A stretch of DNA of 64,000 nt from Herbidospora galbida (GTDB taxonomy: Bacteria > Actinomycetota > Actinomycetes > Streptosporangiales > Streptosporangiaceae): positions 62,001 through 126,000 of the forward strand of contig NZ_SZQA01000014.1 of the NCBI RefSeq assembly GCF_005233835.1, written 5' to 3'. The notes beneath the pieces are model-generated. The model saw only the letters and a list, made by a program, of their open reading frames with translations. It was not told the origin of the DNA and ran no database searches. The position numbers and the translations under genes are program-made. Positions 1-64,000 of this stretch are shown in pieces. The first letter of the stretch is position 1. The number at the start of each line of letters is the position of its first letter.

Positions 1-278
1 AACGGACCTCCGCGACGAACCCCGGGACCCCGCACTTCTCCAGTGACGACAGGACGTCTTCGAGCGTCATCGCGGGGTGCGGCGGTCTGCCGGTCGCCCC
101 GGCCTGCTCCTTCAACACGTTGAGGAGCGCGGCCGGGGCGCACTCCGGCTCATGGAGCAGGAACGTGTCAGGGTCGATCGGCTCGATATCCCAGGGTTCG
201 CTCCGCGAGCCGCAGAAGGGTGTCACGCAGGGCGTTCGGATAGAGAACGCATGCGTCCAAGACGGCGGAGAATGGCAC
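1..278 (-). pseudogene. Disrupted PIN-domain toxin gene, cut by the window edge
   Basis: A GTG at 278 opens a reading frame that begins VPFSAVLDACVLYPNALRDT, the typical first strand of a PIN-type ribonuclease with its first acidic residue (Asp in VLDACVL). After about 26 residues (LLRLAE) this frame runs into a stop near 168. A frame offset by one base, from about 200 down to base 1, reads EPWDIEPIDPDTFLLHEPEC and then a helical tail without any stop, which resembles the C-terminal tail of the same family. The central PIN core, roughly 90-100 residues with the remaining acidic residues, is absent, so this looks like an internal deletion joined out of frame. It lies 34 bases downstream of an intact antitoxin-like gene, which fits a former toxin-antitoxin pair. 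Whether more gene lies before base 1 cannot be seen. A toxin function is very unlikely to survive. Confidence 0.72.
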
Positions 279-312
279 GCAGACAGCATAAGTAAGTTCC
301 GGGGAAAACGTC

Positions 313-819
313 TCAGAAATCGTCCGACGGCTTGTCGTATGTGCCCGATTCCACGGATTCTTGAGTGAGTTCATCCAAGATTCGACGTCGTTCCGCGCGT
401 CGCTTTTCCTGATAAATCAGGACATCTTGGAGTTTTACCCGCCGGTGTGCTCCCGGGCGGTCGGTCGACCGCTGATAAGGGATCTCGTCGCTTTCGAGGA
501 GCTTGACGAAAGTCGGCCGGGAAATGCCGAGGAGTTCGGCGGCCTGGTAGGTCGACAACGTCGTGTGCTGTGGCGCGACCGTCACGGCCAGACCCTGCGA
601 GAGGGCCTCGGCCACTTTCAGCAGAGCGTCATAGAGCGCCGGGGGCAGTGGCAGCTGCGGGGAACCGTCTGGGCCGGTCAGGAGGGCGGGGCGGTCGGCG
701 ACCGGGCGCCCTCGCCTGTGTAGTTCCACGACCAGATCGACTATGGCGGCCTGGTTGCCGGGATCTTCTTCCGGAAGGAATGTCCTGGTGTCACCGGCGG
801 CCAACGACGTGTCGCCCAT
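313..819 (-). CDS. Excisionase-type (MerR-like HTH) DNA-binding protein, probable antitoxin
   Basis: The protein has 168 residues from the ATG at 819, which is chosen over the upstream ATG at 840 because a GGAGG ribosome site sits about seven bases before it. The middle of the protein carries an excisionase-family helix-turn-helix: LSTYQAAELLGISRPTFVKL followed by a wing with IPYQ and HRRVKLQDVLIY. This is the standard DNA-binding module of HTH antitoxins paired with PIN toxins in actinobacteria. The C-terminus is charged and helical (RRAERRRILDELTQES), likely the toxin-binding or dimerisation tail. The downstream PIN toxin is broken, so this may be an orphan antitoxin retained as an autoregulator. 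The HTH call is firm; the antitoxin role rests on the neighbour. Confidence 0.82.
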   Translation of the reverse strand: MGDTSLAAGDTRTFLPEEDPGNQAAIVDLVVELHRRGRPVADRPALLTGPDGSPQLPLPPALYDALLKVAEALSQGLAVTVAPQHTTLSTYQAAELLGISRPTFVKLLESDEIPYQRSTDRPGAHRRVKLQDVLIYQEKRRAERRRILDELTQESVESGTYDKPSDDF

Positions 820-960
820 CCGAGACCTCCATCGCCACATGTTGCCGTAGTCAGAACTCTACCCCGAAACGAAAATATCGAAAACGCACTTGGTAATTCC
901 TGTTGGAACACCCGATTGTCGCAACCGCGATTCCGGATGACGAATTGCCTGATCGCGTTG

Positions 961-2922
961 TCAGCCGGGTAGCGGTGGCGACAAATCCCAGACGCGGATC
1001 GACTCGTCGCGGCCGCCGGTGATGGCGACCGGTTTTCCGCCGACCGAGCCGAAGGCCGCGCAGTACACGCGGTCGGTGTGGCCCTCCAGAGGGCCGCCGA
1101 TTTCGGCGCCGGCGGCCAGGTCCCATACGCGGGCGGTCTTGTCCTCGCTGGCGGTGACGGCGATCGGCTTGCCCCCGGACTCGCCCAGAGCCACGCCCCA
1201 GACCCAGCTCGTGTGCCCGGTCAGCGGGGTGCCGAGGCTGGTGCGGGTGGTCAGGTCCCAGATGCGGGCGGTCTTGTCCTCGCCGCCCGTGACGGCGACG
1301 GGCTTGCCGTCGAGTTCGCCGATCTCGACCGACCTGGCCCAGCCGATGTGGCCGGTCATCGGCTCGCCGAGCTGCTGCCGCGTGGTCAGGTCCCAGACCC
1401 GGACCCAGCCCTCGTCGCCGGTGCTGACCACGATCGGGACGCCGTTCGCCTCGGCCAGCGCGACCGCCCAGACGGCCTTCGTGGTGCCGGTCATCGATTC
1501 GCCGATCTGTTCGCCGCTGTGCAGGTCCCAGACGCGGACGGTGCCGTCGACGCCGCCGCTGACCGCGATGGGGTCGCCGTTCAGGGTGCCGATGTCGACG
1601 CCCTTGACGCCGCCCTCGTGGCCGAGCATCGGGTTGCTCAGCTGGGTGCCCTTGCGGAGGTCCCAGATGCGCAGCGAGCCGTCGTCGGCGGCGGTGACGG
1701 CGATCTCGGTGCCGTCGAGCAGGCCGACGGCCACGTCTCTGACCCACTTCTCGTGGCCCGCCATGGCGTGGAGCTCCGAGCCGGTGTCGAGGTCGACGAC
1801 GCGGACGGTGTTGTCGTCGCCGCCGCTCACCGCTGTCGGCACCCCGTCGACGTCGATGAAGCCGATGTTGCGCACGTCGTCTTCCTGCACATCGACCGGG
1901 CCGCCCACCGGCTGACCGAAGGTCACGGGGGCGGGGGTCAGCGTGGTGCCCATGCGGGCGCCGTCGCCGGTCGTGGCGCTGTCTCCGTCGGGCCAGAGCT
2001 GCCAGGTCAGGACGCCGCCGGCCACCACGACCGCCAGGGCGCCGGCCAGCCAGGCCGGTTTGCGGTTCTTGACCGGGGGCGCCAGCGGCATCGTCTCGAC
2101 CGCGAACTCGTCGCCCGTCAGCGCCTTGACCAGCTCGGGGGCCGTGGGGCGGAGCGCCGGGTTCTTGTTCAGGGCCTGCTCGATCAGCGGGCGGAGGCCC
2201 GGGGGCACTCCGTCGAGCCGGGGTTCGCGGGTCATGATGGCGTTGATCAGCTGGGGCACGGTCGTACCGGGGAAGGCGCGTCTGCCGGTCGCGGCGAAAG
2301 CCATCGTGGCCGCCCACGCGAACACGTCGGCGGCGGGGGTGACCTCGCCGTTCTCGATCTGCTCGGGGGCCATGTAGCCGGGGGTGCCGATCGAGCCCGA
2401 CATCGTCGCGGTGTGGTCGAGGGCGCGGGAGATGCCGAAGTCGATCACGACCGGGCCTTCGGGGCCCATCAGCACGTTGCTGGGCTTGAAGTCGCGGTGG
2501 ACGATGCCGGCCCGGTGGATCGCCGCCAGCGCGGTCGCGGTCGCCACGGCCAGGCGTTCGAGGCCGCCGCCCGTGCGGGGGCCCTCCTCCTGCACCACGT
2601 GGTGGAGTGACGCGCCGGGCACGAACTCGCTCACGATGTAGGGCCGGTCGCCGAAGACGCCCATGTCGAGCACCCGGGCGGTGCAGAACGGGGCGACCCG
2701 GCGGGCCAGTTCGACCTCGCGCAGGAAGCGCCGCCGGTGGTCGGCGTCTTTGGACAGTTCGTCGTGGAGGACCTTCAGCGCGACCGGGGCGCCGCCGGGG
2801 TCTTCGGCCCGGTAGACCGCGCCCTGGCCGCCGTGCCCGATGCGGTGGAGGATGCGATAGCTGTCGATCGACGCCGGTATGCCAGGCTCCGCGTTCACGA
2901 CCTCATGATAGGAGCGGTCCAC
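961..2922 (-). CDS. Membrane Ser/Thr protein kinase with seven C-terminal WD40 repeats
   Basis: This is a 653-residue bacterial Hanks-type kinase (PknB-like) anchored in the membrane. The N-terminal catalytic domain (about residues 20-275) has the ATP lysine in VALKVL, the catalytic loop HRDFKPSN, the metal motif IDFGIS and the activation-segment end GYMAPEQ, so it should be active. One transmembrane helix follows a basic stretch (about residues 286-310, WLAGALAVVVAGG). The outer part contains seven WD40 blades, each ending in a motif such as VRVWDL or ARIWDL, enough for a closed seven-bladed propeller that may sense a ligand or protein outside the cell. It starts at a GTG 12 bases after the stop of the LuxR-type regulator, so the two are probably cotranscribed; a second GTG eight codons in is also possible. 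Neither start has a clear ribosome site. Confidence 0.93.
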   Translation of the reverse strand: MDRSYHEVVNAEPGIPASIDSYRILHRIGHGGQGAVYRAEDPGGAPVALKVLHDELSKDADHRRRFLREVELARRVAPFCTARVLDMGVFGDRPYIVSEFVPGASLHHVVQEEGPRTGGGLERLAVATATALAAIHRAGIVHRDFKPSNVLMGPEGPVVIDFGISRALDHTATMSGSIGTPGYMAPEQIENGEVTPAADVFAWAATMAFAATGRRAFPGTTVPQLINAIMTREPRLDGVPPGLRPLIEQALNKNPALRPTAPELVKALTGDEFAVETMPLAPPVKNRKPAWLAGALAVVVAGGVLTWQLWPDGDSATTGDGARMGTTLTPAPVTFGQPVGGPVDVQEDDVRNIGFIDVDGVPTAVSGGDDNTVRVVDLDTGSELHAMAGHEKWVRDVAVGLLDGTEIAVTAADDGSLRIWDLRKGTQLSNPMLGHEGGVKGVDIGTLNGDPIAVSGGVDGTVRVWDLHSGEQIGESMTGTTKAVWAVALAEANGVPIVVSTGDEGWVRVWDLTTRQQLGEPMTGHIGWARSVEIGELDGKPVAVTGGEDKTARIWDLTTRTSLGTPLTGHTSWVWGVALGESGGKPIAVTASEDKTARVWDLAAGAEIGGPLEGHTDRVYCAAFGSVGGKPVAITGGRDESIRVWDLSPPLPG

Positions 2923-2934
2923 CGAACCGCAGGA

Positions 2935-4899
2935 TCACGATTCGGCCAGCCCGCGCAGACAACGGTCGGCGCAGCGCAGATCGCCGATCCGCCGGAACTC
3001 GGGAAGCAGCCTGGCGTAGTCGGCGCGGGCCTCGTCCGGGTCGAGCAGGGCGGCGCGGAAGACCTGGGCGTGCAGGCGTTCGTGGTCGTTGTCGCTGGCC
3101 ACGGCCAGCCGCTCGGCCTCGGTGAGCCAGACGGCGGCCTCGTCGAGGCGTACGCCCGACTCGATCGCCCGCAGGGCCATGTGGTTGAGGGCGTTGGCCC
3201 GTTTGACCTGGTCGCCCAGGTCGCCGAAGAGATCGGCCGCCTCCGCCGTGGGGGCGATCGACCCGGCGGCGTGGCCCAGGGCCGTCAGGGCCAGGGCGCG
3301 GTGCCACGTGTCGCCCGTCTCCGCGTAGCGGGTCACCGCGTCTTCCAGATGGGGCAGGGCGGCGGTGCGGTCGGCGTACATGAGACACCAGCCCAGCGCG
3401 AGGGCGGCCATGGCTCGGTCGTCGGGTGATTCGGCCAGCTCGGCGGCCTGCCGGGCGAAGGCCAGGGCCTTCGGGACGTCCTGGAAGCAGTGCACGATCG
3501 CGGCCGTGGTCAGCGCCGGCACGGTCGCGACCGGGTCGGCGAGCCAGTCGAACAGGTCGGCCCGCGCCCCGATGATCTCCCAGGCGGTGCCCACGCCGGT
3601 CAGGAACGGCCAGGGGTCGTCGGTGTGCCTGACGGCCTGGCGCAGGTCGGGCCAGTGCCGGTTGAACCAGCGGTTGGCGCGGGCCTGGTCGGCGCCGCGC
3701 AACGCGGCGACCAGCGAGACCGCGTGGGTGAGGTGGTGGTCGGCGTGCCGGTCGCGGGCCTCGGTCGCGCCCTCGCCCAGGCGGGCGGCGGCGAAGTGCC
3801 GGACGCTGTCGAGCAGCCGGTAGCGCGTCGTCTCGCCGACCCGGCGGCGAGACAGCAGCGAGCGGTCGAGCAGCCGGGGGAACAGCCGGGCCATCGCCGG
3901 GCGGTCGAGCGGCTCGTAGGCGAGCACCCGGGTGACGGTGTCGTAGTCGAACTCGCCGGGGAACACCGAAAGGCGGGCCAGCAGCAGCTTCTCGTCGGCG
4001 TGCAGCAAGTCGTAGCTCCAGCGCAGCGCCTCTTCGAGGGTGCGGTGGCGGCCGACCGGGCCGTCGGTGAGCAGGGTGAACCTGCTGTCGAGCAGGCCGA
4101 CGAGCTCGGCCGGCGTGAACGCGCGCACCCGGGCGGCGGCCAGCTCCAGCGCCAGCGGCAGGCCGTCGAGGCGGATGCAGACCCGGGCCACGTCGCGGGC
4201 GTTGTCCTCGGTGACCGCGAAACCCGGCGAGGACGACGCGGCCCGGTCGGCGAACAGCCGCGCCGACGCGGCCGACAGGACATCCTCCGGCCGCGACGAC
4301 TCCGGCGGCAGCGGCAGCGGGCCGATCTCACAGACCCGTTCACCCGGTACGCCCAACGGCCCGTGTGAGGTGGCCAGTACCCGTACGTCGGACCCGCTCC
4401 GCAGGAGATCGGCGAGTAGCGGCGCCACCCGGACGTGCTCGCAGTTGTCCACCACCAGCGTCTGCCCGGCCGCCCCGCGCAGCACGTCCTCGAAGGCGGC
4501 CGTCACGTCGTCGCCGGGCGACAGCGCGGCCAGGTCGACCAGCACCGCCCGTGGCAGCGTGGCCGCCACGTGCAGGGCCAGCCGGGTCTTGCCCGTCCCG
4601 GCCGGGCCGGTGAGCGTGACCAGCCGATGGGTCGCCAGCAGCTCGCCGACCAGCGGAACCTCCGATTCGCGGCCGATGAACGACGACAGCGCCACCGGCA
4701 GGTCACGGCGGCGGAGCCGTCGGGCGTGCTCGACCAGGGCCAGCCGGTTCTCGCCGCCGAGCTTGCGCAGCAGCGCCGACACGTGGCTCTCCACGGTCCG
4801 CTCCGAGAGATGGAGGCGGCGGGCGATCTCGCGGTTCTGCAGGCGTTCCCCGACGAGCCCGAGGATCTCCAGCTCGCGCGGGGTCGGCTCGGTGGTCAT
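2935..4899 (-). CDS. LuxR-family HTH / NB-ARC ATPase / TPR transcriptional regulator
   Basis: The start is taken at the ATG at 4899 (MTTEPTPRELEIL), giving 654 residues; an in-frame upstream ATG at 4971 adds residues unlike the family. Unusually, the LuxR-type helix-turn-helix is at the N-terminus: TPRELEILGLVGERLQNREI then RLHLSERTVESHVSALLRKL. It is followed by an NB-ARC/STAND ATPase core with Walker A GPAGTGKT and the Walker B-like VDNCEH, a winged helix region and a TPR-rich C-terminal half. Such proteins act as ATP-dependent signal-responsive transcription activators. It precedes and is probably cotranscribed with the WD40 kinase, which could phosphorylate it; that link is inference. It is divergent from the rhodanese gene. 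Confidence 0.9.
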   Translation of the reverse strand: MTTEPTPRELEILGLVGERLQNREIARRLHLSERTVESHVSALLRKLGGENRLALVEHARRLRRRDLPVALSSFIGRESEVPLVGELLATHRLVTLTGPAGTGKTRLALHVAATLPRAVLVDLAALSPGDDVTAAFEDVLRGAAGQTLVVDNCEHVRVAPLLADLLRSGSDVRVLATSHGPLGVPGERVCEIGPLPLPPESSRPEDVLSAASARLFADRAASSSPGFAVTEDNARDVARVCIRLDGLPLALELAAARVRAFTPAELVGLLDSRFTLLTDGPVGRHRTLEEALRWSYDLLHADEKLLLARLSVFPGEFDYDTVTRVLAYEPLDRPAMARLFPRLLDRSLLSRRRVGETTRYRLLDSVRHFAAARLGEGATEARDRHADHHLTHAVSLVAALRGADQARANRWFNRHWPDLRQAVRHTDDPWPFLTGVGTAWEIIGARADLFDWLADPVATVPALTTAAIVHCFQDVPKALAFARQAAELAESPDDRAMAALALGWCLMYADRTAALPHLEDAVTRYAETGDTWHRALALTALGHAAGSIAPTAEAADLFGDLGDQVKRANALNHMALRAIESGVRLDEAAVWLTEAERLAVASDNDHERLHAQVFRAALLDPDEARADYARLLPEFRRIGDLRCADRCLRGLAES

Positions 4900-5024
4900 A
4901 CGCCCGAGTATCTCCGTACTCACCACGGATGTGCGGGCGGGTGAGAACGCACACGCTGGTTCACACGGCACCCCCGGATAGTCGGGGATGTCACGAAGAC
5001 GAAGTCCAAGAGGGGGACATCACA

Positions 5025-5411
5025 ATGAGCGAGTCCGTGAAGGACCTGATCGCCCAGGCCCGCGCGCAGATCGACAACCTGTCGGCCGACGAGGTCGCCA
5101 AGGCGGTCGACGCCGGCGGCGTCACGCTGGTCGACCTGCGGGAGCCGGGCGAGGTCGAGAAGGAGGGCACCATCCCGGGGGCCGTCCTCGCTCCCAGGGG
5201 GATGCTCGAGTTCTACGCCGACCCGGCCAGCCCGTACCACCGCGCCGAGTTCGACCCGGCCGGGACCGTGATCCTGTTCTGCGCCTCGGGCGGCCGGTCG
5301 GCGCTGGCCGCCCGCACGCTCCAGTCGCTCGGTTACCAGGACGTGGGCCACCTCGACGGTGGGTTGAAGGCCTGGAAGGACGCCGGGCGTCCGACCACCC
5401 ACGAGAACTGA
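5025..5411 (+). CDS. Rhodanese-like sulfurtransferase
   Basis: A 128-residue single-domain rhodanese. The body reads VTLVDLREPGEVEKEGTIPG, the usual first half of the fold, and the active-site loop is FCASGGRSALAA, with the persulfide-forming cysteine at the start of a CxxGxRS-type loop. Such enzymes transfer sulfane sulfur from thiosulfate or protein persulfides to cyanide, thiols or biosynthetic partners in the cytoplasm. The ATG at 5025 follows a purine-rich AAGAGGGGGA stretch that serves as ribosome site. It is divergent from the LuxR regulator and stands 45 bases before the SARP-like regulator, possibly in one transcript. The physiological acceptor cannot be read from the sequence. Confidence 0.92.
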   Translation: MSESVKDLIAQARAQIDNLSADEVAKAVDAGGVTLVDLREPGEVEKEGTIPGAVLAPRGMLEFYADPASPYHRAEFDPAGTVILFCASGGRSALAARTLQSLGYQDVGHLDGGLKAWKDAGRPTTHEN

Positions 5412-5456
5412 AAGTGGATCTGGGCCAACGCCCTCCATCGATGTGAGAGTGGGCTC

Positions 5457-7250
5457 ATGGTGTCGATCCGGCTGCTCGGGCCGCCCGCCGTCGAGATCGG
5501 CGGCGAGCCGGCGAAACCGCCGCGCGGCCGGAAGGCGTGGGCCCTGCTCGCCTATCTGCTGCTGGCCGAACGGCCGCCCAATCGTAAGCGCCTCGCCGAG
5601 CTGCTGTTCGGCGACGCCGACGACCCGCTGGGCGCGCTGCGCTGGACGCTGGCCGAACTGCGCCGCGCCCTGGGCCTCAAGGAGGCCCTCTCGGGTGACC
5701 CGGTGCGCACCGACTTCGGCGAGGACGTCACGGTCGACGTGCGCGTCCTCCTCGACCAGGACGCCGATCCGGCGCCGCTGCTCGAACTCGGGGGAGAACT
5801 GCTCGAGGGTGTGCACCTGGCGTCCTCCCTCGAGTTCGAGTCATGGCTCCTGGTGGCCCGGCACCGGGTCGCGGGGATGATCGAGGCCCGGCTCCGGCAG
5901 GCCGCCGCCCGGCTGCTCGCCGCCGGCCGGGCGAAAGACGCGGTCGTGTACGCCGCCCGCGCGGTCGAGCACAACCCGCTCGACGAGGGCAACCACGAGC
6001 TGCTGGTCCGCAGCCTCACCATGGCCGGCGACCGGGCCGCCGCGCTGAAGCAGGTCGCCGTGTGCGAAGACCTGATGCGGCGCGAGCTGGGCGTGAAGAC
6101 CTCCCCCGCGCTGCGGGAGGCGGCCACGGTCGGCTCCGACTCGCCGATGCTGCCGCCGCTCAGCGGCCGGGCCGCCGCGGTCAGCCAGCTCAACGCCGGC
6201 CGGGCCGCGATCATGGCGGGGGCCGTGGCGGCCGGCGTCCAGTGTCTGCGGACGGCGGTCGCCGAGGCCTCCCGCACCGGCGACGCGGCGCTGAAGGCGC
6301 GGGCCTACTGCGCGCTCGGCAGCGCCTTGGTCCACGCCCTGCAGGGGCGGGACGAGGAGGGCTCGCTGGCGCTGCACGAGGCGATCCTGCACGCCGCCGC
6401 TGCGGGCGACCGTTCGGTCGCGGTGACCGCTCACCGGGAGCTCGGCTTCGTCGAGGTCAAGGCGGGCCGGCGGACCGCCGCGACCATGTGGCTGACCAAG
6501 GCCGCCGCGATGGCGGAGACCGACGCCGAGACGGCGGCGATCTGCGGGGTGCTCGGTCAGAACACCTCCGACCAGGGCGACTACCGGGCCGCGATCGGGC
6601 ATCTGGAGGAGTCGATCGAGCGGGCCGCCCGCTGCGGCGACCACAAGCAGCACGCGTGGTCGCTGTCGATCCTCGGGCGCGTCCACCTGATGCGCGACGA
6701 ACGCTCGCAGGCGCACACGGTGCTGCGACGCTCGCTGGAGCTGACCGAGGAGCAGCGCTGGATGGCGTTCCTGCCGTGGCCGACCGCGCTGCACGCCGAG
6801 ATCGACCTGCGCATGGGCGACGTCGAGGCCGCCGCCGACGGCCTCGAACGGGCGTGGGTGCTGGCCTGCCAGGTCGAAGACCCGTGCTGGGAGGGGACCG
6901 CCGCGCGGGGGCTCGGTCTCCTCAGCCGCAACCGGGGCGACCACGTGGCCGCCTTCCGCTGGTTGGGCCAGGCGACCGACAGCTGCAACCGGCTGCCCGA
7001 CCGCTACCAGTGGGTGCACGCCAACGTGCTCGACGCGACGATCACCTGCGCGCTCGACGCAGGCGACACCGAGCGGGCCCGCCCGCTCGTCACCACGCTC
7101 GGGTCGCTGGCCGCCCGATGCGACATGCGCGAATGGGTGGTGCGCGCCCATCTGCACAACGCCCGTCTCGGGGACCGGACGGCGCTCGCCTCCGCGCGGA
7201 TGCTCGGGGCGGGGATCGACAACCCCGCCCTCGCCGCGCTGCTTCGTTAG
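5457..7250 (+). CDS. SARP-like regulator: winged helix, BTAD and TPR domains
   Basis: A 597-residue protein in the AfsR/SARP class. Residues 1-90 form a winged-helix-like DNA-binding domain with the typical opening VSIRLLGPPAVEI and the helix pair ending RWTLAELRRALG. The bacterial transcriptional activation domain follows (about residues 95-245, with ARAVEHNPLDEGNHELLVRS and AALKQVAVCEDLMRRELG). No NB-ARC ATPase is visible; the remainder, from about 250, is a series of TPR-like helical repeats. SARPs usually activate secondary-metabolite genes by binding direct heptameric repeats. The methyltransferase follows after 12 bases, and the NRPS-like cluster lies convergently downstream, so control of that cluster is plausible but unproven. 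A GTG one codon later is an equally possible start. Confidence 0.85.
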   Translation: MVSIRLLGPPAVEIGGEPAKPPRGRKAWALLAYLLLAERPPNRKRLAELLFGDADDPLGALRWTLAELRRALGLKEALSGDPVRTDFGEDVTVDVRVLLDQDADPAPLLELGGELLEGVHLASSLEFESWLLVARHRVAGMIEARLRQAAARLLAAGRAKDAVVYAARAVEHNPLDEGNHELLVRSLTMAGDRAAALKQVAVCEDLMRRELGVKTSPALREAATVGSDSPMLPPLSGRAAAVSQLNAGRAAIMAGAVAAGVQCLRTAVAEASRTGDAALKARAYCALGSALVHALQGRDEEGSLALHEAILHAAAAGDRSVAVTAHRELGFVEVKAGRRTAATMWLTKAAAMAETDAETAAICGVLGQNTSDQGDYRAAIGHLEESIERAARCGDHKQHAWSLSILGRVHLMRDERSQAHTVLRRSLELTEEQRWMAFLPWPTALHAEIDLRMGDVEAAADGLERAWVLACQVEDPCWEGTAARGLGLLSRNRGDHVAAFRWLGQATDSCNRLPDRYQWVHANVLDATITCALDAGDTERARPLVTTLGSLAARCDMREWVVRAHLHNARLGDRTALASARMLGAGIDNPALAALLR

Positions 7251-7262
7251 GAAACAGGGGAA

Positions 7263-8054
7263 ATGTACGATTCGACGGCCTGGACGCTGGTCGACGAGGG
7301 GTGGGGTCGCCGCGCGGTCGACTTCGCGACGCTCAGCGAACCGGGGAACTGCAGAGAATACGTCGCCATGCACCAGCACCTGGGCATCGGCGACGGCGAC
7401 CGGATACTCGACGTCGCCTGCGGCGCGGGGCTGGCCCTGGAGCTGGCCGCCGCCCGGGGCGCCCTGGGCGCGGGCATCGACGCCTCGGCCCGGCTGGTCG
7501 CGGTGGCCCGCGACCGCAACCCCGACGCGGACGTCCGCGTCGGCGACATGCACGACCTGCCCTGGGACGACGCGTCCTTCGACGCCGTCACCAGCTTCCG
7601 AGGGGTCTGGGGCACCACGCCGCTGGCGCTGCGGGAGATCCACCGGGTGCTGAAGCCCGGCGGCCGGCTCGGGCTGACCGTGTGGGGGCACATCAAGAAG
7701 TCGACGGGCGCGTGGGCGCTGGCGCCGTTCCGGCTGGCCACCGCGCCGAAGGTCGACAACCAGCGGAACATGGTCGCCCTCGGACGTCCCGGGGCCGGTG
7801 AGCAACTGCTGGAGACGTTCGGGTTCACCGACGTCCGGCGGGTGACCGTGCCGTTCGCGTGGGAGTTCGCCGACCCGGCGACCTACGCGCGGGCGCTGGC
7901 GGCGACCGGGCCGGCGTACGAGGCGATCCAGAACATCGGCGAGGACGCGTTCGCCGACGCCGCGATCAAGGGGGCCGAAGAACGGCTGCGCGCGGGCCTG
8001 CCGCTCCGGGCGGCCATCGACGTGGTCGGCTACCTGGCCCGGAAGGGGGCGTGA
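7263..8054 (+). CDS. Class I SAM-dependent methyltransferase
   Basis: A 263-residue methyltransferase of the Methyltransf_11 type. Motif I, which binds S-adenosylmethionine, is ILDVACGAGLALELA; the acidic residue after strand 2 is in GAGIDASARL; motif II is DLPWDDASFDAVTS; and motif III is VLKPGGRLGLTVWG. A ribosome site (ACAGGGGAA) lies directly before the ATG, 12 bases after the SARP gene. The stop overlaps the start of the AhpD-like gene, so translation is probably coupled. The substrate is unknown. The neighbouring NRPS-like cluster makes a natural-product or small-molecule acceptor plausible. Confidence 0.9.
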   Translation: MYDSTAWTLVDEGWGRRAVDFATLSEPGNCREYVAMHQHLGIGDGDRILDVACGAGLALELAAARGALGAGIDASARLVAVARDRNPDADVRVGDMHDLPWDDASFDAVTSFRGVWGTTPLALREIHRVLKPGGRLGLTVWGHIKKSTGAWALAPFRLATAPKVDNQRNMVALGRPGAGEQLLETFGFTDVRRVTVPFAWEFADPATYARALAATGPAYEAIQNIGEDAFADAAIKGAEERLRAGLPLRAAIDVVGYLARKGA

Positions 8055-8623
8055 TGAGCAGCTTCCTGGCCGACATGGAGGCCGACCCGGCGGAGGCCCA
8101 GGTCGACCTCGAAGAGCTCGGGTACGTCATGAACGCCACCCGCTTCTGGGGCTACCGGCCCGAGGTGGCCGAGGGCATCTTCGGCCTGGCCAGAGTGGTC
8201 ACGCGCGGGCTGCCGCTGCGGCTGCGGGGGATCATGGTGGCCGCCTGCGCGGTCGCCTACGGGAACTCCTACTGCGCGCTCGCGTGGGGCAACAAGCTCG
8301 CGTCCTGGGCCGACCCGGAGACGGCGGTCACGGTGCTCACCGGCGCCGACGAGGGCCTGACCGAGGACGAGCGCGCCGTCGCCGCGTGGACCCGCAAGGT
8401 CACCAGGCGGCCCCACGCGACGACCGAGGCCGACGTCGAGGAGCTGCGCGCCGCCGGGTTCACCGACGCGCAGATCTTCGACATCACGACGTTCGTGGCG
8501 CTCCGGATCGCGTTCTCGACCGTGAACGACGCGCTCGGCCTGCGGCCGGACGCCCAGCTGCGGACCACGACCCACGAGGGCATCCTCGCGGCGATCGACT
8601 TCGGCCGCCCGATCGCCGATTAG
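8054..8623 (+). CDS. AhpD/carboxymuconolactone decarboxylase-like protein lacking the CxxC motif
   Basis: A 189-residue protein whose ATG overlaps the methyltransferase stop by one base (TGATGA). The all-helical pattern and the segment IMVAACAVAYGNSYCALAWG match the AhpD/CMD superfamily, where this helix normally carries a CxxC pair and a following histidine. Here the first cysteine (in SYCALAW) is kept, but the second is alanine and the histidine position is occupied by lysine. A peroxidase of the classical AhpD type is therefore unlikely; it may act on another substrate or be non-catalytic. Its end overlaps by four bases the stop of the convergent C-domain gene, at 8620-8623. It probably belongs to the SARP-methyltransferase operon. 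Confidence 0.75.
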   Translation: MSSFLADMEADPAEAQVDLEELGYVMNATRFWGYRPEVAEGIFGLARVVTRGLPLRLRGIMVAACAVAYGNSYCALAWGNKLASWADPETAVTVLTGADEGLTEDERAVAAWTRKVTRRPHATTEADVEELRAAGFTDAQIFDITTFVALRIAFSTVNDALGLRPDAQLRTTTHEGILAAIDFGRPIAD

Positions 8624-9885
8624 ACGGCCCCGACCAGCCGGGTCTCGACACTGCGCAACATCGACTCCGCCGTGTCCCTGGGGAGGTAGGCGGTGTCGGC
8701 GATGAGGCTCAGCAGGCCGGTGCCCGCGTCGGCGCCGACCGTGAAGAACACCTTGAACCTGACGCCCGGCCAGGCGTTCTTCGTGTACGTCCTGGTCGTC
8801 GCCACCGACAGGTCGGTGTCGGGCGGGAGGGCCGGCCAGCCCGGGGCGGCCCGGCGGTCGTTGAAGAAGGCGTCCAGGTCGTGACCGCCGGCCTTCTCGC
8901 GCATCACGGTCATCGCGGCCGGGTCGTAGTGGGCGTTGCGGTAGGCCTGCAGGGCGGCCCGATGGGTGGTGCGGCAGAACTCGGCGAAGTCGTGTTCCGG
9001 ACGGTCGAGGACGATCAGGGCGTCCTGGCCGACCGTGCCGACCATCCCCCGGGTCCTGGCGTCGCGGCGGTTGCTGTGCACGAGCTGCATGACCACCCGC
9101 GAGCGTGCGCTGACCTCGGCCAGCACCTCGGCGCAGGCGGCCAGGATCACGCTGGTCGAACTGACCGTGAGCCGGTTGGACAGCCGGGTGGCGGCCACCG
9201 CCAGCGCGGGCGAGTCCATGATGACCTCGATGAACCGGGGGTCCTCCGGTTCGCCCGGCGGATGGTCGAAGACGTCGAGCGGGACGTCGGCGAGCACGTC
9301 GCGCCAGTAGGCGATCGACCGCGCCGACCGGGCCTGCCAGGCGTCGGAGGCCTCCAGCCCGGCCTGGTCGCGGGGCTGCCACGCCACCGGCGGCAGCGCG
9401 GCCCCCTTCAACAGGGCCTTCCACTCCTCGGCCAGCAGGGCGAGGGCCTGGTAGTCGACCGCCAGGTGGGTGAAGACGCAGGCCAGCGCGAACGGGCGGC
9501 CGTCCTTGAGCACGATCGCGCAGCGCAGCGGCCATTCCGCGCCGTGGTCGAAGACGATGTGCGCCATCTCGGCGGCCACCCGGTCGGCCACCCGGAGCCC
9601 GCGATCGGTGCCGGCCTCGACCAGCTCGACCTCCAGCACGCCGTCGCGGAAGACCCGCTGCCCGGCGTCGGAGAAGGTGGTCCGCAGCGCCTCGTGCCGC
9701 TCGATCAGCACCCGCAGCGCGTCGAGCACCACCGACAGGTCCTTGCGCCCGTAGACCGGGAACACGAAGGGGCAGTTCAGGTAGTTCTGGCTGGCGCCCA
9801 TCAGGTGGACGGCCCGCCACATCAGCCGCTGCCCCCAGGTCAGCGGCGCTTCCCCCTCGGTGGCGCCGGAGAACTCGATCTTCAT
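8620..9885 (-). CDS. Free-standing condensation (C) domain protein
   Basis: A 421-residue single-domain protein of the NRPS condensation/acyltransferase superfamily. Its N-terminal half has the substrate-donor pattern LTWGQRLMWRAVH and RHEALRTTF, and the active-site motif reads CVFTHLAVDYQAL. The canonical HHxxxDG has become THxxxDY, so the catalytic second histidine and the aspartate are kept while the first histidine and the glycine are lost. The C-terminal half contains the DFAEFCRTTHRAALQAY region typical of the second lobe. It overlaps the carrier-protein gene by four bases and is the last gene of the four-gene cluster. It may join the carrier-bound acyl or aminoacyl group to a free amine or alcohol; the substrate is unknown. 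Confidence 0.85.
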   Translation of the reverse strand: MKIEFSGATEGEAPLTWGQRLMWRAVHLMGASQNYLNCPFVFPVYGRKDLSVVLDALRVLIERHEALRTTFSDAGQRVFRDGVLEVELVEAGTDRGLRVADRVAAEMAHIVFDHGAEWPLRCAIVLKDGRPFALACVFTHLAVDYQALALLAEEWKALLKGAALPPVAWQPRDQAGLEASDAWQARSARSIAYWRDVLADVPLDVFDHPPGEPEDPRFIEVIMDSPALAVAATRLSNRLTVSSTSVILAACAEVLAEVSARSRVVMQLVHSNRRDARTRGMVGTVGQDALIVLDRPEHDFAEFCRTTHRAALQAYRNAHYDPAAMTVMREKAGGHDLDAFFNDRRAAPGWPALPPDTDLSVATTRTYTKNAWPGVRFKVFFTVGADAGTGLLSLIADTAYLPRDTAESMLRSVETRLVGAV

Positions 9886-10118
9886 TTCAGCGCCGCGACG
9901 AGGGTGTCGACGTCCTCGAACGACGACAGGTCGCCGCTGAGGTCGAACTCCAGGCCGAAGACGTCCTCGATGGTGTCGATCAGGCTGATCCGGGCCAGCG
10001 ACGTCAGCCCCAGCGCCGACAGTGTGTGCCGCCCGGCCAGCACCTCGTCGGAACTGATCACGCCGCCGGAGGCGTCCGCGATCATGCCGGCCAGCCGGAC
10101 CCTGAGCTCATCGGTCAT
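9882..10118 (-). CDS. Free-standing acyl/peptidyl carrier protein
   Basis: A 78-residue discrete carrier protein. The phosphopantetheine attachment motif is LSALGLTSLARISL, with serine 40 as the expected modification site, followed by the helix III pattern FEDVDTLVAAL. It is encoded between the C-A-T protein and the free C domain, overlapping both genes by four bases, so the stoichiometry is likely fixed by coupled translation. The T domain of its upstream neighbour has no serine, so this small protein is probably the only functional carrier of the cluster. It could be loaded by the free AMP ligase encoded first in the operon. Confidence 0.93.
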   Translation of the reverse strand: MTDELRVRLAGMIADASGGVISSDEVLAGRHTLSALGLTSLARISLIDTIEDVFGLEFDLSGDLSSFEDVDTLVAALK

Positions 10119-12562
10119 GCCATCTCCAGATCACGCAGTTGCTCGACGGCCAGTGCCAGCCCGGCCACGGTGGGCCGTTCGAAGACCGTCTTCATCGGTA
10201 CGTCCAACTCCAGCGCCTCCCGCAGCCGCGAGGCCACCCGCTCGGCCAGCAGCGCATGCCCGCCGAGCGCGAAGAAGTCGTCGAAGACGCCGACCTCCGC
10301 CAGCCCGAGCACCTCGGCCCACACGCCGGCGACCAGCGTCTCGGTGTCGGTGCGGGGCTCGACGAACTCGGCAGCGCGCACGGGTGCCGGGTCGTCCGTC
10401 CGGCCGAGGAACTCGATGGTGCCGTCGTCGCGGTGACGGGCCAGGTCGCCGGTCCGGAAGAGCCGGTCGTCCGGCCCTCCGAACGGGTCTTTCACGAACC
10501 GTTCGGCGGTCAGCTCGGGCTGCCATCGATAGCCGGCGGCCACCCCCGCGCCGCCGACGCACAGCTCACCCGGCGCCCCGACCGGCACCAGCCGGAGCTT
10601 CTCGTCGAGCAGGCGGACGACGGTGTTGGCGATCGGCCGCCCGATGGAGCCGTCTTCGGAGAGCATGCTTGCGATGGTCGTCTCGGCCGATCCGTAGAGG
10701 CTGACCACGCGGTCGAACCGCTGCCCGAGTTCCGGCGTCGGCGAGGGTGTGGCCGGTGCGTACGTCACCCCCTGCGCCTCGGCGGGCTCGGCGAGGGCCC
10801 CCGTTCCCGCGATGACCACCCGGCCGCCGGTGATCAGCGGCAGGTAGAACTCCAGCGCCGAGATGTCGACCGCCGGTGAGGTGAGCGCGAGCAACCGGTC
10901 GTCCGGCCCCGGCCCGAGCAGGTCCCGCATCGACAGCAGCAGGTTCGCCAGGTTCCCGTGGGTGACCTCGACGCCCGTCGGCCGCCCGGCCGGGCCCGAG
11001 GTGTAGACGACGTAGGCGAGGTCGTCGGGCGCGATCAGCCGCAGATAGCCCTCGTGGTCGTCGGTACGCGCGTCGGTCAGCACCAGCTTCGGCTGCGCGT
11101 CCGCCACGATCATCTCGATCCACTCGGCCGGATGGCCGGGATCCAGCGGCAGGTACGCCGCCCCCGTCCGCTGCACCGCCAGCAGCGCGATCAGCAGGTC
11201 GTCGGAGCGGGGGATCTTCAACCCCACGAGGTCGCCGGGGCCGATCCCGGCCCGCCGCAGCCGTCCGGCCAGCCGCCCGGCGGCCATGTCGAGTTCGGCG
11301 TAGGTCAGCGTCCGGTCGTCGTGGCGGACCGCGACCGCGTGCGGGGCCTTCCGCACCTGGGCCGCGAACAGCTCGGGCAGCGTGACCGGCGGGTGGTCGA
11401 CGGCGGTGTCGTTCCAGGTGACGAGCAGCTTCTCCCGGTCGGCGGCCGGGATGACGTCGAGTTCGCCGACGGCCACCCCGGGCTCGGCGGCGGCGTGCGC
11501 GAGGAGCGTGCCCAGCGCGTCCCAGAACCGGACGACCGTCTCCCGGTCGAGCGCCTCGGGGTTGAACCGCAGCCAGGTGCCGAGCCCGTCGACCACCTGG
11601 AGGTGCAGCGGGCCGCGCACCTCTCCGGCGAACATCGCGTGCTCGACCGTGACGTCGAGGCCGGGGAAGTCCGGCGGGTTCCCGGCGCGGCGGTAGCTCA
11701 GCGAGACGGGGGTCGACGGCGTACGCGACGGCCGGGCCGTGCGGTCGAGGCCGCGGACCTGGGCCCGCACCTCCCGCGCGAAGTCGTCGAAGGGCAGCGC
11801 GTCACGCGGCCAGGTGATGACCGGCAGCTCGTTGACGTAGGGGCCGATGCGGTCGCGGGTCTCGCGCCCGCGCGTGGTCACGTCGACCAGGACGGCGGGG
11901 GTCTCGGTCCCGTACCGGAACAGCAGGGCGTGGACGCCCGCCAGCAGCGCCTCGAACGTCGTCACCCCGGCCGCCTCCGCGACGGCGGCGGCCGACGCGA
12001 GCACCGCGGCGTCGCCCCTGATCTGCTCCCCCGGCCCGAACCGGTCAGACCGGCGCTGACCGGGCAGCGTGAACCCGACCGGGGGGACGTCGAGCGGCGT
12101 CGGAGCCGGCGGCTCGAAGTCGACCGGCTCCCGTGACGCCCTCGATTCGCCGTAGTGGCGGGCGAGGTCGCGTACGAGGACGTCTTGGGACAGCCCGTCG
12201 AACACCAGATGGTGGGCCACGAAGAGCAGCAGGTGGCGGCCCTCGCCGGCGGGCGCGAGCGTGAAGCGCGCGAGCGGGCCGTGGTCGAGGTCGAAGGGCC
12301 GCGCGACCTCGGCGGCGACGAACTCGGGCGTCGCCTCGGCGGTCACCGACACCGTCGGAGCCGGCCCTTCGACGACATCGCCCGACTCGGTCACCAGCGT
12401 CGACAGCACCCGGTGCCGGGCCACCACTGCGGCGCAGGCCGCGAGCAGGGCGGGCACGTCGAGGTCGCCGTCGAACCAGATCGAGACCGGGAGGTGGTAG
12501 GCGGTCCCGGCCCCGAGCCGGGCGGCGGTCCACATGCCCTGCTGCATGGGAGAGGCCTTCAT
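10115..12562 (-). CDS. NRPS-like C-A-T protein with degenerate A domain and serine-less T domain
   Basis: The start is the ATG at 12562 (MKASPMQQGMW), sharing a four-base ATGA overlap with the AMP ligase stop; length 815 residues. The C domain (residues 1 to about 385) has an intact HHLVFDG motif at residues 117-123. The adenylation domain follows, but it is damaged in order: core A3 reads YTSGPAGRPTGV, with threonine where the conserved lysine should be; A5 is LYGSAETT; A7 RTGDLAR is kept; and after FLGRTDD the whole small C-terminal subdomain with the catalytic lysine is missing. The thiolation domain ends FFALGGHALL: alanine 770 (codon GCG at 10253-10255) replaces the phosphopantetheine serine. 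The frame is open throughout, so this is not a simple pseudogene. Probably only the C domain works and the rest is structural. Confidence 0.9.
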   Translation of the reverse strand: MKASPMQQGMWTAARLGAGTAYHLPVSIWFDGDLDVPALLAACAAVVARHRVLSTLVTESGDVVEGPAPTVSVTAEATPEFVAAEVARPFDLDHGPLARFTLAPAGEGRHLLLFVAHHLVFDGLSQDVLVRDLARHYGESRASREPVDFEPPAPTPLDVPPVGFTLPGQRRSDRFGPGEQIRGDAAVLASAAAVAEAAGVTTFEALLAGVHALLFRYGTETPAVLVDVTTRGRETRDRIGPYVNELPVITWPRDALPFDDFAREVRAQVRGLDRTARPSRTPSTPVSLSYRRAGNPPDFPGLDVTVEHAMFAGEVRGPLHLQVVDGLGTWLRFNPEALDRETVVRFWDALGTLLAHAAAEPGVAVGELDVIPAADREKLLVTWNDTAVDHPPVTLPELFAAQVRKAPHAVAVRHDDRTLTYAELDMAAGRLAGRLRRAGIGPGDLVGLKIPRSDDLLIALLAVQRTGAAYLPLDPGHPAEWIEMIVADAQPKLVLTDARTDDHEGYLRLIAPDDLAYVVYTSGPAGRPTGVEVTHGNLANLLLSMRDLLGPGPDDRLLALTSPAVDISALEFYLPLITGGRVVIAGTGALAEPAEAQGVTYAPATPSPTPELGQRFDRVVSLYGSAETTIASMLSEDGSIGRPIANTVVRLLDEKLRLVPVGAPGELCVGGAGVAAGYRWQPELTAERFVKDPFGGPDDRLFRTGDLARHRDDGTIEFLGRTDDPAPVRAAEFVEPRTDTETLVAGVWAEVLGLAEVGVFDDFFALGGHALLAERVASRLREALELDVPMKTVFERPTVAGLALAVEQLRDLEMA

Positions 12563-14070
12563 CGTGTCCGTCCCGGAGGCGTGTGGGCCGGCCCGATCAG
12601 GTCGAGCAGGCGGGGCTTCACCACCTTGCCGAGGTGGTTCTTGGGCAGTTCGGCCACGAACACCAGCCGGCTGGGGAGCTCGTGCGGCGCGAGCCGGTCG
12701 AGCAGGAAGGCGCGCAGTCCGGCGGGCGTCACGGGGGCGCGGGTCACCACCGCCGCCCCGGTCACCCGGCCGAGCACCGGGTGCGGCAGGCCGGCCACGG
12801 CCGCCTCGGCGACCGAGGGGTGTTCGTGCAGCGCCGCCTCGACCTGGAGCGTCGACACCTTGTGCCCGCCCGACTCGATGACGTCGCCCTCGCGGTCGAC
12901 CAGGTAGAGGTAGCCGTCGTCGTCGAGATAGCCCAGGTCGCCCATGCGCACCCAGCCGTCGCGGAACACCCGGTCGGTGGCCTGCCGGTCGCCGTAGTAG
13001 ACGCGGCTCCCGGCGGGGGAGCGCAGCCAGATCTCGCCGGTCTCCCCCGGCTTCACCGTCTCGCCGTCGGGCCCCGAGATCCGCAGGTCGCCGCCCTGCG
13101 TGGGGCGGCCGACCGAGGCGGGCCGGGCCGGGTCGACGATCATCACCGTGTGCGCGGGCGCGGCCTCGGTCGAGGTGTAGTAATTGACGATCGTCGCATT
13201 CGGGAACGCCTTGGCCATCCCGGCCGCCACGCACGGCGGCAGGTTCGCGGCCGTCGAGCCGAGCAGCCTGACCGAGCTGAAGTCGTGCCGTTCGTGCACG
13301 CCCGCGTTGAGCAGCTGGATCGCGTGCGACGGGACCACGAACACCGTGCCCACCCGGTGGGTCTCGATGAGCCTGGCGAAGCGCCCCGGCGTGAACATCG
13401 GTGTCGTCAGCGCGGCCGGGTGGGCGTCGAGGGCGTTGACCAACATGTTCTGCCCGGCGTTGGTGCCGATCGGGAAGGCGTGCAGGAAGTGCCGGGAATG
13501 GGCGAGCCGGCGATGGCGGGGATCGGTGCCGAAGGCCAGGTTGGCGTGGGTCGCGCCGACGCCCTTGGCCCGGCCGGTCGTGCCGGAGGTGTAGATGATC
13601 TGGGCCAGCTTCTCGGGCCCGAGTCCCCGCCCCATGGGGGCGGTGTCGTTCGCGGCCAGTTCGGCCGAGGTCTCTTTGGAGATCGTCTGTACGACGCCGC
13701 AGTCGGCCATCGCGTGGTCGATCTCCGCGGGGGCTAATCGCTCCGAGAGCGGCACCGCCACACCGCCCGCCCGGAGCACCCCGCACCAGGCGACCGCGTA
13801 GTCGATCCAGTCGCGCTCCCCGAAGACGAGCGCCACCCGGTCGCCGGGCGACAGCCCCCGCTCGACGAGTGACCGCGCCGTCGCGTCGGCCCGCCGGTCC
13901 CAGTCGCCGAACGTGATCTCCCCGACGTCGGCCACCACGATCGCCGTCTTCTCGGCCTGCTCGGCGGCCCGGCGGGCGAGCAGGTCGGGAAGCGTGAGGT
14001 GTCGGTCAACCCGCACGGCCACCACCGTTTCGAAATATTTCGAGCCACCATGAACCCGGTCAGGGGGCAC
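12559..14070 (-). CDS. AMP-dependent acyl ligase (ANL superfamily)
   Basis: A protein of up to 503 residues, first of the four-gene cluster. It is a complete ANL enzyme: ATP loop IIYTSGTTGRAKGV, the A5-like NYYTSTEAAP, the ribose motif RMGDLGYLDDDGYLYLVDR, the hinge and small-domain motif SGGHKVSTLQVEAAL, and the catalytic lysine in NHLGKVVK. It should activate a carboxylic acid as the adenylate and transfer it to CoA or to a carrier protein, most likely the discrete carrier in the same operon. The frame opens at GTG 14070, but GTG codons 15-18 codons later, just before RVDRHLTLPDLL, are equally credible starts. It lies 113 bases after the TetR gene on the same strand. Confidence 0.9.
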   Translation of the reverse strand: MPPDRVHGGSKYFETVVAVRVDRHLTLPDLLARRAAEQAEKTAIVVADVGEITFGDWDRRADATARSLVERGLSPGDRVALVFGERDWIDYAVAWCGVLRAGGVAVPLSERLAPAEIDHAMADCGVVQTISKETSAELAANDTAPMGRGLGPEKLAQIIYTSGTTGRAKGVGATHANLAFGTDPRHRRLAHSRHFLHAFPIGTNAGQNMLVNALDAHPAALTTPMFTPGRFARLIETHRVGTVFVVPSHAIQLLNAGVHERHDFSSVRLLGSTAANLPPCVAAGMAKAFPNATIVNYYTSTEAAPAHTVMIVDPARPASVGRPTQGGDLRISGPDGETVKPGETGEIWLRSPAGSRVYYGDRQATDRVFRDGWVRMGDLGYLDDDGYLYLVDREGDVIESGGHKVSTLQVEAALHEHPSVAEAAVAGLPHPVLGRVTGAAVVTRAPVTPAGLRAFLLDRLAPHELPSRLVFVAELPKNHLGKVVKPRLLDLIGPAHTPPGRTR

Positions 14071-14183
14071 GGAAAGTGACAGCCTGCCCAGGCAGGACAG
14101 GCAGTGAAATTTCTCGTATCGGCAGGATAGGCATTGCCAGCGGGAAACGACAGAGAAATGTTTGAGACGTTACTCCGAAACTT

Positions 14184-14771
14184 TCAGGTCCCGGTGAAGC
14201 TGTCGCCCATCTCGGCGAGGCTGGCCTGAAGGACCTCCCCCAGAGGGCGTGACTCGCGCTCGTCGAGCCACACGATGATCGCGACGCGCAGCGCCGCCAG
14301 GAAGGCCGTCGCCATCACGCGCGGACGCAGCGTGTGATCGTCGAGGCCCTCGCGGGCGGCGACCTCGACGGCGATCTCCTGTTCCAGCAGCGCCTGGTTG
14401 GCCAGCTGGCGGGCGAGCAGCGCCGGGTGCCGGCGGGCCAGCCGGGTGCGCATCGCCCATTCGCGGTCGGCCTCCTTGCCCTGGTCCTCGTAGAGCTCGG
14501 CGGAGGCGCGGCAGAGCGCGGGCCAGGCGCGTTCGCCTTCGGGGCGGCGGCGGATGCGTTCGACGAGGTCCTGGATGCGCTGCTCCTCGCCGTAGAGGAC
14601 GGCGTCCTCCTTGCCGGCGAAGTAGTTGGAGAACGTCCGCCGCGAGATGTTGGCGGCGTCGGCGATGGCCTCGACGGTCACCGCGTCGAAGCCCAGTTCG
14701 ACGGTCAGCCGCAGCGCGGCCTCGTGGACCGCCTGCCGGGTCTCGGCCTTCTTCCGCTCTCTCAGTCCCAC
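14184..14771 (-). CDS. TetR/AcrR family transcriptional regulator
   Basis: A 195-residue regulator from the GTG at 14771, favoured over the GTG at 14780 because the AGGG ribosome site would be too close to the latter. The N-terminal helix-turn-helix reads VTVEAIADAANISRRTFSNY, typical of TetR, and the remainder is the helical ligand and dimerisation domain. It is transcribed away from the DHA2 exporter, with a perfect 12-base palindrome between them, so it very likely represses the exporter and itself. It also points toward the AMP ligase, 113 bases downstream of its stop, so it could lead into the NRPS-like cluster. The ligand is unknown. Confidence 0.92.
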   Translation of the reverse strand: MGLRERKKAETRQAVHEAALRLTVELGFDAVTVEAIADAANISRRTFSNYFAGKEDAVLYGEEQRIQDLVERIRRRPEGERAWPALCRASAELYEDQGKEADREWAMRTRLARRHPALLARQLANQALLEQEIAVEVAAREGLDDHTLRPRVMATAFLAALRVAIIVWLDERESRPLGEVLQASLAEMGDSFTGT

Positions 14772-14791
14772 GAGTGGCACCCTACTGGGCA

Positions 14792-14803
14792 CGCAAATTT
14801 GCG
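14792..14803. promoter_or_regulatory. Palindromic operator between tetR and the exporter
   Basis: CGCAAATTTGCG is a perfect 12-base palindrome located 20 bases from both divergent start codons. A partly related half-site (GTAAACTTGC) follows at 14810-14819. This size and position suit a TetR dimer blocking both promoters. Binding is inferred. Confidence 0.6.
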
Positions 14804-14822
14804 CAATGGGTAAACTTGCCTC

Positions 14823-16268
14823 GTGAGCAAAAATCACCGCCAAATCTTGGAGGCCCTGAGCGGCCTCCTGCTCGTGCTCTTCGTCGCGATGATCTCCAGC
14901 ACGATCGTCTCGGTCGCGCTGCCGCAGATCATCACGGCCCTGAAGGGCACCCAGTCGCAGTACACCTGGGTCGTCACCGCCTCTCTGCTGACCGCGACCG
15001 CGACCACCCCGATCTGGGGGCGCCTCGCCGACCTCTACAACAAGAAGACCCTCCTCCAGGTCGCCGTCGGCCTGTTCCTCCTCGGCTCGCTGGCCTGCGG
15101 GTTCGCGCAGAACACCGCGCAGCTGATCGGCTTCCGGGCGGTCCAGGGCCTCGGCATGGGCGCCCTGCAGGTGCTCGTCCAGGTGATCATCGCGGCGATG
15201 ATCCCGCCGAAGGAGCGCGGCAAGTACAACGGCTACCTCGGCGGCGTGATGGCCGTGGCGACGGTCGGCGGCCCGCTGCTGGGCGGCGTCATCGCCGACA
15301 CCTCGTGGCTCGGCTGGCGCTGGTGCTTCTGGATCGCCGTGCCGTTCTGCGTGATCGCGTGGGCCCTGCTGTTCAAGACCCTCAAGGTCGAGACCGTCCG
15401 CCGCGACGTGACCGTCGACTACGCCGGTGCGGGCCTCATCGCGGCCGGCGTCAGCGTGCTGCTCATCTGGATCACCTTCGTCGGCAACTCGTTCGACTGG
15501 ATCTCCTGGCAGAGCGCCGTCATGGTCGGCGGCTCGGTCGTCCTGCTCGGCCTGGCCACCTTCGTGGAGTCGCGGGTCAAGGACCCGGTCGTCCCGCTGC
15601 ACGTCATCAAGCGGCGCACCCCGGCCCTGGCCATCCTCGCCAGCCTCGCGGTCGGCATGGCGATGTTCGGCGGCGCCGTCTTCCTCGGGCAGTACTACCA
15701 GGTCGGCCGGGGCTTCACGCCCACCGAGGCCGGGCTCATGACGATCCCGATGATGGCCGGCGTGCTGCTCTCCTCGGCGATCTCGGGCCAGATCATCTCC
15801 CGCACCGGCAAGGTCCGCCCGTGGATCATCTCGGGCTCGGTCATCCTCACCGTCGGCTTCCTCGGCCTGTCCCGGATCGACCACACCACCTCGATCTGGT
15901 GGATCATCCCGGCGATGGTCCTGGTCGGCGCGGGCGTCGGCATGTCGATGCAGAACCTGGTGCTGGCCCTGCAGAACACCGTCGCCCTGCACGACCTGGG
16001 CGCCGCCAGCGGCGCGATCACCTTCTTCCGCTCCCTCGGCGGCACCATCGGCGTCTCGGTCCTCGGCGCGATCCTGGCCGACCAGGTCGCCGAGAACGCG
16101 GTGAAGAACCCGCTCCCGGTGGCCTTCGCCGACGCGACCGGCCACATCTTCCTCGTCTCGGCCGTGATCGCCGCCCTCGGCGTCATCGCGACCCTGTTCT
16201 TCCGCCCGGCCCCGCTGCGCGAGACCGTGGAGAAGGAGGACACCCCGGTCCCGGCCGGTGTGAGCTGA
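14823..16268 (+). CDS. DHA2-family MFS multidrug exporter
   Basis: A 481-residue major facilitator of the 14-helix EmrB/QacA type. Helix 1 begins LLLVLFVAMISSTIVSVALP, with the export-linked motif D1-like region, and the loop after helix 2 is IWGRLADLYNKK (motif A). Motif C is the GGPLLGGVIAD segment in helix 5. It uses proton motive force to export drugs or metabolites. The start is a GTG directly downstream of the palindromic operator, with little room for a leader, so a leaderless or very short transcript is possible. Control by the divergent TetR gene is likely. Export of the NRPS-like cluster product is possible but unproven. Confidence 0.93.
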   Translation: MSKNHRQILEALSGLLLVLFVAMISSTIVSVALPQIITALKGTQSQYTWVVTASLLTATATTPIWGRLADLYNKKTLLQVAVGLFLLGSLACGFAQNTAQLIGFRAVQGLGMGALQVLVQVIIAAMIPPKERGKYNGYLGGVMAVATVGGPLLGGVIADTSWLGWRWCFWIAVPFCVIAWALLFKTLKVETVRRDVTVDYAGAGLIAAGVSVLLIWITFVGNSFDWISWQSAVMVGGSVVLLGLATFVESRVKDPVVPLHVIKRRTPALAILASLAVGMAMFGGAVFLGQYYQVGRGFTPTEAGLMTIPMMAGVLLSSAISGQIISRTGKVRPWIISGSVILTVGFLGLSRIDHTTSIWWIIPAMVLVGAGVGMSMQNLVLALQNTVALHDLGAASGAITFFRSLGGTIGVSVLGAILADQVAENAVKNPLPVAFADATGHIFLVSAVIAALGVIATLFFRPAPLRETVEKEDTPVPAGVS

Positions 16269-16272
16269 CCTC

Positions 16273-17304
16273 TCAGGGGCGGCTGCCCACCCCCGTCGAC
16301 GACACCTCGCGGACGCGTCCCGGCAGGCCCTCCTCCGGCTTGAGTGGGCCGGTGTCCATGCCCGCGCCCTCGCGCAGCCCCTTGAGGAAGGCGAGGATCG
16401 CCTCCTGGGAGTCGTGGGTCGGCGTCCAGCCAAGCTCCTCGCGGGCCCGCGAGGTGTCCATGACCGGGATGTGCAGGGCGATGTCCAGCATCCCCGGCAT
16501 GGTCGGGATCAGCCGCAGCCGCCAGGCCGCCGAGACCGCGAGGCGGGCCAGCCCGGCGGGCACCGGCACCAGCCGGGCGTCGACCAGTTCGGCCACCATG
16601 GGCATGTCGAGCACCGGCTCGCTGGCGATGTTGAACGCGCCGCGCACCGGCCGGGTGGCCGCCAGACGGAAGGCCTGGGCCGCGTCGTCGGTGTGCAGGA
16701 TCTGCAACTTGAGCCCCGGGATGTCGGGCACCACCGGGATCCGGCCCGGCCGGGGGGCGAGCGGGCCCATGAAGAGCCGGCGCTGCTGGGTGGCGGCCTC
16801 GCGCTTGAAGATGAACCCGGGGCGCATCCGCACCACCCGGATGCCGGAGTGGTCGCGCTCGAAGACGTCCAGGACCCGCTCCAGGTAGGCCTTCTCGCGG
16901 CCGTAGGGCGCCCCGGGCCAGCCGTGGGTGGGCCAGCTCTCGTCGACGAGACCGCCGGGCGAGTAGGCGCCGACGGAGGAGGCGTACACCAGCGCGGGCA
17001 CGCCGGCCTCGGCCACGGCGTTGAAGACCCGGATCCCACCGATGACGTTGTTCCGCCAGGTCAGGATCGGGTTGCGCATGGGCTGGAAGAGCCAGGCGAG
17101 GTGGATGACCACGTCTGCCCCGGTGAAGATCTCCACCAGATCGTCGGTGGAGATGTCCGCCGCGCGGAAGCTGGTCTTCCCCCCTGTGAATCCGGGTAGC
17201 CGACGGGCCACCCCCATGATCGAGGTGACCTCGGGATCCGCTTCCAGCGCCGCGAGGACACTCGTGCCGACGTTTCCGGTCGCACCAACCACGATTACTC
17301 GCAT
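16273..17304 (-). CDS. NAD(P)-dependent epimerase/dehydratase (extended SDR)
   Basis: A 343-residue extended short-chain dehydrogenase. The Rossmann motif is VVGATGNVGTSVL at the N-terminus. The catalytic serine region is VYASSVGAYSPGG, and the tyrosine-lysine pair is in GAPYGREKAYLE (YxxxK). The C-terminal half carries the substrate lobe (LQILHTDDAAQAFRLAA). Relatives act on nucleotide sugars or other hydroxy/keto compounds; the exact substrate cannot be stated. It converges on the MFS exporter with a four-base gap and follows the MBL hydrolase gene on the same strand. Confidence 0.88.
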   Translation of the reverse strand: MRVIVVGATGNVGTSVLAALEADPEVTSIMGVARRLPGFTGGKTSFRAADISTDDLVEIFTGADVVIHLAWLFQPMRNPILTWRNNVIGGIRVFNAVAEAGVPALVYASSVGAYSPGGLVDESWPTHGWPGAPYGREKAYLERVLDVFERDHSGIRVVRMRPGFIFKREAATQQRRLFMGPLAPRPGRIPVVPDIPGLKLQILHTDDAAQAFRLAATRPVRGAFNIASEPVLDMPMVAELVDARLVPVPAGLARLAVSAAWRLRLIPTMPGMLDIALHIPVMDTSRAREELGWTPTHDSQEAILAFLKGLREGAGMDTGPLKPEEGLPGRVREVSSTGVGSRP

Positions 17305-17338
17305 ATCGGGCGAATGCCCCAGACCGTGCGCTCGAAAA

Positions 17339-18085
17339 CTAGACCTCCGCCGTCAGCGCCTCGCCCATGGGGAACCAGGTCAACGGCAGCTGAGCTTGGA
17401 CGATGCCCTCCCGGCCGTCGCGGAAGTGCGACCAGCCCTCCCAATGGACCGCGAAGACGTTGGCCGGAGCCATGTCGCCGAGCAGGGTCACCGCGTCACG
17501 ACCGGTCATCGTGTAGCGCAGCGGCCCGGTGATCGGGAACCGGACGCCGCCGAGATGGAAGACCACCGTGCCCGGCTTCAGCGTGCGGGCGGTCTCGCGC
17601 AGGGGGGCGTACAGGACGGTGTCTCCCGTGATCCACAACGGGCCGTGCGCCTGGCCGGGCCATTCGAGGGCGAACCCGATGACGTCGCCGACGATGGGGT
17701 GGCTCAGCGGCGGCCCGTGCCGGCAGGGGGTGGCGGTGATCTTGACGTCGTTCAGGCGGGTGCTCTCGCCAGGGCGCAGCCCGGTGCCGCCGATCCGGCC
17801 GGCCCCCGAGTGGGTGGTGATCACCAGCGGGACGTCCTTCAGGAAGGCCCGCCCGGCGGCGTCGAGGTTGTCGTCGTGGTGGTCGTGGGTGAGCAGCACC
17901 GCGTCGACCGGCCCGATCTCCTCCGGCGTGAGCGCCGGTCCGGCGACCTTGGTCGACGAGGTGCCGAAGCCGAAGTCGTAGGTCCGGCCGGGCGCGTCGA
18001 AGGTCGGATCGGTGAGCAACCGGAGACCCTCGAACTCGATGAGTAACGTCGGGCCGCCGACATGGGTGAATGTGACCTCCGTCAT
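17339..18085 (-). CDS. MBL-fold metal-dependent hydrolase (UlaG-like)
   Basis: A 248-residue metallo-beta-lactamase-fold protein. The zinc motif is LLTHDHHDDNLD (HxHxDD), near residue 65. Further ligands are the histidine in VITTHSGAG, the PCRHGPP segment and the ITGDT aspartate. The C-terminal histidine is in NVFAVHWEGW. Members of this UlaG/YfhI-like group hydrolyse phosphodiesters, lactones or similar bonds. The gene precedes the epimerase by 34 bases and may be cotranscribed with it. The 81 bases upstream hold the divergent start of the YCII gene. Confidence 0.88.
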   Translation of the reverse strand: MTEVTFTHVGGPTLLIEFEGLRLLTDPTFDAPGRTYDFGFGTSSTKVAGPALTPEEIGPVDAVLLTHDHHDDNLDAAGRAFLKDVPLVITTHSGAGRIGGTGLRPGESTRLNDVKITATPCRHGPPLSHPIVGDVIGFALEWPGQAHGPLWITGDTVLYAPLRETARTLKPGTVVFHLGGVRFPITGPLRYTMTGRDAVTLLGDMAPANVFAVHWEGWSHFRDGREGIVQAQLPLTWFPMGEALTAEV

Positions 18086-18166
18086 GCCCCGTATTTTGTC
18101 GTTCCGGACATGTCCGGCGGGAGTCCCCGGCTCCGACGTATCGGGTGAGCGAAGGGAGAACAGATC

Positions 18167-18553
18167 ATGAAATACATGATCATGCTGTACGGCTCACAGC
18201 GTGACTTCGACGCCATGGCGACCGGCGGCCCCGAAGTGGCCGAGATGCACGCGTTCATGGAGAAGTGGAACAACGACCTGGTCGAGTCGGGCGAGTTCGT
18301 CGACGCCAAGGGCCTGTCGGCGCCCGTCCACGCGCGCCGGATCTCCATGAAGGGCGGGGTGCCGGTCGTCACCGACGGCCCCTACCCGGAGACCCAGGAG
18401 GTCCTGGTCGGCTACACGATCGTCGAGTGCGCCGGCTTCGACCGGGCCACCGAGATCGCCGCCCGGCTCGCCCGCACGCCCGGCCAGGAGGCCGAGGGCC
18501 AGTACGTCGACGTGCGGCCCATCATGGAGCACTTCGACGACATGTTCGAATGA
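18167..18553 (+). CDS. YCII-related (DGPF) domain protein
   Basis: A 128-residue YCII-family protein, starting MKYMIMLYG after a GAAGGGAGAA ribosome site. The fold markers are the N-terminal strand, a helix with MEKWNNDLVESGEF, and VVTDGPYPETQEVLVGY, the region called DGPF in this group. Its stop overlaps the sigma-factor ATG by four bases. YCII/DGPF proteins next to ECF42-type sigma factors are a recurrent actinobacterial pair, and a sensing or partner role for the sigma factor has been suggested, though the biochemistry is unresolved. Confidence 0.9.
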   Translation: MKYMIMLYGSQRDFDAMATGGPEVAEMHAFMEKWNNDLVESGEFVDAKGLSAPVHARRISMKGGVPVVTDGPYPETQEVLVGYTIVECAGFDRATEIAARLARTPGQEAEGQYVDVRPIMEHFDDMFE

Positions 18554-19758
18554 CCGACCGGCCCGGCGTGGAGGACCTGCTGCGCGAGCACGCGCCGCAG
18601 GTCCTCGCCGCGCTGGTGCGCCGTTACGGCCACTTCGACACGGCCGAGGACGCCGTCCAGGAGGCGCTCCTGGCCGCCGCCACCCAGTGGCCGGCCGACG
18701 GGGTGCCCGACAACCCGAAGGCGTGGCTGATCACCGTCGCCGCCCGCCGCCTGACCGACCTGCTGCGCAGCCAGCAGGCCCGCCGGGAGCGCGAGGAGGC
18801 GTCGGCCCGCTGGACCCCCGTGCCGGCCGACCCGCCCGCCGCCGGGGACGACACCCTGGTGCTGCTGTTCATGTGCTGCCACCCGTCGCTGTCGCCGGCG
18901 TCGCAGATCGCGCTGACCCTGCGCGCCGTCGGCGGCCTGACCACGGCCGAGATCGCCCGCGCCTTCCTGGTCCCCGAGGCGACCATGACCCGGCGCATCA
19001 CCCGGGCGAAGAAGACCGTCAAAGAGAGCGGCCAGCCCTTCGGCCTGCCCCGCGACCGCGCCGACCGCCTGGGCGTGGTGCTGCACGTCCTCTACCTGAT
19101 CTTCAACGAGGGCTACGCGACCACCTCCGGCCCCGACCTGCAACGGGTCGAACTGGCCCGCGAGGCGATCAGGCTGACCCGGATGCTCCGCCGCACGCTG
19201 CCCCGCGACGGCGAGGTGGCGGGCCTGCTGGCCCTGATGCTCCTCACCGACGCCCGCCGCGCCGCCCGCACCGGTCCCGGCGGCGCCCTGATCCCCATGG
19301 ACGAGCAGGACCGCTCGCTGTGGGACCCGGCGCAGATCGCCGAAGGCGTCGCCCTGCTCGAAGAGGCCCTCCCATGCGGCGAGCCCGGCCCCTACCAGCT
19401 CCAGGCCGCCATCGCCGCCCTCCACGACGAGGCCCCGGCCCCCGCCGCCACCGACTGGCCCCAGATCCGCGCCCTGTACGACGTCCTCTACGAGATGACC
19501 CCCACCCCGGTCGTGGCCCTGAACCGGGTGGTGGCCCTGGCCATGAGCGAGGGGCCGGCCGCCGGCCTGGCGGCGCTGGAGACGATCTCGCCGGTCGACC
19601 ACCGGGTGCTGGGCGTACGGGCCCATCTGCTGGAGATGTCGGGCGATCGCACGGCGGCGCGGAAGGCCTATCTCGACGCCGCGGAGGCGTCCACGAGCCT
19701 GCCGCGACAGCGCTACTTCCAGAGCAGGGCCGCCCGCTGCCTTGACGAGAGCGGCTAA
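18550..19758 (+). CDS. ECF RNA polymerase sigma factor, ECF42-like, with C-terminal TPR extension
   Basis: A 402-residue alternative sigma factor. Region 2 is near the N-terminus (RRYGHFDTAEDAVQEALLAA and PDNPKAWLITVAARRLTDLL) and region 4 follows (VGGLTTAEIARAFLVPEATM). The C-terminal two thirds form a helical, TPR-like extension (VLYLIFNEGYATTSG to RQRYFQSRAARCL), the hallmark of the ECF42 group, which lacks a classical anti-sigma factor. It overlaps the YCII gene by four bases. The C-terminal domain is thought to take over regulation in this group. The target regulon is not visible here. Confidence 0.92.
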   Translation: MTDRPGVEDLLREHAPQVLAALVRRYGHFDTAEDAVQEALLAAATQWPADGVPDNPKAWLITVAARRLTDLLRSQQARREREEASARWTPVPADPPAAGDDTLVLLFMCCHPSLSPASQIALTLRAVGGLTTAEIARAFLVPEATMTRRITRAKKTVKESGQPFGLPRDRADRLGVVLHVLYLIFNEGYATTSGPDLQRVELAREAIRLTRMLRRTLPRDGEVAGLLALMLLTDARRAARTGPGGALIPMDEQDRSLWDPAQIAEGVALLEEALPCGEPGPYQLQAAIAALHDEAPAPAATDWPQIRALYDVLYEMTPTPVVALNRVVALAMSEGPAAGLAALETISPVDHRVLGVRAHLLEMSGDRTAARKAYLDAAEASTSLPRQRYFQSRAARCLDESG

Positions 19759-19790
19759 AGCTATTAGCTTCTCAGCTATGAGCATTAGCT
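19758..19790. promoter_or_regulatory. Two palindromic sites before the hydrolase-tetR pair
   Basis: AAGCTATTAGCTT (19758-19770) is a perfect 13-base inverted repeat around a central T. A second pair of half-sites, AGCTA at 19774 and TAGCT at 19786, flanks the hydrolase start codon. The repeated AGCTA element suggests that a dimeric regulator, probably the TetR protein encoded downstream, binds here and controls its own operon. The first site overlaps the end of the sigma-factor gene. Confidence 0.5.
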
Positions 19791-20599
19791 ATTTGGAGCA
19801 CGAGGGTGGCCGGATCGCCTACGAGATCGACGGCGACGGCCCTCTGGTCGTCCTGGCCCATGGGATGGGCGACAGCCGCAAGGCCTTCCGGTTCCTGGCG
19901 CCGAAGCTGGTCGCGGCCGGTTACCGGGTCGCCTCGGTCGACCTGCGCGGCCACGGCGACTCGTCCACCACGTGGGCCTCCTACACGCGTACCGACATCG
20001 CGAACGACCTCGTCGCGCTGATCAGGGAGCTCGGCGGTCCGGCCGTCGTCGTGGGTCACTCGTTCGCCGGCGGGTCGGCGACGATCGCGGCCGTCGACGC
20101 GCCCGAGCTGGTCGCCGCGGTCGTTTTGGTCGGGCCGTTCACGCGGGCGCAGAAGACGGACTTCGGCGCCCTGCTGCGCGACGGGCACCACCGGCGCGGG
20201 ATCATGCTGCTGATGGCGACCGCCGCCCTGCGCAGCGTGAAACTGTGGAAGAAATACCTCGACCACGCCTACCCGGGCCGCAAGCCCGCCGACTGGCAGG
20301 CCTACCTGAGCACTCTGGAGACCACGCTGCACATGGACGTCGTGGCGAAGATGGGCATGAACCCGCCGGTCGACGCGGGGAGGAAACTGCCCCTGCTCAA
20401 GGCCCCCGCGCTGGTCGTCATGGGCGACCGCGACCCCGACTGGGGCGACCCGAGGGCCGAGGCCGAGGGGATCGTCGCGGAGACCCCGGCGGGGACCGTC
20501 GCGATGATCCCGGGCGCCGGGCACTACCCCCACGCGCAGTACCCCGACGAAGTCGCCGACGTCATGCTGCCGTTCCTCGCGGAGCACACGCGTGGCTAG
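19778..20599 (+). CDS. Alpha/beta-hydrolase
   Basis: A 273-residue hydrolase starting at the ATG at 19778; an in-frame ATG at 19742 would overlap the sigma-factor gene and carries no family sequence. The oxyanion region is VVLAHGMGDSRKAF, the nucleophile elbow is VVGHSFAGG with the active serine, the acid lies in VVMGDRDPDWG, and the catalytic histidine is in PGAGHYPHAQYP. It resembles esterases and epoxide-hydrolase-type enzymes; the substrate is unknown. The last eight bases overlap the TetR gene, which suggests that the enzyme removes or produces the TetR ligand. Confidence 0.9.
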   Translation: MSISYLEHEGGRIAYEIDGDGPLVVLAHGMGDSRKAFRFLAPKLVAAGYRVASVDLRGHGDSSTTWASYTRTDIANDLVALIRELGGPAVVVGHSFAGGSATIAAVDAPELVAAVVLVGPFTRAQKTDFGALLRDGHHRRGIMLLMATAALRSVKLWKKYLDHAYPGRKPADWQAYLSTLETTLHMDVVAKMGMNPPVDAGRKLPLLKAPALVVMGDRDPDWGDPRAEAEGIVAETPAGTVAMIPGAGHYPHAQYPDEVADVMLPFLAEHTRG

Positions 20600-21146
20600 G
20601 GCGGGCCTGACGCCCGAGATCGTCGTCGACCTCGCCATGGCGATCGTCGACGAGCACGGCCCGGCCGCCGTCACCCTGTCGGCGGTCGCGGCCCGGGCGG
20701 GAGTGGCCACGCCCTCGCTCTACAAGCACGTGCGCAACCTGGCCGAACTCACCGAACTCGTGTCGATCAGGGTGATGGACCAACTGGCCGACCGAGGCTC
20801 CGCCGCCGTCGCCGGCCGGTCGGGCGAAGACGCTTTGCGCGCCTACGCCGACGCCTGGCGGGGCTACGCGAAAGACCACCCCGGCCGCTACGCCGCCATG
20901 ATCCAGACCGCCTCGCCGGAGCTGTCGAAGGCCGGCCAGAAAATCATCGACATCATCCTGGCCGCGCTGCGGTCGTACGGGCTCGAAGGCGAACAGGCCA
21001 TCCACGCGACGCGTGCCCTGCGCGCCGCCATCCACGGGTTCGTCGTCATCGAGACGGTCGGCGGTTTCGGTCTCCCGTACGCCATCGACGAGAGCTACCA
21101 CCAGTTGATCGGGATGGTGATCGCGGGCCTGCCGAAACCCGTGTGA
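20592..21146 (+). CDS. TetR/AcrR family transcriptional regulator
   Basis: A 184-residue regulator with a GTG start inside the end of the hydrolase gene. The helix-turn-helix is VTLSAVAARAGVATPSLYKH. The ligand domain contains DAWRGYAKDHPGRYAAM, matching the WHG-type C-terminal domain family (TetR_C). It probably autoregulates the hydrolase operon through the AGCTA palindromes upstream. The dienelactone hydrolase follows after 12 bases and may be in the same transcript. Confidence 0.9.
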   Translation: MARAGLTPEIVVDLAMAIVDEHGPAAVTLSAVAARAGVATPSLYKHVRNLAELTELVSIRVMDQLADRGSAAVAGRSGEDALRAYADAWRGYAKDHPGRYAAMIQTASPELSKAGQKIIDIILAALRSYGLEGEQAIHATRALRAAIHGFVVIETVGGFGLPYAIDESYHQLIGMVIAGLPKPV

Positions 21147-21158
21147 CAAGATCGCCCC

Positions 21159-21881
21159 ATGTGTCACAGCACCGACAGCAGGCCACCCGCGCCGCCGGTG
21201 GCGGGGGCGGTCGCCTCTCATGAGCAGACCACGCTGACCAGCGAAGACGGCACCCGCTTCCTGGCCTACCGGGCCGAACCCGCCGAGCCCAACGGCCGTT
21301 CGGTGATCATCCTGCCGGACATCCGCGGCCTCCATCCCTACTACCGGGACCTGGCCGTCCGGTTCGCCGAGGCGGGTTTCCACACCATCGCCATCGACTA
21401 TTTCGGCCGCACCGCCGAAACCGACGATCGGGGCGAAGACTTCGACTGGCAGCCCCACATCGCCCAGGTCACCCCGGAACAGGTCGACCAGGACGTCGCC
21501 GCCGCCCGCGCCGAACTGCCCGCCCCGGTCTTCACCGTGGGCTTCTGCTTCGGCGGCTCCCACTCGTGGCGGCTGGGCGCCCACGGCAGCGGACTGGCCG
21601 GCGCGATCGGCTTCTACGGCGCCATCCGCCGCATCGGCGAGGTGCCGTCCACGCCCGGCGCCCCGATCCTGCTGCTGCGCGGCGGCGCCGACACGGCGTC
21701 GACCCCGGAGGAGTTCGACGGCTTCACCGCCGCCCTCGACGCCGCAGGCACACCCAACACGTCTGTCATTTATGACGGCGCCCCCCACTCGTTCTTCGAC
21801 CGTTCGTTCGCCGAATGGGCCGAGGCCTGCGACGACGCGTGGCGCCAGATCATGGGCTTCACGGCGGATCACTCCCAGTAA
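21159..21881 (+). CDS. Dienelactone hydrolase family protein
   Basis: A 240-residue alpha/beta-hydrolase of the dienelactone hydrolase family. The nucleophile is a cysteine in VGFCFGGSHSW (GxCxGG), the acid is near LLLRGGADTAS, and the histidine is in YDGAPHSFFD. The early segment VIILPDIRGLHPYYRD is also typical. Family members open lactones from aromatic breakdown, though many actinobacterial paralogues have unassigned substrates. It follows the TetR gene closely. Confidence in the family is high and in the substrate low. Confidence 0.92.
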   Translation: MCHSTDSRPPAPPVAGAVASHEQTTLTSEDGTRFLAYRAEPAEPNGRSVIILPDIRGLHPYYRDLAVRFAEAGFHTIAIDYFGRTAETDDRGEDFDWQPHIAQVTPEQVDQDVAAARAELPAPVFTVGFCFGGSHSWRLGAHGSGLAGAIGFYGAIRRIGEVPSTPGAPILLLRGGADTASTPEEFDGFTAALDAAGTPNTSVIYDGAPHSFFDRSFAEWAEACDDAWRQIMGFTADHSQ

Positions 21882-21967
21882 GACAACTGTCACTCAGGGT
21901 GTCATCGTGGCCGCTCGCCCGGGTTGGTGACCATCAAGGTCCCCCCACCTGTGAAGGGAGTGGCCCG

Positions 21968-22498
21968 ATGGCTACCAAGTTCCAGTACCGCAAGATCACC
22001 GGTGTCTTCCGCGCGATGGACGTCGACGGCGACGGCTACCTGACCGAGTCCGACTTCGAGGCGCTGGCGAGCCGGTGGGCGGCGATCCAGGGGCAGCCGA
22101 AGGGCCGCATCTACTCGATCATGATGAACTGGTGGGCCACCCTCCTGACGGCCGACCGCGACGGCGACGAGCGGGTCACCCTCGACGACGTGATGGTGAT
22201 CGTCGACCGGCTCAACGAGATGCCCCACGCGATGGCCACCACGGCGCTGTCGATGTTCGACGCGGTCGACGCGAACGGCGACGGCCTGATCTCGGCCCGG
22301 GAGTACAACCAGATGATCGTGGGCTGGACCGGCGTGCCGACCGACACCGACGACGTCTTCGACGAACTCGACGGCGACGACGACGGCTACCTGTCCCGCA
22401 CGGAGTTCGGCGAACTGTGGGCGGAGTTCTGGTCGGGCGACGACCAGCGGGCGTCGGGGTCGCTGGTGTTCGGGCGGATCGACGTACCGGCGCGCTAA
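21968..22498 (+). CDS. Calmodulin-like EF-hand calcium-binding protein
   Basis: A 176-residue protein with four EF-hand loops: DVDGDGYLTESD, DRDGDERVTLDD, DANGDGLISARE and DGDDDGYLSRTE. Loops 1, 3 and 4 have all calcium-coordinating residues; loop 2 is slightly weaker. The arrangement resembles actinobacterial calerythrin/CabB-type proteins, which bind calcium in the cytoplasm. No signal peptide is present. The ATG at 21968 is supported by a GGGAG ribosome site eight bases upstream. The pentapeptide gene begins 17 bases downstream, so the two may be cotranscribed. Confidence 0.95.
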   Translation: MATKFQYRKITGVFRAMDVDGDGYLTESDFEALASRWAAIQGQPKGRIYSIMMNWWATLLTADRDGDERVTLDDVMVIVDRLNEMPHAMATTALSMFDAVDANGDGLISAREYNQMIVGWTGVPTDTDDVFDELDGDDDGYLSRTEFGELWAEFWSGDDQRASGSLVFGRIDVPAR

Positions 22499-22515
22499 AT
22501 TGCGAGAATGGCGCG

Positions 22516-23160
22516 ATGCCGCGCGAACTCGAAGACCTCCCCTACGCCCCCTACCTCGAACTTCTGACCGGTGAGCTCGAGCGGGAGGGCGACTACGACG
22601 GCGTCCACCTTCGTGACGCCACGTTCGACGACGTCAACACGGTCGGCGCCCGGTTCATGGAGTCGGCGGTCCAGCAGGTCACGATCAACGACAGCCGCAT
22701 GGACCGGAGCCGTTACAACGACGTCTGGTTCCACACCGTCCGGTGGATCGGGGTGAACCTCGCCGAGAGCGACTGGTTCGACGTCGAGGTCCTCTCCAGC
22801 GCCATGTCCGGTGTCCCCATGTTCGGGTCGAAGGTTCACCAGGTCGTCTTCCACAACTGCAAACTCGACTCCGTCAACCTGCGGCAGGCCACGTTGCGGA
22901 ACGTCACCTTCGAAGACTGCCTGCTCCGGGAGGTCGACTTCGCCGGCGCCAAGCTCAGAGAGGTCACCTTTCCCGGCACGGACCTCGAGGACGTCAGGTT
23001 CGACAAGGCCACGTTCACCAAGGTCGACTTCAGGAAGGCCCGGTCGATCGGGATCGCCGACGGCGTCGAGTCTCTGCGGGGGGCCACGATCTCGATGACC
23101 CAGCTACTCGACCTTGCCCCACGTATGGCTCACGCGCTGGGGATCTCCGTACGCGATTGA
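22516..23160 (+). CDS. Pentapeptide-repeat protein
   Basis: A 214-residue protein. From about residue 25 to 185 it shows five-residue periodicity with a central L or F, such as VNLRQATLRNVTFEDCLLRE and VDFAGAKLREVTFPGTDLED, which folds as a quadrilateral beta helix. Some relatives protect DNA gyrase by mimicking DNA; most have no known function. Neither a signal peptide nor a transmembrane helix is seen. The last 57 bases overlap the convergent PrsW-like gene. Confidence 0.88.
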   Translation: MPRELEDLPYAPYLELLTGELEREGDYDGVHLRDATFDDVNTVGARFMESAVQQVTINDSRMDRSRYNDVWFHTVRWIGVNLAESDWFDVEVLSSAMSGVPMFGSKVHQVVFHNCKLDSVNLRQATLRNVTFEDCLLREVDFAGAKLREVTFPGTDLEDVRFDKATFTKVDFRKARSIGIADGVESLRGATISMTQLLDLAPRMAHALGISVRD

Positions 23161-23967
23161 CCGCCGGTCGAGGTGGCGTGCCGCGATGAACACCACGATC
23201 GCGATGACCAGCAGGGGGATCCCCTTGGCGAAGGTCGAGTCGGGGAGCAGGGGCGAGTCCCACCAGGCGTGCATGAACATGGCCACGATCCAGGCCGAGA
23301 CGGCCACCGTGACCCGTGTGGCGGGCGTGCGGTCGGTGCGGGCGATGGCGTAGCCCAGGCCCGCTCCGGCGACCGCGGTCATGGCCCAGTGGCTCCACCA
23401 GGCCGAATACACCAGCCGGGCGATCAGCGATTCCACGGTGTCGCCGCTCTGCTCGATGCCGCCGGTCGCGATGATCGTGTTGAAGACGTACAGGAGGTCT
23501 TCGACGATCTGGAAGGCCAGGCCGATGATCGCGCCGTAGCCGAATCCGGCCAGGGCGCCCGACATGACCCATGGGGCGATCAGCGCGATCAGGGCGACGC
23601 CGGCCAGTTTCGCGGTCTCCTCGTCGAGCGGCGCGACGATGGCGTCGGCCCAGCGGTCGGCGAAGAGGGGGGCGGTCGTCTTGCTGAGGATGGCGCTGAA
23701 GGCGGTGTTGGCCAGGAACGCGACGGCGAACGCGGCCAGGCCGCCCCAGGCCAGGGCCATCCACGCGTAGCCGATCGGCGCGGCGCGCAGCGGGCGGATG
23801 CGGGTGAACAGCCAGAACGCGACCAGCAGGACCGGCACCAGTACGCACAGGGCGATCAGGGTGCCGATCGTGAACACCCGGGCCTGCGGCACGAGCGTCG
23901 TGTAGACGAGCAGGACGCCCATGACGACGCCGAGAAGCCAGACCCAGAAGGCCGGGCGGCCGGTCAT
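23104..23967 (-). CDS. PrsW-family intramembrane metalloprotease-like protein
   Basis: A 287-residue protein with about eight hydrophobic helices. Putative catalytic residues sit in conserved positions of the family: the EE pair in PLDEETAKLAGV, the glutamate in FQIVEDLLYVFN, histidine in AWWSHWAMT and the histidine in MFMHAWWDSP. PrsW in Bacillus cleaves an anti-sigma factor; actinobacterial homologues are mostly uncharacterised. The ATG overlaps by four bases the stop of the upstream gene, which encodes a membrane-anchored or secreted protein and may be a partner. The gene end overlaps the pentapeptide gene tail-to-tail. Confidence 0.88.
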   Translation of the reverse strand: MTGRPAFWVWLLGVVMGVLLVYTTLVPQARVFTIGTLIALCVLVPVLLVAFWLFTRIRPLRAAPIGYAWMALAWGGLAAFAVAFLANTAFSAILSKTTAPLFADRWADAIVAPLDEETAKLAGVALIALIAPWVMSGALAGFGYGAIIGLAFQIVEDLLYVFNTIIATGGIEQSGDTVESLIARLVYSAWWSHWAMTAVAGAGLGYAIARTDRTPATRVTVAVSAWIVAMFMHAWWDSPLLPDSTFAKGIPLLVIAIVVFIAARHLDRRSIAYGDPQRVSHTWGKVE

Positions 23968-24530
23968 CGGGGGGCTCCGGCGAACTGGATCGAGGCGATC
24001 ATCCGGGTGATGTCGTCGCTGCGGGAGGCGATGGCGGCCGGGTCGCCGGCCACCAGGACGCTCGCGCCCTGCTCGGGGGCGGCGAAGACGGCCTGGGTGC
24101 CGATGTGGTCGTCCACCCTGATCATGGCGGCCAGGCCGGGGACCCCCTGCGTGGTCGTGATCGGGACGGGGCTCTCGGCCTTGACGGGCACGCCCTGCGC
24201 CTTGAAGATCAGGTGCTGGCCGGTCCAGAGCTCCTGCGGGGTGGCCGCCTCGGCGTCGATCACGCTGAGCTGGACGGTCGCCCCGCCGCTGACCAGCGAC
24301 ACCGACTCCGACAGCGACGACGCGCCCTCGTCGAGCGCCCATCCGGCGGGCACGAGCATGGAGACGGGCCGCGAGCCGCCGTCGAACTCCTGGCCGACCT
24401 CGATGACCGTGCCCGCCGCGAGCGGCACGGCGTCGTCGGCGACGACGGCGTTCGCCAGTGGCAGGCCGATGGCCAGGATTCCGAGTATCACCAGGATCGC
24501 GATCGATCCGGGCCATCCGGTGCGCGACAT
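23964..24530 (-). CDS. Membrane-anchored or secreted protein of unknown function
   Basis: A 188-residue protein that begins with a hydrophobic segment (residues 7-29, GSIAILVILGILAIGLPLAN) acting as signal peptide or anchor. No lipobox is seen. The exported part, from about residue 32, is predicted as mixed alpha/beta with no recognisable motif. It is encoded directly before, and overlapping by four bases, the PrsW-like protease gene. It may be a substrate or accessory factor of that membrane protein; this is inference. I do not recognise a family. Confidence 0.75.
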   Translation of the reverse strand: MSRTGWPGSIAILVILGILAIGLPLANAVVADDAVPLAAGTVIEVGQEFDGGSRPVSMLVPAGWALDEGASSLSESVSLVSGGATVQLSVIDAEAATPQELWTGQHLIFKAQGVPVKAESPVPITTTQGVPGLAAMIRVDDHIGTQAVFAAPEQGASVLVAGDPAAIASRSDDITRMIASIQFAGAPR

Positions 24531-24573
24531 GAGACCCCTAAAGACCAGGGGGGATGCCCCGACTCATAACCGG

Positions 24574-25611
24574 CTACGTCAGAACAAAACCTGCTTCCCG
24601 GGCGAGCTGGAGCTCTTCCCGGGTCTCGACGACCAGCACGGGCACCCCGTCGGTGCTGATCAGGCCGTCGTCGGTACGGTTGCTGCCCACCGGCTCCCGC
24701 ACCCCCAGCAGGCCCAGGCGTCGGCAGACCCCCGCGCGGACCTCCGGCTGGTCCCAGCCGATCTCGCCGGTGAAGACGAGGGCGTCGAGGCGGTCGAGCG
24801 AGGTAGCGGCGGCGGCGATCTCGCGGGCGACGCGGTGGCAGTAGACGTCGATGGTGAACGTGTCGCCCGCCTTGACCAGGTCGCGGGTGTCGCCGGAGAA
24901 CCCGTCCGAGAGGCCCAGCAGACCGGAGTGCCGCTCCAGCCCGTCGCGCAGCTCGGCGAGCGTGAGCCGACCGTCGAGGAGCCAGAGCAGCATGCCGGGG
25001 TCGACGCTGCCCGACCGCTTGCTCATCGGGACGCCTTCAAGGGGCGTGAAGCCCATCGAGGTGTCCATCGACCGTCCGTCGCGGACGGCGCAGACCGAGG
25101 CCCCACCGCCCAGATGGCACATGACCAGCTGGGACGCCTCGACCAGCTCGCCGGCCCTGCGCAGCGCGTGGGCGTAGGAGAGGCCGTGGAAGCCGTATCG
25201 GCGCAGGCCGAAGCGGGCCCGCCAGTCGGCGGGGATCGGATAGGTCGAGGCCACGTCGGGCAGGCCGGCATGGAAGGCGGTGTCGGGGCAGAGCACCTGT
25301 GGGACGTCGGGCAGCGCCTCCAGCGACGCCTTGATCAGCTTCAGCGCGGGCGGCAGGTGCAGCGGGGCGAGGTCGGAGATCTCCGACAGGCGGTCGACCA
25401 GCTCCGGCGTGGCCCGCGTGGGCTCCCGTACGATCGGCCCTCCGTGCACCAGCCGGTGCGACACCGCGTCGGGCCTCTCGTCGAGGAACTCCAGGAGCGC
25501 GTCGGCCGAGGTCGGGGCCTGTTCCACGTGGTGGGTGGCGAGCACCTCCCCCGAGGAGACGAGGTGGAGCTGCAGACTCGACGAACCGGCGTTGACCGTC
25601 AGAACTCTCAC
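24574..25611 (-). CDS. ackA: Acetate kinase, divergent
   Basis: A 345-residue acetate/propionate kinase, about 50 residues shorter than usual. It starts at GTG 25611 after a GGGGAAG site. Recognisable motifs are VNAGSSSLQ, SHRLVHGGP, RYGFHGLSYAHAL, MCHLGGGASV, SMDTSMGFTPLEG, SKRSGSVDPG and a C-terminal TREELQLARE. Two motif positions differ from the consensus: glutamine replaces the lysine after NAGSSS, and the usual GIGEN segment reads EIGWDQ. The enzyme should convert acetyl phosphate and ADP to acetate and ATP. It is divergent from phosphoketolase, with 81 bases between the starts, which makes the pathway link strong. Confidence 0.9.
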   Translation of the reverse strand: MRVLTVNAGSSSLQLHLVSSGEVLATHHVEQAPTSADALLEFLDERPDAVSHRLVHGGPIVREPTRATPELVDRLSEISDLAPLHLPPALKLIKASLEALPDVPQVLCPDTAFHAGLPDVASTYPIPADWRARFGLRRYGFHGLSYAHALRRAGELVEASQLVMCHLGGGASVCAVRDGRSMDTSMGFTPLEGVPMSKRSGSVDPGMLLWLLDGRLTLAELRDGLERHSGLLGLSDGFSGDTRDLVKAGDTFTIDVYCHRVAREIAAAATSLDRLDALVFTGEIGWDQPEVRAGVCRRLGLLGVREPVGSNRTDDGLISTDGVPVLVVETREELQLAREAGFVLT

Positions 25612-25692
25612 GACATGGAGACTTCCCCGCGATATCCGGTGAAGACCTCGAAAACCGCGACACTCCACCGCGAACCCGGGTAGAGCCCGGAC

Positions 25693-27990
25693 ATGGACGC
25701 TTTGCAGCAGGTCTCCGCCTACTGGCGTGCCGCCAACTATCTCTCGGCCGGGCAGATCTATCTGCTGGACAACCCCCTGCTGACCGAGCCGCTCCTTCCA
25801 GAGCACATCAAGCCGCGTCTCCTCGGCCACTGGGGCACGACCCCGGGCCTCAACTTCGTCTTCGCCCACCTGAACCGGATCATCACCGAGCGCGGCCAGG
25901 ACATGATCTACATCGCCGGTCCGGGGCACGGCGGCCCGGCGACGGTGGCGCACGCGTGGCTGGAGGGGACCTACAGCGAGCTCTATCCCGACGTCTCCCA
26001 GGACGCCGCCGGGATGCGCCGCCTGTTCCGCCAGTTCTCCTTCCCCGGCGGGATCCCCAGCCACGCCGCCCCGGAGACGCCCGGGTCGATCCACGAGGGC
26101 GGTGAGCTGGGCTATTCGCTGGCACACGCGTACGGCGCCGCGTTCGACAACCCCGACCTGGTCGTGGCCTGCGTGATCGGCGACGGCGAGGCCGAGACCG
26201 GGCCGCTGGCCGGGAGCTGGCACTCGAACAAGTTCCGGCACCCCCGCAAGGACGGGGTCGTGCTGCCGATCCTCCACCTCAACGGCTACAAGATCGCCAA
26301 CCCGTCGTTCCTGGCCCGGATCCCCCCGGCCGAGCTCGCCAAGCTCATGGAGGGGTACGGCTACCGCCCCTACGTCGTCGAGGGCGACGACCCCGACGCC
26401 GTCCACCCTCTGATGGCGAGCACCCTCGACGCCGTCTTCAACGAGATCGCGACCCGCCCGGAACACCTCCCGATGATCATCCTCAAGACGCCGAAGGGGT
26501 GGACGGGCCCCAAGGAGGTCGACGGCAAGCCCGTCGAGGGCACGTGGCGGGCCCATCAGGTGCCGCTCTCCGAGGTCCGCACCAACGACGAGCATCGGGA
26601 GCAGCTGGCGGCCTGGATGCGGTCGTACAAGCCGGAGGAGCTCTTCGACGACCAGGGCAGGCCCTATCCCGAGGTCGTCGGGCTGGTGCCGAAGGGTCCG
26701 AAGCGGATGAGCGCCAGCCCGCACGCCAACGGGGGAGAGCTGCTCCGGCCGCTCGTGCTGCCGGACTTCCGCGACTACGCCGTGGCGATCGAGCGGCCCG
26801 GCACGGCGTCGACCTCGCCGACGCAGGTGCTCGGCACCTTCCTGCGCGACGTCATCGCGGCCAACCCGCATTCGTTCCGGCTGATGGGCCCCGACGAGAC
26901 CGCGTCGAACCGGCTCCAGGCGGTCTACGAGGCGACCGGCAAGGCGTGGCAGGCGGCGACGCTGCCGACCGACGAGAACCTCCAGCCGGGCGGGCGGGTC
27001 ATGGAGGTGCTGTCGGAGCACCTGTGCCAGGGCTGGCTGGAGGGCTATCTGCTGACCGGCCGGCACGGGCTGTTCAACTGCTACGAGGCGTTCATCCACA
27101 TCGTCGACGCCATGTTCAACCAGCACGCCAAGTGGCTCGACACCGCGCGGGAGATCCCGTGGCGGCGGCCGGTGGCCTCCCTCAACTACCTGCTGTCGTC
27201 GCACGTGTGGCGGCAGGACCACAACGGGTTCACCCACCAGGATCCGGGCTTCCTCGACGTCGTGCTGAACAAGAAGGCGAGCGTCGTGCGGGTGTACCTG
27301 CCGCCGGACGCCAACACGCTGCTCTCGGTCGCCGACCACTGCCTCCGCTCGCGTGACTACGTCAACGTGATCGTCGCCGGGAAGCAGCCGGTCCTCGACC
27401 TGTTCGACCGCGAGGAGGCGGTCGTCCACTGCACCCGCGGGCTCGGCATCGTCGACTGGGCCTCCAACGACGCCGGGCAGGAGCCCGACGTGGTGCTGGC
27501 CTGCGCGGGCGACGTCCCGACGCTGGAGACCCTCGCCGCCGTCTCGCTGCTCCGGGAGAAACTGCCCGACCTGCGGGTACGCGTCATCAACGTCGTCGAC
27601 CTGATGCGCCTGCAGCCTCCCGGGGAGCACCCCCACGGCCTGCCCGACGCCGAGTTCGACGCCCTCTTCACCACCGACAAGCCGGTCATCTTCAACTTCC
27701 ACGGGTACCCGTGGCTGATCCACCGGCTGACCTACAAACGGAACGGCCACGACAACTTCCACGTGCGCGGCTACCGCGAGGAGGGCACCACCACGACCCC
27801 GTTCGACATGGCCATGCTCAACGGCATCGACCGGTTCCACCTGGTCAGAGACGTGATCGACCGGGTGGAGGGGCTCGGGGTCCGGTACGCCGCCCTGCGC
27901 CAGGAGATGACCGACGCGCGCCTGCGGGCGCGTGCCCACACCCGCGCACACGGGGAGGACGCGCCCGAGATCCGCGACTGGACCTTCTAG
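25693..27990 (+). CDS. xfp: Phosphoketolase (xylulose-5-P/fructose-6-P)
   Basis: A 765-residue thiamine-diphosphate enzyme. Typical segments are [87 protein letters not shown] (the ThDP site) and [11 protein letters not shown]. It cleaves xylulose 5-phosphate or fructose 6-phosphate with phosphate to acetyl phosphate plus an aldose phosphate. Acetyl phosphate is then used by the divergent acetate kinase. Together the two give ATP without pyruvate. The last four bases overlap the convergent MFS gene. Confidence 0.97.
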
Positions 27991-29312
27991 GCGGGTTCGA
28001 GCACGGGGGCCGGCCGCCGGGAGAGCACGAGCGCGCCGGCCAGGGCCGCCCCCACCGCGGGGATGAACAGGGCGGCGTGCAGCGACCCGGTCGCGTAGAC
28101 GGCGGTGGCGGCCGAGATCCCGAGGGCCATGCCGAACTGGGTGCACGTGTAGAGCAGCCCCCCGGCCAGGCCGTGCTCCCGGTCGGCCACCCCGTCGGTC
28201 GCGGCGATCGTGTAGGGCCCGTAGGCCAGCGCGAACGCCACCCCGACGAGCAGCAGCGCGGGCAGCATCACCAGCGCGGCCCGGTCGATGCCCGTGGGCA
28301 GGAACAGCAGGTAGGCCACCGCCCCGACACCCGCTCCCGCGCAGATCACCCGGACCGTGCCGTACTTCCTGATCAGCCACGGCGTGACCGTCGGCCCGAG
28401 GACGGCGTCGACGCCCATCGTCGCCATGATCAGCCCGGTCTCCAGCGTCGACCAGCCGCGCTCCTCCTGCAGATGCAGGGTGACCAGGAACTGGAACGCC
28501 GAGAAGGAGCCCATGAAGAGGATCGCGCTGACGTTGGTGCGGGCGATCGTGCCGGTCTTCAGCAGGCCCAGTCGGAGCAGCGGGTACGCGGCCCGCCGCT
28601 CGACGGCGACGAACGCCGCCACCAGCCCGAGCCCGGCCGCGAAGATCGGGACCGCCCACAGGTCGGGCCGCTCCAGCCGGACCACCCCGTAGATGAGCAG
28701 CAGCATCGCGCCGGTCACGGTGAACGCCCCGGCGAGGTCGAAGCGGCCCCCGGCGCGTTCGCCGTTGTCGCGGATCAGCGGGATGGCCGCCGCGAGCAGC
28801 AGCGAGGCGAAGATGACCGGCGCGAAGAACACCCACCGCCAGCCGAACGTGGTCAGCACGCCCCCGGTGACCATGCCGAGCGAGTATCCGGCGCCGCCGA
28901 CCGCGCCGTAGATGATCAGGGCCCGGTTCCGTAAGGCCCCCTCGGCGAAGTTGGTCGTGATCAGCGACAGCCCGGCCGGGGCGATGAACGCCGCCGCCAC
29001 CCCCGTGACGAACCGCGCCAGCAGCAGCATCCACCCCTCGGTGGCCAGCCCGCCCAAGCCGCTGAAGATCGCGAAGATCCCCAGCCAGAGCAGGAACATC
29101 CGCCGGCGGCCCAGCATGTCGGCGGCCCGCCCGCCCAGCAGGATGAACCCGCCGAACCCGAGCACGTAGGCCGACACCACCCCGCTCAGCACCCCCGTCG
29201 ACAACCCGAGGTCGGCCCTGATGGCCGGAAGGGCGACGTTCAGCAGAGCGACGTCGACGCCTTCCATGAAAATCGTCCCGCACAGCACGAAAAGCACACC
29301 CCACGTGCGCAT
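27987..29312 (-). CDS. MFS drug/metabolite transporter
   Basis: A 441-residue major facilitator. The first helix has the [17 protein letters not shown] motif of drug exporters, and the second loop is [13 protein letters not shown] (motif A). The helix 5 region is [18 protein letters not shown]. About 12-14 helices are visible. The ATG at 29312 is divergent from an HxlR regulator that begins 64 bases away, with inverted repeats between them, so the pair is probably a regulator-efflux module. The substrate is unknown. Confidence 0.92.
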
Positions 29313-29329
29313 GTGTGGCCCCCTGAGTC

Positions 29330-29365
29330 GGTTACCTCTTGTAAGCGACTCCATCCTGGGTAACC
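29330..29365. promoter_or_regulatory. Inverted repeats in the HxlR-MFS divergent promoter
   Basis: GGTTACC (29330-29336) and GGTAACC (29359-29365) form an inverted repeat. Within the left part, TTAC-N5-GTAA (29332-29344) is a smaller dyad. The region lies between the divergent starts and is the likely operator for the HxlR protein. Confidence 0.5.
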
Positions 29366-29375
29366 ATTGCGAGCT

Positions 29376-29810
29376 ATGGAAGACGGGACTTTTTTGACAC
29401 CCGGTCACTGTGGAGATACCGGCCCCGACTACGACGCATTCCAATGGGACAGCCGCGAAGACTGCGAAGTGCGGCAGATTCTCGACCGCATCGCCGACAA
29501 ATGGTCGCTCTTGGTGATCGCGCTCCTCGACAACAAGACGATGCGTTTCACCGAGCTGAAGCGGGAGATCGACGGCATCAGCCAGCGCATGCTCGCCCGC
29601 ACCCTGCGCCACCTCGAACGCGACGGCCTGGTCAAGCGCACCGTCTTCCCCGTCGTCCCGCCCCGGGTCGACTACGAGCTGACCCCGCTCGGCGAGAGCC
29701 TGCACGAGACGATCCAGGCCCTGGTGACCTGGACCGAGGCCCACCAGACCCAGATCGCCGCCGCCCGGGAGAACTACGACCGCGTGGTCAGTGGATCTTC
29801 TCCGGGATGA
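29376..29810 (+). CDS. HxlR-family transcriptional regulator
   Basis: A 144-residue winged-helix regulator. The family signature starts with a cysteine, CEVRQILDRIADKWSLLVI, followed by TMRFTELKREIDGISQRMLA and the wing RTVFPVVPPRVDYELTPLGE. Members sense quinones, aldehydes or oxidants, often through the cysteine in the first motif. It is divergent from the MFS transporter and probably represses it. The final 23 bases overlap the convergent membrane-protein gene. Confidence 0.94.
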   Translation: MEDGTFLTPGHCGDTGPDYDAFQWDSREDCEVRQILDRIADKWSLLVIALLDNKTMRFTELKREIDGISQRMLARTLRHLERDGLVKRTVFPVVPPRVDYELTPLGESLHETIQALVTWTEAHQTQIAAARENYDRVVSGSSPG

Positions 29811-30939
29811 TCTGGGTCAGCCGCGTGCGCGGCTGCAGCCGTTCCCTGAGCTGGGTGACCTGCCGCTGCACGTCGAGTTCCTGCAGGCAGGTGAGGGGTC
29901 CGGCACCCAGTTCGCGTACGGACAGGCGGGCCCCGTAGTCATGGGCGACGTCGGGTCTCCTGGCCTTGGGCGCGAGGAGCCGGACCAGCCGCAGCGGCGC
30001 GAGCAGGACGTCCACGGCCAGCTCCTCCCGGCGGACCGACAGCGCGCCTCGCGCGATCTTCACCAGGCCGCGCGGCAGCAGGTCGGCCAGCCGGTAGTCG
30101 TCGGCCACCGGCGGCAGCACGGTCACCACGACCTCGCCGTAACGGCCGTCGGCGCGCAGGAAGGCGGTGACGATGATCTCGTCGTCCTGGAGGACCACCC
30201 GCCGGTAGCAGCGGGCGCCCTCGGTCACGGTGATCACCGGGCGGGCGTGGTCGAGCAGCGGTGACGTGGGCTCCAGCACCCCCGGCGCGACGAAGACGTC
30301 GGTCCCCTCGGGCGGTTCGAGTCCGGGCGCGGGCCACGTCTCCCTGACCTCTCCCCACCCGATGAACGCCCGCTTCGACAGCGTGAGGTTGCCGTGCTGG
30401 GCGCGGGCCAGGTAGTCGAGCCTCGGGTCGTCGACCGGCGGCGCGGCCGCGCCGGCCCGCAGCCGCTTCGCCAGGATCACCCCCGACCTCACCCGGAATC
30501 CGGCCACCACGACCAGGGTGAGCGCGATCGCCGACATGCCGACCGGCATGGTGCCCAGGTCGACCGGCTGGCCGCTGACCAGCGCCTCCAGCCACGGCAC
30601 CTTGACCATCAGCAGCACACCGAGGGTCATCACGACGACCGGGCCGCCCCGGCGGGAGTGCCGGAACCAGACGAACCCGCCCAGCACGACGAGCCAGCTC
30701 ACCATCCGCCAGAAGTCGAGGACCATCCCGGCCGCGATCACCAGGGAGACGAGCAGATCCCGGTACGCCATCAACCGCCGCGCCCGCAGGCAGTGCCGCA
30801 CCACCGGGACCACGTCGAAGTCGCCGGCCGAGGGGGCCACGCCCCGGTAGGGGTCGCGGGTCAGCTCCCGGAGGACCGCCTCGCGGAACCGGGTGTCGAG
30901 ATATCCGGCCGCGCAGAGATAACGCGTCGTGTTCGACAT
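29788..30939 (-). CDS. Uncharacterised membrane protein
   Basis: A 383-residue protein from the ATG at 30939 (MSNTTRYLCAAGYLD); an upstream ATG at 30993 would add 18 residues. The N-terminal part (LRELTRDPYRGVAPSAGDFD) precedes two or three hydrophobic segments, roughly residues 60-100 and 115-160, and a large soluble C-terminal half with a run of beta strands (DDEIIVTAFLRADGRYGEVV). No catalytic motif or known domain is recognised. The gene overlaps HxlR tail-to-tail and is divergent from the alcohol dehydrogenase. No clear function can be given. Confidence 0.78.
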   Translation of the reverse strand: MSNTTRYLCAAGYLDTRFREAVLRELTRDPYRGVAPSAGDFDVVPVVRHCLRARRLMAYRDLLVSLVIAAGMVLDFWRMVSWLVVLGGFVWFRHSRRGGPVVVMTLGVLLMVKVPWLEALVSGQPVDLGTMPVGMSAIALTLVVVAGFRVRSGVILAKRLRAGAAAPPVDDPRLDYLARAQHGNLTLSKRAFIGWGEVRETWPAPGLEPPEGTDVFVAPGVLEPTSPLLDHARPVITVTEGARCYRRVVLQDDEIIVTAFLRADGRYGEVVVTVLPPVADDYRLADLLPRGLVKIARGALSVRREELAVDVLLAPLRLVRLLAPKARRPDVAHDYGARLSVRELGAGPLTCLQELDVQRQVTQLRERLQPRTRLTQIIPEKIH

Positions 30940-31058
30940 GATGGTGGCCACAGCACCAGTAAGGGGTGCGATATTCGTTTTGTCTTCCGGCAAATGCGGC
31001 TATTGGCCACCTTTTGTCAATTCCTTGCGGGGTGCCGCCTATCGTCGGACGTGTGGAG

Positions 31059-32021
31059 ATGAACGCCTGGGTGGTGGCCCGGCCGGGCACGCTGGAGTTC
31101 ACCCGGCTGCCGGTTCCCGAGCCGGGGCCGGACGAGGTGCTCGTCCAGGTCGAGGTGTGCGGCGTGTGCCGTACCGACCTGCATCTTCGCGACGGCGACC
31201 TCGACGTCCACCGGCCCCGGACCGTGCCCGGACACGAGGCGGTCGGGCGGATCGCCGGCACCGGTGAACGCGTCGGGGTGGCGTGGCTGCGGTCGACCGA
31301 CGGGAGCTGTCGTTACTGTCTGCGCGGCGACGAGAATCTGTGCCCGAATTCGACGTACACGGGATGGGACGCCGACGGCGGTTACGCCGAATATCTCGTC
31401 GCGCCGCGCGACTACGTCTATCCGCTGCCCGACGACTATCCGGCCGAGAAACTCGCGCCGCTATTGTGCGCCGGGATCATCGGCTACCGGTCGCTGCTGC
31501 GGGCCGAACTGCCCCCCGGCGGGCGGCTGGGCGTCTACGGGTTCGGCGCGTCCGCCCATCTGACCGCTCAGGTCGCGATCGCGCAGGGGGCGACGGTCCA
31601 CGTGCTGACCCGGGCGGAGGAGGCGCGGCGGCTGGCCCTCGAACTCGGCGCGGCGTCGGCGCGCGGCGCCTACGACCAGCCGCCCGAGAAGCTCGACGCC
31701 GCGATCCTGTTCGCGCCGGTCGGCGACCTGGTGCCGACCGCGCTCGAAGCCCTCGACCGGGGCGGCACCCTCGCCGTCGCCGGCATCCACCTGACCGACA
31801 TCCCGGTGCTGAACTACGACCGGCACCTGTTCCAGGAGCGGGACCTGCGCTCGGTGACGGCCAACACCCGCGCCGACGGCCGCGCCTTCCTGGAGTTCGT
31901 CGCCGAGCACCCGCTCACCGTCGAGACCACGCCCTACCCGCTCGACCGCGCCGACCGGGCGCTCAGGGACCTGGCCGCTGACCGAGTGAATGGGGCCGCG
32001 GTGTTGAGTATCGCCCCGTGA
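31059..32021 (+). CDS. Zinc-dependent alcohol dehydrogenase family protein
   Basis: A 320-residue medium-chain dehydrogenase. The catalytic zinc site is formed by CGVCRTDLH and the following VPGHEAVG. The structural zinc motif is [12 protein letters not shown], which lacks one of the usual spacings but keeps three cysteines. The cofactor-binding Rossmann motif is [16 protein letters not shown]. It resembles AdhP/AdhA-type enzymes that oxidise primary alcohols with NAD(P). The ATG at 31059 is preceded by a GTG two codons earlier, also usable. The last 59 bases overlap the convergent membrane-protein gene. Confidence 0.92.
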
Positions 32022-33381
32022 CCCAGGCCGCCGACGCCCCCACCACCGTGCTGAGCACCACGGCCAGCACCGTGGCCTGGGCGTAGGCAGGGACCCAACC
32101 GACGCTCCAGGCCGCGAACGGGGCCATGATGACGAGCCAGGTCAGCCCGGCCGTGGCCAGGCCGACCGGCAGGATCCACAGAGGCGGCCTGGCCAGGACG
32201 GCGAAGAACATCATCAGGGCGAAGGCCGCCACTGGGAGGATCAGCGCGAGAGCCAGCACTTTGACATCGGGATAGAGCGGCGGCGCGTATCCCCCGGACA
32301 CGATGTCGTGGAACTCCGCCCGGGGAGCCAGCCAGAACCACGCGGCCACCCAGCCGACCGCCACGCCGACGATGAACCCGAGCGTGCGGATGCCCGTCGC
32401 GAGCGCGAACAGCCCGACCACGACGCCGATGAAGAGGGCGTTCTGGGGGAGGGCGGTGTCGTAGCGACCCGGGGCGTCGGTGGGCACCGTGGCGGCCGGA
32501 TCGAGCTGATAGTCCTTGATGCCGATCCTGCGCCAGGTTCCGGAGGCGTCGCGGACCGCGACCCCGTCGGCTCCGTTGGCGACGACGACCAGGCCGGGGA
32601 TCGCCGAGACGCTGAGCGACTCCACCGGCTGGAGGTCCTCGGGCTCGTCGGGCGGGTAGGCCCGGACCAGCCGGTCCTGCACCTCGGGGGAGAGCTCCCA
32701 CGCGGTCGTCCAAGCCCCGCCGCCCGTCGACTCCTCGACCTTCAGACGTCCCGGGACGACGCGGAGACATCGATCGCCGGCACAGGAGGACGGCGTCGGG
32801 GAACTCCGGACGGCGCTCGTCCACTCCTCCCAGGTGACCCCGTCGCGGGTCAGGTAGGCGCGCGAGACGAAGCGCTCGTCGCTTTTGAGCTCGACGATGA
32901 TCGCACCGTCGCGCACCTCGGTGGCGAACGCCATGGGCGGCACATAGGGCTGCGCGGGGCTGGTCGCGGTGATCGCCAGCACGGCGGCCGGGGTCAGCAG
33001 CACGACGACGGTCCGCCCGGTGGGCACGGGGTGCCGGGAGGCCCACCAGGCGACGTACAGGGCGGGCAGGGTGAGCAGGTCGGTCGGGTCGGCGAGGACC
33101 ACCGAGGGGCCCCAGACCAGCGTCCAGGCCTCGGAGGCCAGCCAGGCCCCGGTGGCGGTGGCCTTGACCAGGGCGAACCCGGCACCGGTGACCGCGATCG
33201 AGACCGCGGGCCTGCGGAGGGCCAGGTCGAGCACGGCGGGCAGCAGGATCAGCCCGGCGACATCGCTGAGCTTCCCGGTGACGAGGCCGGGCCACGTGTA
33301 CTTCAGCAGGTGGTCGTTGACGACGAGCACGACCAGGGCCAGCACCGTCAGGGGGTGGCCGAGCCACGACGCGCGGCTCAT
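31963..33381 (-). CDS. Uncharacterised membrane protein, paralogue 2 of a tandem pair
   Basis: A 472-residue protein, clearly homologous along its length to the gene just upstream. The shared N-terminus contains [20 protein letters not shown] and [19 protein letters not shown], followed by four hydrophobic segments. A soluble middle domain (about 140-310) has [12 protein letters not shown] and [19 protein letters not shown], suggesting a beta-propeller-like or sialidase-like repeat (TRDGVTW) with a disulfide. The C-terminal third has further transmembrane helices. No enzyme motif is seen. Its ATG overlaps the stop of the paralogue by four bases. The N-terminal TGKLSDVAG pattern occurs in actinobacterial membrane proteins of unknown role. 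Confidence 0.8.
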
Positions 33382-34721
33382 CGCCGGCTCCCCGTGAGGA
33401 ATCCGCCCGCGACTCCCGCCGCGGTCACCAGCACGAACGCGAACAGCGCCGCCTGATCGGCGTCGTCGTAGAACGCCAGCGCGCCCGCGCTCCAGGCGGC
33501 GTAGGGCGCCAGCACCGCCGTCCCGGCCACCAGTCCGGAGACCAGGCTCACCACGATCAGCCGTCCGGGCGGCCTGGCCCGGCTGACGCCCCACGACAAC
33601 AGCCCGACCCCTCCCACCATGAACATGATCGCGGGCGGCATGCCCAGGAATCCCAACGTCGACTCCACCATGGTCAGTCCCATCCGCAAGCCCGCGAGCA
33701 GCAGGATTCCGCCGAAGAGGATCGCGGGGCGGCGGGCGCCCGCGCACAGCGCCAGCAATGCGGCGGCCAGTGCTCCCAGTACCACGAGGTCGTACACCTC
33801 GTAACGGCCCGGCGTGGTCAGGGGCACCGCGCCGGAGGCGGTCAGGCCGTCGGGGCCGACGCCGAGCCGGTGCCAGGCGCCCCGGGCGTCCCGCAGGGCG
33901 ATGCCGTCGGTGCCGTTGGCGGCCACCACCAGCCGTTCGGTCACCGCGACCGCCAGCGACTCCGTCGGTTCCGAATGGCCGAACGCGGGGTCGGCGTTGC
34001 GGCGCAGCAGCCGGTCCCGGGCCTCGTCGGGGATCTCCCACACGGTGGTCCAGCGTCCGTCCCGGATCTCCTGGACCCGCAGGTGACCGGGCACGACCCG
34101 GTAGCAGGCCGTGCCGTGGCAGTCCCTGGCCGTCGGCCAGGCCTCCTTGTGCTGGATCCACTTGTCCCAGGTGACTCCGTCGCGGGTCCGGTAGGAGACC
34201 AGGTCGTCGCCCATGCCGTAGCCGCCCCGGGTGTGGACGACGATCGCGTCCCCGTCCGCCTCGACGGCGTAGGCGCTGTAGGGCCAGTCGAACGGCGCGG
34301 CGCTCGTCGCGGCCACCGCCAGCACGGCGGGCGGCACGACCAGGAACACCACCGCCTTGTGGACCGGCACCGGATGCGTGTACGCCCACCACGCCGCCCA
34401 GAGCGCGGGCAGCGCCAGCAGGTCGGTCGGGTCGGCGAGGACTCGCGACGGCCCCCAGACGGCCGTCCACGCCTCTGAGGCCAGCCACGCGCCGGTCGCG
34501 GTCGTCTTGACCAGTGCGAACCCGACGCCGGTGACGGCGATGGAGACCTTCGCGCGCCTGACCACCAGGTCGAGCAGCGCGGGAAAGAGGATCAGCCCGG
34601 CGACGTCACTCAGCTTCCCGGTCACGAACCCGGGCCAGGCAGCTTTCAGCACGTGATCGTTCACGACGAGAACGACCAGGGCCAGCACGGTCAGGGGCTG
34701 GCCTATCCACGTATGCCGCAC
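33378..34721 (-). CDS. Uncharacterised membrane protein, paralogue 1 of a tandem pair
   Basis: A 447-residue protein with the same architecture as its downstream neighbour: N-terminal membrane helices with [20 protein letters not shown] and [20 protein letters not shown], a soluble middle with TRDGVTWDKWIQHKE and CHGTACYRVVPGHLRVQEI, and a C-terminal cluster of helices. The soluble part has a sialidase/Asp-box-like TRDGVTW element and an ANGTDGIALRDARGAWHRLG stretch. The sequences have diverged well beyond recent duplication, but the middle domains align motif by motif. The two are probably cotranscribed. No function is known to me. Confidence 0.8.
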   Translation of the reverse strand: MRHTWIGQPLTVLALVVLVVNDHVLKAAWPGFVTGKLSDVAGLILFPALLDLVVRRAKVSIAVTGVGFALVKTTATGAWLASEAWTAVWGPSRVLADPTDLLALPALWAAWWAYTHPVPVHKAVVFLVVPPAVLAVAATSAAPFDWPYSAYAVEADGDAIVVHTRGGYGMGDDLVSYRTRDGVTWDKWIQHKEAWPTARDCHGTACYRVVPGHLRVQEIRDGRWTTVWEIPDEARDRLLRRNADPAFGHSEPTESLAVAVTERLVVAANGTDGIALRDARGAWHRLGVGPDGLTASGAVPLTTPGRYEVYDLVVLGALAAALLALCAGARRPAILFGGILLLAGLRMGLTMVESTLGFLGMPPAIMFMVGGVGLLSWGVSRARPPGRLIVVSLVSGLVAGTAVLAPYAAWSAGALAFYDDADQAALFAFVLVTAAGVAGGFLTGSRR

Positions 34722-34818
34722 TCCCTAAGGGAACGCGCCAAACTCGCCGAAACCGATACCCGTGATCATTTTGGAACCGGATCGTACGTGCGCCGATGCG
34801 CCCCAGGTATTTGCCGAG

Positions 34819-34834
34819 GTCGGACATTTCCGAC
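34819..34834. promoter_or_regulatory. Inverted repeat upstream of the ABC operon
   Basis: GTCGGA and TCCGAC (stem of six, loop CATT) form a perfect dyad 43 bases before the substrate-binding protein start. It may be an operator or a leader hairpin; the position fits an operator near the promoter. Confidence 0.35.
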
Positions 34835-34876
34835 ATCATCGGGGGGTTAGTCACGTACGACCCCGGAGGCTCCCTC

Positions 34877-35746
34877 ATGCACCGTTCCACGCTTCTCCTG
34901 GCGGCCGGTGTGCTCATCCTCGCGACCGCCTGCGCTCCCGAAGAGACGGCGCCAGCGGTCGCGGAGCTCACCCCCTCGGGCCCGGCCGTGGACGCGTGCG
35001 CCAAGGAGAGCCTCAAGCTCATCACGCCCGGCAAGCTGACCATCGGCACCGACAAGCCGGCGTACGAGCCCTGGTTCAAGGACGACGACCCCGCCAACGG
35101 GCAGGGCTTCGAGGGCGCGGTCGCCGCGGCCGTCGCCAAGGGGCTCGGGTTCACGCCGCAGGAGGTCGCCTGGGAGACCGTGCCGTTCGACTCCTCGTTC
35201 GCGCCCGGTCCGAAGAAGTTCGACTTCGACATCAACCAGATCTCCATCACGCCCGAGCGGGCCAAGGCGGTCGACTTCTCCGAGGGCTACTACACCGTCA
35301 AGCAGGCGGTCGTGGCGCTCGGCGACTCGAAGTTCGCCTCGGCGGCCAACCTCGCGGCGCTCAAGGACGCGAAGATCGGCGTACAGGCCGGGACGACCGC
35401 GCTGAGCGCGGTGCGCGAGGTCATCCAGCCCGGTGACGACCCGAGCGTCTTCAACCAGCAGATCGACGCCGTCAGCGCGCTGAAGAACAAGCAGATCGAC
35501 GCCATCGTGGTCGACCTGCCGACCGCGTTCTACGTCACCGCCGCGCAGGTCGAGGGCTCGAAGATCGTCGGGCAGTTCGCCGCGTCCAGCGGCACCCCCG
35601 AGGAGTTCGGGCTGCTCTTCGAGAAGGGCAACACCCTCGTCGGCTGCGTCGACAAGGCGCTGGCCGACCTCAAGTCGTCTGGTGAACTGGCCGCGATCGA
35701 GCAGCAGTGGCTGACCTCGACCGCGGGCGCGCCCGAACTCTCGTGA
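34877..35746 (+). CDS. ABC transporter amino-acid-binding lipoprotein
   Basis: A 289-residue periplasmic-binding-type protein of the polar amino acid class (SBP_bac_3). The lipoprotein signal ends in LATAC, with lipid attachment expected at cysteine 20. The mature part shows KLTIGTDKPAYEPWF, FEGAVAAAVAKGLGF, FDFDINQISITPERAKAVDF and IGVQAGTTALSAV, all typical. Ribosome site GGAGG lies nine bases before the ATG at 34877. It begins a three-gene operon with its permease and ATPase, with four-base overlaps. The ligand is probably a polar amino acid, perhaps glutamine or arginine, but the ligand residues were not assigned. Confidence 0.95.
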   Translation: MHRSTLLLAAGVLILATACAPEETAPAVAELTPSGPAVDACAKESLKLITPGKLTIGTDKPAYEPWFKDDDPANGQGFEGAVAAAVAKGLGFTPQEVAWETVPFDSSFAPGPKKFDFDINQISITPERAKAVDFSEGYYTVKQAVVALGDSKFASAANLAALKDAKIGVQAGTTALSAVREVIQPGDDPSVFNQQIDAVSALKNKQIDAIVVDLPTAFYVTAAQVEGSKIVGQFAASSGTPEEFGLLFEKGNTLVGCVDKALADLKSSGELAAIEQQWLTSTAGAPELS

Positions 35747-36591
35747 CGACCACCTGGGTCAAGAGCGACCGCCAGAAGGAGCGCGAGAAGCTTCTCCGGG
35801 CCCAGGGGCGGCGCTCGGTGTCGGTCGCGACGATCTCCACGGTCGTCGTGGCCGGGCTGGTCGTGTTCGGGCTGCTCGCCTCGCCGGGCTGGCCCCGGGT
35901 GCGGGAGACCTTCTTCAGCTGGGACGCCCTGGTCACGTCGCTGCCCGACATCCTCCGCGGTTTCCTGCTGAACGTGGTGATCTTCCTGATCGCCGAGCCG
36001 GTCATCCTCCTGCTCGGGCTCGGGGTGGCGCTGCTGCGCGGGCTGCGCTCGCCGGTGTTCTTCCCGCTGCGGGCGCTGGCCGCGATCTACACCGACGTGT
36101 TCCGCGGCATCCCGGTCGTCCTGCTGGTCTACCTGGCCGGGTTCGGCGTACCGGCGCTCCAGTTGCAGGGGGTGCCGAGTGATCCGGTGGTGCTCGGCAC
36201 GATCGGGCTGATCCTGTCGTACACCTCCTTCGTCGCCGAGGTGTTCCGGTCGGGGATCGACTCCATCCACCCGAGCCAGAAGGCCGCCGCGCGGTCGCTC
36301 GGGCTGTCGCACGGGCAGACGATGCGGTACGTCGTCGTCCCGCAGGCCGTCAGGCGGGTCGTGCCGCCGCTGCTCAACGACTTCGCGTCGCTGCAGAAGG
36401 ACAGCGCGCTCGTCGCCTTTCTCGGACCCCTGGAGGCGCTGCGGCAGGCGCAGATCCACGCGGCCGACATGTTCAACTACACCCCTTACGTCACCGCCGC
36501 GCTGCTGTTCGTGGCGCTGACGGTGCCGATGGCCCGTTTCACCGACCACCTGGCCGCCCGCGCGGCACGTCAGCGCGGAGGCGCGTCATGA
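35743..36591 (+). CDS. ABC transporter permease (polar amino acid family)
   Basis: A 282-residue permease beginning at a GTG that overlaps the binding-protein stop. A charged cytoplasmic tail (residues 1-30) precedes the first helix. The HisM-type domain is evident in DVFRGIPVVLLVYLAGFG and the EAA loop VFRSGIDSIHPSQKAAARSL, which docks on the ATPase. About five or six helices are seen. It forms the membrane channel of the importer with the flanking genes. The long charged N-terminal tail is somewhat unusual for the family. Confidence 0.95.
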   Translation: MTTTWVKSDRQKEREKLLRAQGRRSVSVATISTVVVAGLVVFGLLASPGWPRVRETFFSWDALVTSLPDILRGFLLNVVIFLIAEPVILLLGLGVALLRGLRSPVFFPLRALAAIYTDVFRGIPVVLLVYLAGFGVPALQLQGVPSDPVVLGTIGLILSYTSFVAEVFRSGIDSIHPSQKAAARSLGLSHGQTMRYVVVPQAVRRVVPPLLNDFASLQKDSALVAFLGPLEALRQAQIHAADMFNYTPYVTAALLFVALTVPMARFTDHLAARAARQRGGAS

Positions 36592-37313
36592 CCCTCCTCA
36601 CGATCGACGGGGTCTGGAAGCGGTACGGGGACCACGAGGTCCTCAAGGGCGTCGATCTCACCGTCGACACCCACGAGGTCGTCTGCCTCATCGGGGCCTC
36701 CGGCTCGGGGAAGTCGACCCTGCTGCGCTGCGTGAACCTGCTGGAGACCGTCGACGACGGCGCGATCCTGCTCGACGACGTGGACATCACCGACGTCCGG
36801 GCCGACGCGGACGACGTACGGAAGCGGATCGGGATCGTCTTCCAGGCCTACAACCTGTTCCCGCACATGACCGTGCTGGACAACATCACCCTCGCGCCCC
36901 GGAAGGTGCACGGCGTCGGCCGCGTCCAGGCCGAAGACCAGGCGCGCGAGCTGCTGGCCCGGTTCGGGCTGGAGTCGAAGGCGCGCGACTACCCCGACCA
37001 GTTGTCCGGCGGCCAGCAGCAGCGGGTGGCGATCATCCGGGCCATCGCGACGCAGCCCCGCCTGCTGCTACTCGACGAGGTGACCTCGGCGCTCGACCCG
37101 ACGCTGGTCAACGAGGTGCTCGGGGTGATCAGGGAGCTCAAGCAGTCGGGCATGACGATGATCCTGGCCACCCACGAGATGGGCTTCGCCCGCGACATCG
37201 CCGACACGGTGTGCTTCCTGGCCGACGGGGTGCTGCTGGAGCGCGGGCATCCCGACCAGATCTTCGGCGCGCCGAAGCACCCGCGCACCCGCGAGTTCCT
37301 GTCGCGCACGTGA
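36588..37313 (+). CDS. ABC transporter ATP-binding protein (polar amino acid)
   Basis: A 241-residue ATPase of the GlnQ/HisP type. Walker A is GASGSGKST, the Q-loop is VFQAYNLFPHMT, the signature is LSGGQQQRVAI, Walker B is LLLLDEVTSALDP and the switch histidine is in ILATHEMGF. It powers import of the amino acid bound by the lipoprotein. The gene overlaps the permease by four bases and ends inside a strong hairpin, which likely terminates the operon. Confidence 0.97.
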   Translation: MTLLTIDGVWKRYGDHEVLKGVDLTVDTHEVVCLIGASGSGKSTLLRCVNLLETVDDGAILLDDVDITDVRADADDVRKRIGIVFQAYNLFPHMTVLDNITLAPRKVHGVGRVQAEDQARELLARFGLESKARDYPDQLSGGQQQRVAIIRAIATQPRLLLLDEVTSALDPTLVNEVLGVIRELKQSGMTMILATHEMGFARDIADTVCFLADGVLLERGHPDQIFGAPKHPRTREFLSRT

Positions 37314-37346
37314 CCGGATCGGTCCGGGGCGGGACCCGATCCGGTC
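37312..37346 (+). terminator. Strong hairpin at the end of the ABC operon
   Basis: GACCGGATCGGTCC (37312-37325) pairs with GGACCCGATCCGGTC (37332-37346) apart from one bulged C. The stem includes the last two bases of the stop codon. No T-run follows, as is common in GC-rich actinobacteria. It separates the ABC operon from the isochorismatase gene. Confidence 0.65.
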
Positions 37347-37383
37347 TGTCGTCGGCGCGTTCGCTGAGGTGAGACTGGTGGAC

Positions 37384-37911
37384 ATGAAGCGAGCCCTCGT
37401 CGTCATCGATGTCCAGGAATCCTTCCGCGCCCGCCCGGAGTGGGACACGATCGGCAACCCGAAGATCTTCGACCCGGTGAACCGGCTGGTCCGGGCCGCC
37501 CGGTCGAACGGCGATCTCGTCGTGTGGGTGCTGCACGCCGAGCGCGGCAGCGGTGGGGTGTTCGACCCGGAGAACGGGTTCGTCCGGCTCATGCCCGAGC
37601 TCGACCGGCCCGCCCCCGGCGACCTGCTGATCGAGAAGTCCTCTCACAACGCGTTCACCACGACCAACCTTCAGCAGAAGCTCACCGAGGCCGGAGTGGG
37701 GGAGCTGGTGGTGTGCGGGATCCGTACCGAGCAGTGTGTGGAGACCACCGCCCGCCTGGCCGGTGACCTGGGCTATCAGGTCGTCTTCGTGACCGACGCG
37801 ACCACCACCGAGGGTGTCGGCGGCTTCTCCCCCGAGGAGATCACGGCCCGCACCGAGGCCGTGCTCCGCGACCGCTTCGCTCGCATCGCGACGGTGTCCG
37901 AGCTGGTATGA
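37384..37911 (+). CDS. Isochorismatase-family hydrolase
   Basis: A 175-residue cysteine hydrolase from the ATG at 37384 (MKRALVVIDVQESF); GTG codons at 37369 and 37378 are alternative starts. The catalytic triad of the family is present: aspartate in VIDVQ, lysine in LIEKSSHNAF and cysteine in GIRTEQCVETTAR. Family members hydrolyse isochorismate, nicotinamide or other amides. Its stop overlaps the GATase-AraC regulator by four bases, and this gene pairing is common, suggesting an enzyme/regulator module. The substrate is unknown. Confidence 0.93.
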   Translation: MKRALVVIDVQESFRARPEWDTIGNPKIFDPVNRLVRAARSNGDLVVWVLHAERGSGGVFDPENGFVRLMPELDRPAPGDLLIEKSSHNAFTTTNLQQKLTEAGVGELVVCGIRTEQCVETTARLAGDLGYQVVFVTDATTTEGVGGFSPEEITARTEAVLRDRFARIATVSELV

Positions 37912-38801
37912 CACTGGTCGTCTTCGCCCTGGTCGACAACGTGCACCTGCTCGACCTGGCCGGTCCGGCCCAGGTGTTCGACACGGCCGGCTACCGCCTG
38001 GCCTACGTCGCCGACCGACCGCAGGTGACCAGCGCCCAGGGCCTGCCAGTCGTGGCCGCGCGGGAGTTGCCCGCCCTGGGCGTGGACGACCTGGTCGTGG
38101 TGCCCGGCTGGCGCGGCGAGACCGATCTCTCCGAGCGCCTGCTGGCGCGGCTGCGACGCCACCATGAGGCGGGCGGCGTGGTCGCGAGCGTCTGCGCCGG
38201 CGCCCGCGCGCTCGGCGCGGCCGGCCTGCTCGACGGCCGCCGCTGCACCACCCACCACGACCTTCAAGACGACCTGGCCCGCCGTCACCCCGGGGCCACC
38301 GTGGTCCGCGACGTGCTGTTCACCGTGGACGACCGCGTCATCACCTCGGCCGGCATCGCCAGCGGCGTCGACCTGGCCCTCCACGTGGTCGCCACCCGCC
38401 ACGGCCCGGCCAGAGCCGCCCAGGTGGCCCGCGAGATGGTCGTCTACGCCCGCCGCAACGGCGCGGAACCGCAGGCCAGCGCGATGCTCCGGCATCGAAA
38501 TCACCTCGACGACACCGTCCACCAGGTCCAGGACCTGATCGACACCCGCTTCACCGAACCCCTGCCGCTGTCCCGCCTGGCCGCCCACGCGGGGGTCAGC
38601 GAACGCACCCTGACCCGTCTGTTCACCCGCGCCACCGGTCTCACCCCCTTGCGCTACCAGCAGGCCCTCCGGGTGGAACACGCCGAACACCTGATCGGCC
38701 ACGGCACGACGGTCGAGGCGGCGGCGAGAGAGTCCGGCTTCGACGACGCCCGCATGCTGCGCCGCCTGCGCTCCCGTTTCCGCCCGGTACCTCCTGGGTA
38801 A
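37908..38801 (+). CDS. AraC-family regulator with DJ-1/PfpI (GATase1-like) domain
   Basis: A 297-residue regulator. The N-terminal domain (residues 1-165) is DJ-1/PfpI-like: VFALVDNVHLLDLAGPAQVF, the nucleophile elbow region ASVCAGARALGAAGLLDGRR and ITSAGIASGVDLALHVV. The C-terminal domain (about 200-297) has two AraC helix-turn-helix motifs, LSRLAAHAGVSERTLTRLFT and the second VEAAARESGFDDARMLRRLR. These GlxA-like proteins regulate neighbouring catabolic genes, here most likely the isochorismatase, with which it overlaps. Confidence 0.94.
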   Translation: MTLVVFALVDNVHLLDLAGPAQVFDTAGYRLAYVADRPQVTSAQGLPVVAARELPALGVDDLVVVPGWRGETDLSERLLARLRRHHEAGGVVASVCAGARALGAAGLLDGRRCTTHHDLQDDLARRHPGATVVRDVLFTVDDRVITSAGIASGVDLALHVVATRHGPARAAQVAREMVVYARRNGAEPQASAMLRHRNHLDDTVHQVQDLIDTRFTEPLPLSRLAAHAGVSERTLTRLFTRATGLTPLRYQQALRVEHAEHLIGHGTTVEAAARESGFDDARMLRRLRSRFRPVPPG

Positions 38802-38843
38802 AACCGAACGAATGGGGTGATCTTCACAATTAAGCGGGGTGCC

Positions 38844-39380
38844 ATGGCAGCGTTCGACCGAGACGCCGGATTAGCCGAATATCACGAGGCCCTCGCCAAG
38901 GCGAAGGAGAGCGCGCGGGTCGCCCCCTCCTCGGTGAGCCACCGTGTCCGCGGCGCCGCCGCCATGGTCTTCGCCCTGCTCTTCCTGCTGGGTGCCGCCG
39001 CCATGTTCTACGGCGATTGGTACGCCCCGACCCACGGCACGCCCGCGACCGGGACCATCACCGAAGTCGGCGGACGGGGGATGCAGGTCGCCTTCACGAC
39101 CGCCGAGGGTGTGCCCCAGACAGGGAGCACCGAGACGGTGTCGGGCGCGCGGGTGGGCGGGCAACTGGAGATCCTCTACATGGAGGGCCCGCCGTCCACG
39201 GAGGTCGTGCAAGTCTGGAACGCCGCCACTCCGCCGAGCCTGGGCCTCGCGGTGATCTCCTCTCTCGTGGGTCTCATCGCGCTGGCCGTCGGTCTCGTGG
39301 AGTTCTCCGGGCGAGCTCCCTGGCGCGACGCCGTCGTGCTCGACGAGACGTCGATCACGGCTCGATCAGACCGGACCTGA
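38844..39380 (+). CDS. DUF3592-like two-helix membrane protein
   Basis: A 178-residue protein from the ATG at 38844, with GCGGGG upstream as ribosome site; a GTG at 38817 would add nine residues. Two transmembrane helices (residues 42-62, AAAMVFALLFLLGAAAMFYG, and about 133-153, SLGLAVISSLVGLIALAVG) flank a small extracytoplasmic domain with TGTITEVGGRGMQVAFTTAE, the pattern of DUF3592 proteins. The function of this family is unknown. The last 26 bases overlap the convergent response-regulator gene. Confidence 0.78.
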   Translation: MAAFDRDAGLAEYHEALAKAKESARVAPSSVSHRVRGAAAMVFALLFLLGAAAMFYGDWYAPTHGTPATGTITEVGGRGMQVAFTTAEGVPQTGSTETVSGARVGGQLEILYMEGPPSTEVVQVWNAATPPSLGLAVISSLVGLIALAVGLVEFSGRAPWRDAVVLDETSITARSDRT

Positions 39381-39999
39381 TGGCGTAGCGGGTCAGGTCG
39401 AGCCGGTCGCTCATGCCGAGCTTGGCCAGGATGTTGGCCCGGTGGCGGTCGACCGTCTTCGGGCTGATGACCAGGGTCTCGGCGATGGCCTTGGCCGAGT
39501 TGCCCTCGGCGATCAGCTTGACGATCTCCTCCTCGCGCGGGGTGAGGATCTGGTCGGGGAGGGCCTCGCCCCGGCGGTGCCGATGGAGGTAGTCGCGGAT
39601 CAGCGCGGTGACCGCGCCCGGGTAGAGGAACGGCTCGCCGCGTACGGCGGCCCGGCAGGCCTCGATCAGGTCGCGGTCGGCGACCGACTTGAGCACGTAG
39701 CCCGACGCGCCGGCCTTGAGCGACTCGAAGAAGTACTGCTCGTTGTCGTACATCGACAGGATCAGGATGCGGATCCCCGGCCACCGTTTCGAGATCTCCC
39801 TGGCGGCCTGCAGGCCGGTCATCCGGGGCATCGCGATGTCGAGGACGGCGAGGTCGACGTCCTCCCCCCGGCAGGCCTCGACCGCCTCGGCGCCGTCGGC
39901 GGCCTCCGCGACGACCTCCAGGTCGGGTTCGGCGTCGAGGATCAGCCGCACCCCCCGGCGCACCAGCGCATGGTCGTCGGCCAGCAGGATCCGCGTCAT
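39355..39999 (-). CDS. NarL/FixJ-family response regulator
   Basis: A 214-residue response regulator. The receiver has the acidic pair in LLADDHALVRRG, the phosphorylated aspartate in LAVLDIAMPRM, the serine of LILSMYD in place of the usual threonine, and the lysine in YVLKSV. A LuxR-type helix-turn-helix follows: LTPREEEIVKLIAEGNSAKA and LVISPKTVDRHRANILAKLG. Its ATG overlaps the histidine-kinase stop by four bases, so the two form a cognate two-component system. The gene end overlaps the DUF3592-like gene. Confidence 0.97.
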   Translation of the reverse strand: MTRILLADDHALVRRGVRLILDAEPDLEVVAEAADGAEAVEACRGEDVDLAVLDIAMPRMTGLQAAREISKRWPGIRILILSMYDNEQYFFESLKAGASGYVLKSVADRDLIEACRAAVRGEPFLYPGAVTALIRDYLHRHRRGEALPDQILTPREEEIVKLIAEGNSAKAIAETLVISPKTVDRHRANILAKLGMSDRLDLTRYAIRSGLIEP

Positions 40000-40925
40000 C
40001 CGATCACCCCGGGTATGGTCAGCGTGACCTCGGTGCCCTGCGCCGACGTCACGGTCAGGCGGGCGCCGATCAGCAGCGCCCGTTCCTGCATACCCCGCAT
40101 TCCGGCCCCTTCGGCACGCGCGCCGCCGATTCCGTCATCGGTGATCTTGAGCACCAGGTCGGGGCCGTCGGGGCGGAGCGAGAGCCGTACCGACGAGGCC
40201 TTGGAGTGGCGGACCACGTTGGTGAGGCTCTCTTGGGCGATGCGGTAGATGACCAGCTCGACCTCGGGGGTGAGCGGCGGCAGCGCCTCGATCCGGCGGG
40301 TCACGTCGACGGCGGGGGCCACGTCGGCGGCCAGCGCGGTCAGCGCGCTGTGCAGGCCGAGGTCTTCGAGCACCCCCGGGCGGAGCCGCCGGGCGACCTG
40401 CCTGACCTCGTCGAGGCTGCCCCGGACGGTGTCTCTGACCAGCTGCAGCTCCTCCGACAGTTCGGCGGGCGCGCGGTCGGCGACCCGCTTGAGGCCGAGC
40501 AGCGCTACGGTCAGGCTCTGGCCGATCTCGTCGTGCAGTTCGCGGGCGATGCGCTGGCGTTCGTTCTCCTGGGCGGCCAGGGCGTGCGCACTGGCGGAGG
40601 ACCGCTCGGTCTCCAGCCGTTCGAGCATGGTGTTGAAGGAGTCGATCAGGTAGGTCAGGTCGCCGTTGCCCCGGTCGACCGCCCGGTCGTGGGTGTGCAG
40701 GTCGACGCGGTGCATGAGGGCCGTGAGGGTGGTCAGCGGGGCGAGGCTGCGCCGCAGCAGCAGCGCGTTGGTGATCAGGATGATGGCCAGCCCGGCGCCC
40801 AGCACCAGGATCTCGCGGAGCAGGACCGGCGACGACACCGTGGCCGGAGAGAACGCCAGCGCGAGCGTGCCGATCGTGAACACCGCGCCGTTGATCACAC
40901 ACAGTCGCCAGAACAAGGGCCCCAT
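39996..40925 (-). CDS. NarL-type sensor histidine kinase
   Basis: A 309-residue membrane sensor kinase from the ATG at 40925. Two transmembrane helices (about residues 5-27 and 37-58) are separated by only a short loop, so sensing is probably intramembrane or through the HAMP-like segment (LLRRSLAPLTTLTALMHRVD). The dimerisation/phosphorylation domain is HisKA_3, ERQRIARELHDEIGQSL with the active histidine. The HATPase domain shows YRIAQESLTNVVRHS and LKITDDGIGG. It partners the overlapping NarL-like regulator. The stimulus is unknown. Confidence 0.96.
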   Translation of the reverse strand: MGPLFWRLCVINGAVFTIGTLALAFSPATVSSPVLLREILVLGAGLAIILITNALLLRRSLAPLTTLTALMHRVDLHTHDRAVDRGNGDLTYLIDSFNTMLERLETERSSASAHALAAQENERQRIARELHDEIGQSLTVALLGLKRVADRAPAELSEELQLVRDTVRGSLDEVRQVARRLRPGVLEDLGLHSALTALAADVAPAVDVTRRIEALPPLTPEVELVIYRIAQESLTNVVRHSKASSVRLSLRPDGPDLVLKITDDGIGGARAEGAGMRGMQERALLIGARLTVTSAQGTEVTLTIPGVIG

Positions 40926-41059
40926 GGCTCCAGGTTGGCAAGCATTGCCCGTTCTGTCCATGCAGGTTGTGGGGCGGCAAAGATGGGTGCCAGACCCCAT
41001 AGTCGGACAAAAGGCCAGCAGGAAGACTGAAGGAGTTCCTAATCCGGAGGTGACAGGCC

Positions 41060-41551
41060 GTGACCGAAATCTACGCGCCCTACCGTCCGGCGCGAGTGGA
41101 TGGTGACATGCAAGCGCGCGACATCGCAGCGACCCTGCCGACCGTGACGTCGACCGACTCGGTCGTCCGCGCGGTCCGGATCATGGTCCTGAACCGGCTC
41201 CCCGGCCTGATCGTGGTCGACGGGCAGTCCCGGCCCTGGACGGTCCTGCCGGGCACCCAGGTGCTCCGGCTGGCCATCCCGCTGAGCATCCACGAGGACC
41301 CCGCCCTGGCGCGGACGCTGGACGAGACCCACGCCGATGTGTTCTGGCAGGAGATCGGCAACCTGACCGTGGGCGACTGCCTGCCCAAACCCGTGGCCCG
41401 ACCCGTGACCGTCCCGATGGGGGCGACGCTGCTGGAGATCGCCGCGCTAATGGCGCGGGCCCGCAGCCCGCTGGTGGCGGTGGTCCGCGACGACGGCACA
41501 CTCCATGGCGCGATCACGCTCGAACGACTGCTGATCAGCCTGTCCATCTGA
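41060..41551 (+). CDS. CBS-domain protein
   Basis: A 163-residue protein starting at a GTG eight bases after a strong GGAGGTGA ribosome site, which decides this start over the internal ATG at 41108. It consists of a pair of CBS motifs: [20 protein letters not shown], with the strand PGLIVVDGQ, and then the second repeat [20 protein letters not shown], with [23 protein letters not shown] pairs bind adenosyl nucleotides and usually control a partner. The permease gene is 125 bases downstream on the same strand and is the likely partner. Confidence 0.92.
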
Positions 41552-41676
41552 GGCCTGACCTTTTCTGACTTGGGCGCCGGCGGCCGCGACTGTGCGGGCG
41601 GTCCCCGCCGGCGCCCAACCCCTCACTTGCCCGGAGGTCGTTTTCGCATGCCCACCGTTCCGCTGGTCAGGCCGGG

Positions 41677-42960
41677 ATGAGCGCAATCCTCGCCGTCGTC
41701 GTCTTCGTGATCGCGTTCTACTTCATCGCCACGGAGAAGGCGAACAAGGTCAAGGTCGTTCTCATCGCCGCCGGGGTCATGACCGTCCTCGGATTCGCGC
41801 CCGGAGCGGAAGTGTTCTTCTCCGAGCACTCCGGCGTCGACTGGAACGTCATCTTCCTGCTGCTCGGCATGATGGTCATCGTCGGGGTGGTCAAACAGAC
41901 CGGGCTGTTCGACTACCTGGCCATCTGGGCGGCGAAACGGTCGCTCGGGCGGCCGTACCGGCTGATGGTGATGCTGATGGCCATCACGGCCGTCGCCTCG
42001 CCGTTCCTCGACAACGTCACCACGATCATGCTGGTCGCGCCGGTGACGGTGATGGTCTGCAACCGGCTGCGCATCCCCGCCCAGCCCTATCTGATCGCCG
42101 AGATCCTCGCCTCGAACATCGGCGGCGCCGCCACCCTGATCGGCGACCCGCCCAACATCATCATCGGCAGCCGCGCGGGCCTGACCTTCAACGACTTCCT
42201 GATCCACATGGCCCCGGCCGTCGTCGTGATCTTCGTGGCGTTCGTGCTGCTCACCTATCCGCTGTTCCGCAAGTCCTTCGAGTACCACCCCGAGCACGTC
42301 GCGGCCGTCATGGCCCTCCAGGAGAAGCGGGCCATCACCGACAAGCGGCTGCTGGTCAAGTCGCTGATCGTCATGGGCGCCGTGGTCGTCGCCTTCGGGC
42401 TGCACGCCGTCGTCCACCTGCAGCCGTCGATCATCGCGCTCGTGGGCGCCGGGGTGATGCTGCTGGTCACCAAGGTCGACCTCTCGGACGTCCTCAAAGA
42501 GGTCGAATGGCCCACGCTGGTCTTCTTCATGGGCCTGTTCGTGATGGTCGCCGGCCTCACCCACACCGGGGCGATTCGGGCGATCGGCGAGTGGACCGTC
42601 GACCTGTTCGGCCAGAACCACTTCGCCGCCGCCACGTCACTGCTCTTCGGCTCGGCCGTGCTGGGGGCGTTCTTCGACAACATCCCGTACGTCGCCACGA
42701 TGGCCCCCGTCGTCGAGGGCATGGCCGCCGCCGCCCCCGACCCGCAGACCTCACAGGCCCTCTGGTGGTCGTTCGCCTTCGGCGCCGACTTCGGGGGCAA
42801 CGGCACGGCCGTCGCGGCCAGCGCCAACGTGGTCGCGATCGGCATCGCCGCCCGGACGGGCAACCCGATCTCGTTCTGGCAGTTCACCCGGTACGGAATC
42901 GTGGTGACCCTGCTGAGCACGACCATGGCGTGGGCCTACATCTGGCTCCGCTACTTCTGA
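41677..42960 (+). CDS. ArsB/NhaD-family ion or anion permease
   Basis: A 427-residue membrane protein with about 11 hydrophobic helices. The repeated family motif ASPFLDNVTTIMLVAPVTV occurs near residue 108, and its counterpart GAFFDNIPYVATMAPVV near residue 330. ASNIGGAATLIGDPPNIIIG and FGADFGGNGTAVAASANVVA are also diagnostic. The superfamily includes arsenite exporters, Na+/H+ antiporters and dicarboxylate carriers; the substrate cannot be decided here. It follows a CBS protein that may gate it. The last ten bases overlap the convergent phytase-like gene. Confidence 0.93.
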   Translation: MSAILAVVVFVIAFYFIATEKANKVKVVLIAAGVMTVLGFAPGAEVFFSEHSGVDWNVIFLLLGMMVIVGVVKQTGLFDYLAIWAAKRSLGRPYRLMVMLMAITAVASPFLDNVTTIMLVAPVTVMVCNRLRIPAQPYLIAEILASNIGGAATLIGDPPNIIIGSRAGLTFNDFLIHMAPAVVVIFVAFVLLTYPLFRKSFEYHPEHVAAVMALQEKRAITDKRLLVKSLIVMGAVVVAFGLHAVVHLQPSIIALVGAGVMLLVTKVDLSDVLKEVEWPTLVFFMGLFVMVAGLTHTGAIRAIGEWTVDLFGQNHFAAATSLLFGSAVLGAFFDNIPYVATMAPVVEGMAAAAPDPQTSQALWWSFAFGADFGGNGTAVAASANVVAIGIAARTGNPISFWQFTRYGIVVTLLSTTMAWAYIWLRYF

Positions 42961-44120
42961 CGGGCCTTCGCGTGTCCGACGGGGCAGCCCTTGGCCGCGT
43001 ACAGGAGGAACTGGGTCGACTCCTCGGCGGAGAAGTTGTCGTCGGAACCGATCACCAGGGTGCACTCACCCGACTTCAGGCGCGGTCCCCAGGCCAGGCT
43101 CTCGAGGTTCTGCGTGGGCTCGGGCCGGTTGATGTCGAGGACCAGCGTCTTGCGGACCGGCCGGTAGAACATGCGGGTCATCAGGCTGTCGCGGTTCAGG
43201 ATGTTGGTCGCGCCGCGCAGGTCGATCTCGTAGAGGCGCACCCGGTAGTTGACGCCCTCGATCCACGACCGCTCCAGCGCCAGGTAGCGGTGGTCGTCGA
43301 TGGCCAGCAGCTCCGAGACCCCGCTGTCGGTGGCCCCCGTCGGCGGGATCGGGGCGGCGGGCAGCTTCTCGATCGGGTAGGCGTACTGACCGCGGACCCG
43401 GCCGTTGCGGTTCCACACGGTGATCCGGGCCGGGGCGCCGCCGTCGACGGCCGGCGGGGTCCCGTCTTCGAAACGCGGCCCCTCGACGATCGCGGCGATC
43501 CGGTGCTTGGTCAGCGTCAGGCCCTCGATGCCGAAGTTGCGGCGCGGCCCCCGGTTCTCGCTCGTCAGCAGCAGGTTGCCGGGCAGCTGGAGGCCCCGGA
43601 CGTGCTCACCCTGCCGGTTGACCCAGCGGATGAACTGCTGCGACAGCGGAATGGCGGTGTTCTGCGGATCGGGCCGGTCACCCTCGCTCGACCAGATGAG
43701 CTTGCGGCTCAGCGGATCCCAGCGAATGCTCTCCGGATCGGCCGACTCGGGCTGCGCGTAGGCGGGATAGGGCGACCCGTCGGGCCGCTTCAGGGTGTAG
43801 ACGCTGTCGAGCGACACCCCGCGGAACTCGCCGGTCCGCTTGTTGATGTCGAGCTTGCCCGTGTAGAACCGGGCCGGCTGGTAGCGCCAGCGGTCGTCGG
43901 AGATGAAATACCAGGTCCCGGTGGCCGGGTCACGGTCGATCCCGGAGATCCCGCCGAACGTGGTCCCCTCGACCTGGGTCAGGTGCGGCAGCCGCTGCTC
44001 ACCGAGGAACCGGGTGATCCGGAAATCGGGCCGGTCGGCCGCCAGCGCGGGCAGCGCCGGGAGCGCCATTCCGGCCAACGCCATAGCGACCACGGCAATC
44101 CGGGCAATATTGTGTCGCAC
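42951..44120 (-). CDS. Secreted phytase-like esterase domain protein
   Basis: A 389-residue secreted protein. The start is the GTG at 44120, preceded by a good GAGGAGA ribosome site; the signal peptide follows (IARIAVVAMALAGMALPALP) with cleavage after ALA. The mature protein is the Phytase-like domain (esterase-like activity of phytase): FGGISGIDRDPATGTWYFIS, DPESIRWDPLSRKLIWSSEG, FGIEGLTLTKHRIAAIVEG and NLESLAWGPRLKSGE are typical. The fold is a beta propeller probably acting on phosphate esters outside the cell. Biochemistry of this family is scarce. Confidence 0.92.
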   Translation of the reverse strand: MRHNIARIAVVAMALAGMALPALPALAADRPDFRITRFLGEQRLPHLTQVEGTTFGGISGIDRDPATGTWYFISDDRWRYQPARFYTGKLDINKRTGEFRGVSLDSVYTLKRPDGSPYPAYAQPESADPESIRWDPLSRKLIWSSEGDRPDPQNTAIPLSQQFIRWVNRQGEHVRGLQLPGNLLLTSENRGPRRNFGIEGLTLTKHRIAAIVEGPRFEDGTPPAVDGGAPARITVWNRNGRVRGQYAYPIEKLPAAPIPPTGATDSGVSELLAIDDHRYLALERSWIEGVNYRVRLYEIDLRGATNILNRDSLMTRMFYRPVRKTLVLDINRPEPTQNLESLAWGPRLKSGECTLVIGSDDNFSAEESTQFLLYAAKGCPVGHAKARQK

Positions 44121-44238
44121 GATTCTCCTCGTTCCCCGAACAATCCGTTCGTGGTTATGAGATCGCGTTTGACGGCACAAGTCACGCGTGGAAATCCTGG
44201 GCGTGCTTACGCATATCGTGCATGCCGCCACCAAAGCC

Positions 44239-44510
44239 CTATCCGACGAGCAATTTGGTTCCACCGGGCAGTGGGGGGATGCGTCCGTGGAGGGCTTCGA
44301 TGGCGTACCGGTAGGGAACGCCCTTTCCGTCGATCACCGGCATGAAGGCGGGACACCGCTCCCGGGTCGCGGCGCAGAATTCATCTTCACCAGGTCGAAA
44401 CCGATCTCGATCGGCAGCGCCAGTGGAGTGATGGAGACCTTGCCCTGAAACCAGCCGCATCCGGAAAGCGGCAATACCGCGGCCAACAATGCGATCAGGA
44501 GGCGACGCAT
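44239..44510 (-). pseudogene. Small lipoprotein gene with an apparent frameshift
   Basis: The first frame starts at ATG 44510 with a lipoprotein signal MRRLLIALLAAVLPLSGCGW (cysteine 18) and continues FQGKVSITPLALPIEIGFDL, but after DLVK it shifts to low-GC codons and stops at 44334 after 58 residues. The -1 frame takes over at the same point with high third-position GC, reading FCAATRERCPAFMPVIDGKG and VPYRYAIEALHGRIPPLPGG, and ends at 44239. The change in codon bias suggests one intact lipoprotein of about 90 residues interrupted by an indel around 44385-44405. A sequencing error or a very short real lipoprotein are alternatives. A GGAG-type ribosome site is not obvious. Confidence 0.55.
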
Positions 44511-44625
44511 GAAATAATGGTGACACAGTATGTTTATTTCAACTACTGCGAATATTCGGGCCATTCCATGGAATTGTGCAGGGTTTCCGGAGGGGGCCGG
44601 TTGCGGCGATTTGCCATCCAAGGCG

Positions 44626-47097
44626 ATGTCTTCGGCAGAGAATGAAGACGTGACCGATATGCGTGACATGTCTGCGCCCGCGGACTGGAGCCCGGCAGAG
44701 CAGCGGCTGTGGACCGCCTTCACCCACGGCACCCAGCTCGACCTGGGCGGGTTGAGTCCGGTCGTCGGCTCACCCAACGGTGAGTACTGGGGCGAAGACC
44801 AGATCATCCGCGCCGAGGCCCTCGCCCACCTGCTGATCCACGGCCCCGAACAAGAACCAGGCAAGCCGCCCCGGCTCATCCTCAAGGGCGCCCGGATAAC
44901 CGGTCGTTTCGACGCCGGGTGCGCCGAGCTCGCGTCGTTCCTCTTCATCGAGTGTGTCTTCGACCAGACGCCTTTCATGAACGACGCGAAACTCCAGTTC
45001 ATGGGGTTTCAGAAGTGCCGCCTCCCGGGTCTCGACGCCGCGCGGATCCGCTGTGACGGCCCGGTGTGGCTGGATGACACCCGGTTCTTCGGTCCTGTCG
45101 TGCTGGAGGACACCGAGATCGGCGGCGATCTGCGGATCAAGGCGACGACCGTGGACGCGGGTCATGACCGCGTGGCCATCCAGCTCGACGCCGCGCACGT
45201 CGCCAACCATCTCGTCCTGCACGGGGCCCGAACGATCGGTGCGATCAGCATGGTCAACCTCCGGGCCGACGGAAATCTCGTCCTCAGGGACGCCCATTTC
45301 GACATGCCGGGAGGCTGGGCCGTCCACGCCCCGAGGCTTGTCGTCGGCGGCTCCGTCTTCGGCGAGTCGGGCATCCGGGTGACGGGAGGGGTGATGCTTG
45401 GGGGATCCAGTGTGGCGGGCGAAGTACTGCTGGATCGAATAGAGATCTCGCGGCCGCTGGAGATGGCACTCGACCTCGACCACAGCCGCTTCGCGCTGGG
45501 ATTCAAGTGCCTGAACGGCAGAATCCACGGCGCCATACGCCTCCACCACATGATCGTCGGCTGCCAGGTGGATCTGCAGAACACCCGGATCACCCAGGTC
45601 AAGAAGGGCGTCGACGCGGTCCGTGCCGACCATCTCGAAGTGGACGGTACCGCGGTCTTCGCCGACGTGGATCTGGACGGCCCACTCAACCTGCACGGCG
45701 CAAAGATCGCCTGCAACCTGATCCTCTCCGGGGCGAAACTCCGTGGTGTGGAGAAGCAGGCCGCGTTCAACGCCGACGGCGCGCGGATCGGAAACCATCT
45801 CATCGCCAGGGACTGCACCGCCGACGGTGGAGTCGTGCTGACCGCTGCGGAGATCGAAGGCAACACGAACTTCATCGACGCCACGCTGCGAAACGGCGCC
45901 GCGGTGGCCTTCGACCTGCGCCGAGCGATTCTCAAGGGTTCCTTGCAGGCTGGGGGGTCACTGACCGTCACCGGGACGATGGCGCTCACCAACGCGTCCG
46001 TGGGCGTCGACCTCGTGCTCAGAGACGCGACGCTGACCAATCCCCGGGGCAAGGCGATGGCGGCCACGGGCCTCCAGGTCGCCGGTGACCTCATCGCCGA
46101 CCGATGCACCACCGCAGGGCTGATCGATCTCGCGGGCAGCGCGATCAAGGGTGATCTGCGTCTTGTCGACGCCGAACTGAAGGGCCTGAGCGCCGACGAA
46201 GCCTCGCGCGGCACGGTCGTCGACCCGAAGGGCGAGTGGCGTGGCCTGGCCGTGCGCTGCACCGGCGCGCGCGTCGACGGCGACGTCGATCTGCGGGGCG
46301 CGCAGTTGCACCGGGAACTCGGGCTGAACGGCGTGAACGTCGGGCGGACGGTCCGGATCGAGGGCACCCATCTGGCCGCGGAAGGCCCGTCGGCACTGAC
46401 CGCCGACGGCCTCGTCGCGGAGACCCTCGTCCTGAAGCCTGCCGCACCGCCCGTCCACGCTGTCTCGCTGGCGTCGGCGCACGTCACGGAACTGGTCGAC
46501 GGAGCGGCCTCCTGGCCGTCCACGGCGCCGATCAACCTCTCCGGATTCCACTATGAGCGGCTCGACTCCGACCTCCCCGTCGAAGACCGGCTGAACCTGT
46601 TACGCCGGGCGACCCCCGTATACGCCGCCGGCCCCTACGAGAAGCTCGCCGCCTGTCTCGAACTCGCCGGGCAGGACGCGGACGCGCGCGTCGTCCGCCA
46701 TGCCTCGATCCGGCGCTCCTACCAGGCGAAGAACCCGGTGATCCGGCTGTGGGGCAACCTGCAGGATCTCGTGGTCGGCTACGGTTACGCGCCCGGCCGG
46801 GCCCTCGCGATCTCCGTGCTGCTCCTGCTGGGAGCCGGGCTGTGGTTCACGGTCGGCGTGACCGGCTGCCTGCCGGCGAGTCCGGGGCTGTGCCCGGTCA
46901 AGGCCGACGAACACCCCACCTGGGACGCCTGGCTCTACTCGCTGGATCTGCTGATCCCGCTGGTCGACCTCGGCCACGAGAAGGCCTGGGACCCGCTCGG
47001 CGTCTCCAAGCTGGTGGCGCTCGCGCTGACCATGAGCGGCTGGGTGCTGACCACGGTGGTCATCGCCGCCGCCGGCCGCACTCTCCGCCGCTCGTGA
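44626..47097 (+). CDS. Large beta-helix membrane protein of unknown function
   Basis: A protein of about 823 residues starting at ATG 44626 or at a GTG at 44650; the open frame extends upstream without support. Residues 60-610 form 20 or more short repeats with alternating strands, e.g. VLEDTEIGGDLRIKATTVDA and GLQVAGDLIADRCTTAGLID, which should fold as a right-handed or quadrilateral beta helix. The C-terminal region has helices (VEDRLNLLRRATPVYAAGPY), a transmembrane segment (ALAISVLLLLGAGLWFTVGV), the conserved LYSLDLLIPLVDLGHEKAW loop and a second helix (LVALALTMSGWVLTTVVIAA). Actinobacterial relatives are often called membrane-associated oxidoreductases, but no cofactor motif is visible. 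The C-terminal loop pattern resembles pentapeptide proteins with an ion-channel-like tail. Confidence 0.85.
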   Translation: MSSAENEDVTDMRDMSAPADWSPAEQRLWTAFTHGTQLDLGGLSPVVGSPNGEYWGEDQIIRAEALAHLLIHGPEQEPGKPPRLILKGARITGRFDAGCAELASFLFIECVFDQTPFMNDAKLQFMGFQKCRLPGLDAARIRCDGPVWLDDTRFFGPVVLEDTEIGGDLRIKATTVDAGHDRVAIQLDAAHVANHLVLHGARTIGAISMVNLRADGNLVLRDAHFDMPGGWAVHAPRLVVGGSVFGESGIRVTGGVMLGGSSVAGEVLLDRIEISRPLEMALDLDHSRFALGFKCLNGRIHGAIRLHHMIVGCQVDLQNTRITQVKKGVDAVRADHLEVDGTAVFADVDLDGPLNLHGAKIACNLILSGAKLRGVEKQAAFNADGARIGNHLIARDCTADGGVVLTAAEIEGNTNFIDATLRNGAAVAFDLRRAILKGSLQAGGSLTVTGTMALTNASVGVDLVLRDATLTNPRGKAMAATGLQVAGDLIADRCTTAGLIDLAGSAIKGDLRLVDAELKGLSADEASRGTVVDPKGEWRGLAVRCTGARVDGDVDLRGAQLHRELGLNGVNVGRTVRIEGTHLAAEGPSALTADGLVAETLVLKPAAPPVHAVSLASAHVTELVDGAASWPSTAPINLSGFHYERLDSDLPVEDRLNLLRRATPVYAAGPYEKLAACLELAGQDADARVVRHASIRRSYQAKNPVIRLWGNLQDLVVGYGYAPGRALAISVLLLLGAGLWFTVGVTGCLPASPGLCPVKADEHPTWDAWLYSLDLLIPLVDLGHEKAWDPLGVSKLVALALTMSGWVLTTVVIAAAGRTLRRS

Positions 47098-47101
47098 GCG
47101 C

Positions 47102-47761
47102 TCATGGGAGTTCGGCGAAGCGCTCCACGTCGTCGGTTCGGCCGGAGATCAGGATCACGTCGCCGTAGCTGAGTTCGGTGTCGGCGGTCGCGTACGTGAA
47201 ATCCTCGTTCGGACTCTTCACGGCCACCACCGTGACCCCGTATTTGCGCCGCAGGTTCGACTCCCCAAGGGGGCGCCCCACGTATTCGCGCGGCGGGCGG
47301 GTCTTGCACAGCGCGAAGTCGTCGTCGACCTGCATGTAGTCGAGCATCCGCCCGCTCACCAGCCGGGCCACCCGCTCGCCCATGTCGTTGTCGGGGAACA
47401 CCACGTGGTGTACGCCGATGCGGCGCAGGATCTGCCCGTGCTGTTTGGTGATGGCCTTGGCCCAGATGTCCTCGATCTCCATCTCGACCAACAGGGCGGC
47501 GGTCAGGATGCTCGCCTCCAGGCCGGTGCCGATCGCGACCACGGCCCGGTAGAAGTCGGGCACGCCCAGCTGGCGCAGCGCCTCCAGGTCGGTCGCGTCG
47601 GCGGTGGCCACGTGGGTGATGCTCCCGGCCAGATGCTGCACGGTCTTGGCATTGCTGTCGATGGCCAGCACCTCGGTGCCGCGGCGGGTGAGTTCGAGAG
47701 CCAGCGAGCTCCCGAACCGGCCCAGGCCGATCACCACGACGGCGTCGCTCTTGTCAGCCAA
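47102..47761 (-). CDS. ktrA: Potassium uptake regulatory protein (KtrA/TrkA type)
   Basis: A 219-residue cytosolic regulator of a potassium transporter. The N-terminal RCK_N domain has a Rossmann motif VVVIGLGRFGSSLALELTRR and IDSNAKTVQHLAGS, binding NAD(H) or ATP/ADP. The C-terminal RCK_C domain contains LGESNLRRKYGVTVVAVKSP and TELSYGDVILISGRTDDVER. It gates the KtrB channel, encoded immediately upstream with an eight-base overlap. The pair imports K+ with Na+ coupling for osmotic and pH balance. Confidence 0.96.
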   Translation of the reverse strand: MADKSDAVVVIGLGRFGSSLALELTRRGTEVLAIDSNAKTVQHLAGSITHVATADATDLEALRQLGVPDFYRAVVAIGTGLEASILTAALLVEMEIEDIWAKAITKQHGQILRRIGVHHVVFPDNDMGERVARLVSGRMLDYMQVDDDFALCKTRPPREYVGRPLGESNLRRKYGVTVVAVKSPNEDFTYATADTELSYGDVILISGRTDDVERFAELP

Positions 47762-49118
47762 CGATCACACGCTCCTCGGGAAGTTCGTAACGGCGCGTGC
47801 GTTCCTTCAGCGCCAGCGCCGAGCCAAGAGTGAGGGGCCCGATGCGCCCGATGAACATCAGGATCAGCAGCAGCACCTGCCCCGCCTGCGGCAGATCAGC
47901 CGTGATGCCGGTCGACAGGCCCACCACGCCGGTGGCCGACACGACCTCGAACAGCACCTCGCCCAGCGGATGGGGGCTGATCACCAGCAGCACGTACGTC
48001 GACAGGCCCACCAGCGCCGCGCTCATCGCCGTGATGACGATCGCCTGCCGCTGCACCGACGACGACAGCCGACGATGGCCGACGTTGACGTGGTTCTCGC
48101 CGCGCATCTCGGCCCACACGATGAGGATGATGAGCCCGAAGGTGGTCACCTTGATCCCGCCGGCCGTGCCGGCGCTGCCGCCGCCGATGAACATCAGCAG
48201 TTCGGTGGCCAGCCAGCTCGACGGCTCCATCGAGGCGATGTCGATGCTGTTGAACCCGCCCGATCGTGGCATCACGGCGGTGAAGAACGCCGCCAGCAGC
48301 TTCCCGGGGTCGTCGAGCGCGCCCAGCGTCTTCGGGTTGTGCCACTCGGCCGACAGGAAGACGAGCGTTCCCCCGGCCAGCAGGATGGTCGTCACAAACA
48401 GGGTGATCCGGGTCAGCACCGACCAGCGGCCGGGGTGGCGCCAGATCCGCACCAGCTCGAAGATGACGGGGAACCCCAGGCCGCCGACGATGACCGCGAT
48501 CGCGATCGTCAGGCAGATCCACGGATCGGTGGCGAACCTGATCAGGCCGTCGGGCCACAGGGCGAAACCGGCGTTGTTGAACGCCGAGATCGCGTGGAAG
48601 AAGCCCAGGTAGGCGCCCCGCAGCACGGACTCGTCATAGGCGACGACGAACCGGACGGTCAGGATCGTGCCCGCCACGGTCTCGCAGAGGAGGCTGAACA
48701 GCACGACGTTGCGGACCACCCGCCGCACGTCGCTCATGTTCATCGCGCGGGTCTCGACCTGCGCGATCATCTGGGTGCGCAGCTTCAGCCGCCGCGCGAT
48801 CAGGACGGTGAACAGGGTGGCCAGGGTCATGATCCCGAGGCCGCCCATCTTGATGAGCACGGCGATCACGATCTCGCCGAACACCGACCAGTGGGCCGCG
48901 GTGTCGACCATGACCAGACCGGTCACGCAGGCCGCCGAGGTGGCGGTGAACAGGGCCGGCATCAGCCCGGGGGAGGTCCCGGACGTCGTGGCGATCGGCA
49001 GCGACAGCAGCAGGGTGCCGACCAGGATGGCGAACCCGAACCCGCCGACGACCACACGAGCGGGATGGTGAAAGATCGACGGCCGGCGGACGCGCCGCGC
49101 CGTTAACAACCCAGCCAT
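47754..49118 (-). CDS. ktrB: Potassium uptake channel subunit (KtrB/TrkH type)
   Basis: A 454-residue membrane protein with the four-fold pore architecture of the Trk/Ktr family. Selectivity-filter regions with a conserved glycine are visible: TSAACVTGLVMVDT, ISAFNNAGFALWPDG, MPRSGGFNSIDIA and VSATGVVGLSTGIT. The intramembrane loop GGGSAGTAGGIKVTTFG precedes helix 8 and gates conduction. A GGAGG ribosome site lies about ten bases before the ATG at 49118. It works with the downstream KtrA regulator. Confidence 0.96.
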   Translation of the reverse strand: MAGLLTARRVRRPSIFHHPARVVVGGFGFAILVGTLLLSLPIATTSGTSPGLMPALFTATSAACVTGLVMVDTAAHWSVFGEIVIAVLIKMGGLGIMTLATLFTVLIARRLKLRTQMIAQVETRAMNMSDVRRVVRNVVLFSLLCETVAGTILTVRFVVAYDESVLRGAYLGFFHAISAFNNAGFALWPDGLIRFATDPWICLTIAIAVIVGGLGFPVIFELVRIWRHPGRWSVLTRITLFVTTILLAGGTLVFLSAEWHNPKTLGALDDPGKLLAAFFTAVMPRSGGFNSIDIASMEPSSWLATELLMFIGGGSAGTAGGIKVTTFGLIILIVWAEMRGENHVNVGHRRLSSSVQRQAIVITAMSAALVGLSTYVLLVISPHPLGEVLFEVVSATGVVGLSTGITADLPQAGQVLLLILMFIGRIGPLTLGSALALKERTRRYELPEERVIVG

Positions 49119-49192
49119 TGGGGAAACGCCTCCGGGAGCGCGGCGTGATCGGCCCCCACGCTAACAGCAACGGCCGGGTTAGGGTGGATCGC

Positions 49193-49651
49193 ATGGCTCC
49201 CCGGCATGCATCCACCTTCGGCTGGTCCATGAGCGTGGTCCTGCGACACTGGCAGCAGTTCGCCGACGAGACGTTCAAAGACCTCCCCCACGGGGCTCGC
49301 GGGTTCAACCTGCTGTCGGTGGTGGTGCACGAGGAGGTCCGCACCCAGGGCGCGCTCGCGACCAGGCTGGCCGTCGACCGGACCGTCCTGACCTATGTGA
49401 TCGATGACCTGGAGAAGGCCGGGCTGATCGAGCGTCAGCCCGACCCGCGCGACCGGCGGGCCCGCCGGATCGTCGCCACCGAGCAGGGGCGCAAGGTCCA
49501 GGCTGAGGGCGAGGAGCGCATGGCCGACGCCGAGGAACAGGTGCTCGGCGGCCTCACGGAAGACCAGCGGGAGGTCTTCCGCGAGTGCGCCGCCCGCGCC
49601 GCGGAGGCGATCTACAACGCCTCTCCCGGCGTAGATCTGTGCGGGCCGTAG
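49193..49651 (+). CDS. MarR-family transcriptional regulator
   Basis: A 152-residue regulator with ATG 49193 after AGGGTGGA. The winged helix-turn-helix reads TQGALATRLAVDRTVLTYVI, followed by DLEKAGLIERQPDPRDRRAR, the conserved wing of MarR proteins. It is divergent from KtrB, with 74 bases between the starts, so it might control either itself or potassium uptake. The ligand is unknown. It converges on the small secreted protein gene with only four bases between the stops. Confidence 0.93.
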   Translation: MAPRHASTFGWSMSVVLRHWQQFADETFKDLPHGARGFNLLSVVVHEEVRTQGALATRLAVDRTVLTYVIDDLEKAGLIERQPDPRDRRARRIVATEQGRKVQAEGEERMADAEEQVLGGLTEDQREVFRECAARAAEAIYNASPGVDLCGP

Positions 49652-49655
49652 TAGG

Positions 49656-49880
49656 TCAGGCGTACAGGAACCAGAACCACTGGTTGCCTCCCATGGTCTG
49701 GTAGACGCACCGGTAGCTGGTCCACCAGCCCCACTGGATGCCCAGGTTGCCGCCGTTGTAGCAGTCGGCCTGGAGGTAGTAGGCGTACCGGATGCTGTCG
49801 GCCTGCGCGGGCGCGGCGGTGACGGAGACGGTGAGGAACACGCCGCTGACGAGAGCGGCCGAAACGAGCAGTTTGCGCAT
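49656..49880 (-). CDS. Tiny aromatic-rich secreted protein
   Basis: A 74-residue precursor with a strong ribosome site (AGGAGG) before the ATG. A clear signal peptide ends in APAQA at residue 27, leaving a mature protein of 47 residues. That mature part has seven tyrosines, five tryptophans, two phenylalanines and exactly two cysteines, so it is likely a compact beta-rich peptide with one disulfide. I do not recognise a family. It may be a surface or wall-binding peptide or an antimicrobial; this is open. Confidence 0.8.
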   Translation of the reverse strand: MRKLLVSAALVSGVFLTVSVTAAPAQADSIRYAYYLQADCYNGGNLGIQWGWWTSYRCVYQTMGGNQWFWFLYA

Positions 49881-50040
49881 GTCGATCCTCCTGGGGGAGT
49901 GGGGCCGGCACCCGGAATATCGCATCGGTTCCGGCGGTCTCCCAGACGTGCGCCTGGGTGCCGGGCGTCGACCTCGCAGGATCGTGTCCCGCGCGTGAAA
50001 CCTTCAGCGGATCTTGAAGGTCTGACATATCGTCCAAAAC

Positions 50041-50997
50041 GTGCAGACCACTCTCATTCGGCTGGACCACTTACCGGCCTGCGAGCGGTTCGACTTCTGG
50101 TGGGAGGCCGTCGGCCAGTCAGTGGTGTCGGTGGACGCCGCCAGCGCCCACGCCGCCGACTTCTGGGCCGAGATGACCGCCGTCGACCTCGGGCTGATCC
50201 AGATCTCCCGGGTCCGCTCGGCGTCGTTCGAGGCCCGCCGGACCACCCGGCGCATCCGCCAGTCGGACCCCGAGTTCTACCAGCTCAACTACACCGTGAC
50301 CGGCAGGTCGGGCCTGGAGCAACAGGGTCGCCAGTGTGCCCTGAACGCCGGCGACTTCACCCTGTACGACACCTCGCGGCCCTTCCACGCCTGGTCGGCG
50401 GCCACCCCGAGCCAGCCGCCCCACGGCATCGTGGTCCAGTTCCCGCACCGGGCCATCCCCCTCCCGACGGGCACGGTCGAACGCCTGCTGTCGCAGCCGA
50501 TCCCCGGCCGCACCGGCGTCAACGGCCTGCTGGCCGGCCTGCTCATGCGGCTCGCCGGCCCCCGGCCCGCCCCGGCCCCGCCGACCACGACCATCCTCGA
50601 ACTGATCACCGGCCTGCTCGCCGACCACGCCGGCGTCGCCAAGCCCGGAGACATTCCGCTGATCAAGGTTCAGGCCTTCATCGAAGAGCACCTCCCCGAC
50701 TCGGGCCTGTCCCCCACGTCCATCGCCCAGGCCCACCACATGTCCCTGCGCAATCTCCAGCGGCTGTTCGAGCGCCACGGCCTCACCGCTGCGACGTGGA
50801 TCCGCGACCGCCGCCTGGCCCGCGCCCGCCGCGACCTGACCGATCCCCGCTGCGACACCCTGGCGGTCCGGTCGATCGGGGCCCGGTGGGGCTTCCAGAA
50901 CGACGCGCATTTCAGCCGGACGTTCCGGGCGGCCTACGGGGTGTCGCCGGGGGCGTACCGGACGGGCGTCCGGGAGGGCTCGACTCTCACACCGTGA
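50041..50997 (+). CDS. AraC-family transcriptional regulator (AraC_binding_2 type)
   Basis: A 318-residue regulator, probably starting with the GTG at 50041. The N-terminal half (about 1-180) is the AraC_binding_2 cupin-like domain, with YQLNYTVTGRSGLEQQGRQC and AGDFTLYDTSRPFHAW. The C-terminal 100 residues have two AraC helix-turn-helix units, LSPTSIAQAHHMSLRNLQRL and SIGARWGFQNDAHFSRTFRA. It is divergent from the tiny secreted protein gene with 160 bases between the starts, and 19 bases before the BtrH-like gene. Control of either is plausible. Confidence 0.93.
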   Translation: MQTTLIRLDHLPACERFDFWWEAVGQSVVSVDAASAHAADFWAEMTAVDLGLIQISRVRSASFEARRTTRRIRQSDPEFYQLNYTVTGRSGLEQQGRQCALNAGDFTLYDTSRPFHAWSAATPSQPPHGIVVQFPHRAIPLPTGTVERLLSQPIPGRTGVNGLLAGLLMRLAGPRPAPAPPTTTILELITGLLADHAGVAKPGDIPLIKVQAFIEEHLPDSGLSPTSIAQAHHMSLRNLQRLFERHGLTAATWIRDRRLARARRDLTDPRCDTLAVRSIGARWGFQNDAHFSRTFRAAYGVSPGAYRTGVREGSTLTP

Positions 50998-51016
50998 GAG
51001 GGTCCAGGCTTGTCCT

Positions 51017-51970
51017 GTGCGCCACTGCGAGACCACGGCCCTCGGGGTGCTGCTCCGGCACGAAGGGCTCGATCTGTCCGAACCGATGCTGTTCGGGCTC
51101 GGCTCGGGGCTGTCGTTCGTCTATTGGGACGGCAAGGCGATGCCCTTCCCCTTCATGGGCGGCCGGGTCAAGCCCTTCGAGCTCACCAGGAACCTGACCG
51201 CCCGCCTCGGCCTGACGCTCCGGGTCGAGGAGACCACCTCGCCGCGCAAGGCGTGGGAGAACGTGGCGGGGCCGGTCGACGCCGGGCGTCCGGTCGGGCT
51301 GCAGCTCGACTCCTACCACCTGGAGTACTTCGGGTCGAAGGTCCACTTCGGCGGCCACGTCGTCGCCCTGTACGGCTACGACGCGCATGACGTCCACCTG
51401 ATCGACACCCAGCAGCAGGGCGGGCAGGTCCGCACCAGCCGGGAGAGCCTGGCCAGGGCCCGCGCCGAGCGCGGCCCGATGACCGCCAGGAACCGGTCGT
51501 TCACCATCACCGTGCCGGAGGGCCGGCCCGCGTGGCAGGCCCAGATCGTCTCCGCCCTCAGGGATTGCGCACAGACCTTTCTTTCTCCTCCCATCGCGAA
51601 CCTCGGATATCGCGGTATCGAGAAAGCCGCCAAGCAGGTGCCCAAATGGCTGTCGCGCATCAGCGACCCGCGGCGGGACCTGCCGCAGGCCGCTCTCCTC
51701 ATGGAGAAAGGCGGCACCGGCGGCTCCTTGTTCCGCGCCCTCTACCGCGATTTCCTCGGCGAATGCGCCGAATGGGTGGACGACCCCCATCTGCGCACCG
51801 CGCACCGGCTGTACGCCGAGGCCGCGCCCTTGTGGACCGAGGTGGCCGCCCTGATCGCCGAGGCCGGAGAGAACGGCGACGCGGCAGGTCTCGACCGGGC
51901 CGGCGCCATTCTTCATGAACTCTCCCGCGTCGAGACAAACGCCATGCGGGAGCTGCTCCAGGTGCAATAG
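51017..51970 (+). CDS. BtrH N-terminal domain protein
   Basis: A 317-residue protein with a papain-like fold of the BtrH_N family (residues 1 to about 140): MRHCETTALGVLLRHEGLDL, SEPMLFGLGSGLSFVYWDGK, GRPVGLQLDSYHLEYFG and VHFGGHVVALYGYDAHDVHL. The putative cysteine (4th residue) and the histidine in FGGHVV could form a catalytic pair. The remaining region is helical and matches the DUF4872-type partner. BtrH in butirosin biosynthesis transfers an acyl group from a carrier protein. Whether this one uses a carrier, such as the one encoded at 9882, is not known. It follows the AraC gene closely. Confidence 0.85.
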   Translation: MRHCETTALGVLLRHEGLDLSEPMLFGLGSGLSFVYWDGKAMPFPFMGGRVKPFELTRNLTARLGLTLRVEETTSPRKAWENVAGPVDAGRPVGLQLDSYHLEYFGSKVHFGGHVVALYGYDAHDVHLIDTQQQGGQVRTSRESLARARAERGPMTARNRSFTITVPEGRPAWQAQIVSALRDCAQTFLSPPIANLGYRGIEKAAKQVPKWLSRISDPRRDLPQAALLMEKGGTGGSLFRALYRDFLGECAEWVDDPHLRTAHRLYAEAAPLWTEVAALIAEAGENGDAAGLDRAGAILHELSRVETNAMRELLQVQ

Positions 51971-52099
51971 GAAAGCGGCAAAGTTCTCGTTGAATTTCCT
52001 GGATGGACGGTCGCAGGGCGAAGGTCAAATTTGTCTCTTGTGATCGGCTATGTGGTTGTTCAAGCGGTTTGCGGGGATGGTGGGCCTGTTCGGGAAGGG

Positions 52100-52333
52100 A
52101 TGAGCGCGATGGCCACACCGAAGGCACCGGTCCCTGCGCAGCCGCTCGCGCGGCTGGTCCAGGAACTGCGCGGCCTCCTTGGGGCCCTCGTCGAACGCGC
52201 CTTGCGCACCGCCGCCACACCCCCCGCCGGTGAGGCGCCCGTCGTCGCCCGGGAACGGCCGAACGCGAACGTCGCGCGGCCGGTACGGCGCCTCACCCGA
52301 CCCGAAGGAGCAACGACCACCAGGGAGAGGTAA
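52100..52333 (+). CDS. Small gene heading the gas-vesicle operon, function unknown
   Basis: A 77-residue protein that may start at ATG 52100 or three codons later at ATG 52109, where the GGAAGGGA ribosome site has better spacing. It contains one amphipathic helix (LARLVQELRGLLGALVERAL) and a basic, proline-rich, disordered tail ending in RER. It ends three bases before gvpA and so is almost certainly translated with the operon. No known Gvp family fits. It might be a minor vesicle-associated or regulatory protein. Confidence 0.7.
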   Translation: MSAMATPKAPVPAQPLARLVQELRGLLGALVERALRTAATPPAGEAPVVARERPNANVARPVRRLTRPEGATTTRER

Positions 52334-52336
52334 CTC

Positions 52337-52765
52337 ATGACGGTGCAGCCTGTGGGAAGCCGGCCGGGAGGCGGCGTACAGAAGGGCTCCTCCGGCAGTG
52401 GCCTGGCCGACGTCATCGACACGATCCTCGACAAGGGGCTCGTCATCGACGCCTATGTCAGCGTCTCGCTGATCGGGATCGAGATCCTCAGCATCGACGC
52501 CCGGATCGTCGTGGCGAGCGTGGACACCTACCTGCGCTTCGCCGAGGCGACGGGCCGGCTCGACCTCACCAAGTCCAGGAAGCCCGGACTGCCGGAGGTC
52601 GTGCAGAGCGTCACGAGCGGCGGCGGCAGCCAGGAGGCGCCGCAGGTCGAGAAGGTCGAGCAGCTGGAGCAGCAGACCAAGGAGCGCAACCCGCTGGAGG
52701 CCGCCGGCGACAAGCTGAACGACCTCTCCGGCGCGATTCCCCGTCAGAGCAGGCAGGAGGGCTGA
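52337..52765 (+). CDS. gvpA: Gas vesicle structural protein GvpA
   Basis: A 142-residue GvpA. The conserved hydrophobic core is at about residues 22-72: [20 protein letters not shown], then [20 protein letters not shown]. These form the ribbed shell of the gas vesicle. The remaining half is a hydrophilic, glutamine- and glutamate-rich tail, longer than in halophiles or cyanobacteria but usual in actinobacterial GvpA. It is followed by gvpF after one base. A strong AGGGAGAGGT site precedes the ATG. Confidence 0.95.
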
Positions 52766-52766
52766 C

Positions 52767-53525
52767 ATGGCCGAGTCCGCGACCTACATCTACGGCGTCG
52801 TCCCGCAGGACATCGAGGTCGACACGGAGGCCAGGGGCGTGGGAGACCCGCCCGGGGCCATCCAGTCGATCAGGCACGGCAAGATCGCCGCCCTGGTGAG
52901 CGACGTCAGTGCGGGCCGTCCGCTCGGCACGCCCAAGGATCTGTACGCCCACGAGCAGCTCCTCAACGCCACCGCCGCCGAGGTGCCCGTGCTGCCCATC
53001 CGCTTCGGCGCCGTAGTGGCCAGCCGGGAGGCCGTCGTCGAGGAGTTCCTGGCCCCGTACCACGACGAGTTCGTCGCCGCACTCAACGAGCTGGAAGGAC
53101 GCGCCCAGTTCGTGATCAAGGGACGCTTCGACGAGGAGACGATCCTCGCCGAGATCCTGACCGAGAACCCCGAGGCGGACCAGCTCCGCGAGGAGATCAA
53201 CGCCCTCCCCGAGGACGCCTCCCGCGACCACCGCATCCGCCTCGGCGAGATCATCAACCAGGCGATCGAGGACAAGCGCGACGCCGACACCGCCGCGATG
53301 TGGGACCAGGTCGAGCCCGTCAGCGTGATGCTGGCCGCCCGCCCGCCGTCGCACGAGTTCGACGCCGTCCACCTCGCCGCGCTCGTGGAGAACAGCCGGC
53401 AGGACGAACTGGAGCGCGCCGTCGAGAGCCTCGGGCAGAAGTGGGGCGACCAGGTCTCACTCAGCCTGTACGGGCCGATGGCGCCGTACGACTTCATCGT
53501 CTCGCAGGACCAGGACGCGGAGTGA
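52767..53525 (+). CDS. gvpF: Gas vesicle protein GvpF
   Basis: A 252-residue GvpF/GvpL family protein. The opening TYIYGVVPQDIEVD, the VLPIRFGAVVASREAV segment and the C-terminal LSLYGPMAPYDFIV are diagnostic. GvpF is a minor protein needed for vesicle assembly and probably caps or chaperones GvpA. The stop overlaps the gvpG start by one base. A second, diverged member is encoded downstream at 54371. Confidence 0.95.
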   Translation: MAESATYIYGVVPQDIEVDTEARGVGDPPGAIQSIRHGKIAALVSDVSAGRPLGTPKDLYAHEQLLNATAAEVPVLPIRFGAVVASREAVVEEFLAPYHDEFVAALNELEGRAQFVIKGRFDEETILAEILTENPEADQLREEINALPEDASRDHRIRLGEIINQAIEDKRDADTAAMWDQVEPVSVMLAARPPSHEFDAVHLAALVENSRQDELERAVESLGQKWGDQVSLSLYGPMAPYDFIVSQDQDAE

Positions 53526-53764
53526 TGGGCCTGTTCTCCTCGATCTTCACGCTCCCGCTGGCACCGGTCAGAGGGGTGATCCGGCTGGGAGAGCTGCTGC
53601 GCGACGAGGCCGAGCGCAAACTCCGCGACCCGACGGTGGCCAGGCGGGAGCTGGAGCAGATCGAGGCCGCGCAGGCCGCGGGCGAACTGACCGAGGAGGA
53701 GGCGTCCGAGGCCATGAACGCGGTCCTGCAACGCATGATGCCGCAGGAGTCGGAGGGAGAGTGA
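53525..53764 (+). CDS. gvpG: Gas vesicle protein GvpG
   Basis: A 79-residue helical protein, MGLFSSIFTLPLAPVRGVIR with the following charged coiled helix (LGELLRDEAERKLRDPTVAR), matching GvpG. GvpG is required for assembly in several organisms. It starts at the ATG that shares one base with the gvpF stop. Confidence 0.93.
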   Translation: MGLFSSIFTLPLAPVRGVIRLGELLRDEAERKLRDPTVARRELEQIEAAQAAGELTEEEASEAMNAVLQRMMPQESEGE

Positions 53765-53768
53765 CCCG

Positions 53769-54026
53769 ATGGGCACCCTGACGGCCGTGAGCGCAGGTGA
53801 GGCGGGAGTGAAACTGATCTCCGGCCTCACCTCGAAGGAGGCGGAGGGCGTCACCCTCGTCGAACCGGCGGAGGCCGGCTGGCTGGTGGTGGTCGAGGTC
53901 GTCGAGGACCGCCGCATCCCCTCCTCCGGCGACATCCTGGCGCTCTACGAGGCCGACCTCGACAAGGAGGGCAACCTCCTGTCGTACCGGAGAAAGGCGA
54001 GGTACCGCCGAGGCACGGGAGGCTGA
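53769..54026 (+). CDS. gvpO: Gas vesicle protein GvpO
   Basis: An 85-residue GvpO family protein, with the signature GWLVVVEVVEDRRIPSSGDI and LALYEADLDKEGNLLSYRRK near the C-terminus. GvpO proteins are needed for vesicle formation in actinobacteria and archaea, with a proposed regulatory or accessory role. In many actinobacteria gvpO comes first in the cluster, whereas here it follows gvpG. It lies four bases after gvpG and four before the next gene. Confidence 0.94.
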   Translation: MGTLTAVSAGEAGVKLISGLTSKEAEGVTLVEPAEAGWLVVVEVVEDRRIPSSGDILALYEADLDKEGNLLSYRRKARYRRGTGG

Positions 54027-54030
54027 TGAG

Positions 54031-54378
54031 ATGACCGACGGCTCACGCTACGCGCCGGCCGTACGCTCGGGCTCCCCGCCCGCCGCGCGCCGGGAGTCCG
54101 CCAACCTCGGCGACATCCTGGAACGCGTGCTCGACAGGGGCGTGGTGATCGCCGGGGACATCAAGGTGAACCTGCTCGACATCGAACTGCTCACGATCAA
54201 ACTGCGCCTGGTGATCGCCTCGGTCGACACGGCCAAGGAGATGGGCATCGACTGGTGGGAGCACGACCCGTGGCTGACCGGCGACAGCAAGGCCCTCCAG
54301 GACGAGAACCGCCGGCTCCGCGCCCGCCTCGACGCCCTGGAGAACCGGTCCCTCGAACCCGGAGAGCACCATGACTGA
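54031..54378 (+). CDS. gvpJ: Gas vesicle GvpA-family minor protein, GvpJ type
   Basis: A 115-residue member of the GvpA/J/M family: ANLGDILERVLDRGVVIAGD, IKVNLLDIELLTIKLRLVIA and the motif MGIDWWEHDPW, which marks the GvpJ type. The C-terminal tail is a coiled-coil-like helix (LQDENRRLRARLDALENR). GvpJ is thought to be at the tips or nucleation site of the vesicle. It overlaps the following gvpL by eight bases. The symbol is by family likeness. Confidence 0.9.
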   Translation: MTDGSRYAPAVRSGSPPAARRESANLGDILERVLDRGVVIAGDIKVNLLDIELLTIKLRLVIASVDTAKEMGIDWWEHDPWLTGDSKALQDENRRLRARLDALENRSLEPGEHHD

Positions 54379-55138
54379 GACCGGCACCTACCTGTACGCG
54401 GTGACCGAGGAGACCCCGTCTTCAGACGTGGAGGGGCTGCACGGCGTCGCCGACACCCAGGTACGAACCATTCCGTGCGAGGGACTGGTCGCCTACGTGA
54501 GTACCGTCCCGCTCGACCAGTTCGGCGCCGAACCGCTGAGACGGTCGATGGAAGACCTCGACTGGCTCGGCGAGACGGCCGGAGCCCACCACCACGTGGT
54601 GGAGGAGGTCGCGGACCGAGCTCCCGTGGCGCCCGTTCGCCTGGTGACGGTGTATCGCGGCGACGAACAGGTGAAGGACCTGCTTCGGGAACGCCATGAC
54701 GATTTCGTGGACGTTCTCTCCAGCGTGGCCGGGCGCCGGGAGTGGGGCGTGAAGGCGTATGTCGACCTGAGCGCACCCGGGCCTTCCCGGACGGCGCCCT
54801 CGCTCGGTGGCCCGGGGACGGCCTACCTGAAGAGGCGCCAGGCGGGGCTGCGAAGCCGGGAGGAGGCGTGGAGGCAGGCCGCCGCCCACGCCGAACACCT
54901 GCACGCCACGCTCTCGACGGTCGCCGTCGCCAGTCACCGGCATCGTGCTCAGGACCCTGAACTGTCCGGGCGCAAGGAGGCGATGCTGCTCAACGGGGCC
55001 TACCTCGTCGAGCGATCCCGCGACGACGAGTTCTTGAAGACGGTCGACGACCTGCGCGACCGCGGTGTGGAGATCGAGCTGACCGGGCCCTGGGCGCCTT
55101 ACTCCTTCACCGACCTGGAGGTGCGCGGTGACGGTTGA
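54371..55138 (+). CDS. gvpL: Gas vesicle GvpF/GvpL-family protein
   Basis: A 255-residue second member of the GvpF/L family, beginning GTYLYAVTEE and with VAPVRLVTVYRGDEQVKDLL and the C-terminal LTGPWAPYSFTDLEV. It has an internal stretch (AYLKRRQAGLRSREEAWRQA) typical of GvpL. It likely acts with GvpF in assembly and interacts with other Gvp proteins. It overlaps both neighbouring genes (eight and eleven bases). Confidence 0.92.
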   Translation: MTETGTYLYAVTEETPSSDVEGLHGVADTQVRTIPCEGLVAYVSTVPLDQFGAEPLRRSMEDLDWLGETAGAHHHVVEEVADRAPVAPVRLVTVYRGDEQVKDLLRERHDDFVDVLSSVAGRREWGVKAYVDLSAPGPSRTAPSLGGPGTAYLKRRQAGLRSREEAWRQAAAHAEHLHATLSTVAVASHRHRAQDPELSGRKEAMLLNGAYLVERSRDDEFLKTVDDLRDRGVEIELTGPWAPYSFTDLEVRGDG

Positions 55139-55340
55139 CGGCCCTCGCGGCGCTGCCCTGGCTGAGCAAGGGCGGCTTCCGGCTGAGCGGGTGGCTCTGG
55201 TCGACCTGCTGGACCGGTTGCTGGCGGGCGGCGTGGTGGTCAGTGGGGACCTGGTGTTGTCCATCGCGGACATCGACCTGGTGCGGATCTCGCTGCGGGT
55301 TCTGATCATGTCGGTGCGCGAGAACTTGGGGGAGGCATGA
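55128..55340 (+). CDS. gvpS: Gas vesicle GvpA-family minor protein, GvpS type
   Basis: A 70-residue GvpA-like protein from the GTG at 55128. The family core reads ALVDLLDRLLAGGVVVSGDL, then LSIADIDLVRISLRVLIMSV. It is one of three GvpA-family members of the operon and probably a minor shell protein. The codon use is less GC-biased than that of the upstream genes (several TTG and GTT codons). It overlaps gvpK by four bases. Confidence 0.88.
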   Translation: MTVDGPRGAALAEQGRLPAERVALVDLLDRLLAGGVVVSGDLVLSIADIDLVRISLRVLIMSVRENLGEA

Positions 55341-55633
55341 GCGAGCCTGTCCGGACTGCCCGGATGCGGATTCAGGCCGATTCCGAGGCCATGGAGCGGG
55401 ATCTGTCTCGGTTGGTGCTGACGTTGGTGGAGCTGGTGCGGCAACTGGTGGAGCGTCAAGCCATCCGGCGGATGGAGCAGACGGATCTGACCGATGAGCA
55501 GATCGAGGTGCTGGGGTTGACGTTGATGCGGCTGGAGGAGGCCATGACGGAGGTTTGTGAACGGTTCGGGCTCTCGCCCTCTGAGCTCAACCTGGATCTC
55601 GGTCCGCTGGGGACGCTGCTGCCGCAGGAGTAA
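55337..55633 (+). CDS. gvpK: Gas vesicle protein GvpK
   Basis: A 98-residue GvpK, recognised by LSRLVLTLVELVRQLVERQA, IRRMEQTDLTDEQIEVLGLT and the end LNLDLGPLGTLL. GvpK is needed for proper vesicle formation. It is the last gene of the operon. No gvpN (AAA ATPase) is encoded in the cluster or nearby, which agrees with other actinobacterial clusters. Confidence 0.94.
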   Translation: MSEPVRTARMRIQADSEAMERDLSRLVLTLVELVRQLVERQAIRRMEQTDLTDEQIEVLGLTLMRLEEAMTEVCERFGLSPSELNLDLGPLGTLLPQE

Positions 55634-55710
55634 AGCGGCACGATCAGCAGGACTGCGGCGGGCTGACCGGGCGCGATCAGGCCGCTCGGATCGCTCCTCG
55701 GCCGCGCGAG

Positions 55711-56154
55711 TCAGCCCTTGTCGTTCTTTTCCGCGCGCCACAACACGGCGCGCACGTCGTGGGGCAACCGCTCCAGCAGATGCATGACCGGCGATTCGGA
55801 GAGCTCTCCGCAGAGGAATTCGGTGACCGCGGGAGCGAGCTTCGGGACGTCGTGGAGGGCGATGCGGCCGGAACGGGCGAAGTATTCGACGAACTCCTCC
55901 CGGCTGCGGCGGATCGGCACCCGGTTGGGGTCCCAGCCGTTGTAGTACACCCCGCGCAGCAGATCCGGCAGTTGCGCCGCGAAATTGGCCCCGTTCTGGA
56001 CGGTCAGACCGTCTCTGACCGCGTGCAGCCAGGCCCTCAGCACCCGCTGGGAGAAGTCGCGATCTTCGGTGCCGATCGCCTCGGAGAGGTGGGCCAGCCA
56101 CCGGTTGGTGGTTTGAACGGTGTGCTCGATGCTCTGTACTCGTGTGTGCGACAT
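55711..56154 (-). CDS. DUF2267 protein
   Basis: A 147-residue protein of the DUF2267 family: LSEAIGTEDRDFSQRVLRAW, LHAVRDGLTVQNGANFAAQL, and the C-terminal DVRAVLW. Ribosome site GGGGGAG lies before the ATG at 56154. The family has no established function. It follows the PRT-hydrolase fusion gene on the same strand by 94 bases and converges on the gas-vesicle operon, with about 77 bases between the stops. Confidence 0.9.
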   Translation of the reverse strand: MSHTRVQSIEHTVQTTNRWLAHLSEAIGTEDRDFSQRVLRAWLHAVRDGLTVQNGANFAAQLPDLLRGVYYNGWDPNRVPIRRSREEFVEYFARSGRIALHDVPKLAPAVTEFLCGELSESPVMHLLERLPHDVRAVLWRAEKNDKG

Positions 56155-56248
56155 TGTCTCCCCCGAGATGTGGTGTCGCTCTCACCGGCTCGATGCGTCG
56201 TCAGCTGGCGTGTCCTTTCAACCAGTTCATCCCCCTCCCCTGCGATTC

Positions 56249-57517
56249 CTACCCGGCCGGAAGAAGGCCGGTGAACCAGTCACGCGCCAGACCGGCGACG
56301 ATCTCCAGCGCTCCCGGCTCTTCGAACAGGTGAGTGGCGTCAGGGACGATCTCCAGGCGGTTCTCGCAGCGCAACCGCTGCTGCGCCCTCCGATTGAGAT
56401 CGAGCACCAGTTCGTCCCGGCCGCCCACGATCAGCAGCGTCGCCGCCCGCACCGCCGGCAGACGCGCCCCGGCCATATCCGGGCGCCCGCCACGGGAGAC
56501 GACGGCGGCCACCGGGTTGCCCGGCTCCGCCGCCGCCCACAGCGCGGCCGCCGCCCCGGTGCTGGCGCCGAAGTAGCCGATCGGCAATCCGGCCACCCGA
56601 GGCTCGTCGGCCAGCCAGGTCGTCACCCGCCCGAGCCGCCCGGCCAGCAATTCGATGTCGAACACGTTGCCGCGGTCATACTCCTCGTCGACCGTGAGCA
56701 GGTCGAACAGCAAGGTGGCCAAGCCCGCCTGATTGAGCACCGAGGCCACGTACCGGTTGCGCGGACTGTGCCGGCCGCTGCCGCTCCCGTGCACGAACGC
56801 CACCACCCACTCGGCGTTCTCCGGGACGACGAGCTGTCCCGGCAGGCGGACAGGGCCGACGTCCACCATCACCTCCGGCTGAGCGGAAGCCTTCCGCAGC
56901 AGCTCGGCCACCTGATCGTCGGTGATCTGCGTGAAATCCGAGTAGCAGACGCCGATGCCCCAAAGAGCGGAGGGCGTCTCCAGGCAGATCACCTCTTCGG
57001 CGTCCTGACGCAGCCTCGCGAGGACGTCCGGAGTGCCGACCGGAACCGCCAGGACCACACGTACGGCGCCGTGCGCCCGAGCCACCCGGCAGGCGGCCCG
57101 AGCCGTGCCTCCTGTGGCAACCCCGTCGTCCACGATGACGACCGTCCGGCCCGTGAGGTCGAGCCGCTCCCGATCGGGCCGGAAGCGGCGCGCCCGAGCC
57201 TCCACCTCCTGCCGCTCACGCTCCTCCACCGTCGCGACGTCCTGCTCCGTCACACCGGTCATCCGGACGACCTCCGGGTTGACCACGCGTACGCCGCCCT
57301 CACCGATCGCGCCGAACCCGAGCTCAGGCTGGAACGGCACTCCCAGCTTGCGGACCACGATCACATCCAGCGGCGCACCCAAGGACTGGGCCACATCGAA
57401 CGCCACAGGCACACCACCCCGAGGCAACCCGAGGACGACCGGCTTCTCCCCGGCAAGCCCAGCCAGACGTTGCGCCAGCCGAACACCGGCATCATGGCGA
57501 TCGACGAACATCGTCAT
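56249..57517 (-). CDS. Phosphoribosyltransferase / alpha-beta-hydrolase fusion protein
   Basis: A 422-residue fusion from the ATG at 57517, after an ideal GAGGAGG site. The N-terminal half (1-215) is a type I phosphoribosyltransferase: VVLGLPRGGVPVAFDVAQSL and the PRPP loop VVIVDDGVATGGTARAACRV. The C-terminal half is a dienelactone-hydrolase-like fold: VAFVHGSGSGRHSPRN, nucleophile elbow GYFGASTGAAAALW with the active serine, acid in LLIVGGRDELVLDLN and histidine in VPDATHLFEEPGAL. Such fusions occur in many soil bacteria; the substrate of either half is not known. It lies before the DUF2267 gene. Confidence 0.92.
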   Translation of the reverse strand: MTMFVDRHDAGVRLAQRLAGLAGEKPVVLGLPRGGVPVAFDVAQSLGAPLDVIVVRKLGVPFQPELGFGAIGEGGVRVVNPEVVRMTGVTEQDVATVEERERQEVEARARRFRPDRERLDLTGRTVVIVDDGVATGGTARAACRVARAHGAVRVVLAVPVGTPDVLARLRQDAEEVICLETPSALWGIGVCYSDFTQITDDQVAELLRKASAQPEVMVDVGPVRLPGQLVVPENAEWVVAFVHGSGSGRHSPRNRYVASVLNQAGLATLLFDLLTVDEEYDRGNVFDIELLAGRLGRVTTWLADEPRVAGLPIGYFGASTGAAAALWAAAEPGNPVAAVVSRGGRPDMAGARLPAVRAATLLIVGGRDELVLDLNRRAQQRLRCENRLEIVPDATHLFEEPGALEIVAGLARDWFTGLLPAG

Positions 57518-57611
57518 AACCGCCTCCTCAGCACTTCCCCTGTCCCCCGCGTCGGTGACGAAGGCTCCCCTCTCTTCACCATTAGGCCTCGGGGAGCACA
57601 GTGCGCACGGT

Positions 57612-57731
57612 CTAAAGGCCCAGTTCGCGAGCGCAGCCGGGGTTGACCAATTCGCTGTCCGTACGAATGGCGACCCCGTGCTCGGTGACCTCGACCGAGG
57701 CATAGGTGACGTTTGCCGAGAAGCCATGCGT
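57612..57731 (-). pseudogene. C-terminal remnant of an unknown gene
   Basis: Between an in-frame TGA at 57732-57734 and a TAG at 57612, an open frame of 39 codons without any start reads ANVTYASVEVTEHGVAIRTD and SELVNPGCARELGL. Its third positions are GC-rich, as in real genes. It looks like the end of a gene whose beginning was removed, adjacent to the scar at tRNA-Leu. I do not recognise the family. Chance is possible for so short a stretch. Confidence 0.35.
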
Positions 57732-57859
57732 TCATGGGGAGTCGAGAGGAATCAGGAGATCTTGACTGGTCGAGGGTGCCGCCTGGAGATCTTCTTGATC
57801 GGCGAGTAGACGTGGGCGAGCCTTTCGGTAAGCGTTGAGGCCCGTGTCCAAGGAGGATC

Positions 57860-58288
57860 ATGCGTTACTGGCTGCTGACCTGGAATCCCAAGACCTTCGA
57901 CCTGGCCGCCGCTCGTCGAGATGGCCAGCCGATCGGAGACTGGCGAGTGGGAAGATTCCGTGACGAACTCCAGGTAGGTGATCGCTTCCTCTTCTGGCGC
58001 TCGGGCGGCGGTGGCATCGCGGCACTCGGACGGATCGGCGGCGCGCCGGTGTTCAAGCCGGTGCCATCCCCGGACTACTGGACTGAGGTACCTGTGCAGG
58101 CCTTTCGTGCCATGGCTACGAGAGCGTGGCGGAATGCCTCGGTCGAGATGCAAAACGCCTGGCGCCGCACCTGCACATGGCCATGCGCGGCACCCTGTCC
58201 CGCGCGGACATCCGCGCTGCCGCGGCGGCCACCTATCACCGTGCCGAACCGGCAGCCAAGGCCAAGATCTACGCCCATCTCGGCCTGA
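57860..58288 (+). pseudogene. EVE-domain protein with a lost C-terminal half
   Basis: The ATG at 57860, after AGGAGG, opens an EVE (PUA-like) domain: MRYWLLTWNPKTFDLAAARR, IGDWRVGRFRDELQVGDRFL and FWRSGGGGIAALGRIGG, followed by PDYWTEVPV. EVE domains recognise modified bases in DNA or RNA. After about residue 83 the frame becomes unlike any EVE protein (NAWRRTCTWPCAAPCPARTS), with the arginine/proline-rich look of an out-of-frame read, and stops at 58288. The normal second half of the domain is therefore missing and replaced by the end of another gene in a different frame. It may be translated but is unlikely to fold correctly. Confidence 0.7.
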
Positions 58289-58362
58289 CACCGGCCTACC
58301 ACCCGGCACAGCAAAAAGTCCTGGTCGCCTCTTCGGCTGACCAGGACTCCATGGGGTTACGG
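58108..58362 (+). pseudogene. C-terminal remnant of a probable site-specific recombinase
   Basis: In a different frame from the EVE start, codons from about 58108 read VAECLGRDAKRLAPHLHMAM, RGTLSRADIRAAAAATYHRA and AAKAKIYAHLGLTPAYHPAQ, with high third-position GC. The last part (KIYAHLGLTPAYHPAQQKVL) resembles the tail of serine recombinases/resolvases. The frame is open from a stop at 58084 and reads on into the antisense of tRNA-Leu until 58427, a common pattern for integrase genes next to their attachment tRNA. No catalytic domain is present. It probably records a past integration and deletion. Confidence 0.5.
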
Positions 58363-58367
58363 TTTGT

Positions 58368-58452
58368 GTCCGAGGGGGGACTTGAACCCCCATGCCCATC
58401 ACTGGGCACTAGCACCTCAAGCTAGCGCGTCTGCCTATTCCGCCACCCGGAC
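58368..58452 (-). tRNA. tRNA-Leu (anticodon GAG)
   Basis: The reverse strand folds as a leucine tRNA of 85 bases: acceptor stem GTCCGGG with CTCGGAC (one G-T pair), a D arm with GGCGGAATAGGCAGACGC, anticodon stem CTAGC/GCTAG with loop TTGAGGT (anticodon GAG), a long variable arm (GCCCAGTGATGGGC) and T arm GGGGGTTCAAGTCCCCC. No CCA is encoded. It reads CUC and CUU codons. The 3' end, at the left, touches the recombinase remnant. Confidence 0.96.
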
Positions 58453-58583
58453 CGGTGACCCACACACGGAACGTCTTCCCCGCGTCGGCTGTTAAAGGTT
58501 AGCACTCCCGGCCGCGTGGTTCATCCCGAGATCCAACCGGCAGGATGGGAACCGCAAGCCGAACCACGCTCTGGAGGAACGCC

Positions 58584-59882
58584 ATGACCGCCGTCACCGG
58601 CGAGAACGACGTCGTCACCCTGTGCCAGGAACTCATCCGCATCGACTCCACGAACGCGGGCGACAACCGCGGGCCGGGGGAACGCGAGGCGGCGGAGTAC
58701 GTAGCGGCAAAGCTGGACGAGGTCGGCATCGAGGCCACGATCTTGGAAAGCGATCACAAGCGGGCGAACGTCATCGCCAGGATCGAGGGCACCAACCCCG
58801 ACCGTGAAGGGTTGATCCTCCACGGCCACCTCGACGTCGTCCCCTTCCGCGCCGAAGACTGGCGGCATCATCCCCTCTCCGGCGAGATCGCCGACGGGTG
58901 CGTCTGGGGGCGGGGGGCGGTGGACATGAAGGACATGGACGCCATGATCCTCGCCACCGTCCGCAAGCGGCTGCGGGAAGGGCGTCGTCCCGAGCGGGAC
59001 GTCCTGCTCATCTTCACCGCCGACGAGGAGGCCGGGGGCAGCTACGGCGCGCAGTGGCTCGTCGACAAGCATCCCCATCTCTTCGAGGGGGCCACCGAGG
59101 CCATCGGCGAGGTCGGCGGGTTCAGCGTGACCCTGGCCGAGGACAAGCGCCTCTACCTCATCGAGGCCGCCGAGAAGGGCATCGCCTGGATGAAGCTGAC
59201 CGCCACCGGGCGGGCCGGCCACGGATCGATGCTCAACCACGAGAACGCCATCACCGAGCTTTCCGAGGCCCTCGCCAGGATCGGGCGTTACGAGTGGCCG
59301 ATCCGGATCACCCCCACGGTCCGGTCGTTCTTCAAGGAGGCCTTCGACATCGAGATCGAGGCCGAGAGCGCCGAGGCCGCCGTGGCCAAGCTCGGGCCGC
59401 TCGCCCGGATGATCGGCGCGACCCTCCGGAACACGACCAACCCGACGATGCTGGAGTCGGGATACAAGGCCAACGTCATTCCCCAGACGGCCACCGCGCG
59501 GGTCGACGGGCGGTTCCTGCCCGGTGCGGAGGAGGAGTTCTTCGAGAAGATCGACGAGCTTCTCGGGCCCAACGTGACGCGCGAGTTCGACTACCACGAC
59601 ATCGCCGTGGAGACCTCGTTCGACGGGCGGCTGGTCAAGGCCATGGCCGACGCGCTCGAACAGGAGGACCCGGGCGCGAAGGCCGTTCCCTACATGCTCT
59701 CCGGCGGCACCGACCTCAAGGCGTTCACCCGGCTGGGAATTCGCGGATTCGGGTTCGCTCCGCTCAAGCTGCCCGCTGACCTGGACTTCTCTGGGATGTT
59801 CCATGGCGTGGACGAGAGGGTGCCGGTCGATTCGCTCCAGTTTGGGGTGCGGGTGCTTGATCGATTCCTTGACTACTCCTGA
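58584..59882 (+). CDS. M20-family metallopeptidase / amidohydrolase
   Basis: A 432-residue zinc hydrolase of the M20 family. The start at ATG 58584 is supported by GGAGG seven bases upstream. Metal-binding motifs are LILHGHLDVVPF (His, Asp), WGRGAVDMKDMDA (bridging Asp) and FTADEEAGGSYGA (catalytic Glu with metal Glu), and the C-terminal histidine is in FSGMFHGVDERVP. The dimerisation domain (about 190-310) contains GRAGHGSMLNHENAI. Relatives are dipeptidases and acetyl- or succinyl-amide hydrolases. The substrate is not fixed by sequence. Confidence 0.93.
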   Translation: MTAVTGENDVVTLCQELIRIDSTNAGDNRGPGEREAAEYVAAKLDEVGIEATILESDHKRANVIARIEGTNPDREGLILHGHLDVVPFRAEDWRHHPLSGEIADGCVWGRGAVDMKDMDAMILATVRKRLREGRRPERDVLLIFTADEEAGGSYGAQWLVDKHPHLFEGATEAIGEVGGFSVTLAEDKRLYLIEAAEKGIAWMKLTATGRAGHGSMLNHENAITELSEALARIGRYEWPIRITPTVRSFFKEAFDIEIEAESAEAAVAKLGPLARMIGATLRNTTNPTMLESGYKANVIPQTATARVDGRFLPGAEEEFFEKIDELLGPNVTREFDYHDIAVETSFDGRLVKAMADALEQEDPGAKAVPYMLSGGTDLKAFTRLGIRGFGFAPLKLPADLDFSGMFHGVDERVPVDSLQFGVRVLDRFLDYS

Positions 59883-59976
59883 GTATCGGGTTGCGATCAC
59901 TTGGCGTGGCTGTAAAGTTACTCCGCGTTGAGGGGTTGATCCGCACTGGGCGGCTCGACGGCAACTGGGAGGTCGC

Positions 59977-60516
59977 GTGTTCCGCATGCCGAGTGTTCAG
60001 CGAGGGGCGTTCGCGCCCGTCGTTGACCGGCATGCAGACGCGGCCGTCCCCGCCGGGAGCCGGGAAGCTCGGATGGCGCGGTTCGCGGCCGATTCCCGGC
60101 TGAGTCGCCTGTTGGTCGTCGGTGGTCTGATCGCCGTCGGCTGGGTGCTCGGAGTGGTCTTCGGGTTCGCCGGTGAGGCACACGCCTCCACCGGCACCGT
60201 CCCCTCACCTGTCGTCGCCGGGTCGGTGCAGGTCGCCGACGGATTCCCCACGGCGGGCGACGCGCAGGCCATGGCCGGGCGCAACGTCGACGGGCTCACC
60301 AGCTCGTCCACGCCGGTCGCGCCTCCACCCGCCTCCGCCGAACACTCTCAGGGCAACGGGCTCGTTCCCCCGAACGGCGGCGGTTCCATCCTTTTCGGGG
60401 ATGTCGCTCGGTCCTTCTCCGGCCCGCGGCCCGCGGCCCTGCCTGTTCCCATGGCGGCCGTGCTTCCCCCGGTCGTCCGCACAGCGGCGGACGACCCTTC
60501 GTTCTCCCCTGACTGA
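59977..60516 (+). CDS. Secreted or membrane-anchored protein of unknown function
   Basis: A 179-residue protein from the GTG at 59977, which has a good GGGAGG site five bases upstream. A hydrophobic segment at residues 45-68 (LLVVGGLIAVGWVLGVVFGF) ends in GEAHA, a possible signal-peptide cleavage site after an unusually long N-terminal region; the ATG at 60073 would give a standard signal. The rest is low-complexity, rich in proline, alanine and serine, without a known domain. It lies before the chaplin-like gene and may serve at the cell surface with it. Confidence 0.7.
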   Translation: MFRMPSVQRGAFAPVVDRHADAAVPAGSREARMARFAADSRLSRLLVVGGLIAVGWVLGVVFGFAGEAHASTGTVPSPVVAGSVQVADGFPTAGDAQAMAGRNVDGLTSSSTPVAPPPASAEHSQGNGLVPPNGGGSILFGDVARSFSGPRPAALPVPMAAVLPPVVRTAADDPSFSPD

Positions 60517-60703
60517 TCCCGCGACCCGGTGGTCGGTCTCGCCTGAGCCCTGACTTTTCCCCGTCAGGCAGGCATCTCTTTCTCCGCGCGGAGTCGCGGA
60601 ATTCCCCAATCCTCGTGACGCTCCATGGCACCGCTGTGCCTTCGGCCTGGAGTTCTTCTGTCGCGAGTTGTCAGGTACCCCCAGAACAAATGGAGTTTTC
60701 ATC

Positions 60704-62623
60704 ATGCGAACGTGGGCGAAGGGCTCTGCCCCCGCGGCTCTCCTCGCGGCCGGCGTCATGGCCCTCGGCACGGGGACCGCGGTCGCCGACACCGATGGCC
60801 AGAGCTCGATCGGTGGCGGTAACCAGGTCAACCTGCCGGTGTCCCTCCCGATCGACCTGAGCGGCAACGCCGTCGGGGTGGCGGGCGGCTCGACCGCCAC
60901 GTCGAAGGGCGGCGCGTCCGTCGACAACAGCAACACCTCTGGTAAGGGCATCCAGGGCAACACCTCCGGCAAGAGCAGCGTCCTGGGCGGAAACCAGGTG
61001 AACGCGCCGGTCAGCGCGCCGATCAACGCCTGTGGCAACGCGATCGCGCTGTTCGGCAACTCCGACGCCGGGTGCAAGGGCGGCTCGGAGGTCAAGACCT
61101 CGGGTCAGGGCGGCGCCGGCAAGAACACCACTAACGGCGATCACAGCCTGCTCGGCGGCAACCAGGTCACGGCGCCGATCAGCGCCCCCATCAACGCGTG
61201 CGGCAACGCGGTGGCGATCTTCGGTGACGCCGTCGCGGGCTGCAAGGGCGGTTCGACCGTCAAGAACACCGGGGCCGGCCCCGGCGGCAACTCCACGTCC
61301 GGACGCTCCGCCGCCCTCGGCGGCAACCAGGTCATCGCGCCGGTCAGTGCGCCGATCAACGTCTGCGGCGTCACCGTCGCGGTCTTCGGCGACGCGTTCT
61401 CGGGCTGCAAGGGCGGCTCGACCTCGACCAACGGCGACCCCGGTCCGAAATACCAGCACGGTCACGGCAAGCCCGGCTCGACCGGCAACGACACCGACGG
61501 GCGCTTCGGCGCCGGCAGCGGCAACCAGGTGATCGCCCCGGTCAACCTTCCCGTCAACGTCTGCGGCAACGCCATCGGGGGCGCGCTGGCCGGATGCAAG
61601 GGCGGTTCCGAGGCGGTCAACACCACGCCGGGCACCGGTGCGGGCGGCAACACCACCGACGGCCGTTCGGGGGTCGTCGCGGGCAACCAGATCGTGGCGC
61701 CGATCACCGCACCGATCAACATCTGCGGCAACGCGGTCGCCCTGTTCGGCGAGGCCTTCGCCGGGTGCAAGGGCGGCGCCACCGCCAAGAACGGCGGCAA
61801 GGGCGCCGGCGGCAACACCACCTCCGGCCGGTCCGGGGTCGTCGCGGGCAACCAGGTCATCGCGCCGATCACCGCGCCCATCAACGCGTGCGGCAACGCC
61901 GTCGCGGCGGCGGGCGGGGCCGAGGCCCACTGCACCGGCAACGTCTCCGCCGAGGGCGGGCCCGGCGGCGGTGGCAACAAGACCGACGGCAAGTCCGGCG
62001 TGCTCGCCGGGAACCAGGTCATCGCGCCGATCACCGCGCCCATCAACGCGTGCGGCAACGCGGTCGCCGGGCTGGGCGACGCCGCCGCCGGGTGCCTCGG
62101 GGGCAGCCGGGTCGGCCGTTCGGTCCACCACACCACCGGCGACGGCTACGACAACCTGACCCAGAGCTGGGGCAAGGTCGACGCGGCCGAGACCTCCGGC
62201 CCGCTGCCCGCCCTGCCGGCGATGAGCTCGGCCCGTCAGCTCACCAAGATGAGCGCCGCCGGTCTGCCGCTGGTCGGCGACCTGCCCGGCATGCTCGGCC
62301 TCCCGGCGCTGCCCGGCCTGCCCGGCGCTCCGGCCGTCCCGGCCGCCGCCGGTGGCAAGAAGGCTCCCGGCAAGAACGCGCAGGCCAGCCCGCTGGCCCC
62401 GGTCACCGGTGCGGCCCAGGGCCTGCCGGTCGCGGGCTCGCTCGGTTCGGCCGCCTCGGCCCTGCCGGTCGGCGGGCTCGGCCTGATGAGCGCCGCCCAG
62501 CCCGACTCGATCACGGGCATGAACTCGGGTTCACTGGCCGCCCTGCTGCTGGGCGCCATGTTCGCCGCCTCGGCCACCATGTTCGCCGGCGCCCGTCGCC
62601 TGCGCTTCGGTCGCCGCAAGTAA
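60704..62623 (+). CDS. Multi-repeat chaplin-like surface protein
   Basis: A 639-residue secreted protein. A signal peptide ends in AVA at about residue 28. Then follow eight chaplin-type units of about 30 residues separated by glycine-rich linkers, each of the form GNQV-x-AP-x-x-APIN-x-CGNAV and ending in a second cysteine (e.g. AGCKGGS). The first unit has no cysteines (PIDLSGNAVGVAG). After a linker with LPALPAMSS and alanine/proline-rich stretches, the protein ends in a hydrophobic helix (SGSLAALLLGAMFAASATMF) and a basic tail RRLRFGRRK, like a cell-wall sorting tail, but no LPxTG motif is evident. Chaplins form amphipathic surface films on aerial hyphae and spores. Ribosome site TGGAG lies before the ATG at 60704. 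Confidence 0.9.
   Translation: MRTWAKGSAPAALLAAGVMALGTGTAVADTDGQSSIGGGNQVNLPVSLPIDLSGNAVGVAGGSTATSKGGASVDNSNTSGKGIQGNTSGKSSVLGGNQVNAPVSAPINACGNAIALFGNSDAGCKGGSEVKTSGQGGAGKNTTNGDHSLLGGNQVTAPISAPINACGNAVAIFGDAVAGCKGGSTVKNTGAGPGGNSTSGRSAALGGNQVIAPVSAPINVCGVTVAVFGDAFSGCKGGSTSTNGDPGPKYQHGHGKPGSTGNDTDGRFGAGSGNQVIAPVNLPVNVCGNAIGGALAGCKGGSEAVNTTPGTGAGGNTTDGRSGVVAGNQIVAPITAPINICGNAVALFGEAFAGCKGGATAKNGGKGAGGNTTSGRSGVVAGNQVIAPITAPINACGNAVAAAGGAEAHCTGNVSAEGGPGGGGNKTDGKSGVLAGNQVIAPITAPINACGNAVAGLGDAAAGCLGGSRVGRSVHHTTGDGYDNLTQSWGKVDAAETSGPLPALPAMSSARQLTKMSAAGLPLVGDLPGMLGLPALPGLPGAPAVPAAAGGKKAPGKNAQASPLAPVTGAAQGLPVAGSLGSAASALPVGGLGLMSAAQPDSITGMNSGSLAALLLGAMFAASATMFAGARRLRFGRRK
60803..62110 (+). repeat. Eight coding chaplin repeats
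   Basis: Eight repeats begin at about 60805, 60978, 61147, 61315, 61507, 61672, 61837 and 61999. The last two are nearly identical in DNA over about 50 bases, including GTCATCGCGCCGATCACCGC, which points to a recent unit duplication. The repeats are in frame, so they can expand or contract by recombination. Confidence 0.85.
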
Positions 62624-62640
62624 TCGGTCGCCGCAAGTAA
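62607..62640 (+). repeat. 17-base tandem duplication spanning the chaplin stop codon
   Basis: TCGGTCGCCGCAAGTAA occurs twice, back to back, at 62607-62623 and 62624-62640. The first copy encodes the last four residues and stop of the chaplin-like gene, and the second duplicates them after the stop. This looks like a very recent replication slip. Confidence 0.95.
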
Positions 62641-62647
62641 GACGTGC

Positions 62648-62665
62648 CGCCGCCGTCAGGCGGCG
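62648..62665 (+). terminator. Hairpin after the chaplin-like gene
   Basis: CGCCGCC (62648-62654) pairs with GGCGGCG (62659-62665) around the loop GTCA, 25 bases after the stop. No T-run follows. It is probably the terminator of the chaplin-like gene. Confidence 0.45.
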
Positions 62666-62719
62666 AGTCAACAAGGTGTCTCCCCTGGCCGGGCGGTTCC
62701 CGCTGGGGGAGGCGGGAAA

Positions 62720-62760
62720 GCTTTGCCCGTCTCGGGGGCGCGGCCCGGGGCGGGCAAAGC
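62720..62760. terminator. Long perfect hairpin between convergent genes
   Basis: GCTTTGCCCG (62720-62729) and CGGGCAAAGC (62751-62760) form a perfect 10-base stem with a 21-base GC-rich loop. It lies between the chaplin-like gene and the convergent DUF5703 gene, whose stop is at 62766. It is probably a bidirectional terminator. Confidence 0.65.
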
Positions 62761-62765
62761 CATGT

Positions 62766-62951
62766 TTAAAGAGTGCTGACCGCGCGTATGATCTTCCGTC
62801 GCAGCCAGACCCTGCGGCTGCCGTCGGAATAGAGACGCAGACGGTGGAGTTCCCAATGGCCGTATTCGGCATGTTCCGTCAGGAGTTGACGAGCCGCTTC
62901 ACGTGAGGTTCCGCGTGGAAGGAAGAGCTCCATGTAGGAGTAGTCGAGCAC
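62766..62951 (-). CDS. DUF5703 family protein
   Basis: A 61-residue protein from the GTG at 62951. The family pattern is clear: MELFLPRGTSREAARQLLTE, HAEYGHWELHRLRLYSDGSR and a basic C-terminus VWLRRKIIRA. This small actinobacterial family has no known function. It is divergent from topA with about 190 bases in between. The same neighbourhood occurs, as far as I recall, in several actinomycetes. Confidence 0.85.
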   Translation of the reverse strand: MLDYSYMELFLPRGTSREAARQLLTEHAEYGHWELHRLRLYSDGSRRVWLRRKIIRAVSTL

Positions 62952-63143
62952 AGCGATTAGTCTCCCGTTGGGGACGGTGGAGTCCGATGGGCTCTATTCT
63001 GCGTCCTCGTGGGATAACGGGTCCAGGTGGTTACAGACCGGGGCCCACCCGGGTAGCCCGAGGGGGAGGGCCGCTCGTGACGGGTTACCGTGAAAGGCCC
63101 ACACCGACGGGGATCAGCAGCGAACAGCGAGGTAGGTAGCAGC

Positions 63144-64000
63144 GTGCCAGCGAACAACGGCAACGCCGGCGGAACCCGCCTGGTGATCGTCGAGTCGCCC
63201 GCGAAGGCGAAGACGATCGCCGGGTACCTCGGGCGCGGTTACGTCGTCGAGTCCAGCATCGGCCACATCCGCGATCTTCCGGGGAAGGGCGACACCATCC
63301 CCGAGGAGTACGCGAGCCAGGCCTGGGCCAAGCTCGGCGTGAACGTCGACGACGACTTCGAGCCGCTCTACATCGTGAACAGCGACAAGAAGTCGCAGGT
63401 ATCGAAACTGAAGCAGCTTCTCAAAGAGGCCGACGAGCTCTACCTCGCCACTGACGAAGACCGCGAGGGCGAGGCCATCGCGTGGCACCTGCGCGAGGTG
63501 CTGAAGCCGAAGGTGCCCGTCCACCGGATGGTCTTCCACGAGATCACCCCGCAGGCGATCCGCGACGCCGTGGCCAACCCGCGCGACCTCAACCTGCGTC
63601 TGGTCGACGCGCAGGAGACCCGGCGCATCCTCGACCGTCTCTACGGTTTCGAGGTCAGCCCGGTCCTGTGGAAGAAGGTCAAGCAGGGGCTCTCGGCGGG
63701 CCGCGTCCAGTCGGTCGCGACGCGGCTGGTGGTCGAGCGGGAGCGCGACCGCATCGCGTTCACGAGCGCCTCCTACTGGGACCTTTCCGCCGTTTTCGAC
63801 ACCGGGCTCGACAGTGACGATCCCAGCCGGTTCGGTGCGACTTTGCTGTCCGTCGCGGGCAAGCGTGTGGCCCAGGGCCGCGATTTCGGCTCCGACGGCC
63901 TGCTGACCAGGAAAGACGTGCTCCACCTCGACCAGGCCGCCGCCACCGCGCTGGCCGGTCGGCTGAACGGGGCCTCTTATTCGGTACGTTCGGTCGAGCG
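63144..64000 (+). CDS. topA: DNA topoisomerase I (5' part, runs off the window)
   Basis: The GTG at 63144 opens a frame with no stop before base 64000 (285 codons visible). It begins with the Toprim domain RLVIVESPAKAKTIAGYLGR, GHIRDLPGKGD and LATDEDREGEAIAWHLREVL (acidic metal triad), then TPQAIRDAVANPRDLNLRLV, QETRRILDRLYGFEVSPVLW and KVKQGLSAGRVQSVATRLVV. The enzyme relaxes negative supercoils. The catalytic tyrosine lies beyond the window. Upstream, 62952-63143 holds the divergent promoter region of topA and DUF5703, in which I see no further gene. Confidence 0.97.
   Translation, partial: MPANNGNAGGTRLVIVESPAKAKTIAGYLGRGYVVESSIGHIRDLPGKGDTIPEEYASQAWAKLGVNVDDDFEPLYIVNSDKKSQVSKLKQLLKEADELYLATDEDREGEAIAWHLREVLKPKVPVHRMVFHEITPQAIRDAVANPRDLNLRLVDAQETRRILDRLYGFEVSPVLWKKVKQGLSAGRVQSVATRLVVERERDRIAFTSASYWDLSAVFDTGLDSDDPSRFGATLLSVAGKRVAQGRDFGSDGLLTRKDVLHLDQAAATALAGRLNGASYSVRSVE

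Follow-up and report, generated by a model that had tools for sequence, protein, structure and literature searches.

A Herbidospora locus with the marks of a decaying nonribosomal peptide cluster and a retained ligase, carrier and condensation protein

The window, a 64,000-nucleotide stretch of the Herbidospora galbida genome, contains four overlapping genes that encode a ligase, a damaged peptide synthetase, a carrier and a condensation (C) protein. The most probable reading of this locus, at odds of about two in three, is that it represents the Herbidospora form of a decaying Streptosporangiaceae nonribosomal peptide cluster: a discrete set of proteins has been kept, putatively for acyl transfer, and the reading frame of the remnant would be held by gene overlaps. 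Comparison of related species shows a later, species-by-species loss of pieces of the first synthetase (NRPS1), mostly through in-frame deletions; intactness and dN/dS show that the ligase, carrier and C protein are the parts best kept by selection. Decay of this cluster was not found in the open-access literature among the matches listed. Seven near relatives make up a step-by-step series in which a modular synthetase is dismantled while selection continues to act on three small accessory proteins.

The four-gene locus

The earlier note, made from the letters of the window, described an open 815-residue frame within four tightly overlapping genes, and each neighbouring pair indeed shares an ATGA (Table 1). 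Its account of the synthetase is accurate: the A3 lysine is Thr529, the GGHS serine of T2 is alanine exactly at 10253-10255, and the A1 small subdomain is absent, the Pfam matches being Condensation, AMP-binding and PP-binding, with no AMP-binding_C. With these three lesions, the protein lacks what a functional C-A-T module has. The A1 large subdomain is also ~28 residues short, through two window-specific deletions of 6 and 22 residues, and the A1 small subdomain, T1, C2 and A2 that relatives have between A1 and T2 are missing. The neighbouring complete AMP ligase (AMP-binding plus AMP-binding_C; motifs YTSGTTGRAKGV, GDLGYLDDDGYLYLVDRE and KNHLGKVVK undamaged) and the free carrier with a serine are likewise as described.

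Table 1. Features of the locus (window positions)
Feature	Coordinates	Strand	Remarks
Discrete C protein, 421 aa	8620..9885	-	motif THLAVDY at 9451-9471
ATGA overlap, carrier/C protein	9882..9885	-	
Discrete carrier protein, 78 aa	9882..10118	-	Ser40 in GLTSL at 9999-10001
ATGA overlap, synthetase/carrier	10115..10118	-	
Eroded synthetase remnant, 815 aa	10115..12562	-	C1 - A1 large subdomain - T2
T2 domain	10118..10366	-	~residues 733-815, joined to A1
GGHA codon	10253..10255	-	GCG, Ala770 where the phosphopantetheine serine would be
A1 remnant	10397..11380	-	~residues 395-722, large subdomain only, two internal deletions
A3 lysine position	10976..10978	-	ACG, Thr529, motif TSGPAGRPTGV
C1 domain	11393..12562	-	~residues 1-390, HHLVFDG undamaged at 12194-12214
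ATGA overlap, ligase/synthetase	12559..12562	-	
Discrete AMP-forming acyl/aryl ligase, 503 aa	12559..14070	-	Pfam AMP-binding + AMP-binding_C

If the synthetase is disabled, why is its frame still open? The overlaps themselves may be what preserves it: the remnant runs into the start of the carrier gene, which in turn runs into the start of the C gene, so that a frameshift in the remnant would impair translation of both the carrier and the C gene. No Shine-Dalgarno-like stretch was found in the 25 bases preceding the C-protein start. On the plus strand, a 190-aa open frame (8051-8623) converges on the C gene; it has no Pfam match at 1e-5 and has what we take to be an AhpD-like look.

Loss across Herbidospora

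In relatives, the cluster has a fuller form: ligase, NRPS1 (C-A-T-C-A-T), NRPS2 (C-A-T-TE-MFS), carrier and C. The orthologous ligase, C1-A1, T2, carrier and C of the window follow the same gene order. A locus with the same flanking genes is present in 7/7 Herbidospora genomes compared, and is therefore neither chance nor a sequencing slip; a single bad allele is likewise ruled out, because the A1 small subdomain is missing in 6/6 remnants.

Catalytic parts were lost lineage by lineage. The carrier is intact in all seven genomes. The ligase has orthologues of 84-92% identity in four other Herbidospora, is truncated in one more, and has no intact gene in another. Five of the seven no longer have an intact C1: G004, G005 and G006 have lost all or most of it, and its His is changed in G001 and G002. 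T2, serine-less in the window species, is gone in four others. No TE module is left at the locus in the six species or in the window. The remnants of H. cretacea and H. mongoliensis lead in frame into the carrier, which has its serine, and readthrough would yield C...T proteins. By parsimony, NRPS2, the A1 small subdomain and T1 would have been lost before the Herbidospora species split; every species then shed more pieces of NRPS1, mostly by in-frame deletions. In the window species, C1 was retained together with the large half of A1 and a T2 without its serine.

The earlier interpretation, in which the old A-T region persists as a scaffold, finds partial support. Its statements about the sequence hold; the scaffold role is rejected because that region is altered or lost in every relative.

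Two loci in other genera, by their gene content, are an early stage of the same loss. In Nonomuraea deserti (L064), the first synthetase is present and only the MFS part of the second remains; in Microbispora corallina (L073), the first synthetase is present with no TE or MFS part within 10 kb. When 13 flanking window frames were compared with 26 other-genus loci (5-21 kb each, E 1e-8), a single weak methyltransferase match, in L073, was obtained; the TetR/MFS and methyltransferase/BTAD genes therefore look like neighbours in Herbidospora only, not parts of the cluster. The gap between the TetR and ligase genes is ~3.4 kb in H. mongoliensis (L026:4290-7687) versus ~0.1 kb in the window.

Selection on the retained genes and the remnant

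Under the GY+F3X4 model, omega in Herbidospora is 0.050 for the carrier (7 species; its bootstrap range, like that of T2, extended to 1.0 and was set aside), 0.092 for the ligase (5) and 0.103 for the C protein (7); four neighbouring genes give 0.050-0.102. In intact clusters, omega is 0.100 for the C protein and 0.106 for the carrier; only two ligase loci passed the filter, hence no value is given. The intact set excludes L060, L072 and L079 (duplicate genomes), and also L059, L069/L086 and L073.

The remnant behaves differently by segment. Omega is 0.133 for C1 (4 species), 0.125 for A1 (6), 0.201 for C2 (4) and 0.350 for T2 (3, with the range noted above), species numbers being lower because other species do not have the segment; the matching C1, A1 and C2 of intact clusters give 0.125, 0.080 and 0.095. 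The 5-95% ranges (15 replicates) of A1 and C2 separate from the intact ones and that of C1 overlaps; all three remnant values lie below those of neutral simulations (0.40-0.86, n=18). Constraint is thus relaxed in A1 and C2 but not in C1, and all three still fall short of neutrality. That speaks against plain junk and raises the chief doubt about the decay explanation. Nei-Gojobori dN/dS, biased by third-position GC, points in the same direction (remnant 0.39-0.56 by segment, others 0.20-0.37).

Could the remnant still be a working, non-canonical synthetase? In that case, the free carrier would pass its acyl group to C1, and the product would be completed by the discrete C protein or by a module from another cluster. 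The undamaged HHLVFDG of the window species and the intact-like omega of the whole C1 favor such a role, as do paralogous clusters. The window is not the sole such ligase cluster: loci C95 and C106 of the same genome carry ligases of the same family. The former, L027 (G000:C95:174000-193900), encodes a ligase, an A-less C-T protein, C-A-T-TE-MFS, a carrier and C, and by its domains fits nrps-6 in the available text of Komaki et al., 2015 (PMC4599437). In L027, L088, L096 and L097, A-less C-T proteins whose HHxxxDG and GGHS motifs are undamaged (searched with Pfam for L088 only) are encoded alongside a free-standing ligase, carrier and C. A C-T module that a separate ligase feeds is thus a real layout in the family, recurring in Herbidospora and Microbispora. 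Eight Microbispora loci (L088-L094, L096) have a TE-MFS protein and then ligase, C-T, T and C in a row, the C and T pieces being found in seven and L094 being less clear. Dead A domains served in trans are also known: in the albicidin, ramoplanin and enduracidin synthetases, as far as the consulted part of the source describes (PMC8949500), a non-functional A domain stands in line and a stand-alone A-T module elsewhere. However, those lines work, whereas at this locus no loadable T accompanies the dead A (the window T2 lacks its serine, and four other species have lost the domain), five of the seven species have a damaged or deleted C1, and no TE module remains; a working remnant is therefore unlikely.

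At a third locus of the genome, L095:4049-7057 (G000:C106), a single open frame of 1003 aa next to a C-A-T gene combines ligase, T and C; by its A/T-C layout, it is probably nrps-2 of the same Komaki et al. text. It supports ligase-to-T-to-C traffic in the family. Because the C domain here belongs to the in-line type (HHLVFDG), this support does not extend to the discrete C protein. Herbidospora nrps-13 of Komaki et al. is among the closest known systems.

A side feature of these clusters is a synthetase in which an MFS transporter domain comes after the TE within one frame (C-A-T-TE-MFS in L083:1661-7681, minus strand), seen also in L027 and L028, with same-order matches in Microbispora loci. 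Fusion of an exporter to the releasing module looks like a trait of the family.

The discrete condensation protein

His140 and Asp144 are invariant in 33/33 aligned C proteins, within (S/T)HLAVD(F/Y) in close orthologues of other genera and TH(L)(A/S)VDY in Herbidospora. The structure model (mean pLDDT 91) has an ordinary C-domain fold, and in a tree of 12 C domains, in which the window row included gap signs from an alignment, the discrete ones form their own branch (100/99).

The C protein was found in 14 of 15 Microbispora genomes, and at seven of these 14 loci (G065, G066, G067, G068, G071, G072, G073) no carrier was found upstream of it; of these, G067 still has the ligase and the first synthetase. 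In G076, a Tyr stands where the carrier serine would be. Eight loci with at least ~10 kb of upstream sequence (L062, L065, L076, L077, L081, L082, L084, L085; some are one genome twice) have no same-strand upstream ligase (300 bits) or family synthetase. A ligase at least 70% identical to that of the window occurs in one of the 15 genomes (G067); all the rest except G070 have ligases at different loci, with 59-69% identity.

Such carrier losses, with stepwise loss in two genera, would be expected if everything were decaying and the carrier and C protein were simply the last genes to go, with no present role. This is improbable: nine Microbispora C genes (six loci without a carrier, three with) have an omega of 0.082 and keep their catalytic residues, the carrier omega is as low as given above across seven Herbidospora, and no internal stop occurs among 35 C-protein orthologues. 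That the A-T deletions are adaptive, turning the module into the A-less C-T type of the paralogues, is very improbable, as the shared ligase, C-T, T, C layout and the in-frame C...T arrangement of H. cretacea and H. mongoliensis are outweighed by a dead window T2, a pattern that differs between all species and the damage to or loss of C1 in five of seven.

With decay around a retained set as the preferred reading, the ligase would activate a carboxylic acid and load it on the serine arm of the carrier, and the C protein, with its non-canonical (S/T)HxxxD(F/Y) site, would use the loaded carrier to acylate a freely diffusing amine or alcohol. We advance more tentatively the idea that repeated frame-preserving erosion freed the ligase-carrier-C set, and finally C alone, for a new stand-alone acyl transfer, with the overlaps acting as a ratchet that admits mainly in-frame deletions. 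If true, this would be a route from assembly lines to minimal acyl-amide or ester synthases. Two questions become testable: the function of a free C protein that has no assembly line, and whether overlaps steer which deletions survive. In genome mining, a remnant of this kind may turn up as a strain-specific cluster, and the predicted peptide probably cannot be made.

Known systems offer partial parallels. The fatty-acid-amide trio OaaA/OaaACP/OaaC, in the part of the report available (PMC13142362), also has a free-standing ligase, carrier and C encoded together and a non-canonical C motif that keeps the second His and Asp; unlike the window trio, with THLAVDY, it has (D/H)HxxxDS, and the window trio lies within a peptide synthetase cluster. 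The pyrrolamide (congocidine) system, according to the portion consulted (PMC4047045), combines the modular protein Cgc18 with a free PCP, Cgc19, and free C proteins, Cgc2 and Cgc16; the likeness is by parts only, and Cgc18 is proposed to act iteratively. The C-protein fold resembles the chain-release condensation domain of enacyloxin synthase (PDB 6cgo; Foldseek rank 13, TM 0.76 by query, 22% identity), which instead releases a polyketide chain and whose sequence match (E 5e-10) shows no close relation.

In L062, L065, L077 and L084 of Microbispora, the C protein stands without a nearby carrier, ligase or synthetase; in L062, the one locus with annotated neighbours, it is surrounded by LysE, sulfotransferase and MerR/TipAS genes, which differ from its surroundings in Herbidospora.
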